Assembly: GCA_902594915.1 (NCBI GenBank)
Contig: CACJOA010000009.1
Location: forward strand, 1-44,097
DNA length: 44,097 bases
From: an uncultured Pelagibacteraceae bacterium
GTDB taxonomy: Bacteria; Pseudomonadota; Alphaproteobacteria; Pelagibacterales; Pelagibacteraceae
Reading direction: 5' to 3'
Each line of letters opens with the position of its first letter. Position 1 is the first letter of the stretch. The position numbers were made by a program, and so were the translations under genes. Of the stretch, positions 1-44,097 are shown one piece after another. Under the pieces are notes generated by a model. The model searched no databases. It was not told the DNA's origin and was given only the letters and a program-made list of their open reading frames with translations.

Positions 1-41
1 GATGATGATATCTTGCCTGTTCCTATAAAACCTAAATTCAT
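1..41 (-). CDS. N-terminus of a Rossmann-fold reductase, probably pyrroline-5-carboxylate reductase (partial)
   Basis: The frame opens with ATG at 41-39 on the minus strand and runs off the left edge after 13 codons. The visible peptide starts MNLGFIGTGKISS, a first beta strand followed by a GxGxI dinucleotide-binding turn. Starting in the turn at residue 4 is typical of ProC and related F420/NADP reductases. It lies downstream of the outer-membrane protein gene and past a terminator, so it may have its own promoter in 42-81. The family call rests on a very short stretch: other small NAD(P)-binding proteins start the same way. Confidence 0.5.
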   Translation of the reverse strand, partial: MNLGFIGTGKISS

Positions 42-81
42 AATTATATATAAACAATCTTGTCGATTATATTAGGAAAAG

Positions 82-103
82 AAAACCCCCGTGAGGGGGT
101 TTT
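82..103 (-). terminator. Rho-independent terminator after the outer-membrane protein gene
   Basis: A perfect 9-bp stem, AAAACCCCC at 82-90 and GGGGGTTTT at 95-103, closes a GTGA tetraloop. It sits 21 bp beyond the stop of the outer-membrane gene at 125. Its GC-rich core stands out in this AT-rich region. Read on minus, the 3' arm ends in TTTT and a pyrimidine-rich stretch. It separates the barrel gene from the partial reductase at the window edge. Confidence 0.85.
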
Positions 104-124
104 AATTCTTATTTTCAGATCTTA

Positions 125-796
125 TTAAAATGATCTACCAACTGACAATGAAGTTGTTGCATTGTCAATGTCTGCAGTAATTTTTGTATTGTTAGAAGTG
201 GTTACAGAAATATCATCGTAATCAGTTTCTGCATACTCTAACTTAACAAATGTACCACCAAAATCTTTCACTACTCCAATTCCTAATTTGTATCCGTCTA
301 GACTTAATGTCTTATCTAAATTAGATGAAGAAACCGAAGAACCATTTGCATCAGCATCAGCTGTTACGTATCCAAGAGTTCCAAATACTGTAAATTCTCC
401 AACATCATAACCTGGTTGAACATAAAAAGTTAAGTGTCTTGATATATCAACAGTACCTCTGTTAGTTCCTGAAGACGCTGCACCATCATTTTTAGTTTTT
501 AAAGAACTTTGAGTTGTTGACCTGCTATCAAACTCTGCAGAGAATGGTATCAAGTCTACACCATAAGTTAACGTCATATTTCCTAAATCTTTACTCATTT
601 CTAGGAATATTGAACCGTAAGCTACATCATTCGAAATGTCTTTTGTAGTATCTGTAGTTCCGTTACTATCAATATCATCTTTAACAGTTGAGTCGATTGT
701 TGCAAGAGATCCTGTTATTCCGACCCTTGCACTGTCAGCATTTGCTGGAAATGCCATTAGCATAGCTGCAAATGTAAATATTAGTATTCTTTTCAT
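125..796 (-). CDS. Small outer-membrane beta-barrel protein
   Basis: A 223-residue protein with a clear Sec signal peptide (KR at 2-3, hydrophobic run, cleavage likely after ANA around residue 20). The mature part alternates short amphipathic strands with Asp/Ser/Thr/Asn-rich loops and ends in Phe (SVGRSF), the usual C-terminal signature of BAM-inserted barrels. This fits an 8-10-strand OmpA/OmpW-like or opacity-protein-like barrel; I cannot name the family. The serine- and threonine-rich loops (around residues 85-115 and 150-160) would face outside. The start is supported by an AGGGCG ribosome site just upstream. A 16-bp palindrome lies in the leader and a terminator follows, so it is probably monocistronic. 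Confidence 0.8.
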   Translation of the reverse strand: MKRILIFTFAAMLMAFPANADSARVGITGSLATIDSTVKDDIDSNGTTDTTKDISNDVAYGSIFLEMSKDLGNMTLTYGVDLIPFSAEFDSRSTTQSSLKTKNDGAASSGTNRGTVDISRHLTFYVQPGYDVGEFTVFGTLGYVTADADANGSSVSSSNLDKTLSLDGYKLGIGVVKDFGGTFVKLEYAETDYDDISVTTSNNTKITADIDNATTSLSVGRSF

Positions 797-810
797 TATT
801 ACGCCCTATT

Positions 811-826
811 TTATTAAATTTAATAA
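811..826. promoter_or_regulatory. 16-bp perfect palindrome in the outer-membrane gene leader
   Basis: TTATTAAATTTAATAA is a perfect palindrome 14 bp upstream of the start codon at 796 and just ahead of the ribosome site. It could be an operator half-site pair, but AT-only palindromes arise easily at this base composition, so support is weak. The rest of 827-1042 shows nothing I can identify. Confidence 0.25.
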
Positions 827-1042
827 TCGACACACTAATTTAAAATATTGAATTTTTCACTAATTAAAATTAATCAAAATAAATAGTTTGCCATTGTTGC
901 ATAAAAACCACACTTTAATTGTTAATTTACAAGGTTTTTTTGAAAAGAAAATTTCATTATAAAATTTCACATCAATTAACAACTTAACAACTTTGTTATT
1001 GCTAAATTTGATTTAACCACAATTTAGTAAAAGAATCGAGTT

Positions 1043-1957
1043 CTATTCTTGAAAAAAAGAACCCCTAATCCTCAGAAGTTCCCTGCTTAATTCTTTATTC
1101 TCTTTGAAAGGTCTTCTGCCATGCAACCAAAAATAGTTATTAGCAATAATAGAAGAGCCAACAGGTAATTTTGATAAAAACTTTTTATTACTTTCCTCGA
1201 GACTATCAGATAACTTCTGCAAAAAAATTCCTTGTTTCATATTTTTTGGTTCGGGAAATTGGTCAATATATGAAATTTGCGCTCTACCTTTGCTGTCCGA
1301 TGAAAAAACTGGATGCTCAACTTTATAGTCAATATTTTTACTTTTTGGAGAACACCATATAAAATTTTCTTTTGCTACTGGATCATTAAATAATTCTTCG
1401 CAATGTTCCCAATCATCTAAGTGTAGCATAGAGGTTTCACCACCTTCAGCATTTTTTTCTTCAATTTTTGACATCAATAACCAGTCAGTTTTTTCCTGTA
1501 CGTAAGTTCCATCTGTATGAAGATCCATATTTGTGTAGGCCTTTCTTAGATATGAGTCGCTTTTATCAACATGTTTTACATGAAATCTGGCGTAATATTT
1601 TCCAGCCATTGCATCATGATTTGGCTTACCAATTAAATGTGCAACAGCTGTTGAAAGTTTTACTAAAAAAGTATCATCAATCTTAGAAGTAATATTCTTT
1701 GGCTTAATAATAAAACATCCGGTATTTCTATCTTTGATAATATGGTTTAAAAATTTTGATAATTTATTATTACTCAAATCATCTAGGCTTTTTGCAATAG
1801 TAAACCTTGTAAATGGTTTATACTCTAATGCAGTCAAATCAAACTTATTGAAAGGAAATAAAAGTTTTTCTATTGTTTCATCTTTAATATCTATATTAAT
1901 AATTCTCGAAGTTTTATCATTTTCTTTAATTTCAAATCCTTCAATTTCGTTTTTCAT
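1043..1957 (-). CDS. glaH: Glutarate 2-hydroxylase (CsiD/GlaH), Fe(II)/2-oxoglutarate dioxygenase
   Basis: A 304-residue protein that aligns end to end by eye with E. coli CsiD/GlaH. Shared blocks include LTALEYKPFTRF (41-52), STAVAHLIG (102-110), KYYARFHVKHVDKSDSYLR (120-138), the LHTDGTYV iron motif and the distal WLHGRRPF block. The iron ligands are H147, D149 and H279; the H147-H279 spacing equals that of the E. coli enzyme. A C-terminal RELLRIRG segment supplies the likely 2-oxoglutarate-binding arginine. The E. coli enzyme converts glutarate to L-2-hydroxyglutarate with release of succinate and CO2, in lysine breakdown. It is the last gene of the liv-azl operon: its ATG overlaps the azlD stop as ATGA. 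No L-2-hydroxyglutarate oxidase gene is in the window. Confidence 0.88.
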   Translation of the reverse strand: MKNEIEGFEIKENDKTSRIINIDIKDETIEKLLFPFNKFDLTALEYKPFTRFTIAKSLDDLSNNKLSKFLNHIIKDRNTGCFIIKPKNITSKIDDTFLVKLSTAVAHLIGKPNHDAMAGKYYARFHVKHVDKSDSYLRKAYTNMDLHTDGTYVQEKTDWLLMSKIEEKNAEGGETSMLHLDDWEHCEELFNDPVAKENFIWCSPKSKNIDYKVEHPVFSSDSKGRAQISYIDQFPEPKNMKQGIFLQKLSDSLEESNKKFLSKLPVGSSIIANNYFWLHGRRPFKENKELSRELLRIRGSFFQE

Positions 1958-2277
1958 AAATAGCTACTAAATAATGCTAACATGATAGCAGAGAAAATTG
2001 TTGGGTAAACTAAATTTTTATCTGTTGAATAAAAAATTACAATAGAAAATATAATTATAACTATTCTAATCAAATAGCTTACTTCAGATAATAAGCCTGA
2101 AGGAAAAATAAGCATTCTAGCTATTAATGCTGCTAAGGTAGAATAAGCTAGACAATTAAACCATCTAAATATTTTTGAATTTTCTTTAATCTTTTGAGAG
2201 CTTATCACTCCCAAGAATCTAGATAAATAAGTCGCTAAAGAAGTAACAAGAATTACTAAAATAATATTATTTGCCAC
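1954..2277 (-). CDS. azlD: AzlD-family small subunit of a branched-chain amino acid exporter
   Basis: A hydrophobic 107-residue protein with about four membrane segments and the TYLSRFLG motif near its N-terminus, typical of AzlD/BrnE. The open frame can be extended upstream to an ATG at 2352, but that would add 25 residues lying inside azlC. The GTG at 2277 fits better: it follows GGAGAG by four bases and gives the normal AzlD length. The GTG overlaps the azlC stop, giving an 11-bp overlap, and the azlD stop overlaps the glaH start. It is expected to pair with AzlC in the inner membrane. Confidence 0.8.
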   Translation of the reverse strand: MANNIILVILVTSLATYLSRFLGVISSQKIKENSKIFRWFNCLAYSTLAALIARMLIFPSGLLSEVSYLIRIVIIIFSIVIFYSTDKNLVYPTIFSAIMLALFSSYL

Positions 2278-2971
2278 TAATCTCTCCAAAAATAAAAGCA
2301 ATAGTGCCAGCAGTAATACCTCCGAATAAAATACACCATTCTTGAGATACAAAAAAAAATGCCGGTCCTAAAATTGTTCCTAAAATAATTGACAAACTAA
2401 TTTTGATTGTTTGCATTGCGCCTAGCATCATACATGTAAAATAAATTGGATTTATAATTGCTAGTCCGATTAATATATCTTTATTTAAAAAATCAGATGA
2501 AATATAACCAATTATCGTTGAAATTATTGCCACTGTCCAGGTTGCGACTCCAATACCTATCCAAAAATCAATCCTATTTTCTTTCTCTACTTTCTCATAA
2601 CTATCTTTCATAATTAACCATGATGAAACAGCTATGAAGTGACAAGACAGATAGTATTTCCACTTTGGTTGAGTTTTGTGCATTAATAATGGCATCAATG
2701 AGACTGTCATTGGATATAGTCTCGCATTAACTAACCATACAGCAAAAAATATATTTATTAACGAAGCTCCAATTAACATGGACTCAGCCATTACAAGAGA
2801 ACCGGGCAATGCGTAAGTTAAAAAAGTAGAAAAAATACTTTGTTGCATTGTGAATCCAATATTTTTTAAGAGTGCACCTATTGCAATAAAACTTGCTCCT
2901 AATGCTAACGCAGGACTTCCAACTCCTTTAATCGCTGCAAACCCTCTGTAAAAATATTTTAGATTTATCAT
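2267..2971 (-). CDS. azlC: AzlC-family branched-chain amino acid exporter, large subunit
   Basis: A 234-residue membrane protein with about seven to eight hydrophobic segments, and the AzlC/BrnF hallmarks: a Gly/Ala-rich first segment (GVGSPALALGASF), a second block with FLTYALPGSLVMAESML, and LVNARLYPMTVSLMPLL near residues 80-95. Family members with AzlD export branched-chain amino acids or methionine. The ATG shares its first A with the livF stop (TAATG), with AGGTGG just ahead, so translation is coupled to the importer ATPase. An exporter at the end of an importer operon is odd; its true substrate here is unknown. Confidence 0.85.
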   Translation of the reverse strand: MINLKYFYRGFAAIKGVGSPALALGASFIAIGALLKNIGFTMQQSIFSTFLTYALPGSLVMAESMLIGASLINIFFAVWLVNARLYPMTVSLMPLLMHKTQPKWKYYLSCHFIAVSSWLIMKDSYEKVEKENRIDFWIGIGVATWTVAIISTIIGYISSDFLNKDILIGLAIINPIYFTCMMLGAMQTIKISLSIILGTILGPAFFFVSQEWCILFGGITAGTIAFIFGEISGK

Positions 2972-3756
2972 TAACCACCTAAGAATAGGCGGCCTACATC
3001 TGGATTGTTCAAAAGATCGTCTCCTTTACCAGCTATTGCGGTTTGACCTGAGACTAAAACATATCCAATGTCTGCAAACTCAAGACCTTTCTTTGCATTT
3101 TGTTCAACAAGAATAATTGTTTTTTTTTCATTTTCTTGAAGATCTCTTAAAATTTCGAAAACCATATCAATATACTTTGGTTCTAAACCGATTGATGGTT
3201 CGTCTACGAGCAATACTGATGGTTTCATAACTAATGCTCTAGAAATTTCCAACAATCTTCTTTCGCCACCTGATAATACTTTTGCTGGCTGGTTTCTCCT
3301 ATTTCCTAGTCTTTCATATTTCTCAAGAATTTTTTCTGCCTCAATAAAAGATTCCTCCGTTTTATCTTTAATAAAACCACCCATTAGCAAATTTTCTTTA
3401 ACCGTCATTTCTGGAAATACTGAATTATCTTGAAGAATATAAGCTATACCAACTGATTTAAGTTTTTCTGCAGGAGAAAGGCTAGTAATATCTTTCCCAT
3501 CTATTTCAATCTGACCAGAAAATATATTCGTAAAACCATATATAGAATGCAGAATTGTTGATTTGCCTGCTCCGTTTGGACCAATCAAACATAAAGATTG
3601 AGCTTTACTAACAAAAAGATCAAAATTATGTAATATTTCCATCTTGCCATAGCCAGCATTCATATTTTTGATTGTTAAATGAATATTTGACGATGATAAT
3701 TTTTTCAAATCTTCGGCGACTGGTGCTTTTCCTAAAACTTCATATTGATTTGACAT
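2971..3756 (-). CDS. livF: High-affinity branched-chain amino-acid-type ABC importer, ATPase LivF
   Basis: A 261-residue ABC ATPase. Walker A is GPNGAGKST (59-67), the signature is LSGGERRLLEIS, Walker B is VLLVDEPSIGL and the switch histidine is replaced in the usual LivF fashion by VEQN. Residues 1-28 form a short N-terminal extension ahead of the ATPase domain. It is expected to heterodimerise with LivG on the cytoplasmic face of LivHM. It starts 1 bp after the livG stop and its own stop overlaps the azlC start. Confidence 0.92.
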   Translation of the reverse strand: MSNQYEVLGKAPVAEDLKKLSSSNIHLTIKNMNAGYGKMEILHNFDLFVSKAQSLCLIGPNGAGKSTILHSIYGFTNIFSGQIEIDGKDITSLSPAEKLKSVGIAYILQDNSVFPEMTVKENLLMGGFIKDKTEESFIEAEKILEKYERLGNRRNQPAKVLSGGERRLLEISRALVMKPSVLLVDEPSIGLEPKYIDMVFEILRDLQENEKKTIILVEQNAKKGLEFADIGYVLVSGQTAIAGKGDDLLNNPDVGRLFLGG

Positions 3757-3757
3757 T

Positions 3758-4498
3758 TTATTGAGCTCCTAAATAAGCATCAATTACACGCTTATCGTTT
3801 TTAATTTCATCTGGTGAACCTTTAGCAAGCATTTTTCCATGCGCCAAACAATAAATACTCTCAGCCAGTTGCATAATTACTCTCATATTATGCTCAATCA
3901 CTAAAAGAGTAATACCGAAATCTTTGTTTATTTTAATTAATCTGTCTATTATACCGTTAATTAATGTTGGATTTATTCCAGCTGTTGGTTCATCTAATAA
4001 AAGCATTTCCGGTTCATTCATTAATGCCATAGCTAACTCTAACAATTTCTGTTGACCAAACGATAATTCACCTGCTCTTAATTTCCTTTTTTGATAAAGT
4101 CCTACAAAATTTAAAAGATTTTCAGCTTTCTCAGTTAGGTTTTTTGGAATTTTAGAAAATATCTTTAATATACTTTCGTCATTCCCTTTGTGGCTAATAA
4201 GCATATTATCCACACAATTTAATTTTCCATAGATTCTAGTTTGTTGAAAAGTTCTTAACAATCCAAGTTTAGCAATTACTGGGACTGGTAATTCTGATAC
4301 CTCTTTTCCATTAAACTTTATTGAACCTTGATCAATAGGATAAGTGCCAACTATAGAATTAAATAATGTAGTTTTGCCAGAGCCATTTGGACCAATTAGA
4401 CCAAATATTTTTCCTTTTTCTACCGACATAGAAATATTAACATTAGCTTTTACTCCACCAAAAGATTTGCTAACATTGTTAACTTCTAAAATACTCAT
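3758..4498 (-). CDS. livG: Branched-chain amino-acid-type ABC importer, ATPase LivG
   Basis: A 246-residue ABC ATPase with Walker A GPNGSGKTT (35-43), the Q-loop in RTFQQTRIY, signature LSFGQQKLLELA, Walker B LLLDEPTAGI and the VIEHNM switch that marks LivG-type subunits. The length is normal. Its ATG overlaps the livM stop by 4 bp (ATGA). With LivF it powers the LivHM channel. Substrate specificity is set by the binding protein and cannot be read from this subunit. Confidence 0.93.
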   Translation of the reverse strand: MSILEVNNVSKSFGGVKANVNISMSVEKGKIFGLIGPNGSGKTTLFNSIVGTYPIDQGSIKFNGKEVSELPVPVIAKLGLLRTFQQTRIYGKLNCVDNMLISHKGNDESILKIFSKIPKNLTEKAENLLNFVGLYQKRKLRAGELSFGQQKLLELAMALMNEPEMLLLDEPTAGINPTLINGIIDRLIKINKDFGITLLVIEHNMRVIMQLAESIYCLAHGKMLAKGSPDEIKNDKRVIDAYLGAQ

Positions 4499-5544
4499 TT
4501 TAATTCTACCTGTGCTTTACGATCAGCTTCGTCTACAATTTCACCAAACCTCTCAGGATATTTTTCTCTTAACCAGCCCATAATCCCTTCTGGAAAATAA
4601 ATTACTATAACAACTATAAGAACTCCTAAAGCAACATACTGCCAACCTAAAAAGAATGTCCAGAAACCTTCTTTGAAAATATGAAATACAGTAGCTCCAA
4701 TTATTGGTCCCCACAAAGTTCCTTTTCCTCCCAAAATTGCCATCAGAACCATAAAAACTCCCATCTCCCTTCCATCAAAAGCAACATCAGTGGAGTCTAT
4801 ATATCCAACGAGACCTCCCATTATTCCTCCGGCTAAGCCACAGAAAAAGGCTGAAACCATCCATCCAATAATTTTATATTTCATAGTTTCAATACCCATT
4901 GCTTCTGCTTTATCTTCATTGTCTCTTATTGCATTTAGAATTAATTTAAAACGAGTTGAATAAATCCCTCGTATAGTGATGAAAGACAAAACTAGAGCAA
5001 AAAAACTACAAAAATAAAAAAATTCACCTCTAGCCTCTAATCCACCAACATTTGGAAATGGTGGGGTTGTGAAACCTTGACCTGCTCCAATAATCTCAAT
5101 ACCTCCGGAGATTTCTCCAGCGGCAACACCCAAACCTAAAGTACATATTGCAAAATAATGACCTCTCAAACCTAAAATTGAGTAACCAATTAGACCTGCA
5201 ACAATTGTTGGCACAATTGCTGCTACTGCAAGTCCAGCAGCCATTCCTTGAAAAAATTGTGATGGTGTATGAACAAATGTTTTTTCTCCACCACTTTCAG
5301 TCCATTCAGATAAAGGAAAAAACATGCCAACTTGTACTGATGCGCATAAATACATACCAAGTCCATAAAAAAGAATATTTCCAAATGAGTTATAACCCAT
5401 CTCACCACCTTGAATATTCCATGTAACCGCAAGTATGATTAGTACACAAAGAATTGATAACTGAACTTTAAAAGCAGGAAATACAAAAGGTGCCGCTAAA
5501 CCAAAAACTAAGATCGAGGCGTATAAAATAAGATTTTTATTCAC
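4495..5544 (-). CDS. livM: Branched-chain amino-acid-type ABC importer, permease LivM
   Basis: A 349-residue permease with around nine membrane helices. It carries the LivM hallmarks LRGHYFAICTLGLG (about 128-141) and the cytoplasmic coupling loop AIRDNEDKAEAMGIETMKYK, the EAA-like contact site for the ATPases. The C-terminus has a charged cytoplasmic tail (YPERFGEIVDEADRKAQ) rather than a stop after the last helix. The start overlaps the livH stop by 4 bp. Confidence 0.92.
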   Translation of the reverse strand: MNKNLILYASILVFGLAAPFVFPAFKVQLSILCVLIILAVTWNIQGGEMGYNSFGNILFYGLGMYLCASVQVGMFFPLSEWTESGGEKTFVHTPSQFFQGMAAGLAVAAIVPTIVAGLIGYSILGLRGHYFAICTLGLGVAAGEISGGIEIIGAGQGFTTPPFPNVGGLEARGEFFYFCSFFALVLSFITIRGIYSTRFKLILNAIRDNEDKAEAMGIETMKYKIIGWMVSAFFCGLAGGIMGGLVGYIDSTDVAFDGREMGVFMVLMAILGGKGTLWGPIIGATVFHIFKEGFWTFFLGWQYVALGVLIVVIVIYFPEGIMGWLREKYPERFGEIVDEADRKAQVELK

Positions 5545-6434
5545 TTTAAGTACTCTCTCTTTCTAGAAAGTTTGAATCTTCTATAAACAAGGATTAAAAC
5601 TAATAACAGAAAAACTGATCCAATTCTAAATTCAGTTCCTAAAAGATAATCAGCAAATTCCTCAAAAACACCTAATCCCATTCCAGACATAGCTACCCCT
5701 GGAAGATTTCCAAGACCAGCAACAATAACAATCATAAAAGATCTAATTGTGTATGGAAGACCCATATAGGGATGGATTGTGAAAGTTATTGAAATTAAAG
5801 CTCCAGCAACTCCACATAAAGCAGCATTAATACCAAATGTTGCTGCATAAACCTTTTCTGTATCAACACCTAAAATTTTAGCGGCTCTTGCATTTTGTGC
5901 TGTGGCCCTAATTGCACGACCAAGTTTTGATTTTTTCATATAAATCACTAAACAAATCGCAAATATAATGCTAACTACTGCTGAAAATATTTTAGAGTTA
6001 GGTAGAACTACATTATTATCAAATAAAAAAGTTGTTCCATAACCTGAATTAGCCAAAACAACATCTGCACCAAATGCAAAATTCATTAATTGCATGAAAA
6101 GAATACTTATTCCAAAAGTTGCCAGAATTGAAATAAATAAATCTCTGTCAACAACTTTATTAATGACCAATTTATAAATCCCGACACCAACAAAGTACAT
6201 TATAAAAGGGGAAACAATCACTCCCCATGCTGGGTGAATTCCATAAAGATACATAAAATAGGCAATGTAACCTCCAAGAATAACTAAATCACCTTGAGCA
6301 ATATTTATAATATTCATAACTCCCCACTGCAAAGCCATGCCGTAAGCAATTAAAGCAAACAATACTCCTAGAAGAATTCCATCCAAGCAAGCTTGAATGG
6401 TTATCATTGGGTATTGAAAAACCATGAAGTCCAT
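5541..6434 (-). CDS. livH: Branched-chain amino-acid-type ABC importer, permease LivH
   Basis: A 297-residue permease with about eight membrane helices. Family blocks are GLQWG-like ALQWGVMNIINIAQGDLVILG (split around residues 33-53) and the coupling loop GRAIRATAQNARAAKILGVD. The start lies 17 bp beyond the hairpin terminator that follows the binding-protein gene, so only readthrough transcripts or a very short internal promoter reach it. It begins the tightly overlapped livHMGF-azlCD-glaH block. Confidence 0.92.
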   Translation of the reverse strand: MDFMVFQYPMITIQACLDGILLGVLFALIAYGMALQWGVMNIINIAQGDLVILGGYIAYFMYLYGIHPAWGVIVSPFIMYFVGVGIYKLVINKVVDRDLFISILATFGISILFMQLMNFAFGADVVLANSGYGTTFLFDNNVVLPNSKIFSAVVSIIFAICLVIYMKKSKLGRAIRATAQNARAAKILGVDTEKVYAATFGINAALCGVAGALISITFTIHPYMGLPYTIRSFMIVIVAGLGNLPGVAMSGMGLGVFEEFADYLLGTEFRIGSVFLLLVLILVYRRFKLSRKREYLK

Positions 6435-6451
6435 AATTAGCCCTTTAAAAA

Positions 6452-6480
6452 AAATACCCCCTAAACTTTAGGGGGTATTT
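6452..6480 (-). terminator. Hairpin terminator between the binding-protein gene and livH
   Basis: AAATACCCCCTAAA at 6452-6465 is the exact inverted repeat of TTTAGGGGGTATTT at 6467-6480, and on the minus strand it is followed by a T run. It starts 12 bp after the stop of the binding-protein gene and ends 17 bp before livH. This is a strong intrinsic-terminator or mRNA-stabilising stem inside an operon. It probably lets the binding protein be made in excess of the membrane complex. Confidence 0.88.
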
Positions 6481-6492
6481 TAAGATTTTTTT

Positions 6493-7731
6493 TTATCTTT
6501 TTGACCAGCTAGGAATTGGATGAATTAATTTAGCTGAAGCCCATTTTGTTGGAGCTACAACCTTATTTTCACATTTACCTGAGTCATCACACATTACTTG
6601 AAAAAGTACCATTGGTTTGTCGACATTTTGACCACCAGGCGCAAACTTAATATTTCCATAGAATGTTTGCATATTTGTAGCTGCGAGTGCGTCTCTTACT
6701 TTCTTTTTATCAAAAGAATTTGCTCTTTCAAATGCATCTTTAAATACTAATAAAGCTGCTGACGATTCAGCTGACTGGTACGGTGGATCATATTTGAATT
6801 TTTTTTCAAAATCTGCCGCATACTTCATTCCTGTGCCAAAAAACTTATCTTTGTAAGTCAATGACTTATGCCATTGTGAAGCACATAATGCATACTGAGA
6901 ATTTTTACCATGTTGTTTTGATAATTTTGCAGCATCACAATGAGTCATTGCTAACATTGGAACATCTACTTTCATCTCAGCAATTTGTCTGATTGCAGTT
7001 AATGCTCCTTTTGTATGACCAGAAACAACTAGTACATCTGGCTTCATTTGTTTCACTTTTACTAAAGTGGCAGCCATATCGTTCAGTTCCTTAGGAAGTT
7101 TATCATCAATTATTATTTCAGATTTAGTTCTCTTCGCCGCCTCTAAAATACCTAATCTAACATCTTGTGAGAATGCATCTTGCTCAAATGCTTGTGCAAT
7201 TCTTACTGGCTTTCCATTATTTTTTTCAACAGCTAAATCAATAGCTACATCAAGATATAAATTAGCAGGTGCTAAAACTGCAAATAGATACTTGTAACCC
7301 TTTGTAAACAATGATCTAGATGCACCATTTGCTTCTACCATTGGAACACCGTATTTTTCAGTAACTGGAGCTATTGCTTTTGTAAGACCTGAACTATATG
7401 GCCCTAACATAAACTCAACACCATCTTGTGATATTAGTCTTTCTGCAAGCTGCGCTGCTCTTTTTGGGTTTGACTCATCATCATAATAAATAATATCAAA
7501 CTTATAAGTTTTTCCACCAACTTTAACACCACCCATGCTGTTAATTCTCTCAACAGCTAAATTGTATCCATTTTGAGTATGAACACCGTTAGATGAATAT
7601 TTTCCTGTCAATGAAATAGCTGCACCTAACACAATTTTATCACCAACTACTTTTGCAAATGATACAACAGATGTTGATAGTAAAATCGCTAATGCAGAAA
7701 TAAAACTAACAATTATTTTATTTATTTTCAT
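6493..7731 (-). CDS. Periplasmic binding protein of the Liv-type ABC importer (type I fold)
   Basis: A 412-residue protein with a signal peptide (cleavage likely after SFA, residue 26) and a type I periplasmic binding domain of the LivJ/LivK/amide-urea class (starts KIVLGAAISLTGKYSSNG). Blocks such as YYDDESNPKRAAQLAERLI and MLGPYSSGLTKAIAPVTEKYGVP are typical of the two-lobed fold. A C-terminal Cys pair (around CDDSGKC) may form a disulphide. The gene heads the operon, with AAAGGA ahead of the ATG. The ligand cannot be told from sequence: branched-chain amino acids are the default, but the downstream glutarate hydroxylase makes glutarate or a lysine breakdown product worth considering. Confidence 0.88.
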   Translation of the reverse strand: MKINKIIVSFISALAILLSTSVVSFAKVVGDKIVLGAAISLTGKYSSNGVHTQNGYNLAVERINSMGGVKVGGKTYKFDIIYYDDESNPKRAAQLAERLISQDGVEFMLGPYSSGLTKAIAPVTEKYGVPMVEANGASRSLFTKGYKYLFAVLAPANLYLDVAIDLAVEKNNGKPVRIAQAFEQDAFSQDVRLGILEAAKRTKSEIIIDDKLPKELNDMAATLVKVKQMKPDVLVVSGHTKGALTAIRQIAEMKVDVPMLAMTHCDAAKLSKQHGKNSQYALCASQWHKSLTYKDKFFGTGMKYAADFEKKFKYDPPYQSAESSAALLVFKDAFERANSFDKKKVRDALAATNMQTFYGNIKFAPGGQNVDKPMVLFQVMCDDSGKCENKVVAPTKWASAKLIHPIPSWSKR

Positions 7732-7829
7732 TTTTATTCCTTTGTTATTAATTAATTAATGATCAATTAAATAAAGAAAATTGAACTTTTGCAAGTGCCA
7801 AAAAGCACATATTAGCAAACTTAATTACG

Positions 7830-8435
7830 TTAAGTAATAATAATTATAAGAGCAATAATTATTAAAACACTCGCTGAGATTGTATTAATTGTTTTTGGAT
7901 TTGCTTTTATCCAAACAATTAATTTTTGTGCGAGTAATGCATAACCAATTAATGATAAAAAATCTAAAATTACATAAGTTGTTATTAAAATTAAGAACTG
8001 GACAATATAACTTGAGTTAAAATCTATAAATTGAGGAAATATTAAAGGGAAAAATAACCAAGCTTTAGGGCTAGTTCCAGCAACTAAAAAACCATCTTTG
8101 AAAAAAGAAAAAAAATTTTTTGAAAATTTTATCTTTGAATTGACATTTTTCAATTGAGATTTGTAAACATCATAAGCAAGATAAAATAAATAAACTACAC
8201 CAATCCACTTAAAAAAGTTTAAAAAATTGGGATTATCTGAAAGAAAATTTCCAATAACAAATATTACTAATGTTGCTTGTATTATATTTGCAGATACATC
8301 GCCTAATGCAACCCAAATACATTTTTGTAATCCATAATTCATTGAGTATGAAACTATTACTATTCTTGGTGTTCCTGGCGTAATGAATAAAAAAAAGATT
8401 ATTTGTAAATAAATAATAAAGTCTAAGGGGAGCAT
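7830..8435 (-). CDS. LysE/RhtB-family amino acid exporter
   Basis: A 201-residue protein with about six hydrophobic helices. The N-terminal motif TPGTPRIVIVSYSMNYGLQKCIWVALGD is split here only by my reading; its TPG and G..G..ALGD positions define the LysE/RhtB family. A second motif is GTSPKAWLFF (about 119-128). It would export an amino acid or a similar solute, but the substrate cannot be predicted. The ATG at 8435 lacks a Shine-Dalgarno sequence; instead nine T residues and a 10-bp stem lie directly upstream. No in-frame alternative start exists before a stop codon at 8471-8469. Confidence 0.82.
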   Translation of the reverse strand: MLPLDFIIYLQIIFFLFITPGTPRIVIVSYSMNYGLQKCIWVALGDVSANIIQATLVIFVIGNFLSDNPNFLNFFKWIGVVYLFYLAYDVYKSQLKNVNSKIKFSKNFFSFFKDGFLVAGTSPKAWLFFPLIFPQFIDFNSSYIVQFLILITTYVILDFLSLIGYALLAQKLIVWIKANPKTINTISASVLIIIALIIIIT

Positions 8436-8437
8436 AT

Positions 8438-8493
8438 AAAAAAAAAGATAGTCCTTAAAAACCGGGAGCTAAAGATGGCTAAGAAGGACTATC
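8438..8493 (-). promoter_or_regulatory. Terminator-like stem-loop with nine-T tract directly upstream of the lysE-family gene
   Basis: GATAGTCCTT (minus, 8493-8484) pairs perfectly with AAGGACTATC (8456-8447), with a 27-nt loop, and is followed on minus by nine T (8446-8438) two bases before the ATG at 8435. A second possible stem, GAGTA/TACTC, lies just upstream (8497-8516). In 8447-8502, 25 of 56 bases are G or C, well above the surroundings. This fits an attenuator or riboswitch expression platform, but I match it to no known class. The stem is symmetric, so a plus-strand RNA is also possible. Confidence 0.5.
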
Positions 8494-8507
8494 AGGGAGT
8501 ACTATAA
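8475..8507 (+). other. Possible 10-codon leader ORF ahead of the DUF2805 gene
   Basis: On plus, ATG at 8475 follows GGGAG by six bases and reads MAKKDYQGVL before TAA at 8505-8507. It lies inside the same stem-loop that precedes the lysE-family gene on the other strand; its codons 4-6 form the 3' arm of the stem. It could be a leader peptide for the gene at 8559, or chance. The evidence is only the good ribosome site and the unusual base composition. Confidence 0.25.
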
Positions 8508-8558
8508 CAGATACTCAAAAAAAATGCATTATCGTTTTTTTTCAAATATAAAGGATTT

Positions 8559-8855
8559 ATGAAAAAAAAAGGTCACAGGCCTATAACCCGGGTCAAGAAT
8601 CCAGAGCCACATAGTGAGGATCCAGATTGGGTTATCTGGGCAGCTTGGGCAGATAGGATTACTTTTGAAGAAATCGAAAAGAGAACAGGATTTAGGGAGC
8701 CTGATGTAATTAAAATTATGAGAAGATCTTTAAAACCATCATCCTTCAGATTGTGGAGAAAAAGAGTTCATCAGAAAAGTATCAAACACAGAAAAAAGTT
8801 TGAATATTCTAGAAAACAAATATCTAGTAAAATTAAAAAAGATGATTATATCTAA
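8559..8855 (+). CDS. DUF2805 (TIGR03643) family protein
   Basis: A basic 98-residue protein. The core DPDWVIWAAWADRITFEEIE and LKPSSFRLWRKRV is the signature of DUF2805, a small family of unknown function common in marine bacteria. The region between (EKRTGFREPDVIKIMRRS) looks like a helix-turn-helix, and the Lys/Arg-rich tail (about 68-95) suggests contact with nucleic acid; that is inference. AAAGGA lies ahead of the ATG. It is followed 4 bp later by glutaredoxin, so the two are probably co-transcribed. Confidence 0.82.
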   Translation: MKKKGHRPITRVKNPEPHSEDPDWVIWAAWADRITFEEIEKRTGFREPDVIKIMRRSLKPSSFRLWRKRVHQKSIKHRKKFEYSRKQISSKIKKDDYI

Positions 8856-8859
8856 AAAA

Positions 8860-9114
8860 ATGAAAAGTATTACAATTTACACAGGTCCTCTTTGTAATTA
8901 CTGTGATGCAGCGAAAAGGTTGTTAGCTAGAAATAATGCACCCTATAATGAAATAAGCGTTGCATCAGTTGATGGTGCTATGGATGAAATGATTAAAAAA
9001 GCGAACGGAAAAAGAACAATACCACAAATATTTTTTGATGATCAACATATTGGTGGCTATGATGAGTTAAGAGCGTTAGAAAAAGAAAATAAATTGCAAG
9101 ATCTTTTAAAATAA
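8860..9114 (+). CDS. grxC: Glutaredoxin 3 (dithiol, GrxC type)
   Basis: An 84-residue thioredoxin-fold protein with the dithiol active site CNYC (12-15), the cis-proline motif TIPQIF (53-58) and the GSH-binding HIGGYDEL (63-70). The frame is open upstream to 8800, but that would overlap the DUF2805 gene by 56 bp; the ATG at 8860, 4 bp after that gene's stop, gives the normal GrxC length (82-85). It reduces protein and glutathione mixed disulphides in the cytoplasm. Its 3' end overlaps the convergent gene by 9 bp. Confidence 0.9.
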   Translation: MKSITIYTGPLCNYCDAAKRLLARNNAPYNEISVASVDGAMDEMIKKANGKRTIPQIFFDDQHIGGYDELRALEKENKLQDLLK

Positions 9115-9447
9115 AACGTAGTAAACAACCCAAAAAATCAGAGTATATTCAAAAAAACTTTTAGCGGCTAAAATTTGTTTTTCATCAAATCTTTGGCTAA
9201 TAAAATTCTTTAAGAGATAAAAACCAACATTAACTAATATAATAGAAAAAATAATACCAATTATGGTAAGTTGAATAGAAAAATTTTTATATCCAAAATA
9301 ACAAGCTGCAATTAATGTAAGCCATGAGACTTTTGTTATAAATAATTTAAATATTATTCCAGCTTTTTTCGTAAAAATTGATTGGGTTTTTATAATTGAA
9401 TATGACCAAATTATTCCAATTAAAAAACTTAAATATTTAATAATCAT
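9106..9447 (-). CDS. Small integral membrane protein, unknown function
   Basis: A 113-residue protein with four probable membrane segments (about 3-19, 38-52, 59-79 and 99-113) and short Lys-rich loops. I do not recognise the family. It lies 39 bp downstream of another small unknown protein in the same direction and may share its transcript. Its stop overlaps the grxC stop region by 9 bp in convergent orientation. The uninterrupted frame and the alternation of hydrophobic and basic stretches support a real gene. Confidence 0.6.
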   Translation of the reverse strand: MIIKYLSFLIGIIWSYSIIKTQSIFTKKAGIIFKLFITKVSWLTLIAACYFGYKNFSIQLTIIGIIFSIILVNVGFYLLKNFISQRFDEKQILAAKSFFEYTLIFWVVYYVLF

Positions 9448-9486
9448 TATTTTTTGCCATAAAAATTACAACATAATTTTAAAATA

Positions 9487-9831
9487 TTATTCTATAACTT
9501 CAATTTCATCGATAATACTTACTATCTTACTACCTTTAAGTACTGCATTCACTTTTACACATTCGTAATAAGCAAATGAATTTTTTTCCGCAGTTTGTTT
9601 CATTTCTAAACACTTAGATCTATTTGGTGTAAATAAATGTTCTTTTAGTTCAGGAGGATTTCCTAAATACATCATTAGTCCAATAACTTCACCTTCTTTT
9701 TCAAATTCAGATATTTCCTCGATTTTAGCTACTCTATCTCCAACACCAATTTCAAAATTTTTAAATGCATCATAACCCTTGTATAAAACAAAAATTAAAA
9801 TTAAATAGAAAACAATTTTTATTTTACTCAT
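9487..9831 (-). CDS. Membrane-anchored small protein, unknown function
   Basis: A 114-residue protein with one N-terminal hydrophobic helix (about 5-18), probably a membrane anchor or uncleaved signal. The rest is acidic and presumably periplasmic, with two cysteines (in RSKCLEMKQ and YYECVKV) placed to form a disulphide. I do not recognise the family. It is preceded by about 200 bp holding the thyX remnant and a weak inverted repeat (ATAATCC at 9859-9865 and GGATTAT at 9873-9879), where its promoter would lie. Confidence 0.6.
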   Translation of the reverse strand: MSKIKIVFYLILIFVLYKGYDAFKNFEIGVGDRVAKIEEISEFEKEGEVIGLMMYLGNPPELKEHLFTPNRSKCLEMKQTAEKNSFAYYECVKVNAVLKGSKIVSIIDEIEVIE

Positions 9832-9932
9832 CTAAATTAATATTTGAAATATTTATATATAATCCAAATTATGGATTATTTATAAATATTTTTTTTATAA
9901 GTTTCATCAATAGTTTAATTTTTTTTTGGAGA

Positions 9933-10037
9933 CTATATCAATTTATCTTTTAGATCAAAAGCAGTCATTAATTCATTCCACTCGCGTTTGGATAATCCTG
10001 ATTTTTCAGGATCGATTTTTTCACCATTTATTAATTT
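9933..10037 (-). pseudogene. Orphan 3' fragment of a thyX gene (last 34 codons)
   Basis: Immediately after the msrB stop (10040-10038), and in the same frame, 34 codons read KLINGEKIDPEKSGLSKRE and onward to DLKDKLI and a TAG stop at 9935-9933. This matches residues 282-315 of the intact ThyX encoded at 31321-32268 at 27 of 34 positions. The residue before the match is Gln281 in ThyX (CAA); here it is the msrB stop codon TAA. Several matched residues use different synonymous codons (CGC versus AGA for Arg, TTA versus CTT for Leu), so this is not a recent copy. There is no start codon and no flavin or dUMP site, so it cannot be a working enzyme. It is best read as a recombination scar from another thyX allele. 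Confidence 0.8.
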
Positions 10038-10406
10038 TTAATTTTCTTTAAAAACTAAACAAATACCATTATTACAATATCTTTTCCCTGTCGGCTCCGG
10101 TCCATCATCAAAGATGTGTCCATGGTGGGCATTACAATTTTTACAATGATATTCTGTTCTGGCATAGCCAATCAAATGGTCCGTTTTTGTTTCAAAGACA
10201 TTGGGTAATGACTCATAAAAAGATGGCCAGCCTGAACCACTTTCATATTTTGCATCTGAGTTAAATAATTTTATTCCGCAATTAGCACAATGATAACTTC
10301 CACTTCTTTTTTCAAGATTTAATTCACTTGTACCAGGTGGCTCTGTGCCATCCTCAAACATAACTAGTTTTTGTTCTGCCGTAAGATTTGGATTCTTTTT
10401 CTTCAT
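10038..10406 (-). CDS. msrB: Peptide-methionine (R)-S-oxide reductase MsrB
   Basis: A 122-residue MsrB domain spanning the whole protein. The zinc-binding pairs CANC (40-43) and CKNC, the SGSGWPSF block, the HHGHIFDDGPEPTGKRYCNN block and the catalytic Cys in RYC are all present. It reduces methionine-R-sulfoxide in proteins; no signal peptide is seen, so it acts in the cytoplasm. The start is 4 bp after the stop of the deacetylase-like gene. Its stop is followed without a gap by a thyX-like tail in the same frame. Confidence 0.93.
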   Translation of the reverse strand: MKKKNPNLTAEQKLVMFEDGTEPPGTSELNLEKRSGSYHCANCGIKLFNSDAKYESGSGWPSFYESLPNVFETKTDHLIGYARTEYHCKNCNAHHGHIFDDGPEPTGKRYCNNGICLVFKEN

Positions 10407-10410
10407 AAAT

Positions 10411-11307
10411 CTATATTAGTTTAGCACAAGACTGATGTAAGAAAGAATGTAATTCTACAAGTTTTTTAAAATCTTTATTATAACCGCCGCCAAGAACACC
10501 ACAAAGAGGGATACCTTTTGAAAAGAAATTTTCAGTTACAAGCCGATCTCTCTCTTTAATTCCTTCATCAGATATTTTTAATTTACCTAAACGATCATTA
10601 AAATGAATATCAACACCTGCTATATAAAAAACAAAATCAAAATTTTGATGATTAAGCTGTTTTAAATTATATTTTAAAATTCTTATATATTCTTTATCTT
10701 CCATATTGTTCGTTAACTCAACATCAAGATCACTTTTTGATTTTTTTGCAGGATAGTTTGATTTTGAGTGCATACTAAAAGTGAAGACTTTTTTATCATC
10801 TTTAAATATTTCTGAATTTCCATTTCCTTGATGAACGTCTAGATCTAATATTAGAATCTTATTCGCTAAACCTTTAGCAAGTAAATATCTCGAGGCTACT
10901 GCAACATCATTAAACACACAATAGCCTGCACCACTCGCAAAATTTGCATGATGACTGCCACCAGCTGTATTACAAGATATACCAAAATTTATTGCAAGTT
11001 TTGAAGCTAAAACTGTTCCACCAGTAGCGACTAAAGATCTTTTAATAACGCTATCTACTAAAGGAAATCCTATTTTTTTTATATCGATAGGATCTAAGCT
11101 CTTATTGATTACTTTTTTTATATAACTTTCTGAATGCGCTCTTTTCAATGTTTTTAAAGAGCAAGGATATGGTTTATAAAATTTTTCGACTATTTTTTTT
11201 TCTAAAAGTAAGTTTGCAAGCGCTCCAAATTTTTTGATTGGAAACTTATTATTCTCTCCAATTCTTGCAAAATAATCTTTGTGATTTACTATTGGAAGTG
11301 AACTCAT
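10411..11307 (-). CDS. Class IV (HDAC11-like) histone-deacetylase-family amidohydrolase
   Basis: A 298-residue zinc amidohydrolase. The tandem histidines are in GGSHHA (H119, H120), zinc ligands are D157 and H159 in LDLDVHQGNG and D233 in AGVDIHFNDRLG, and the catalytic Tyr is Y276 in LGGGYNKDF. The NDRLGKLKIS block is characteristic of the HDAC11-like class. In bacteria such enzymes remove acetyl groups from small molecules, polyamines or protein lysines; the substrate here is unknown. It lies between fkbM and msrB with 4-8 bp gaps, so it is part of the same transcript. Confidence 0.88.
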   Translation of the reverse strand: MSSLPIVNHKDYFARIGENNKFPIKKFGALANLLLEKKIVEKFYKPYPCSLKTLKRAHSESYIKKVINKSLDPIDIKKIGFPLVDSVIKRSLVATGGTVLASKLAINFGISCNTAGGSHHANFASGAGYCVFNDVAVASRYLLAKGLANKILILDLDVHQGNGNSEIFKDDKKVFTFSMHSKSNYPAKKSKSDLDVELTNNMEDKEYIRILKYNLKQLNHQNFDFVFYIAGVDIHFNDRLGKLKISDEGIKERDRLVTENFFSKGIPLCGVLGGGYNKDFKKLVELHSFLHQSCAKLI

Positions 11308-11315
11308 ATAAAAAA

Positions 11316-12014
11316 CTAATATTTTTTTTTCTCAAAAATAAAAGAGTATTGGTTTCTCCAAATTAATTTGTAATTAAGCACAGTCAAATATTTGTAAATT
11401 TTATCTGTCTTAAAATAATTTGAATTATCCTCATACATTGATTTTTGATTATGAATCTCGATAGAAATTAATGTTGGTTTATAATTTTTAAAATTAATTG
11501 ATTTAAGAACGTTTAATTCTTCTCCCTCCACATCAATTTTTAATAATTCGATTTTTTTATTAATCTTATAAAATTTTTTAAGAAAGTAATTCAACGTATT
11601 TACTTTAACTTTTCCCGTACGAAACCCTTTCTTGAAATGAATTTTTGCAATTTTTTTATTTAAAGTATTAAGCATATTAATTTTTCTTCTAAAAAATATT
11701 TTTCTATATCCCTTTTTGTTAGAAATTCCAGACCAAATATTTTTATCTCTCTTTCTATAAAAATTAAAAAGTTCAATAGAAAACTTGCTTATGTCGAAAT
11801 TGATGCCATTCCATCCTTTTTTATATAATAGATAAGTATTGTTTCCCCATATTGGATGATAACAACCTACGTCAATATAAAATCCTTTTTTTTTTTTATT
11901 AAAGTATTTTTTTAAAAAAATATCCTCACCCAATAAAGAATAACTTTTTTTCGGATAATAAATTTTAGTTCGGTAAAAAAGATAATATAAATACCTAATA
12001 TATTTTATAATCAT
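11316..12014 (-). CDS. FkbM-family methyltransferase
   Basis: A 232-residue protein with the FkbM pattern: SAM motif I in FYIDVGCYHP (about 45-54), the substrate-side NTLNYFLKKF block and LLKIDVEGEELNVLKS (about 159-174). It is unusually rich in Lys, Tyr, Ile, Phe and Asn and its DNA has many A/T runs, more extreme than neighbouring enzymes. Such genes usually methylate sugars of surface polysaccharides or lipids and are often exchanged between strains. It overlaps the dehydrogenase upstream by 4 bp. No other polysaccharide genes are present. Confidence 0.8.
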   Translation of the reverse strand: MIIKYIRYLYYLFYRTKIYYPKKSYSLLGEDIFLKKYFNKKKKGFYIDVGCYHPIWGNNTYLLYKKGWNGINFDISKFSIELFNFYRKRDKNIWSGISNKKGYRKIFFRRKINMLNTLNKKIAKIHFKKGFRTGKVKVNTLNYFLKKFYKINKKIELLKIDVEGEELNVLKSINFKNYKPTLISIEIHNQKSMYEDNSNYFKTDKIYKYLTVLNYKLIWRNQYSFIFEKKKY

Positions 12015-12961
12015 TTAATTATACGTATCGGCTTACCAAGTGTATATGCCTCCAATGCCTCAATCATTTGATTATAATAAATATTATAATTTTCAGCAGT
12101 TACATATCCAATATGTGGAGTTAATAAAGCGTTGGGTAAAAATCTTAATTTATTGTTTTCTGGGAGCGGTTCTTTTTCATAAACATCTAAACCAGCTCCC
12201 GAGATTATATTAGTTGATAAAGCTATTATCAGATCATCCTCATTCACGATTGGTCCTCTTGAAGTGTTTATTAGAAAAGCACTTTTTTTCATGTTCTCAA
12301 TTTCTTTTAAAGTAATACAATTTTTATATCGTTCGCCACCTTGAACATGAATTGAAAGAAAGTCTGAATTTTTAATCAAATCCTCTTTAGTGCAGGGTAA
12401 TACATCTAGCTCTTTACATTTATTTAAATCTAGATTTTCACTCCAAGCCATCACCTGCATTCCGAAAGCTTTTCCTATTTTAGCAACCTGAGATCCTACT
12501 TTACCTAAACCAATTAAACCTAAAATCTTTCCTTTTAACTCTACTCCAATAGTTGTCTGCCAATAACCTTGATACATATTGTCTATTTCTTCTTTGAGAT
12601 TTCTTGCTAATCCAAGTATTAAAGTCCAAGTCAATTCTGGAGTAGGATTAATATTACTGTCTGTTCCACAAACTAAGATATTTCTCTGTTTTGCAGCCTC
12701 TAAATTAATAGATTTATTTCTTAGACCAGTGGTAACTATAACCTTTAGTTTTTTAAGATTGTTAATTAAATTTTTTGTTATTGGTGTTCTTTCTCTCATT
12801 ATGAGTAATGCCTCAAATTCTAATAGATGCTCAATAGCGTCAACTTCATCAATAAATGGTTCACTAAAAATTTTAAATTCATATTTCCCCGATAGTTTTT
12901 CTAAATTAACAAATTGTTGAGAAAAATTTTGATAATCATCTAAAATTGCAACTTTAAGCAT
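12011..12961 (-). CDS. D-isomer-specific 2-hydroxyacid dehydrogenase
   Basis: A 316-residue enzyme with the D-2-hydroxyacid dehydrogenase layout: a substrate domain, an NAD-binding domain with GLIGLGKVG (about 148-156), and the catalytic Arg in INTSRGPIV, Glu in DVYEKEPLP and His in LTPHIGYV. The length fits glyoxylate/hydroxypyruvate reductases and distant SerA-like forms without an ACT domain. It interconverts a 2-oxoacid and a D-2-hydroxyacid with NAD(P)H. Its start overlaps the EamA gene by 8 bp; the DadA-like oxidase upstream makes 2-oxoacids, which could be its substrate. Confidence 0.88.
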   Translation of the reverse strand: MLKVAILDDYQNFSQQFVNLEKLSGKYEFKIFSEPFIDEVDAIEHLLEFEALLIMRERTPITKNLINNLKKLKVIVTTGLRNKSINLEAAKQRNILVCGTDSNINPTPELTWTLILGLARNLKEEIDNMYQGYWQTTIGVELKGKILGLIGLGKVGSQVAKIGKAFGMQVMAWSENLDLNKCKELDVLPCTKEDLIKNSDFLSIHVQGGERYKNCITLKEIENMKKSAFLINTSRGPIVNEDDLIIALSTNIISGAGLDVYEKEPLPENNKLRFLPNALLTPHIGYVTAENYNIYYNQMIEALEAYTLGKPIRIIK

Positions 12962-13850
12962 TAACTTTCCTGTTTGATAGATAAATACCTGACAATATTA
13001 AAATCGCACCCACAAAATGATATAACTCAAATTTTTCTTTGAAAAAAAAGATTGCCATAATAGCGCTAAATAAAGGCATTAATTGTATAAACATACTAGC
13101 TCGATTTGGTCCAATTATCTCAATACCTTTTTGCCAAAAATAATATGCTGCTATAGCCGGAAAAACCGCTACATAAATTAGTATTAAAAAAAAGGTTTTA
13201 TCTAAATTTAGTACAAGGCCAATTGACTTTTCATAAAAAAACTGAGGTATCAGAAAAAGTATACCGACTGAAACCATTAACTGTATCAATGTGAATTGTG
13301 AGAACTTAAATTGTTTTTTTTTAAGTAAAGTTGAATAAAGAGACCAAGTGATTACACAGACTAACATCCACATATCTCCTTTATTAAAATTTAAAGAAAT
13401 TAATTTTTGAATATTTCCATTAGAAATTATTGATCCAATTCCTATTATTGATAATAATAATCCGATTAATTGAAAAATGTTTGTTTTTTCAATTTTCATT
13501 AATGAAGAAAGAACAATTGTAGCTGCAGGAATAGCAGCAAGCATTAGAACAGCATTTATCACTTGCGTAAAATTAAGCGCAAAATAAACAACAGAATTAA
13601 ACGTGCTAATTGTAATTACGCCCATAAAACTTATTACAAACCAGTTCTGTTTTATATAAGGTAAATTTCTATAAATTTCCTTATAGGTAAAAGGTATTAA
13701 GATAAACCAAACTAAAATCCATCTAAAAACATTTAGAGTTAGAGGAGGTATTTGAAATAACGTTGCGAATTTTCCAACTATAAAATTACCTGACCAGCAC
13801 AATGTAGCTAGAACTAAAAATGAATAAGCTAAATAGTTTTTATTTGACAC
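12954..13850 (-). CDS. EamA/DMT-superfamily transporter
   Basis: A 298-residue protein with ten predicted membrane helices in two EamA repeats (about 1-135 and 150-295). The first repeat holds CWSGNFIVGKFA (19-30), the second WSLYSTLLKKK and the PAIAAYYFWQKGIE block typical of the family. Members export amino acids or other metabolites, and this one lies between a D-amino-acid-oxidase-like gene (4 bp upstream) and a 2-hydroxyacid dehydrogenase (8-bp overlap). It may carry the product or substrate of that pair; this is inference. Confidence 0.87.
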   Translation of the reverse strand: MSNKNYLAYSFLVLATLCWSGNFIVGKFATLFQIPPLTLNVFRWILVWFILIPFTYKEIYRNLPYIKQNWFVISFMGVITISTFNSVVYFALNFTQVINAVLMLAAIPAATIVLSSLMKIEKTNIFQLIGLLLSIIGIGSIISNGNIQKLISLNFNKGDMWMLVCVITWSLYSTLLKKKQFKFSQFTLIQLMVSVGILFLIPQFFYEKSIGLVLNLDKTFFLILIYVAVFPAIAAYYFWQKGIEIIGPNRASMFIQLMPLFSAIMAIFFFKEKFELYHFVGAILILSGIYLSNRKVNA

Positions 13851-13854
13851 AAAA

Positions 13855-15096
13855 TTAAGAAAATCTTCCGGAGCTATAAGGGTTCAAGTTTAAATTGGTA
13901 TTTTCATTAGCAATCATTCCTGACACAATCTTTCCAGATATTGGTCCTAATGTCCATCCTAAATGGTGATGACCAAAACAGTAATAGATATTTTTATAAT
14001 TCTTTGAAGGTCCCATAACAGGTAAAAAATCTGGTAATGTTGGTCTAAATCCCAACCATTCGTCCTCATGTTCAGGTAAATCATCTAACATATACTTTGC
14101 GTTATTTATTAAATTTTTGATTCTTGATTTAGACAATGGATTTTCTAAGCCACCAAATTCTACAGTGCCAACAACTCTTAAACCTTGGTCCATTGGTGTG
14201 ATACCAAATCCTCTATTAGAGGAAATTACAGGTCTACTCAAAAGATGATCGCAATTTTTAAAATGAATGTGGTAGCCCCTTTCAGTATCAAGCGGTATTC
14301 TTTCACCTAAATTATCAGTTAATTTTTTTGAAAATGCCCCGCATGCAATTACTACTTTATCAAAAACATATTTTGAAGAATTATCACAAACAATGATTGG
14401 TTTATCATCATGATGACTAATTTTACTCACATTAATCTTATTAAATTTTCCACCTTTTTTTAAGAAAAGCTCAAAAAACTTAAGTAAAATTTTTTTTGGA
14501 TTTCTAGCATGTCTGGCGTAGGGATAATACACTCCGGCATGATAAAAAGGTTTAAGGTTAGGTTCTAAATCACTTATCTCTTTTTTGTTTACTAGCTGTT
14601 GTTTTACTCCCAATTCTTCTCTTACTCTAATTTCAAGTTCTCTACTTTTTAAATCCTTATCATTCCAAACATATAAGATACCTTTATTTTCAACCAATCC
14701 ATTTAAATCGATTTCATCAAAAAGCTCGTCATAAGCTGGTAAGGCCAAATCTAAAATTTGATGCATATTCTTTGCTGTATGCATCATCTTATTTTTAGAT
14801 GTATTAAAGATAAATCGAAGAAACCATGGAATCATTTTAGGCACATAATTCCACTTAAGCGCTAAAGGCCCTGTAGAGCTCAATAACATTGCTGGTACAT
14901 CAGTTAATATATCTGTTCTATTTAGGGATAATGAAGCATATGGTGAAAAATGACCAGCGTTACCATATGATGCTGCAGGACTACCTGGGTCATCTCTATC
15001 AAAAATTGTAACTTTAAATCCTTTTTTTTGGAGAAAAAGAGCATTAGAGATTCCTTGTATTCCAGCTCCAACAATACCTACATTATAATTGTTCAT
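13855..15096 (-). CDS. DadA-like FAD-dependent D-amino acid dehydrogenase
   Basis: A 413-residue flavoprotein of the DAO/DadA family. The N-terminal FAD motif is VGIVGAGIQGISNALFLQ (GxGxxG at 10-15), followed by an acidic end of strand 2 (FDRDDPGSPAASYGNAG, DadA-like). The C-terminal block RPTLPDFLPVMGPS and FGHHHLGWTLGPISGKIV forms the FAD/substrate site. It would oxidise a D-amino acid, passing electrons to the respiratory chain, giving a 2-oxoacid and ammonia; other N-substituted amines are possible. It is the first gene of the 15096-10038 minus-strand operon. Confidence 0.85.
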   Translation of the reverse strand: MNNYNVGIVGAGIQGISNALFLQKKGFKVTIFDRDDPGSPAASYGNAGHFSPYASLSLNRTDILTDVPAMLLSSTGPLALKWNYVPKMIPWFLRFIFNTSKNKMMHTAKNMHQILDLALPAYDELFDEIDLNGLVENKGILYVWNDKDLKSRELEIRVREELGVKQQLVNKKEISDLEPNLKPFYHAGVYYPYARHARNPKKILLKFFELFLKKGGKFNKINVSKISHHDDKPIIVCDNSSKYVFDKVVIACGAFSKKLTDNLGERIPLDTERGYHIHFKNCDHLLSRPVISSNRGFGITPMDQGLRVVGTVEFGGLENPLSKSRIKNLINNAKYMLDDLPEHEDEWLGFRPTLPDFLPVMGPSKNYKNIYYCFGHHHLGWTLGPISGKIVSGMIANENTNLNLNPYSSGRFS

Positions 15097-15144
15097 ATAA
15101 AATTATACAATTTTTTTACTAAAAAACTTAAGCGACAAATTATA

Positions 15145-16272
15145 CTAAGCGATTGCTTGTTGACTATGTACTTTTGCACTCATAACTATACCAAACCCAA
15201 TCATAGTTGCTAACATGGATGATCCACCATAAGACATAATTGGTAATGGAGAGCCGACTATTGGGAGTAACCCTAATACCATACTCATATTAATAGTAAT
15301 AAATACAAAAATTGCGGCAGAAAAACTATAGCAAAAAATTTTCGCAAAATAACTTCTTGATTGTGCTCCTATCGCAACTATTCGATAAATAATAATTGCA
15401 TAAATTATCAACAATATAGCAGATCCAACAAAACCAAATTCCTCTGAGAATAAAGTAAAGATAAAATCAGTATGTTTCTCAGGAAGGAATTCTAGATAAC
15501 TTTGAGTTCCTTTTAAAAAACCTTTTCCAAATAATCCTCCTGAGCCTACAGCAATTTTTGATTGGATAATTTGATAACCTGCTCCTAGAGGGTCTCTATC
15601 TGGATTCAAAAAAGTTAGAATTCTTAATTTTTGATATGGTTTTAAAAAAGCTATAATAAAAGGCATCGAAATTACAAAACCAAGTAAAGTATATATAAAA
15701 TATTTATGATTGATTCCCGCAAACCATAAAACTGCTATACCACTTATGGCAATAAGAAGAGCTGTTCCCAAATCCGGCTGTACAATTACTAAGCACATTG
15801 GCAGAATAATAATTATTAATGATGTTAAAATAGTATAAACAGAATTTACATTTTCTAGTTTCATTCTATGAAAATATTTAGCTAAACAAAGGACAATAAA
15901 AATTTTCATCAATTCTGAGGGTTGCAAATTTATAAAATATAAATTAATCCATCTTTGTGATCCTGATGAAGTTATTCCAAACATATAAGTCCATATAAGT
16001 AAACAAACAACTACTAAATAAGATAGATAGCCAATAGAAAACCAAAATTTAATATTTATAAATGAAAATACAAACATCATTAAAGTAAATACAATTAATT
16101 TTATAAAATGACTTTTTGTATGAAATAGTATTTTCCCTCCGTCAGTGGAGTACATAGTTGTTAAACTTATAAATCCTAATAACAAAATACAAACTAGTAA
16201 AATATAATCGAAATTTTTGAATTTTTGAAAAAAGCTAAATTGATTATTATTTAATCTAGTATGTTGATACAT
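15145..16272 (-). CDS. rodA: Peptidoglycan glycosyltransferase RodA (SEDS)
   Basis: A 375-residue SEDS protein with about ten membrane helices. Diagnostic parts are LQPSELMKIFIVLCLA, the catalytic-site VQPDLGTALL block (Asp about residue 168), the loop GRGLFGKG-like GSGGLFGKGFLKGTQSYLEFLPEKHTDF (read in two pieces), and SYGGSSMLATMIGFG near the end. It polymerises lipid II for side-wall growth together with PBP2. The ATG begins directly after the mrdA stop (TAAATG), with no gap. It ends the long minus-strand run. Confidence 0.94.
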   Translation of the reverse strand: MYQHTRLNNNQFSFFQKFKNFDYILLVCILLLGFISLTTMYSTDGGKILFHTKSHFIKLIVFTLMMFVFSFINIKFWFSIGYLSYLVVVCLLIWTYMFGITSSGSQRWINLYFINLQPSELMKIFIVLCLAKYFHRMKLENVNSVYTILTSLIIIILPMCLVIVQPDLGTALLIAISGIAVLWFAGINHKYFIYTLLGFVISMPFIIAFLKPYQKLRILTFLNPDRDPLGAGYQIIQSKIAVGSGGLFGKGFLKGTQSYLEFLPEKHTDFIFTLFSEEFGFVGSAILLIIYAIIIYRIVAIGAQSRSYFAKIFCYSFSAAIFVFITINMSMVLGLLPIVGSPLPIMSYGGSSMLATMIGFGIVMSAKVHSQQAIA

Positions 16273-18147
16273 TTAAATTTCCAAATATTTTTTACTATTA
16301 ATTGATTGTCTTAATAAATGCCTATCAATAATTAATTTAAATAATTTTTTTGCCATAGGTGCTGCTGTGGTACTTCCATTTCCACCATGTTCTACAATAA
16401 TACTTAAAGCATATCGTGGACTCTTGTACGGACCAAACGCTACATATAAAGCGTGATCTCTTTCCTCGTAGGGTATTTCAAATGTTTTTAAATCCAATTC
16501 TCTGTCTCTCTCTGTAATTTTTTTGACTTGAGAAGTTCCAGTTTTTCCAGCAAATTGATATTTTTTATTTTCAATTCTTGAACGATATGAAGTTCCCATA
16601 ACTTCATTGGTAGAACCAAACATTGCGTCTTGAACAATTTTGATATGATTAGAATTTTTAAATAAAGCTTTAAATTTATCATCAGGCTCATTTTTATTAT
16701 CATCATTAGCAATTATTTTTGGATAAATTTTATAACCACCATTAGCTATTTGGGCAGTCATCAAACATAGTTGAATTGGTGTAGTTTGGATATAGCCTTG
16801 ACCTATTCCCGTAATGATTGTTTCACCTAATAACCACCCTTTGCCTAAGGCATTTTTTTTCCACTGTGTATTCGGAATAAGTCCACTTTTTTCTATACCA
16901 AATAATTTACCAAAAACCTTATCTCCTAAACCAAATTTTTTTGCAGTTTCGCTTAATCTATCAACCCCAAGCTTTCTTGCTACTTCATAGAAATAAGTAT
17001 CACAAGATTGTTTCATTGCATTTCTTAAACTAACAAATCCATGACCTTTTTTCTTCCAACAATGATAAGTTTGCCCATACATTTCTGTTTTTCCAGTGCA
17101 TTTGACAGTAAAATTTGTGTTTATAATTTTATTTTCTAAAGCTGATAAAGCAACTATTGGCTTAATTGTTGAACCTGGCGAGTAGTTGCCTTGTAAAGTT
17201 TTATTTACTAATGGTTTTAAGGGATTATTTCTTATTAATTGCCAATCATCATTACTTATTCCAAATACAAACAAATTGGGATCAAAAGATGGTGAAGATT
17301 GCATTGCAATAATTGCACCAGTATAAATATCCATTACACAAATTGAACCAGCCTTATCTTTTAAAAGATCACCGGCTAATTTTTGAACTTTAGTATCTAT
17401 AGTAAGTCTAATACTTTTACCTTTTTCCCCCTTTTGAAATTCCAATTGACTTATTCTTCTTCCATAAGCATTAACTTCATATCTCTCAATATCATTAGTG
17501 CCAATTAAAATGTCTTCATAAGATTTTTCTAAACCGACTTTGCCAACTTTGAGACCAGGCACAAAATTTTTCTTAATTGACTCCGTATTCTCAATATCTT
17601 TTTCATTAGCTTGACTTACGTATCCAAGTACATGTGTAAAGTTTTCTTTAAATGGATAGTTTCTCGAAATGGATATTACAGGTTTTACTCCATTTAAATC
17701 ATATAAATGATTATTAATTTTTGAAAATTTAGTCCAACTTAAATTATCAGAAACTATTAGTGTTTCCCAAGGTTTAATTTCATTTTTCTTTTTTAAAACT
17801 TTATTGAACTCTTTATTGGAAAGCTCTAATAAATCTTTAAGCCTATATATCACATATCTAAAATCCTCAACCTGTTCAGGAATAATATGTAATTGATAAG
17901 CCTCAAAATTTCCCGCAATCGTATTACCAAAGTAATCATAAAATTCTCCTCTTACAGGAGCCAACTTCCATTCTCTAATTCTATTTTTATCTGAAAGAGT
18001 TAAATATTTTTTATTTTCCTTAACTTGTAAAAAAAATAATCTACTTACTAATCCAATCATTATAAAAAATTTCAAAGAACCTGTAATAAACATTCTTCTA
18101 TTTATTGAATTAAGTTTTTTTACGTTATCACTAGAAGAATTAATCAT
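16273..18147 (-). CDS. mrdA: Penicillin-binding protein 2 (elongasome transpeptidase)
   Basis: A 624-residue class B PBP. One N-terminal membrane helix (about 22-41) anchors it; the pedestal domain spans about 60-240. In the transpeptidase domain the catalytic serine is S326 in SPGSTIKP (SxxK), the second motif is SCD (381-383) and the third is KTG (535-537). A PBP2-type inserted zinc- or cysteine-containing loop is suggested by C350 and C363. It crosslinks side-wall peptidoglycan with RodA. It overlaps mreD by 8 bp and abuts rodA. Confidence 0.95.
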   Translation of the reverse strand: MINSSSDNVKKLNSINRRMFITGSLKFFIMIGLVSRLFFLQVKENKKYLTLSDKNRIREWKLAPVRGEFYDYFGNTIAGNFEAYQLHIIPEQVEDFRYVIYRLKDLLELSNKEFNKVLKKKNEIKPWETLIVSDNLSWTKFSKINNHLYDLNGVKPVISISRNYPFKENFTHVLGYVSQANEKDIENTESIKKNFVPGLKVGKVGLEKSYEDILIGTNDIERYEVNAYGRRISQLEFQKGEKGKSIRLTIDTKVQKLAGDLLKDKAGSICVMDIYTGAIIAMQSSPSFDPNLFVFGISNDDWQLIRNNPLKPLVNKTLQGNYSPGSTIKPIVALSALENKIINTNFTVKCTGKTEMYGQTYHCWKKKGHGFVSLRNAMKQSCDTYFYEVARKLGVDRLSETAKKFGLGDKVFGKLFGIEKSGLIPNTQWKKNALGKGWLLGETIITGIGQGYIQTTPIQLCLMTAQIANGGYKIYPKIIANDDNKNEPDDKFKALFKNSNHIKIVQDAMFGSTNEVMGTSYRSRIENKKYQFAGKTGTSQVKKITERDRELDLKTFEIPYEERDHALYVAFGPYKSPRYALSIIVEHGGNGSTTAAPMAKKLFKLIIDRHLLRQSINSKKYLEI

Positions 18148-18646
18148 TTAAGCCCTTAATGTAATATTTAAATATTGTGACGAAAATCATATAGAACGAA
18201 AAAGTAAAAAAAGTATTTATCAGATAACCAACCAATTCAAGATTATAAGTAAAAAACAACGTTAAAATCGAATAATTCATAGAATTTATTAAACTAATAA
18301 TAAACAAGAAATAAAACCAATCTTTTATCGCATTTGGTCTTATAGTTATATTTCTTAAATAGCTCGTAGCAATACATATTAAAGTATAAGACAAACTACT
18401 TATACCTAATGGTAATCCTACTACTGTATCGTTAATTAAACCTGCAATAAAAACTAAAAAATAATCAAAGTGCTTAAAATCTTTTAAAGTAAAGAAAAAA
18501 ATTAAAATGAAAGGAAAATTAAAAGAAAAGTACTTTAAATTTAAATAGTTAAAATCAAATTCATTCAGTACAGAAATAAACAATACTATTATAGGCAACC
18601 ATGAATATAATTTATGTAAAGAATTTTTAGTCGATAAATTACTCAT
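18140..18646 (-). CDS. mreD: Rod shape-determining membrane protein MreD
   Basis: A 168-residue protein with about five membrane helices and no strong soluble domain. The block FDYFLVFIAGLINDTVVGLPLG (read in two parts, about 75-96) is the conserved MreD signature. The call is firm because of its place between mreC and mrdA, overlapping each by 8 bp. It bridges MreC to the rest of the elongasome. Confidence 0.9.
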   Translation of the reverse strand: MSNLSTKNSLHKLYSWLPIIVLFISVLNEFDFNYLNLKYFSFNFPFILIFFFTLKDFKHFDYFLVFIAGLINDTVVGLPLGISSLSYTLICIATSYLRNITIRPNAIKDWFYFLFIISLINSMNYSILTLFFTYNLELVGYLINTFFTFSFYMIFVTIFKYYIKGLND

Positions 18647-19868
18647 TAATTCTTCCTTTGTTTAAAACACATTTTTTATATTCTGATGTTCCTACAGCAA
18701 AACCTTTAATATTTAAGAAAGTTTTTCTACATTTATGACCGTATTCTAGATTTAATCTTAAAAAACCTAATTCTTTTTTATCTAAATCAAATTGACTTAT
18801 AGTTTTTTTTTGAGATTGAATTTGATTTTCAAAGTTTAGAATTTCATTATTCAGCCTATTAACTTCTGATTTTAAATTTTCATTTTCATCTTTAAATTTA
18901 GAATTAGTCTCCTCAATAATTTGAATTTCGTCCTCTAAAATTTTTAATTTTGCACTCATAGGATTCTTTAAATTATCTTTTTCCTGACTATTTTTTTCAT
19001 CTACTGATACAATTTCAGTTTCCGTTACAACTTCAGCAAATACATATTTTAACTGTGAAAAATCACTGTAAAATTCAACAATATAATTTTTACTCTTTTC
19101 ATCCTCAGATATTTTTAATCTTCCAATCGGAATTCCACTTTTAAATATGGCTCCTGTTCCAGATGTATAGACAATGCTTTGCTCTGAGAAGTCATTAGTA
19201 AAACCTTTTTTTATATATTTTATTTGACCATATTCATCTCCTGCACCTGTGATTATTGCTTGAATATTTTGGGGGGCAATGGTGACTGGTACATTTGAGT
19301 TCAAATCGGATAATAGCAATACTCTTGATGTTTTATAATTAACTTCAATTACCCTACCGACTAAATATGATTGATCATAAATGTTTGTTCCAATTTTAAT
19401 ATTATCTTTACTACCCTTATTTATGATTATACTTTTTAAAAAAGGGCTATCATGATCTACAATTATTTTTGCAAGTATTTTGTCAGCACTTGATACATAA
19501 TTATTTATTAGTTCTTTTAACTCCTTGTTCTCAAATTGGGTAATTTCACTTGAAATATTATTTGATCTTAATTGATTTAATTCATTTTTTTCTTTTTTAT
19601 AAATTTTATAAAAAGTTGAATAATCAACAATATCTTTAACTGATTTTTTAATTAAATTTTCTGGGATAGATACCACAAATGAGGATCTATAAACGACCTC
19701 ACTAATACCAATTTTTAAATATCTAATAATTTTAAAGTCTAGACTAGATAATAAGATAATTAAAACAGAAATAAGTACTAAGGTTAGTAATGAAAATTTT
19801 TGCTTTGTGCTCTTTTTTAAAAAAGCAGATCGAATTGCTATTATAAAATCATCTCTGCTAGATGCCAT
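18639..19868 (-). CDS. mreC: Rod shape-determining protein MreC with a long coiled-coil C-terminal extension
   Basis: A 409-residue protein. A membrane helix at about 27-43 is followed by the usual short coiled coil (about 88-125) and the two-barrel beta domain (about 130-285; blocks NKGSKDNIKIG, VLLLSDLNSNVPV, GSGTG-like SGTGAIFKSGIPIG). Beyond that lies an extra tail of some 120 residues: a second coiled coil (about 305-362) and a small end with C380 and C400. E. coli MreC is 367 residues and lacks such a tail. It links MreB inside the cell to PBP2 in the periplasm. It follows mreB by 5 bp. Confidence 0.93.
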   Translation of the reverse strand: MASSRDDFIIAIRSAFLKKSTKQKFSLLTLVLISVLIILLSSLDFKIIRYLKIGISEVVYRSSFVVSIPENLIKKSVKDIVDYSTFYKIYKKEKNELNQLRSNNISSEITQFENKELKELINNYVSSADKILAKIIVDHDSPFLKSIIINKGSKDNIKIGTNIYDQSYLVGRVIEVNYKTSRVLLLSDLNSNVPVTIAPQNIQAIITGAGDEYGQIKYIKKGFTNDFSEQSIVYTSGTGAIFKSGIPIGRLKISEDEKSKNYIVEFYSDFSQLKYVFAEVVTETEIVSVDEKNSQEKDNLKNPMSAKLKILEDEIQIIEETNSKFKDENENLKSEVNRLNNEILNFENQIQSQKKTISQFDLDKKELGFLRLNLEYGHKCRKTFLNIKGFAVGTSEYKKCVLNKGRINE

Positions 19869-19873
19869 CTTTC

Positions 19874-22485
<2,612 letters not shown>

Positions 22486-22568
22486 AAAAAAATTTAATAT
22501 GGAATATACAGCCTCTAGTGTAGATTGCAAAATAAATTAGGTATTTTTGCCCATTTTGAGAATATAAT

Positions 22569-23606
<1,038 letters not shown>

Positions 23607-23610
23607 CTAT

Positions 23611-24159
23611 TCATTTGAAAGTATCAGCACCTCTTGTCATTGCAATAGCACCCGTCCTTGAGGTACTAGTTAAACCAAAAGGTTTCAATTTTTTACTCAT
23701 TTTATCAATATCTCTTCTCAAAGCGGTTACTTGAATAACAACTGATTGCTTTGTTTTATCCAATATTACAGGATTTAAACTTTTACATGCTTTTAAACAT
23801 TTATCTATCTTTTTCTTTTTTCCTACGACTTTTAATAAAGCCATTTCCTTAAATATTACGTTTTTATCCTCTCTTTTAAAATCAGCAACTTTGTGGACTG
23901 GAACTAATTTTTTTAATTGCAATTTTATTTGATCTATTACTTGTGGTGTCCCTGTTGTAACAATTGTAATTCTAGAAATATTTTTTGTTGCATCAACCTC
24001 AGCAACTGCCAGAGACTCAATATTATAACCTCTACCAGAGAACAATCCAACAACTCTTGCAAGTACTCCAGCTTCATTATCGACCCATACAACAATGATA
24101 TGAGTATCCAATTTTCCTTTTTTAGTTGGAATGCTGTATGCTGATTTAGGTTTTGCCAT
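23611..24159 (-). CDS. ilvH: Acetolactate synthase regulatory small subunit
   Basis: A 182-residue protein with an N-terminal ACT domain (about 18-95; THIIVVWVDNEAGVLARVVGLF, read in two parts, and GRGYNIESLAVAEVD) and the C-terminal ALS small-subunit domain (about 105-175). It binds valine and sets catalytic activity of IlvB. Its ATG shares a base with the ilvB stop. A basic tail of about 14 residues precedes the ACT domain. Confidence 0.95.
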   Translation of the reverse strand: MAKPKSAYSIPTKKGKLDTHIIVVWVDNEAGVLARVVGLFSGRGYNIESLAVAEVDATKNISRITIVTTGTPQVIDQIKLQLKKLVPVHKVADFKREDKNVIFKEMALLKVVGKKKKIDKCLKACKSLNPVILDKTKQSVVIQVTALRRDIDKMSKKLKPFGLTSTSRTGAIAMTRGADTFK

Positions 24160-25925
24160 TAGACTAGGGCTTTCCCTTTTCCAGTAATTTTATTTTTTTT
24201 TTCATCAGTTGGTCCTAAAATCATCTGATTGTGGGGTTTTCCAGATGGTATCATTGGAAAACAATTTTCATTTGGATCAACCTGACAATCAAAAATTACT
24301 GGACCATCATGATCTATCATCTCCTTTATTTTTGCATCTAGCTCATTAGGATTATCAACTTTAATTCCTTTACAGCCATAAGCCTCAGCTAATTTAACGA
24401 AATCAGGAAGAGCCTCTGAGTAGCTTTCTGAATAATTCTTTTCATGAAGTAATTCTTGCCATTGTCTAACCATTCCCATGTACTGATTGTTCAAAACAAA
24501 GATCTTAATTGGTAAATTATATTGTACTGCAGTAGACATCTCTTGCATTGTCATTAAAACTGAGGCTTCACCAGCTATATCAATAACGAGTTTATCTGGA
24601 TGAGCGATTTGAACTCCAACAGCAGCTGGAAGACCATATCCCATAGTTCCTAGTCCACCCGAAGTCATCCATCTATTTGGCTTATTAAATTTGTAATGTT
24701 GAGCGGCCCACATTTGATGTTGACCTACTTCTGTCGTAACAAAAGTATCTTGGTCTTTTGTTAATTCATATAATCTTTGAACCGCATGTTGGGGTTTTAT
24801 AGTTTTTTCACTATTGACAAAGCCTAAAGAATTTTTTGTTCTCCATTTCTGTATTTGTTCCCACCATTTTGAAATGTTTTGTTTATTTGAGATTTTTAAT
24901 CCATTTTGTTTTTTATTAATCTTTTTAACAATAGCATTTAAAACTTCATTGACATCTCCAACTATTGATAAATCTACTTTTATAATTTTATTAATTGATG
25001 ATGGATCAATATCAATGTGAACTTTTTTTGACTTAGGTGAGAACTCATCAATTTTTCCTGTTATTCTATCGTCAAATCTAGCTCCGATGTTAATTAATAG
25101 ATCGCAATCGTGCATTGCATTGTTTGCTTCATAAGTTCCATGCATACCTAACATTCCAATAAACTGATTATCATCTCCTGGGAATGCACCTAAACCTTGT
25201 AACGTTGAAGTAATAGGAAAACCAACTAATCTTACAAACTCTCTAAGCACTTCACTTGCTTCTGGTCCTGAGTTAATAACACCTCCGCCAGAATAAATTA
25301 CTGGTTTTTTTGCTTTTAATATTAAATTCATTAATTCATCGATTTCGCTAGAAGAAAATTTATTTTTCTTCTTTCCATTTAATTTTTTATCTTTTTTTGG
25401 TTTAAAATAATTTGTTTTTGCGAATTGAATATCTTTTGGAATATCTACTAAAACTGGTCCTGGCCTCCCTGTAGTTGCAACCTTGAAAGCCATATGAAGA
25501 ACTTTTGATAAATCTTTAATATCTTTTACTAACCAGTTATGTTTAGTACAAGGTCTTGTTATTCCTGTTGTATCACACTCCTGGAATGCATCTGTTCCAA
25601 TTAAGTGTGTTGGTACTTGACCAGAAATACAAACAAGTGGAATTGAATCCATATAGGCATCAGTTAAAGCTGTGACTACATTTGTGGCACCAGGTCCTGA
25701 TGTTACGAGAACTACACCCGGTTTACCTGAGGATCTTGCATAACCTTCAGCTGCATGCCCAGCTCCTTGTTCATGTCTAACCAAAATATGTTTTATTGAA
25801 TTATGATTTTTTAACTCATCATAGATTGGCAATACAGCCCCACCAGGATATCCAAAGATAAACTTTACATCTTGATCCTCAAGACATTTAAATACTATTT
25901 CAGCACCTGTATATAATTTAGACAT
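24159..25925 (-). CDS. ilvB: Acetolactate synthase catalytic large subunit
   Basis: A 588-residue thiamin-diphosphate enzyme. The N-terminal PYR domain holds FIFGYPGGAVLPIYDEL and the catalytic glutamate in VRHEQGAGHAAEGYAR; the central FAD domain spans about 200-345; the PP domain has the ThDP motif from DIAGEASVLM to NNQYMGMVRQWQEL. It condenses pyruvate (or pyruvate plus 2-oxobutyrate) for Val/Leu/Ile synthesis. A hairpin covers the bases directly ahead of the ATG. The symbol ilvI would serve equally well. Confidence 0.95.
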   Translation of the reverse strand: MSKLYTGAEIVFKCLEDQDVKFIFGYPGGAVLPIYDELKNHNSIKHILVRHEQGAGHAAEGYARSSGKPGVVLVTSGPGATNVVTALTDAYMDSIPLVCISGQVPTHLIGTDAFQECDTTGITRPCTKHNWLVKDIKDLSKVLHMAFKVATTGRPGPVLVDIPKDIQFAKTNYFKPKKDKKLNGKKKNKFSSSEIDELMNLILKAKKPVIYSGGGVINSGPEASEVLREFVRLVGFPITSTLQGLGAFPGDDNQFIGMLGMHGTYEANNAMHDCDLLINIGARFDDRITGKIDEFSPKSKKVHIDIDPSSINKIIKVDLSIVGDVNEVLNAIVKKINKKQNGLKISNKQNISKWWEQIQKWRTKNSLGFVNSEKTIKPQHAVQRLYELTKDQDTFVTTEVGQHQMWAAQHYKFNKPNRWMTSGGLGTMGYGLPAAVGVQIAHPDKLVIDIAGEASVLMTMQEMSTAVQYNLPIKIFVLNNQYMGMVRQWQELLHEKNYSESYSEALPDFVKLAEAYGCKGIKVDNPNELDAKIKEMIDHDGPVIFDCQVDPNENCFPMIPSGKPHNQMILGPTDEKKNKITGKGKALV

Positions 25926-25961
25926 TTGTCCAATCTAGCTGAAGTTGTGCTGATTGGTCAA
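25926..25961 (-). promoter_or_regulatory. Hairpin abutting the ilvB start codon
   Basis: On minus, TTGACCAATC (25961-25952) can pair with GATTGGACAA (25935-25926), with one A-A mismatch, and an inner AGC/GCT pairing extends it. The 3' arm ends at the base before the ilvB ATG (25925), so it covers the place where a ribosome site would lie. This is the whole 53-bp gap between miaA and ilvB apart from a short spacer. It may hold down ilvB translation or mark a regulator site; no T run follows, so it is not a terminator. Confidence 0.45.
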
Positions 25962-25978
25962 GACTAAGTAATAGATAT

Positions 25979-26887
25979 CTAAAATATTTTTAAAAAATTA
26001 TTAAGGTTGTTCGGATTAACCTTAATCCAATCTTGCATATTTCCTCTTCCCCAAGTGCTCTGTCTTTTGGCGTATTGTCTTGTCTTTATTGATATTTTTT
26101 CAATCAGATCCTCTAATTTAATTTTTTTATTGATATACTCTTTAGCTTCACTAATTCCAATAGCTTTATACACACTTCGACTTCTTGGAATTTTAAGTTT
26201 AATAAAATTTTTAACCTCTTGAACTGCATGATTTTTAATCATTTTTTGAGTTCTAAGATTAATTCTTTGTAATAGTTCATTTCTTGGAAAATCAATATAT
26301 ATTTTGAAAAAATCCTCTTTTTCATAAGTTGATTTGGTACCTTTAAACCATTCATAAATAGATTTTTTTGTATATTCCTTCACTTCATATGCTCTTATCA
26401 CTCTATGAGTATCTGAATGATTAATTTTATTTTTTACCAAGGGATCTATTTTAATTAATCTTAAAAAAAAATTTTTTGGGCCAAGACTTTTATGCAAGTT
26501 TCTGATCTTTTTTCTAATTTTAAACGGAACATTTGGTATACTGACTAATCCCTCTGTCAAAGCTTTAAAATAAAGGCCTGTGCCACCAACAAGAATAGGA
26601 GTTTTTTTTCTTTTCTTAATATCTAAAATTTTTTTATTAACTAGTTTCAACCAATCACCGGTTGAAAAATTTTTTTTTACATTTTGAAATCCATATAAAT
26701 GATGCTTAATTTTTTTACAATCTCTCTTAACTGGTCTTGCAGTTAAAATTCTTAGTTCTTTATAGACTTGCATACTGTCGGCATTAATTATTTCTCCATC
26801 AATTTTTATTGCTAAGTTAACTGCGAAAGAAGACTTTCCAGATGCGGTGGGCCCGTAAATTAAAACGATTTTGGATTTTAAATCCAT
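25979..26887 (-). CDS. miaA: tRNA dimethylallyltransferase
   Basis: A 302-residue enzyme with a P-loop at the start (GPTASGKSSFA, 13-23), the DSMQVYKEL block (catalytic Asp), GGTGLYFKAL and the C-terminal RQYAKRQSTWGRGN motif. It adds the dimethylallyl group to A37 of tRNAs that read U-starting codons. The length is normal. It lies 3 bp after degQ and is followed by the ilvB leader hairpin. Confidence 0.95.
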   Translation of the reverse strand: MDLKSKIVLIYGPTASGKSSFAVNLAIKIDGEIINADSMQVYKELRILTARPVKRDCKKIKHHLYGFQNVKKNFSTGDWLKLVNKKILDIKKRKKTPILVGGTGLYFKALTEGLVSIPNVPFKIRKKIRNLHKSLGPKNFFLRLIKIDPLVKNKINHSDTHRVIRAYEVKEYTKKSIYEWFKGTKSTYEKEDFFKIYIDFPRNELLQRINLRTQKMIKNHAVQEVKNFIKLKIPRSRSVYKAIGISEAKEYINKKIKLEDLIEKISIKTRQYAKRQSTWGRGNMQDWIKVNPNNLNNFLKIF

Positions 26888-26890
26888 ATA

Positions 26891-28297
26891 TTAGTTTAGT
26901 TTTATACCAATATATCTTCTTTGATTTTGACTGTTATAAATAACAAGCAATATAGTTTTTTCATTACTTTCTAAAACTTTACTAACTGCCTGGTTTAAGT
27001 CATTTATATTTCTAATCTTATTTTTTTGTGCCTCTAAAATTATACTATTGATTTCAACTGAATTTTTTAAGGGACTATCATTTTCAATTTTAGTAATCAC
27101 TAAACCAGTGGTTTGATTGGGTAAATTCCTAGAATTTATATCTTCATTTGTAAGTTGTCTTACTGAAATCTTAAGTCCATTTACATTTGTTTCTACAATT
27201 TTAGTTTTCTTCTCTGGTGTTTTAAAATCTTCTGATGTTTCTAATCTACCAAGAATAATAGTTTTAACTATTTCTTTTTTATTTCTCCAAATTTTAACTT
27301 TCACTTTTTTTCCAACCTTAGTTCTAGCAACAATTATTGGAAGTTCTTTCATTTCTATAATTTTTTCACCATCAAATTCTAAAATAATATCTCCTGCTTT
27401 TACTCCGGCTTTATCTGAGGGACTATTAGCAGCAACACTTGCAACTAATGCGCCTCGAGGTTTGTCAAGTTTCTCCACTTCTGCAATCTCTTTTGTTACA
27501 TCTTGAATTCTAACACCAAGCCATCCTCTTTTCGTTTCTCCAAATTTTATCAATTGATTAATTACAACTTTGGCACTATTTGATGGTATCGCAAATCCTA
27601 TACCAATTGATCCACTTCTTCCTAAAATCGCAGTATTGATTCCAATCACATCTCCATCCATATCAAAAAGCGGTCCGCCTGAGTTACCTGAATTAATAGA
27701 TGCGTCTGTTTGAATATAATCTTCATATCTTGAGAGTCCTATTGATCTATTTCTAGCTGAAATAATTCCTGAAGTAACGGTTCCACCTAAACCAAAAGGA
27801 TTACCAATAGCAATAACCCAATCACCAATTCTAGCTTTGTCTGAATTTCCAAATTTTACGGGAATAAATTTTTCCTTAGTTTCTAATTGTAATACTGCTA
27901 TATCTGACAAAGGATCAGCGCCTATAACTTTTGCTTTAAACTCCTTATCTCCATTAACCTTAATAATAATATCTTCTGCATCTTGGATTACATGATTGTT
28001 TGTAACTACAATACCTTTTTCATCGATTATAAATCCTGATCCTAGCGCAGAAGATTTTCTCTCTTGTGGTGTGCCAAATTCTTTAAACATATCCTCAAAA
28101 GGTGAGCCTGGAGGAAATTGAAACGGAAATGGGTTAGATCTCGTTGTGATTGTTGTGGTTGTTGAGATATTAACCACAGAAGGCATTAATCTTTCAGCTA
28201 AATCCGCAAATGATCCAGGAATATTTTGGGAATAAGAGTTTAAATTAGAAAAAATGGAAAAAAAAACAATTAATATATATATTCTAATTTTTTTCAT
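26891..28297 (-). CDS. degQ: Periplasmic serine protease DegP/DegQ (HtrA)
   Basis: A 468-residue protein with a signal peptide (about 1-23), a trypsin-like domain with the triad H102 (TNNHVI), D132 (DPLSDIAVL) and S206 (GNSGGPL), then two PDZ domains (about 260-345 and 375-465). The LA loop is short and Pro/Phe-rich (about 55-75). It degrades or refolds damaged envelope proteins. It lies 1 bp after the DUF2065 gene in the hflKC block, a common alphaproteobacterial arrangement. Choosing DegQ over DegP from sequence alone is uncertain. Confidence 0.92.
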   Translation of the reverse strand: MKKIRIYILIVFFSIFSNLNSYSQNIPGSFADLAERLMPSVVNISTTTTITTRSNPFPFQFPPGSPFEDMFKEFGTPQERKSSALGSGFIIDEKGIVVTNNHVIQDAEDIIIKVNGDKEFKAKVIGADPLSDIAVLQLETKEKFIPVKFGNSDKARIGDWVIAIGNPFGLGGTVTSGIISARNRSIGLSRYEDYIQTDASINSGNSGGPLFDMDGDVIGINTAILGRSGSIGIGFAIPSNSAKVVINQLIKFGETKRGWLGVRIQDVTKEIAEVEKLDKPRGALVASVAANSPSDKAGVKAGDIILEFDGEKIIEMKELPIIVARTKVGKKVKVKIWRNKKEIVKTIILGRLETSEDFKTPEKKTKIVETNVNGLKISVRQLTNEDINSRNLPNQTTGLVITKIENDSPLKNSVEINSIILEAQKNKIRNINDLNQAVSKVLESNEKTILLVIYNSQNQRRYIGIKLN

Positions 28298-28298
28298 A

Positions 28299-28484
28299 TT
28301 AGTTTTTTACGAAATAAATTATTAAAAAACCTAAAATCGCAAAAATTAATCCACTAGATCTTAATTGACTTTTTTTAATAAGTTCTAACTTTTTTAGCAT
28401 ACTTTTCATTTTTGAAGGAAATATGGCATATAAAATGCCCTCTATAAACAAGAATAGACCAAATGCTATGATCAATTCTCTCAT
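28299..28484 (-). CDS. DUF2065 (YjeT-like) inner-membrane protein
   Basis: A 61-residue protein with two membrane helices and the block FIEGILYAIFPSKMKSMLKKL typical of DUF2065 (given in part). The frame is open to 28538, but the ATG at 28484 (MRELIIAFG), 7 bp after the hflC stop, gives the usual size. E. coli YjeT sits at the same place behind hflC, which suggests a link to the HflKC-FtsH complex, though no function is known. Confidence 0.82.
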   Translation of the reverse strand: MRELIIAFGLFLFIEGILYAIFPSKMKSMLKKLELIKKSQLRSSGLIFAILGFLIIYFVKN

Positions 28485-28491
28485 AATAATC

Positions 28492-29361
28492 TTACTCTGT
28501 TTTTGGCTTGATATTTCCAAAAAATTTAAAAAATTCACTATCTGGAGATAAAATTAACGAAGTTTCACCGCCAATTAAAGCTTTTTCATATGCTTGCATC
28601 GCACGGTAAAAAGCAAAAAACTCTGGGTCTTGTCCAAATGCGTTTGCAAAAATTTTATTTCTTTGTCCATCGCCCTCACCTTTCATTATAGCAGATTGTT
28701 TTTCAGCATCAGCTAAAATTACTGTTACTTCCTTGTCAGCTGTAGAAGTTATAGTAACTGCCATCTCAGCACCTTTAGCTCTAAATTCTTTTGCCTCTCG
28801 CTCCCTTTCAGTTTGCATCCTTCTAAAAATAGCATCACTATTTGCTTGGGGTAGATCAGCTCTTTTAATTCTAACATCAACAATTTTAATCCCAAAATTC
28901 TTAGCTTCATTATTCACTCCTTCTTGAATAAGAGCCATTTGTTTAGTTCTGTCCTCTGATAAAAGAGTTTGTAATTCTTGTTGACCTAGTACATTCCTAA
29001 TTCTTGAATTAATAATCGTAGCTAATCTTGAACGTGCAACCCTTTCGTTTCCAACTGATATATAAAATTTAAGTGGATCTATTATTTGAAATCTTGCAAA
29101 AGCATCTACAATCAATCTTTTTTGATCAGATGCAATTACTTCCTCTGGTGGTGTATCTAAGTTTAAAATTCTTTTATCAAGAAACACAGCATTTTGAATA
29201 AATGGCAATTTGAAATTCAAACCTGGTTTTAATATTATTCTTTTTGGATCACCAAATTGCAAAACTATTGCTTGATTTACTTCTTTAACTATAAATATTG
29301 AAAAGAATGCTACTACTAACACAGCAACAACAGTTCCTAATATTATTTTTCCTAAATTCAT
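28492..29361 (-). CDS. hflC: HflC, subunit of the FtsH-associated membrane complex
   Basis: A 289-residue SPFH/prohibitin-family protein with one N-terminal membrane helix (about 7-24) and the family region IVKEVNQAIVLQFGDPKR, followed by a long helical segment (about 185-235) with RMQTEREREAKEFRAKG. With HflK it forms a periplasmic cage around FtsH and modulates its proteolysis. It is 2 bp after hflK. Length is a little shorter than the E. coli protein. Confidence 0.94.
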   Translation of the reverse strand: MNLGKIILGTVVAVLVVAFFSIFIVKEVNQAIVLQFGDPKRIILKPGLNFKLPFIQNAVFLDKRILNLDTPPEEVIASDQKRLIVDAFARFQIIDPLKFYISVGNERVARSRLATIINSRIRNVLGQQELQTLLSEDRTKQMALIQEGVNNEAKNFGIKIVDVRIKRADLPQANSDAIFRRMQTEREREAKEFRAKGAEMAVTITSTADKEVTVILADAEKQSAIMKGEGDGQRNKIFANAFGQDPEFFAFYRAMQAYEKALIGGETSLILSPDSEFFKFFGNIKPKTE

Positions 29362-29363
29362 TG

Positions 29364-30467
29364 TTAATTGGTCGCTTTCTTTTTTAATTCAGGTAAAGGT
29401 AAATAAGGTACAACACCTGATCCTGCATTTTTTTCTATTATTACTTTATCTATGTCTGCCAAAACTTTTTCCATTGTTTCTAAATACATTCTCTCTTGTG
29501 TAACTGATTTAGCTTTCTTATACTCATTATATATTGATAAAAATCTGCTAGCTTCACCTTCAGCTTTTGCAACAACTTCCTTTTTATAAGCTTCTGCTGC
29601 TTGCAGTATTTTAGCTGCTTCTCCTCGAGCTCTAGGTATTACATCATTAGCGTAAGCCTCAGCTTCGTTTTTAGATCTTTCCATATCTGCTCTAGCTGCT
29701 TGGACATCTCTGAACGCGTCAATAACTTGATCGGGTGGATCTGCTTTTTGAGTTTGTACTTGAGTTATTTGAATACCACTAGTGTATTCATCTAAAATCT
29801 TTTGGATTATTTCTTGAGTATCAGTCTCTATAATGGACCTACCCTCAGTCAAAATGGGTTGAATATCTGACCTTGCTATAACCTCTCTCATTGCAGTTTC
29901 TGCAGCAGCTTTAACTGTCCCTTCTGGATCTTGAATCTTGAATAAAAAATTTCCCGCGTCTTTAATAACCCAAAAAACTGAGAAATCGATGTTAACAATA
30001 TTCTCATCACCGGTTAACATTAAACTCTCTTGAGGTACATCCGCAACACCACCTGATGATGAAAATCCACTGTCTCTTTCTGATCTAAAACCAATATCAA
30101 TTCTATTTACTTTTGTTACTTTTGGAGTGAGGACACTTTCTACTGGAAATGGTATGTGATAATTTAATCCTGGCTGTGTAGTTTTAACAAATTTACCAAA
30201 TCTTAAAACAACACCCTGTTCATCCGGTAAAACTCTATAAAGTCCACTAGCTAACCATACAAAACCTAGGATAATTAAAACCAAAATTGCCTGTTTACCT
30301 CCAGATGAGCTACCACCTGGTAGAAATTTTTTCAATTTTTCTTGGAACTCTCTAATAATTTTATCAACGTCTGGAGGAGTAGGTCCTCTTCCTGATCCGT
30401 TGCCACTTCCCCCTCCAGGGGGTGAGCCCCATGGACTTCCGCCTCTTTGTTGAAAATCGTCAGACAT
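29364..30467 (-). CDS. hflK: HflK, subunit of the FtsH-associated membrane complex
   Basis: A 367-residue SPFH-family protein with the HflK-type glycine/proline-rich N-terminus (about 7-57), a single membrane helix (about 61-81), the YRVLPDEQGVVLRFGK block and a helical region (about 250-330). It is the first gene of the long minus-strand run and is divergent from mrp across 48 bp that must hold both promoters. The start is well set by the family N-terminus MSDDFQQRGG. Confidence 0.94.
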   Translation of the reverse strand: MSDDFQQRGGSPWGSPPGGGSGNGSGRGPTPPDVDKIIREFQEKLKKFLPGGSSSGGKQAILVLIILGFVWLASGLYRVLPDEQGVVLRFGKFVKTTQPGLNYHIPFPVESVLTPKVTKVNRIDIGFRSERDSGFSSSGGVADVPQESLMLTGDENIVNIDFSVFWVIKDAGNFLFKIQDPEGTVKAAAETAMREVIARSDIQPILTEGRSIIETDTQEIIQKILDEYTSGIQITQVQTQKADPPDQVIDAFRDVQAARADMERSKNEAEAYANDVIPRARGEAAKILQAAEAYKKEVVAKAEGEASRFLSIYNEYKKAKSVTQERMYLETMEKVLADIDKVIIEKNAGSGVVPYLPLPELKKKATN

Positions 30468-30515
30468 GATACCTATATAGTGTCTTATTTGTCAAAAACA
30501 AGTTAAGATGAAAAT

Positions 30516-31340
30516 ATGTCTGATAAAAAGCCTGAACTAAGTGCCGCAATAAAAAATAGACTGAAACCTAAGGTTTTTAAAAAAAATCCAATAATAGGAA
30601 CCAAATTTACTATAGCAGTATCAAGTGCAAAAGGTGGTGTTGGAAAGTCTACTTTTGCCACTAATTTAGCGTTAGCATTAAATAAGATCGATTGCAAAGT
30701 TGGCTTACTTGATGCTGATATATACGGACCATCAGTACCAAAAATGTTTGGTATAGAGGAAAAGCCTAAAAGCGATGGACAAAAGTTAGAGCCAATAAAC
30801 AAGTATAACATTCAATGTATGTCCATTGGCTTTTTAACTGATCAACAAACCCCGATGATTTGGCGTGGGCCAATGGTAACAAGCACAATTAAAACTTTTA
30901 CTCAAAAAGTAAGTTGGAAGGATTTGGATTTTTTAATCGTAGACATGCCTCCAGGAACTGGTGACACACAACTTACTTTTTCACAAGAAATCAAAATGGA
31001 TGGAGCAATTATAGTTTCTACACCTCAAGAAGTTGCGTTATTGGATGTAAAAAGAGGTATTAAAATGTTTGACAAATTGGGTGTAAAAATTTTAGGTCTA
31101 GTAGATAATATGAGTTTTTTTATTGGTGATGACAATAAAAAATATTATATTTTTGGTGAGGGTGGAGTACGTAAAACTGCAGAAGAGTTCCAAAAAAATT
31201 TCTTAGGGGAAATACCTATAAACCCTGATGTTGGAAAATCGGGTGATAATGGAAAACCAATAGTCGAGGAAAATCCTGATCACGAAATTTCGCAAATATT
31301 TATAAATTTTGCCAAAAAAATCAAATCAACTTATCTTTAA
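30516..31340 (+). CDS. mrp: Mrp/ApbC-type P-loop ATPase lacking the CxxC motif
   Basis: A 274-residue MinD/Mrp ATPase. The deviant Walker A is AKGGVGKST (38-46), with [10 protein letters not shown] (67-76) and [13 protein letters not shown] as further Mrp blocks. It lacks the N-terminal MIP18-like domain found in many Mrp proteins. At the place of the usual CxxC pair, after NMS (198-200), it reads [14 protein letters not shown] with no cysteine. In studied Mrp/Nbp35 proteins that pair holds a bridging iron-sulfur cluster. So either it acts differently or the cluster is held another way. Convergent with thyX, 20-bp overlap. Confidence 0.88.
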
Positions 31341-32268
31341 GATTAAAAGCCTCCATTAATTCATTCCATTCTCTTTTTGAAAGACCAGAATCCTCCATTA
31401 AAACTTTCTCACCCTTAATTAATTTTTGAATTACTGTCTTCCCTTTTGCAGAAACTTCTGTTCCACCTACTCTGTAATCCATAAATGCCTCAAAGGTAAT
31501 TGGCACCCATTTTTTTACTGTATCCAACATTATATCTGCGTAAACCCTTATTTCATACTGAGCATGATGATCTGCTCTTAGACGTAAAAAATTCATCAGA
31601 TTTAATAAATCAGTTTTCCAATACCATTGAGTGTAAGTGTTTAAAGTTAGATTCATTCTTGCAAGCTCTCTAGCTAAACCTTTTTTATTCTCATTAATTT
31701 TAGTTCCGTCATATCTTTCATTAAGCATAGTTTCATAATTCAAATAAGTTCTTTCTGCATCATTTTTTAAAAGCTCTAAAACTTCTTTAGCTTGATCGCC
31801 TTCAAGAATATCTCCTCTACCTTGTCTGTTATTAGTTGATTGTGCAGCAAGATTTTGATGGGTTGGTAAATAAAATTCTTTATCTAAGATAGAATATCTC
31901 GCAGAATATTCATTAACATTAGCTGTTCTATGTCTAATCCATTGACGAGCGATAAATATGGGTAATTTTACATGATATTTAATTTCACACATTTCAAATG
32001 GAGTGCTATGCCAATGACGCATCAGATATTTTATCAAGCCTTTATCTGTTGACACTTGTTTAGTTCCTTTTCCATAAGAAACTCTCGCTGACTGAACAAT
32101 CGAAGTATCATCTCCCATATAGTCAATTACTCTAACAAAACCATGGTCTAAAGCAGGAACTGCTTCGTATAAAATTTTTTCTAATTCTGGAGCAGTGACT
32201 CTTTTAGTATTATTGCTTTGCGATTGTTGATTTTTAATCTCTTTTTGTTGTTCTATTGTTAATTTCAT
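31321..32268 (-). CDS. thyX: Flavin-dependent thymidylate synthase ThyX
   Basis: A 315-residue enzyme with the ThyX motif [14 protein letters not shown] (112-125), the [20 protein letters not shown] block before it and [14 protein letters not shown] (228-241) forming the active site. It methylates dUMP using methylene-tetrahydrofolate, FAD and NADPH. The frame is open to 32391, but those codons lie in the tmRNA acceptor piece on the other strand; I start at ATG 32268. The last 34 residues form a helical tail that recurs as a fragment at 9933-10037. No thyA is in the window. Confidence 0.94.
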
Positions 32269-32309
32269 GATTGTTATTGAATCTAATAATTTTCCTTTTA
32301 TATTAATAT

Positions 32310-32576
32310 AGTTGGTTTTCCAACTATGACGATAAACGAATTTCGTAATAACCATTGCGGACGTGGGGGCAGTACCCACCACCTCCACCATTTACAACTT
32401 ATGGGGGTGAACTAGATTCGACGGGTGACTAAAGGCTATTCTTTCGTTCGGAATTGTTCCACCGTAACGGGCTAATTTATAATTGCTAACGAAAGTTACG
32501 CACTTGCTGCTTAATTAACTTTGTTAATTAAGTAAACGGGGTTTGGGGCACCTGGCAACAGAACGCCCCTGTTAAA
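32310..32576 (+). ncRNA. ssrA: Circularly permuted two-piece tmRNA
   Basis: The 3' acceptor piece comes first: a T-arm (GTGGG/CCCAC around 32364-32380) leads to CACCTCC and ACCA, ending at 32390. After a 12-nt spacer (32391-32402) the coding piece starts with GGGGGTG (32403-32409), which pairs with CACCTCC as a seven-pair acceptor stem including one G-U. ACTAGATTCGACGGGTGAC is the usual tmRNA 5' sequence. GGCTATT (32434-32440) with AATAACC (32347-32353) and TTCGTT with AACGAA fit helix P2. After the tag, a TTAATTAAC hairpin (32512-32532) and an H-type pseudoknot (GGGGC 32545-32549 with GCCCC 32565-32569; AACA 32557-32560 with TGTT 32570-32573) follow. Outer ends are estimates. Confidence 0.93.
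32485..32514 (+). other. tmRNA tag-coding sequence
   Basis: GCT at 32485 is the likely resume codon; the frame reads ANESYALAA and stops at TAA 32512-32514. The hydrophobic ALAA end is the standard degradation signal for ClpXP and related proteases. Nine codons is short for a tag, so one or two preceding codons might be included, but an in-frame TAA lies four codons upstream. Confidence 0.85.
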
Positions 32577-32596
32577 ACAATATGTAAAAATCGATT

Positions 32597-32716
32597 ATGC
32601 AAACATTAATTATCTTAGCACTTGTAATAGTTATTGCCTGGGTTCTCTTCAGGCCTTTCTCAAAAAGAGAGATTGATAGATATAATGATAAAAATTGGCC
32701 AGATATGAATTTATAA
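32597..32716 (+). CDS. 39-residue single-helix membrane peptide
   Basis: ATG at 32597 opens a 39-codon frame ending at TAA 32714-32716. Residues 2-18 (QTLIILALVIVIAWVLF) form one membrane helix and the rest (RPFSKREIDRYNDKNWPDMNL) is charged, giving the typical outline of a small inner-membrane protein. It lies about 20 bp after the tmRNA on the same strand and could be on the tail of that transcript. I do not recognise a family. Support comes from the clean membrane-protein architecture and from filling the only otherwise empty stretch here. Confidence 0.5.
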   Translation: MQTLIILALVIVIAWVLFRPFSKREIDRYNDKNWPDMNL

Positions 32717-32733
32717 GTTAATTAAGATAATTC

Positions 32734-33114
32734 TTAATCATTTTTTTTTATAAATTTTCCTAAATTTGGTTTGAAATAGTTAGGACCTTTCATTACTTTA
32801 CCAAATTCATTATAAATAGGCTTACCATCTTCTCCTAATTTACTCATATTGGAATTTTGAACTTCATCAAAACATTTATCTAAATCTATTCCAAAAGCAT
32901 GACCTGCACCATATGTTACATATAATAAATCAGTTAAAGCATCAGCAACTTCTAATAAATCTTTATTATCCATAGCCTCCTTTAACTCACTTAATTCCTC
33001 TTGAATTAAGCTTATTCTTAACTGATTTATTTTTTCTGTACTTAATGAAGGTTTATTCTTTACCTCCTGACCGAAAGTTTTCATAAATTCACCAACTTTA
33101 TTAAAATTTGTCAT
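32734..33114 (-). CDS. MazG/PRA-PH-like nucleotide pyrophosphohydrolase
   Basis: A 126-residue all-helical protein with the MazG-fold metal motif: EELSELKEAM (about 39-48) and EVADALTDLLYVTYG (about 55-69), giving the E..E and E..D carboxylates. The downstream FDEVQNSNMSKLGEDGKP block marks the subgroup seen in marine bacteria and their phages. It would hydrolyse an NTP or dNTP to the monophosphate; the exact substrate is unknown. A place near thyX suits nucleotide-pool cleaning. It is divergent from fumC across 53 bp. Confidence 0.82.
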   Translation of the reverse strand: MTNFNKVGEFMKTFGQEVKNKPSLSTEKINQLRISLIQEELSELKEAMDNKDLLEVADALTDLLYVTYGAGHAFGIDLDKCFDEVQNSNMSKLGEDGKPIYNEFGKVMKGPNYFKPNLGKFIKKND

Positions 33115-33167
33115 TTTGCTCCTATAAGTTAATCAAATTTTAATATATAATAAATTTATTACTATCA

Positions 33168-34556
33168 ATGAAATTTAGAAAAGAATTCGACAGTATAGGA
33201 TCTATTAATGTTCCTAATGATAAATATTGGGGCGCTTCAACACAAAGATCAAAAAAATATTTTGATATTGGTGAATTTTTAGTAAGACCAGTTTTGATAA
33301 AATCTATTGCCATAATCAAAAAAGCAGCTGCAAAAGTTCACTCAAAAGAAAAACAAATTCCACCTAATCTCTCACAAGCAATCATAAAAGCTTCTAATGA
33401 AGTAATTTCTGGTAAATTAGATAGACACTTTCCTTTAAAAGTATGGCAAACCGGATCAGGAACACAAACTAATATGAACGTAAATGAAGTAATAGCTAAT
33501 AGAGCTATTGAAATTTTAGGTGGAAGAAAGGGTACAAAAAAGCCAGTGCACCCAAATGATCATGTAAATAAATCTCAATCTACAAATGATGTGTTTCCAA
33601 CAGCTATGCATATTGCAATAGCGCTTGAAACAAGAAGTAAATTACTGCCATCATTGGAAATGCTTAACAAAGAGTTGAAAAAAAAGATTTCAAAATTTAA
33701 AAGTATAATTAAAGTTGGTAGAACGCATCTTCAAGACGCAACCCCATTGTCCCTGGGACAAGAGTTTTCCGGATATCAAGCACAACTTCAAGATTGTATT
33801 TTAAGAATTAAAAATGCTTTAAATGAAATATATTTTTTAGCGCAAGGTGGAACGGCGGTAGGAACAGGTATAAACAGTAGAAAAGGTTTTGATAAAAAAG
33901 TTATTCAAGAGATTAAAAAAATAACAAAAATACCCTTTAAACCAACTAAAAATAAGTTTGCAGCTCTAGCAGCTCATGATGAGATAGTTAATTTTTCTGG
34001 AACTTTAAATACAACAGCAGTTTGCTTAATGAAAATTGCTAATGATATAAGATTTTTAGGGTCTGGTCCTAGGGCCGGTTATGGTGAGCTCATCTTGCCC
34101 GCGAATGAACCTGGATCATCAATTATGCCAGGCAAAATAAATCCAACCCAATCAGAAGCAGTCACAATGGTTTGTGTAAAAGTTATTGGTAATCATAATG
34201 GAATTACTATGGCTGGTTCTCATGGGCATTTTGAATTAAATGTTTTTAAACCTCTAATTGCTCACAACATTTTACAATCTATAGATTTATTAGCTGATAG
34301 CTCCAAGAACTTTTCCCTATATTGTGTAAAAGGTTTAAAGGCAGATAAAGAAAAAATTAAATACTATTTAGATAAGTCTTTAATGTTAGTAACTGCTTTA
34401 GCTCCTAAAATTGGATACGATAATGCTGCTCTAATTGCAAAAAAAGCACTTAAAAATAAGACAACATTAAAAATTGAAGCTCTTAAATCTGGTTTAATTA
34501 ATGAAAAAGAGTATGAAAAAATTGTGGTTCCAAAAAAAATGATCTACCCAAAATAG
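33168..34556 (+). CDS. fumC: Class II fumarate hydratase
   Basis: A 462-residue enzyme of the fumarase/aspartase superfamily. Marker blocks are the GSGTQTNMNVNEVIANRA substrate loop, HPNDHVNKSQSTNDVFPTAMH and the flexible SS loop with GSSIMPGKINPTQSEA. THLQDATPL holds the catalytic histidine region. It is the iron-free class, useful in oxic water, and interconverts fumarate and malate in the TCA cycle. Its 3' end overlaps the convergent AsmA-like gene by 13 bp. Confidence 0.94.
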   Translation: MKFRKEFDSIGSINVPNDKYWGASTQRSKKYFDIGEFLVRPVLIKSIAIIKKAAAKVHSKEKQIPPNLSQAIIKASNEVISGKLDRHFPLKVWQTGSGTQTNMNVNEVIANRAIEILGGRKGTKKPVHPNDHVNKSQSTNDVFPTAMHIAIALETRSKLLPSLEMLNKELKKKISKFKSIIKVGRTHLQDATPLSLGQEFSGYQAQLQDCILRIKNALNEIYFLAQGGTAVGTGINSRKGFDKKVIQEIKKITKIPFKPTKNKFAALAAHDEIVNFSGTLNTTAVCLMKIANDIRFLGSGPRAGYGELILPANEPGSSIMPGKINPTQSEAVTMVCVKVIGNHNGITMAGSHGHFELNVFKPLIAHNILQSIDLLADSSKNFSLYCVKGLKADKEKIKYYLDKSLMLVTALAPKIGYDNAALIAKKALKNKTTLKIEALKSGLINEKEYEKIVVPKKMIYPK

Positions 34557-36031
34557 GCGTCAAAAAAATTATTAACAAAGTTTTTAAACAAAATTTTGTT
34601 AAGAGTCATATTTTTGGAATTAAATTTATTTATAAATTCATCACCTTTTGAACTTGATTTTTTATTTAACTTAACGTTATCAAAAATAATCTTACTTTTT
34701 ATCAAATCATAAACAAAATCAAATTCTATTTCTTTGATATCTTTTCGATTATTTTTTTTTACTTGGAAAGAACTATAAAAATCGTTTTCATCTTGTACGA
34801 TAATAACAATTTTTCCAATTAAATTTATACTATTTTTTCCATAATCAATTAGACCATCTCGAAGAGTTATATTTAAATCATCTTTCCATGCTATACTAGA
34901 ATTAGTTAAATTAATACTACCTTGATTTATTTCAACGTTTAAAAGTAAATTATTTAATTCATCAAAATTAATTATTTTTTTTATATTTAATACTGAACTC
35001 AGATTTAAATTCAAATTATTTAATAATTCTGATCTTAACAAATCGAAAACTATAGAATCTTCAGAAAAAAAATTTTTAAAACTTATTCCCTCATAATTAA
35101 AATTAGAGGATAAATAAAAGGGTTTAAAATCAATAATTCCATTATAAAAATTTTTTTTACCACTAGATTCAAAACTTATTGAATTTTCTTTTTTTAAAAA
35201 CGATAAAGATGTATCTTTATTAATAAACAAAATATCTAGAAGCCCTTTAGTAATTTTATCTTCATAGTCGATCTCATTTTCGATATTCAATCTAAGCTTT
35301 TTTGAACTAAATTCTGATAATATTTTCTTATTAAATTTATCATTTTTGATTATCAATTTAAATGGCACATTAAATATCTCGTTTTTTGATGAGTAAGTAT
35401 TTGCTAATTTGTTAAAATCATAAAAAAACTCAGAATTATAAATTTTACTTATAAATAGAGTTTCATCTTCTTTATTTTTAAAAAAAATATTACTTTTTTT
35501 AAATATTATCTTATTTTCATTTGGTTCGGTTTTTAAAAAATTAGAAAAAAAATTTAAATCATCTTTATCGATTTCAAAATCTGTTTTTTCAAAAATTAAA
35601 TTTTTTAGTTCCATATTATTAAACGAAAAAAGCCTATCTGAAGAAATAAATATTTTAAAATTTTTTACGTTTCCAATATTTTTATTGTTATGAAGAATCG
35701 ATAAGTTTTTTGAGGAAAAATGAGGTTTCGGTAATAATCCATAAACTATTTTATTGTTAAATCTTATTTCAAAATTGTATTTATTTAATATTTGATTCTT
35801 AATATATTTCTTAACAACGATTTTATCGTAAAAAGATGGGAGTGTAAGATAAGCGGGTGTCAAAATTACAACTATACCTATAATTAAAAAAACTATATTA
35901 TTCTTAGCAAGTAATATTTTTTTATAATTTGATTTAAAATATTTAAGACTATTAAAATAGCTTTCTAAAGTGTCATTAAATGATATGAAATGCTTTTTAA
36001 GCTTTTTAACAAATGAGTTATGTTTATACAT
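34544..36031 (-). CDS. AsmA-like membrane-anchored periplasmic protein
   Basis: A 495-residue protein with a basic cytoplasmic N-terminus (about 1-45), one membrane helix (about 46-64) and a long beta-rich periplasmic part dominated by Asn, Lys, Phe, Ser and Ile. The segment right after the helix (ILNKYNFEIRFNNKIVYGLLPKPHFSSKNL read in parts) resembles the start of AsmA/DUF748-type proteins, which move lipids or aid outer-membrane assembly. The match is weak by eye and the rest is very diverged. It is divergent from the helicase gene across 36 bp. Confidence 0.6.
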   Translation of the reverse strand: MYKHNSFVKKLKKHFISFNDTLESYFNSLKYFKSNYKKILLAKNNIVFLIIGIVVILTPAYLTLPSFYDKIVVKKYIKNQILNKYNFEIRFNNKIVYGLLPKPHFSSKNLSILHNNKNIGNVKNFKIFISSDRLFSFNNMELKNLIFEKTDFEIDKDDLNFFSNFLKTEPNENKIIFKKSNIFFKNKEDETLFISKIYNSEFFYDFNKLANTYSSKNEIFNVPFKLIIKNDKFNKKILSEFSSKKLRLNIENEIDYEDKITKGLLDILFINKDTSLSFLKKENSISFESSGKKNFYNGIIDFKPFYLSSNFNYEGISFKNFFSEDSIVFDLLRSELLNNLNLNLSSVLNIKKIINFDELNNLLLNVEINQGSINLTNSSIAWKDDLNITLRDGLIDYGKNSINLIGKIVIIVQDENDFYSSFQVKKNNRKDIKEIEFDFVYDLIKSKIIFDNVKLNKKSSSKGDEFINKFNSKNMTLNKILFKNFVNNFFDAYFG

Positions 36032-36067
36032 AATATAACTCTTTCAACTTATAATTAAAAAAATTAA

Positions 36068-38101
36068 ATGGTAAACTCTGAATATTTAAATAATTTAAAT
36101 AAAGCGCAAAAAGAGGCCGTTCTTCACACTGAAGGACCTTTATTGATTGTAGCGGGAGCTGGTTCAGGTAAAACTAAAGTTCTTACCTCAAGAATTGCAA
36201 ATATTATAAGAAAAAATAAGGCCTATCCAAATCAAATTCTAGCTGTAACATTCACAAATAAAGCTGCAAAAGAAATGCAGCTAAGAGTTAGTAAAACTCT
36301 AGGATCAGCTGCTATTGGATTACCGTGGCTAGGAACATTTCACTCTATATGTGCAAAATTATTGAGAAAGCATGCATCAGCCGCTAGTCTTACCTCTAAC
36401 TTTACAATAACTGATACCGACGATCAATTAAGATTAATCAAAAATATTTGCAAAGCTGAAAACGTTGACGTGAAACAATTATCTCCAAGATATATTTTAG
36501 CAATAATAGATAGATGGAAAAACAAAGGGTTTTATCCTGGAGAAGTTATAATCAATCAGAGGGATATTTACGAAAAAACGATCTTACCAATTTACAAAAT
36601 TTATCAGAAGAAACTTCTAGAATTGAATTCATGTGATTTTGGAGATTTAATTTTGCATTCTGTTAAGATTTTGGAAAGAAATACGAGTATTCGAGAAACT
36701 TACTCAAGGAACTTTAAATACATAATGGTAGATGAATATCAAGATACTAATTTGATACAAAGTAAATGGTTAAATTTGCTTACTAATGAAAAAAAAAATA
36801 TTTGTTGTGTAGGAGATGACGACCAGTCTATTTATAGTTGGAGAGGTGCAGAAATTAAAAACTTTTTAGAATTTGATAAAACTTATCAAAATACAAAGAT
36901 TATTAAGTTGGAGCAAAACTATAGATCTAGTCAAAATATTTTATCAGTAGCTTCTAATTTAATATCCAATAATCAAAACAGAGTAGGTAAAACTCTAAAA
37001 GCAACAAAAGATGATGGGGATCTAGTTCAACTAAATTGTTTTAAGAACGTAAAAGATGAAGCCATAGGAATATCAGATGAAATTGAAAAGATAAAAAAAA
37101 ATTATTCACTAAATAATATTACAATACTAGTTAGAGCGATTTTTCAAACAAGAGAATTTGAGGAAAGATTTTTAAAAATTGGTCTTCCATATAGAATTGT
37201 GGGAGGTACAAAATTCTATGAAAGAGCTGAAATAAAAGACTGTATTGCTTATTTAAGACTCATATATCAAGCTAAAGATGATTTGGCTTTTGAAAGAATT
37301 GTAAATAATCCGAAGAGGTCAATAGGAGAAAGCACATTAAAATCAATTCATGAGTATTCTAGCAAAAACTCGACCAATCTAGAGTTATCATCTAAAAAAA
37401 TGATAGAAGAAAATTTAATAAAACCGAAAGCCAAAATTGGATTAAATATTTTTCTAAATTTAATTATTAAATGGAGAAATGACCTTAATATTAAAAAAAT
37501 TAATCACGTGAAACTATTACAATTAGTACTGGATGAGTCTGGGTATTCTCAAATGTTAAAAAATAAAAAAGATTTTGATAACGAAAATAGACTTGAAAAT
37601 ATAAAAGAACTTTTAAATGCAATGAAAGAGTTTGATAACTTAGAAAGTTTTTTAGAACACGTATCACTAGCCACATCTGTAGATCAAGAATGGGATGGTG
37701 AAAAAATTAATATGATGACAATGCATGCATCTAAAGGTTTAGAGTTTGAAATAGTTTTCCTACCAGGATGGGAGGAAGGGATATTTCCACACCAAAAATC
37801 AATTGAAGAAAAAGGTCAGAACGGTTTAGAAGAAGAGAGAAGGCTAGCATATGTTGGTATTACTAGAGCAAAAAAAAGAGCAATACTATCTTTTTCAATG
37901 AGTAGATTTTACCAAGGTGATTGGATTGAAAGTATGGCATCAAGATTTATTGATGAACTTCCTGAAAAGTATTTAGAAAAAAATTCATTTTTCGAAGATA
38001 CCAAAGATACACTTGATGATTTTGACTTTAATCAAGACTTAGATACTGATGATAACATACGAAGCCCTGGATGGATTAGATACCAAAAAAGAATTAAATG
38101 A
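36068..38101 (+). CDS. uvrD: UvrD/PcrA-type superfamily 1A DNA helicase
   Basis: A 677-residue SF1A helicase. Motif I is AGAGSGKTKVLT (29-40), Ia VTFTNKAAKEM, II VDEYQDTN, III GDDDQSIYSWRGA, IV QNYRSSQNIL, V MTMHASKGLEFEIVF, VI EEERRLAYVGITRAKKR. The C-terminal tail is short, acidic and ends soon after motif VI, unlike the longer E. coli UvrD tail. It unwinds DNA in mismatch and excision repair. PcrA would be an equally good name. The stop overlaps the next start by 4 bp. Confidence 0.93.
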   Translation: MVNSEYLNNLNKAQKEAVLHTEGPLLIVAGAGSGKTKVLTSRIANIIRKNKAYPNQILAVTFTNKAAKEMQLRVSKTLGSAAIGLPWLGTFHSICAKLLRKHASAASLTSNFTITDTDDQLRLIKNICKAENVDVKQLSPRYILAIIDRWKNKGFYPGEVIINQRDIYEKTILPIYKIYQKKLLELNSCDFGDLILHSVKILERNTSIRETYSRNFKYIMVDEYQDTNLIQSKWLNLLTNEKKNICCVGDDDQSIYSWRGAEIKNFLEFDKTYQNTKIIKLEQNYRSSQNILSVASNLISNNQNRVGKTLKATKDDGDLVQLNCFKNVKDEAIGISDEIEKIKKNYSLNNITILVRAIFQTREFEERFLKIGLPYRIVGGTKFYERAEIKDCIAYLRLIYQAKDDLAFERIVNNPKRSIGESTLKSIHEYSSKNSTNLELSSKKMIEENLIKPKAKIGLNIFLNLIIKWRNDLNIKKINHVKLLQLVLDESGYSQMLKNKKDFDNENRLENIKELLNAMKEFDNLESFLEHVSLATSVDQEWDGEKINMMTMHASKGLEFEIVFLPGWEEGIFPHQKSIEEKGQNGLEEERRLAYVGITRAKKRAILSFSMSRFYQGDWIESMASRFIDELPEKYLEKNSFFEDTKDTLDDFDFNQDLDTDDNIRSPGWIRYQKRIK

Positions 38102-39795
38102 TTAAAAATAAGATTAAAGAATTAAAAAAGAAATTTATTTATTATGGAATTGATGGATATGTAATACCCAAAAATGACGAATTTTTTTCAGAATATTCTC
38201 AAATAGATAGATTAAAGATAATTTCTAATTTTTCTGGTTCAGCAGGTCTTGCTATTATCTTAAAAAATGAGAACTATTTATTCGTGGATGGCAGATATAC
38301 AATTCAAGCAAAAATAGAATCAGGTAAGATATTTAAAATAATTAGTTATGAAAAAATAATTAATTGTAAGTTATTTAAAAATCTTACTCTAGGATTTGAT
38401 CCAAATCTTTTTACTGCAAATCAGATAAAAAAATTTTTTCTAAAACATAATAAAACTAAGCAAATTAAAAAAAATTTAATAGATGGCAATTACATTGATT
38501 CTTCTTATCAATCCAAACCTTTTTTTTCACTACAAAAAAACATTGTAGGTGAGTGTCATAAGAAAAAAATAAATAGATTAGTGGAATATATAAGAAAAAA
38601 TAATTCAGACTATATATTTGTAACTGCCCCTGAAAATGTTGCTTGGTTAATGAACATAAGAGGACATGATAGCCCTCATAGTCCATTACCAAACTGTCGT
38701 ATTTTTGTAAAAAAAAATAAAAAAATTTTTATAATTGCAAAAAAAAGAAAATTGACACGATTAATCAAAGAAAAAAAAATTAACAAAAACCAAATTATTG
38801 AACCAGAGAATTTTGATTTTTTTATAAAAAATATCGACAAAGGGAAAATTATTATTGATGAAAAAACATGTTCACTATCATTTCAAAATAAATTAGAAAA
38901 AAAACTAATAATATCTAAAAAAAAAGATCCTATTTACCTCCTTAAATCTATAAAGAATAAAGTTGAGATTCAAAATATGATTGAAAGTCATATTTTAGAT
39001 GGAGTAGCTGTAACTAAATTTTTGTATTGGATTAAAAGAATCAATAAAAAAAAAATATCTGAGTTTGATGCTCAAAAAAAATTAGAGAAATTTAGAAAAA
39101 AGAATAAAAAGTATTTATACCCAAGCTTTAATACTATTGCAGGAGCTGGACCCAACGCTGCTATTATTCATTATAAGGCAAAAAAAGAAACTTCAAAAAT
39201 TATAAACAAAAATGATATATTTTTATGTGACTCAGGTGCACAATATAAATATGGAACAACTGATGTTACAAGAACAATTTGTTTTTCAAGACCTAAAAAA
39301 AGAGTTAAAGATATTTTTACAAGAGTTTTGAAAGGGCATATTGCAGTTGTGAATGCTAATATTAAAAAGAATTTTAATGGATCGCTAATTGACATTCTAG
39401 CTAGAAGAAATTTAAAGTTAAAAAATCTGAATTATAATCATGGAACCGGCCATGGTGTTGGTTTTTTTTTAAATGTGCACGAAGGACCTCAATCAATTTC
39501 TAAATTTAATAAAATAAAATTAGTTGAAGGAATGATAATAAGTAACGAGCCTGGGTATTATGAAAAAGGTAATTTTGGTATAAGGATTGAGAATTTAATT
39601 TATATAAAAAAGTATAAAAAAAAACTTTTCTTTGAAAATTTAACTTTTGTTCCCTTAGAAAAAGAGTTAATAGATTTCAATCAACTTACTATAAAAGAAA
39701 AGAATTATTTATTTTTTTATCATCTAAATACATATTTAAAAATTTCGAAGTATTTAAATAATAGTGAGAAAAAATGGTTAGCTTCTTTTATTTAA
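38098..39795 (+). CDS. pepP: Xaa-Pro aminopeptidase (M24B)
   Basis: A 565-residue enzyme in the long three-domain form: two creatinase-like N-terminal domains (about 1-290) and the pita-bread catalytic domain (about 300-510), plus a C-terminal extension. Metal ligands are the two Asp in LCDSGAQYKYGTTDVTRTI, the His in HGTGHGVGFFLNVHEGP and Glu in NEPGYYEKGNFGIRIEN. It removes N-terminal residues ahead of proline. Coupled to the helicase gene by an ATGA overlap; that pairing has no obvious functional meaning. Overlaps ligA by 18 bp, convergent. Confidence 0.9.
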   Translation: MIKNKIKELKKKFIYYGIDGYVIPKNDEFFSEYSQIDRLKIISNFSGSAGLAIILKNENYLFVDGRYTIQAKIESGKIFKIISYEKIINCKLFKNLTLGFDPNLFTANQIKKFFLKHNKTKQIKKNLIDGNYIDSSYQSKPFFSLQKNIVGECHKKKINRLVEYIRKNNSDYIFVTAPENVAWLMNIRGHDSPHSPLPNCRIFVKKNKKIFIIAKKRKLTRLIKEKKINKNQIIEPENFDFFIKNIDKGKIIIDEKTCSLSFQNKLEKKLIISKKKDPIYLLKSIKNKVEIQNMIESHILDGVAVTKFLYWIKRINKKKISEFDAQKKLEKFRKKNKKYLYPSFNTIAGAGPNAAIIHYKAKKETSKIINKNDIFLCDSGAQYKYGTTDVTRTICFSRPKKRVKDIFTRVLKGHIAVVNANIKKNFNGSLIDILARRNLKLKNLNYNHGTGHGVGFFLNVHEGPQSISKFNKIKLVEGMIISNEPGYYEKGNFGIRIENLIYIKKYKKKLFFENLTFVPLEKELIDFNQLTIKEKNYLFFYHLNTYLKISKYLNNSEKKWLASFI

Positions 39796-41808
39796 CATAT
39801 TTTGCAATTCATTTTGATTTAAAATTTTAACGTTAAATTCTTTCGCGGCATCAACTTTTCTTTTTGTTGGTTTGTCTCCAATAATAAGGTAATCTAATTT
39901 ATTCGATACATTGCTTATTATTGAACCAGAATTTTTTTCAATTAATGACTTCGCCTCTGCTCTGCTCATACCATTAAGTTTACCTGTTAACATGAAGGTT
40001 TTATTTTTTAATAGTCCATTATCTCTACTCTTTGTAACATTTTTAATTGAAAGTATTTTGATTAAATCATCTAAAACTTTTACATTAATCTTATTTGAAA
40101 AAAAATTTTTTAAAGATTTAATTTGTGTTTCACCGATACCATCGATATTCAATAATTCCGTAAAGTCATCTAATTTTGACAATGCAAAAAAGTTTTGTGG
40201 TGATTTTAAGTGTTTAGATAAAAGTTTTGCATTTTCAAAACCTATATGTCTTATACCAAGAGCATAAATAAATCTCTCAAAAGAGATATTTTTACTATTA
40301 TCTATTGAATATTTAATATTGGAAACTGATTGTCTTCCCCACCCCTCTAATTTTTTTATTTTTTCAAAATCTAAATAAAAAATATCTTGAGGTAATTTTA
40401 TTAAATTAAGTTTCCAAAAATTTTCAACAATTTTTTTTCCAAAACCATCAATATTGAATGCATCCTTAGAAACAAAATGTTTGATCTTTTCAATAGCAAT
40501 TTTTTTACATTCATAACCCTCACTTGAACATCTTCTTACGGCATCTTTTTTTTTTGTAACATAATTAAATTCTTTAATAGTTTTCGAACCACAGGATGGA
40601 CATTTAGTTGGGAACAAAAATTTTTTAGATTTAATATTTCTTTTTTTAAAATCTACAGATATAATGTGTGGTATAACATCGCCTGCCCTTTCAACCAAAA
40701 CAGTATCTCCAATTCTTATATCTTTTCTATTTATCTCATCTTCATTATGTAAAGTTGCGTTAGAGACAACTACTCCTCCTATATTGATAGGTTTTATTTT
40801 CGCCACAGGTGTAAGCGCACCAGTTCTTCCAATTTGAATATCAATATCTAAAATTTTTGAAATGCCATTATTAGCTGAAAATTTATGTGCTATTGCCCAC
40901 CTTGGAGCATTAGCAACATAACCTAATCTTTTTTGTAATTTAAAATCATTAATCTTATAAACAATTCCATCAATATCAAAATCAATATCATTTCTAATTT
41001 TTTCAATACTGTGATAATTATCCATTAAATTTTTGACCCCTATAATTGTCTTATTAAGAGGGTTAATTTTAAAACCCCAATCTCTCAATTTTTCAAGAAA
41101 ACTTTTTTGAGTGTTTACTTTTAAGCCTTTTTCAAAACCAAAAGTATATGCAATAAACTTTAGCGGAATTTTTTTTGTGTCATCTGGATTTTTTTGCCTT
41201 AATGAACCAGATGCAGCATTTCTTGGATTCGCAAACTTATTTTCTAATTTTTTAAAATCACTGTTTTGAATAAAAACTTCACCTCTAATATCTATTTCAT
41301 GAGGGAAATCTTTTGAGTTTATCTGGTGCGGTATATCTGTAATCGTTTTTAAGTTTTCAGTTATATCCTCACCCTCACTGCCATCTCCCCTTGATAAACC
41401 TCTCTCAAATTTACAATTCTTATAAATTAAAGATGCTGAGATACCATCAATTTTAGGCTCTGCACTATACTCAATCCTAAAATCTTTAGTTTCATCAATA
41501 TAATTTATTATTCTTTTTTCAAAATTTAACAAATCTTCCTCGCTGAATGCATTAGAAAGTGAGAGCATTGGGACTTTATGAAATACTTTTTTGAAATTCT
41601 TAGATGGTTTTGATCCTAGGATTTTTGATGGAGAATCTTTACTCTTAAGATATTTATATTTTTTCTCCAAATCTAAAATTTCTATTTTTAATTGATCAAA
41701 ATCTGCATCACTTATTTTTGGATTATTTTTATTAAAATACAGTAAATTATGATGTTTGAATTCTTTAATTTTTTTTTTATAAAGATCTTTAATTTTTTCT
41801 TTTTTCAT
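39778..41808 (-). CDS. ligA: NAD-dependent DNA ligase
   Basis: A 676-residue ligase with all LigA parts in order: Ia region, adenylation domain with nucleophile K119 in EPKIDG, the OB fold (RTGALTPVAKI), a four-cysteine zinc finger (CPSC and the pair in RRCSSEGYEC), helix-hairpin-helix repeats (about 480-590) and a C-terminal BRCT domain (about 598-676; NKTFMLTGKL). It seals nicks during replication and repair. It starts 6 bp after bamD; the recN gene commonly placed between them in Alphaproteobacteria is missing. Confidence 0.95.
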   Translation of the reverse strand: MKKEKIKDLYKKKIKEFKHHNLLYFNKNNPKISDADFDQLKIEILDLEKKYKYLKSKDSPSKILGSKPSKNFKKVFHKVPMLSLSNAFSEEDLLNFEKRIINYIDETKDFRIEYSAEPKIDGISASLIYKNCKFERGLSRGDGSEGEDITENLKTITDIPHQINSKDFPHEIDIRGEVFIQNSDFKKLENKFANPRNAASGSLRQKNPDDTKKIPLKFIAYTFGFEKGLKVNTQKSFLEKLRDWGFKINPLNKTIIGVKNLMDNYHSIEKIRNDIDFDIDGIVYKINDFKLQKRLGYVANAPRWAIAHKFSANNGISKILDIDIQIGRTGALTPVAKIKPINIGGVVVSNATLHNEDEINRKDIRIGDTVLVERAGDVIPHIISVDFKKRNIKSKKFLFPTKCPSCGSKTIKEFNYVTKKKDAVRRCSSEGYECKKIAIEKIKHFVSKDAFNIDGFGKKIVENFWKLNLIKLPQDIFYLDFEKIKKLEGWGRQSVSNIKYSIDNSKNISFERFIYALGIRHIGFENAKLLSKHLKSPQNFFALSKLDDFTELLNIDGIGETQIKSLKNFFSNKINVKVLDDLIKILSIKNVTKSRDNGLLKNKTFMLTGKLNGMSRAEAKSLIEKNSGSIISNVSNKLDYLIIGDKPTKRKVDAAKEFNVKILNQNELQNMLNKRS

Positions 41809-41814
41809 TGTTTG

Positions 41815-42648
41815 TTAAAAGAAAGATTTAATTCTATCTAATAAATTTTTCTTTTTTTTGTCTTTCCTATCTTTTTTTCTCAAAGTGACGTAATCCTTAT
41901 CAAAAATTTTATATGACTGTTTATACCATTCACCAGACTGATAATTATAACCTAATGTAGTCGCATATTTCTTTGCTTCATTTTCAAGACCTATAATATA
42001 ATATATCTCAACTAAGCGATGTAATGCTTCCTCAACATAAATTGTGGTTTCATATTTTGTAATTACATGTTTAAGTCTATTAATTGCTGCAATCCATTTT
42101 TCTTTTTTAATATAATGTCTTGCAATATACATTTCTTTTGCAGCCAACATATCTTCTATAAGTTCTAACTTATATTTTCCATCTAAAGCAAAATCTGACT
42201 TAGGATATTCTCTTATCACTAAATTAAAATATTTTTTTGCATTTTTAAGAGGTCTTAGGTCTTTTTTTTCGTCCACAATACTATCGTAGTAATTCATTGC
42301 TATAAGATAATAAGCATAATCTAGATTTTTAGATTTTGGATAAAGTTTTATAAATCTCTTTAACTCATTCACTGAATCTCCATAATAAGCTTGTGTCCAA
42401 TAAGCATATGCTGCCATTAAAGATGATTTTGGAGCCCACTCAGATTGCGGGTAAAGAAGTTCTGCTTCATTAAATTTTTTAGTAGCATACAAAACATCAC
42501 CTTTTTCTAAAGCTAAAACGCCTTCTTTATAAGCATCAATCATTTGCTCTTCGAGGCTGTCGCCTCTTATTTCTGTAACGATATCATTCTTATTCTGAGA
42601 GCACGAAATTAAAAAAAGTAACAAAGTTATAAAAAAAAATTTTTTCAT
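41815..42648 (-). CDS. bamD: Outer-membrane assembly lipoprotein BamD
   Basis: A 277-residue lipoprotein with a lipobox at LISC (C16) after a hydrophobic signal. Five TPR-like helical pairs follow (about 38-245), with LYPQSEWAPKSSLMAAYAYW and YPKSKNLDYAYYLIAMNYY (in part) typical of BamD/ComL. It works with BamA to insert outer-membrane barrels such as the one encoded at 125-796. A very basic tail (RKKDRKDKKKKN) precedes the end. Confidence 0.92.
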   Translation of the reverse strand: MKKFFFITLLLFLISCSQNKNDIVTEIRGDSLEEQMIDAYKEGVLALEKGDVLYATKKFNEAELLYPQSEWAPKSSLMAAYAYWTQAYYGDSVNELKRFIKLYPKSKNLDYAYYLIAMNYYDSIVDEKKDLRPLKNAKKYFNLVIREYPKSDFALDGKYKLELIEDMLAAKEMYIARHYIKKEKWIAAINRLKHVITKYETTIYVEEALHRLVEIYYIIGLENEAKKYATTLGYNYQSGEWYKQSYKIFDKDYVTLRKKDRKDKKKKNLLDRIKSFF

Positions 42649-42692
42649 TATTATGAAAATTATTTATCAGTTTTTTTATTAAAACTAAACTA

Positions 42693-43613
42693 TTATGCTA
42701 TTGATCTAAGATAACTTCTGTTTAATATTGTTTTTGGAATAGTTTTACCCTTAAGTTCTATTAAAGAATAATTGGCAATATTGCTAAAAACTTTTCTTAA
42801 TAACTGGTTAGTTAACATATGTCCCCCTTGTTGGCACATTATGCTTCCTAAGATTCTATAACCAGAAAGATATAAATCTCCAATACAATCTAAAATTTTA
42901 TGATTTACAAATTCTTTTTTATTTCTTAATTTTTCAGAATTTAAAATTTTATCACCTCTTACTACAATTGCATTATCTAAGGATCCTCCAAGAGCTAAAT
43001 TTGATGATCTTAATTTTTCAATGTCTTCGTATAAACAAAATGTTCTAGAGTTATAAACATCAATTAGATCAGATTTATATAAATCAATACAATTTCTTTG
43101 TTTTCCTATTAAAGGGTTATCAAATTTTATCTCAAAATCGATATCTAAACTTAGTTTACTTGGTTTAATACTAATGTTTTTTTCCCCATCAGAATAATCA
43201 ACAAACTTTTCAATTTTTATAATCTTTATTGGTGAGTCACTTACATCAAATCCTTTTTTTAATATTTCTTTAACAAATATTTCTGCTGAACCATCAAGTA
43301 TTGGTACTTCCTGATTATCAATTTCCACAACTAAATTATCTATTCCAAGTCCATATAATGCTCCCATTAGATGTTCTATAGTTGAAACAGAGACACCAAA
43401 CTCATTTGTTATAGTTGTACAAAACGATGCATTGGTTACATTAAAAACATCCGGTAAGATCAAATTATTTCTTTTGATATCGATCCTCTTAAAAACTATT
43501 CCTGAATTTGGAGAACTTGGCTTAAGGGTCATCGAAACTTTCTTACCACTATGTAGACCAACGCCTTTGAATTCTATAGGCATTTTGATTGTTTTTTGAT
43601 TTAATACTGACAT
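42693..43613 (-). CDS. lpxC: UDP-3-O-acyl-N-acetylglucosamine deacetylase LpxC
   Basis: A 306-residue zinc deacetylase with STIEHLMGALYGLGIDN (zinc His and catalytic Glu), EVPILDGSA, and KEFVNHKILDCIGDLYLSG (second His and Asp ligands). It performs the committed step of lipid A synthesis. The frame is open to 43658, but the ATG at 43613 (MSVLNQKTIK) gives the family's usual start and size. It lies 44 bp upstream of bamD, as in other Alphaproteobacteria. Confidence 0.94.
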   Translation of the reverse strand: MSVLNQKTIKMPIEFKGVGLHSGKKVSMTLKPSSPNSGIVFKRIDIKRNNLILPDVFNVTNASFCTTITNEFGVSVSTIEHLMGALYGLGIDNLVVEIDNQEVPILDGSAEIFVKEILKKGFDVSDSPIKIIKIEKFVDYSDGEKNISIKPSKLSLDIDFEIKFDNPLIGKQRNCIDLYKSDLIDVYNSRTFCLYEDIEKLRSSNLALGGSLDNAIVVRGDKILNSEKLRNKKEFVNHKILDCIGDLYLSGYRILGSIMCQQGGHMLTNQLLRKVFSNIANYSLIELKGKTIPKTILNRSYLRSIA

Positions 43614-43678
43614 CGAAGAAGCTTTTAATATGTTAATAGTTATTATTAAAAACAACAAATGTTACGGTAAAATACAAA

Positions 43679-44097
43679 TTAGCTAAAGAAATTGAAAAAT
43701 TTTTCGAAAAAACCTTTATTTTTGGCAGTTTTATTTACTAATACTACTTCATTAGTATTATAACCTGCAACAACTTTGCATGCTGTTTGAAAAATATTTG
43801 AGTTATTTTCATCATAAAATTTTTCCACATATTTTAAACTTAACCATTGATTAATTAAAATTTGATATTTTTTTAGTATTTTCTCTATTTCAAATGAAAT
43901 TTCATTTGATAAACAAATAAATTTTATACTTAGTGAAAAGCTTTCACACTCTAAATTTTTAGGTAATTTAGAATAATTATTATTATTAATATTATAATTT
44001 TCAATAAACATATGAATAATTTTTTTATCATCTAGAGATTTTTGAAATTGATCTTTTGCATCACTTAAAGGATAATATAAACTTTTTAAATTAATTT
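43679..44097 (-). CDS. C-terminal part of an unrecognised protein (cut by the right edge)
   Basis: The frame stays open from its stop at 43679 to the window edge, so the ATG at 44011 need not be the real start; at least 138 codons belong to it. The visible part has alternating short strands and an amphipathic helix (EISFEIEKILKKYQI), one Cys-containing helix (FQTACKVVAGYN) and an aromatic tail (GFFEKFFNFFS) that could bind the membrane. It sits upstream of lpxC, where Alphaproteobacteria usually keep division genes (ftsA, ftsZ), but I do not recognise it as either. Confidence 0.6.
   Translation of the reverse strand, partial: INLKSLYYPLSDAKDQFQKSLDDKKIIHMFIENYNINNNNYSKLPKNLECESFSLSIKFICLSNEISFEIEKILKKYQILINQWLSLKYVEKFYDENNSNIFQTACKVVAGYNTNEVVLVNKTAKNKGFFEKFFNFFS

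Follow-up and report, generated by a model that had tools for sequence, protein, structure and literature searches.

An accessory gene block of Pelagibacteraceae joins a glutarate 2-hydroxylase homologue to an AzlCD-type exporter and a possible glutarate importer

In a 44,097-nucleotide stretch of DNA from an uncultured Pelagibacteraceae bacterium (contig CACJOA010000009.1, positions 1 to 44,097; here called the window), genes for an importer, an exporter and the putative glutarate 2-hydroxylase GlaH lie in a block that is usually kept or lost as one across SAR11. On balance, the eight genes would seem to be an accessory catabolic block of Pelagibacteraceae that brings glutarate, or a closely related C5 diacid, into the cell and hydroxylates it there. 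The joint fate of importer, exporter and glutarate-hydroxylating enzyme suggests that SAR11 bacteria eat glutarate from seawater. More tentatively, we propose that SBP1-LivHMGF is a HAAT-type glutarate importer that is interchangeable in function with two C4-dicarboxylate-like kinds of TRAP importer at the same slot, and that it supplies a GlaH pathway which, in the window's genus, works without LhgO.

All eight genes are intact and lie on the minus strand in the order SBP1-livHMGF-azlC-azlD-glaH, with families assigned by Pfam and NCBIfam. SBP1, a periplasmic binding protein (Peripla_BP_6; positions 6493 to 7731) and, by position, the orthologue of HTCC1062 livJ2 (SAR11_1361), is followed by genes for two BPD_transp_2 permeases, livH (5541 to 6434) and livM (4495 to 5544; GTG start), and for two ABC_tran ATPases, livG (3758 to 4498; with BCA_ABC_TP_C) and livF (2971 to 3756). 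The large and small subunits of an AzlCD (LIV-E) exporter come next, encoded by azlC (2267 to 2971; Pfam AzlC, 77.2 bits) and azlD (1954 to 2277; Pfam AzlD, 50.9 bits; GTG start predicted from the L043 orthologue), and glaH, of the CsiD family (1043 to 1957; 462 bits), closes the block. Recomputed junctions agree with an earlier note on this DNA, which had described overlaps of 1 to 11 bp from livH to glaH save for a 1-bp gap between livG and livF: the overlaps are 4 bp at livH/livM, livM/livG and azlD/glaH, 1 bp at livF/azlC and 11 bp at azlC/azlD, and SBP1 and livH are 58 bp apart. Since junctions of ≤10 bp are common in the window (20 of 35 same-strand junctions between ATG ORFs), overlap alone is weak evidence for an operon; we dropped that argument, and the case for one unit therefore rests on comparative evidence. 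Between the SBP1 gene and livH, a terminator scan revealed a minus-strand terminator-like hairpin with a U-tract (6451 to 6481), which the earlier note had not recorded and which probably leads to the binding protein being made in excess. Folding of 34 loci gave a hairpin at this position in every one. Downstream of glaH, after a 246-bp gap and outside the conserved block, lies a minus-strand ORF (125 to 796) that is outer-membrane-like by eye and matched no Pfam or NCBIfam family, with a further terminator-like hairpin from the scan downstream of it (82 to 103).

GlaH scored 458 bits against the equivalog NF002814, whose cut-off is 333. In an alignment, H147, D149 and H279, by which it had in part been recognized before, correspond to the Fe(II) ligands H160, D162 and H292 of Escherichia coli CsiD, and R296 (R309 in E. 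coli, 2-oxoglutarate binding), R298 (R311, glutarate binding) and G150 (G163) are conserved as well. The residue aligned with R311 is arginine in 19 of 20 GlaH rows, the exception being L109, which is 30% identical. Judged by its sequence, GlaH is a homologue of glutarate 2-hydroxylase, an Fe(II)/2-oxoglutarate dioxygenase, with the iron, 2-oxoglutarate and glutarate residues kept, and we infer the predicted activity for the window's organism. Its identity to six further proteobacterial GlaH proteins is 43 to 47%. In the tree, the SAR11 sequences fall into a single clade (support, 95/96), which left several separate gains of GlaH within SAR11 unsupported, and the tree follows genus order.

The genomes compared were drawn samples in which related genomes are not independent; one set of relatives comprised 80 of 539, and one set of matches about 170 among the matches listed. 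Within the window's genus, SBP1 was present in all 20 glaH-positive genomes tested, which served as the positive control for its absence, and was found whole in none of 35 glaH-negative genomes. No AzlC orthologue was detected in these 35 either, five of which gave weak matches of 22 to 23% identity. At 20 of 20 loci fetched from glaH-negative genomes, the eight-gene block was missing with its neighbors kept, and the genes thus behave as the single unit proposed in the earlier note. One glaH-negative genome holds a 128-residue remnant of SBP1, seen decaying at its locus. Across SAR11, Liv and azlCD genes both accompanied glaH at 131 of 143 distinct readable loci, so this arrangement is shared well beyond the strain studied here. 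The same set includes azlCD-glaH with neither importer (Liv or TRAP; four loci), Liv-glaH without azlCD (four loci) and glaH with neither transporter (one locus), and therefore neither transporter is strictly needed. SBP1 was also absent from four glaH-positive genomes (genera g3 and g4) that were chosen because their loci lack Liv.

Two flanking candidates were ruled out. The gene for a LysE/RhtB-type exporter in the upstream flank (7830 to 8435, minus strand; Pfam LysE, 80 bits) is retained at 7 of the 20 loci without the block, which speaks against membership, and a ProC-like gene (PRK06476 type, 348 bits), considered as a partner of GlaH, occurs in 30 of the 35 glaH-negative genomes. The LysE/RhtB gene is led by an rhtB RNA motif (RF01814; 8429 to 8510, minus strand; 77 bits, gathering score 55). 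A 2009 paper remarks that this motif lies upstream of rhtB in HTCC1062 but that proC follows it in certain metagenomic sequence (PMC2704228), a difference that the block might explain.

At 3 of the 143 loci (L071, L076 and L169), a DctP-DctQ-DctM TRAP importer stands directly upstream of azlCD-glaH, in the usual place of Liv, so that this line of evidence comprises three cases. Two kinds of DctP, 51% identical to each other, are involved: kind A (L169 and L076) and kind B (L071). Kind A is shared by genus g4 and a Candidatus Pelagibacter MAG, which points to several importer exchanges. By sequence, both kinds are nearest to PDB chains whose titles, a loose form of naming, call them C4-dicarboxylate or dicarboxylate DctP.

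The Liv system itself forms a complete HAAT-type set of a binding protein, two permeases and two ATPases. SBP1 is ∼20% identical to LivJ, whose α-amino-acid site we take to consist of S79, T102, Y202 and E226. S79 is kept (as S114), but T102, Y202 and E226 are replaced by A137, H239 and T263, and the LivJ-type amino-acid signature is thereby lost. The three replacements are invariant in 17 of 17 SAR11 rows; among 16 non-SAR11 orthologues, H239 is found in all, position 137 is Ala in 15 and Ser in 1, and position 263 is Thr in 14 and Ser in 2. The binding protein of the neighboring Liv2 system, SBP2, keeps T, Y and D of the signature. Because of the ∼20% identity, this mapping of the pocket is a sequence argument; a structure prediction of SBP1 (pLDDT, 53.7) was left unused. 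Together with the TRAP importers in the slot, the lost signature indicates that the importer may well take up glutarate, as had been suggested earlier, and we infer that its cargo is glutarate or a close C5 diacid. Clifton et al. reportedly measured binding proteins of HTCC1062 in 2024, and that work may already settle the ligand of SBP1. Orthologues of SBP1-Liv are also present in 15 alphaproteobacterial genomes outside SAR11, in which glaH gave no match; the importer is therefore not tied to GlaH everywhere. Neighbors of these orthologues were of no use for deducing the cargo, as no enzyme gene recurs beside them and, among the 18 places fetched, only liv genes turned up at four or more.

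The best-surviving alternative is that the importer takes up amino acids, branched-chain or other, AzlCD exports the surplus and GlaH is a passenger acting on internal glutarate from lysine or cadaverine. The family names agree with it, as do the many genes for amino-acid transport at the locus (of LysE and ProC type, and a second Liv system), the occurrence of SBP1-Liv without GlaH elsewhere and the four loci where azlCD-glaH stands with neither importer; a 2021 paper also assigns the enzyme glutarate 2-hydroxylase to the polyamine metabolism of SAR11 (PMC8437039). We nevertheless consider it rather unlikely, given that neither whole SBP1 nor AzlC was found apart from glaH in the 35 genomes of the genus, that importers of C4-dicarboxylate type take the Liv slot and that SBP1 is without the signature present in SBP2. 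Less likely still is the import of a C5 omega-amino acid or a relative (5-aminovalerate or 2-aminoadipate), which would be deaminated to glutarate and hydroxylated, with AzlCD as exporter of the amino compound. The position of an amino-acid exporter next to glaH agrees with this, 5-aminovalerate feeds glutarate via GabT and GabD in E. coli (PMC6265302), and gabT and gabD are named in the legend to a figure about two SAR11 strains (PMC8437039); however, the block holds no aminotransferase or semialdehyde dehydrogenase, and the names of the DctP-type importers in this clade refer to dicarboxylates. That functionally unrelated genes merely inherited their order in a compact genome agrees with the close spacing usual in the window (20 of 35) and with the genus order of the GlaH tree, but it is very improbable in view of the absence of the same eight genes, with neighbors kept, at 20 of 20 loci, the decaying SBP1 remnant and importer exchanges that keep azlCD-glaH.

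In the preferred reading of a glutarate-catabolic block, SBP1 and LivHMGF would draw glutarate, or a C5 dicarboxylate much like it, from seawater, and GlaH, with Fe(II), O2 and 2-oxoglutarate, would convert glutarate to L-2-hydroxyglutarate, succinate and CO2. LhgO would then return L-2-hydroxyglutarate to 2-oxoglutarate in two genera, and genera g2 and g4, which carry glaH, do possess lhgO; in the window's genus, this step would fall to another enzyme or not occur at all. The earlier guess that lhgO lies elsewhere in the genome was not borne out: nothing passed the NF008726 cut-off in the window's own genome (88.6% complete), and in five glaH-positive genomes of the genus, each a single contig, scoring the 4 best first-look candidates of every genome gave no lhgO at an E value of ≤1e-20. 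Without lhgO, the GlaH route gives no obvious net gain. AzlCD, recognized by two neighboring genes with the Pfam domains AzlC and AzlD, might relieve the accumulation of a related metabolite and may export L-2-hydroxyglutarate; however, azlCD also adjoins glaH in genera that have lhgO and is therefore not simply a substitute for it. A 2-hydroxyacid dehydrogenase encoded at 12011 to 12961 was not adopted as the missing enzyme, since it is also present in 7 of the 20 fetched glaH-negative loci and belongs to a D-isomer family. A 60% identical relative immediately follows glaH in both L071 and L076.

SAR11 bacteria, the most abundant in the ocean, dominate surface-ocean heterotrophy with few transporters, and the cargo of each importer therefore matters for the use of dissolved organic carbon. 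If the proposal is true, free glutarate is a SAR11 nutrient, and L-2-hydroxyglutarate would be either oxidized by a new enzyme or given off to the sea. The block also reveals a gap in the route, at the enzyme for L-2-hydroxyglutarate. Since the block varies between species, it offers a natural positive/negative contrast.

Among known systems, the E. coli csiD operon (glaH-lhgD-gabD-gabT-gabP-glaR) encodes a GlaH with the same metal, 2-oxoglutarate and glutarate residues, which in the tree groups closely with L106 and L108 among the six other proteobacterial copies. In contrast, the window's glaH is without lhgO/lhgD, gabD, gabT and GlaR and sits behind an importer and AzlCD. No tblastn match to azlC, azlD or SBP1 was obtained in the six other proteobacterial glaH loci or a divergent alphaproteobacterial one, and livH/livM gave short, weak matches in L105 only. 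The LivJ/LivK-LivHMGF (HAAT) systems share the five-component organization and Pfam families, but the scores of the window's five proteins fall far short of the cut-offs for the Liv equivalogs or subfamilies, and SBP1 has A/H/T where LivJ has T/Y/E. The two-subunit architecture of AzlCD/BrnFE (LIV-E) exporters is likewise shared, whereas AzlC falls far below the cut-off of the azaleucine-resistance equivalog TIGR00346 (22.9 versus 332 bits). The DctPQM C4-dicarboxylate TRAP importers, although an unrelated transporter class that is absent from the window's locus, occupy the same slot in three SAR11 loci.

The window is contig C9 of a 1.05-Mb assembly (88.6% complete), and its minus strand carries, at 1043-7731, a block of genes coding for a binding protein (SBP1, 6493-7731), the branched-chain-type importer LivHMGF, the AzlCD-type exporter and the glutarate 2-hydroxylase GlaH. 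Re-examination of ORFs and family profiles confirmed the genes, coordinates and junctions described in an earlier note. Its identification of GlaH, with H147/D149/H279 conserved, likewise held: the protein is full length, scores 458 bits (equivalog cut-off, 333), and matched solved CsiD/glutarate 2-hydroxylase chains by phmmer (E 6e-83). Passages of Knorr et al. 2018 (PMC6265302) assign H160/D162/H292 of CsiD to iron, R309 to the 2-oxoglutarate site, and R311 and G163 to glutarate; the equivalents by alignment in the window GlaH are H147/D149/H279, R296, R298 and G150. Residue 297, between both substrate arginines, was Ile (RIRG) in rows of genera g1, g5 and g6 and Gln (RQRG) in rows of g2, g3, g4 and other proteobacteria, with RQYG in locus L109.

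In a search of the order, glaH exceeded the cut-off in 206 of 397 genomes; matches at E<=0.001 were present in 309, the remainder being weak. A search of the class yielded 4 of 385 genomes, all from the window's family, plus one genome with two 205-bit copies below the cut-off, and a search of the phylum yielded 8 of 398, two from the window's family and six from others (class not given). Among the best 80 of 539 relatives, named GlaH loci showed 76-88% identity, and 79 were labeled Pelagibacteraceae, Pelagibacterales or Candidatus Pelagibacter and one Alphaproteobacteria. We examined 180 SAR11 glaH loci (40 + 80 + 60), corresponding to 160 distinct glaH core sequences. AzlCD was accompanied by Liv in 131 of these, by partial Liv at a contig end in 15, by a TRAP importer in 3 and by neither importer in 4; Liv without azlCD occurred in 4, glaH with neither azlCD nor importer in 1, and 2 loci were cut. 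Setting aside the partial-Liv and cut loci, 131 of 143 readable distinct loci had the full pattern, and the liv-azlCD-glaH order seen in the earlier note thus recurs across SAR11 genomes. Exceptions within the window's genus were the freshwater-type loci L174 and L175 (= L271), with azlCD-glaH but no importer, and L166, L184, L305 and L307, which kept Liv-glaH without azlCD. In L184, a hydrolase-like ORF of 381 aa (8847-9992, named by eye) lies between livF and glaH. No tblastn match to azlC, azlD or SBP1 was obtained in six glaH loci of other proteobacteria and a divergent alphaproteobacterial locus.

The block is real, conserved and in the main jointly inherited. Its tight spacing is by itself nothing special, since among the window's same-strand junctions 20 of 35 measure <=10 bp. 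SBP1 was present in all 20 glaH-positive genomes of the window's genus, and the same search found whole SBP1 in none of 35 glaH-negative genomes of this genus, all at least 90% complete, one of which had a 128-residue remnant; in locus L239 the SBP1 remnant sits between lysE and proC. SBP1 was also missing from four family-f2 genomes without glaH and from four glaH-positive genomes of g3 and g4, picked because their loci lacked Liv. No AzlC orthologue was found in the 35 glaH-negative genomes, which gave five weak matches (22-23%); the g3 genome G009 served as the positive control. We fetched twenty loci, all from among the 30 glaH-negative genomes that gave a proC-like match. Each lacked all eight block genes and retained the proC-like gene together with one or more of msrB, DUF1013 and lysE, in variable spacing and orientation. 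Since SAR11 GlaH formed a single clade with its genera in order in a tree of 34 rows, the simplest history would be that the block was gained long ago and then deleted repeatedly.

In three loci without Liv, DctP-DctQ-DctM genes precede azlC-azlD-glaH at a distance of no more than about 120 bp. Two, L071 and L076, belong to genus g4; the third, L169, is from Candidatus Pelagibacter MAG bin.341 and groups with the window's genus by GlaH and proC, its azlC start being unclear. L169 and L076 share one kind of TRAP importer (DctP 84% identical), and L071 has another (51% to the first kind in DctP, 24% in DctQ) despite a GlaH close to that of L076, which requires more than one exchange. That unrelated importers occupy one slot suggests one cargo. 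Both DctP kinds exceeded the TIGR00787 cut-off of 175 (252 and 278 bits), and their nearest PDB relatives are chains titled C4-dicarboxylate or dicarboxylate DctP; such titles are loose and no proof of the ligand here, and the likeness suggests a short dicarboxylate as cargo for this DctP clade.

SBP1 itself, judging from its aligned residues, does not resemble a typical binder of alpha-amino acids. The LivJ contact residues S79, T102, Y202 and E226 (letters verified on the E. coli sequence) aligned in MAFFT with S114, A137, H239 and T263 of SBP1; A137, H239 and T263 were invariant in 17/17 SAR11 rows, and 16 orthologues from outside SAR11 had H239 throughout, Thr (14) or Ser (2) at 263 and Ala (15) or Ser (1) at 137. 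A separate profile alignment to 3td9 gave the same column pairing for 239 and 263. Beyond SAR11, matches of at least 537 bits occurred in 15 of 190 genomes, besides G000 and G001, mostly with further liv genes adjoining; these 15 showed no recurrent enzyme neighbor and no glaH at E<=1e-40.

Six of 397 genomes had LhgO (NF008726), the L-2-hydroxyglutarate oxidase, above the cut-off, and two more came close (298.7 and 276 bits); all eight belong to g2 and g4 and also carry glaH (a partial gene in G346). Sub-cut-off matches at E<=1e-20 occurred in another 46 genomes, 44 of them from family f2 and without glaH over the cut-off, and two, both partial, from the window's genus (glaH-positive G168, 153 bits; G255, 161 bits). 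The earlier note had placed lhgO elsewhere in the genome as one option, which was not borne out: the window's own genome gave just a 50-bit partial match, and none at E<=1e-20 was found in the single-contig, glaH-positive G005, G011, G013, G020 and G026, so incompleteness is not the reason for the gap. LhgO over the cut-off was absent from g1, g5 and g6, with Ile at GlaH 297, but also from g3, with Gln. Where present, lhgO was not near glaH in G001, and adjoined a TauD-like dioxygenase ORF in L083 and an HDAC-like ORF in L087 (both named by eye).

A strong predicted hairpin with a U-tract (6451-6481) separates the SBP1 gene from livH, and a hairpin was predicted there in 34/34 folded loci. Hairpins at such a place are the usual device for producing binding protein in excess over permease. 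An rhtB RNA motif (RF01814, 77 bits, minus strand, 8429-8510), upstream of a LysE/RhtB-type gene, heads the locus. The motif was found in four of seven block-positive loci searched, the four of g1 and not L063, L066 or L069, and in 8/8 block-negative loci, seven of which lack lysE; in six of these seven (L235, L240, L244, L245, L246 and L249) it is 18-60 bp away from the proC-like gene, an arrangement that would explain metagenomic contexts mentioned in 2009 (PMC2704228). The same paper places the element of HTCC1062 within the intergenic stretch 1297623-1297755, between SAR11_1362 and SAR11_1363, a stretch fitting the ORFs and Rfam match of locus L043 and identifying G011 as HTCC1062. By position, its SBP1 counterpart is SAR11_1361, listed as livJ2 in PMC5069961; livJ2 is among the differentially expressed genes there and in the PMC3090418 data set.

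What usually comes after glaH in the window's genus is a gene for a PRK06476-type pyrroline-5-carboxylate reductase, together with a second Liv system (L043, 1284-9181), whose binding protein, like LivJ, keeps the amino-acid signature (S, T and Y, plus an Asp). The proC-like gene had no match in the window's own genome, where the contig ends at base 1. At 12011-15096, the window has in a row a D-2-hydroxyacid dehydrogenase family gene, an EamA exporter and a FAD oxidoreductase of the DAO family; directly after glaH, L071 and L076 carry a relative of this dehydrogenase with 60% identity.

Most likely, the block is a unit for acquiring and hydroxylating glutarate whose importer can be exchanged. 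The literature covered, largely outside subscription journals, contained no prior mention of SAR11 with CsiD and glutarate, and, for azlC in SAR11, only a different azlC, SAR11_1235. For Pelagibacter and glutarate, PMC8437039 is relevant: it proposes cadaverine breakdown to succinate, and gab (glutarate 2-hydroxylase) and ygaF appear in the legend to its map of SAR11 polyamine metabolism. G011 (HTCC1062) gave no ygaF/LhgO match at E<=1e-20. The kind of enzyme is already known; new are the missing LhgO, the linkage with an importer and AzlCD, and the exchange of the importer.
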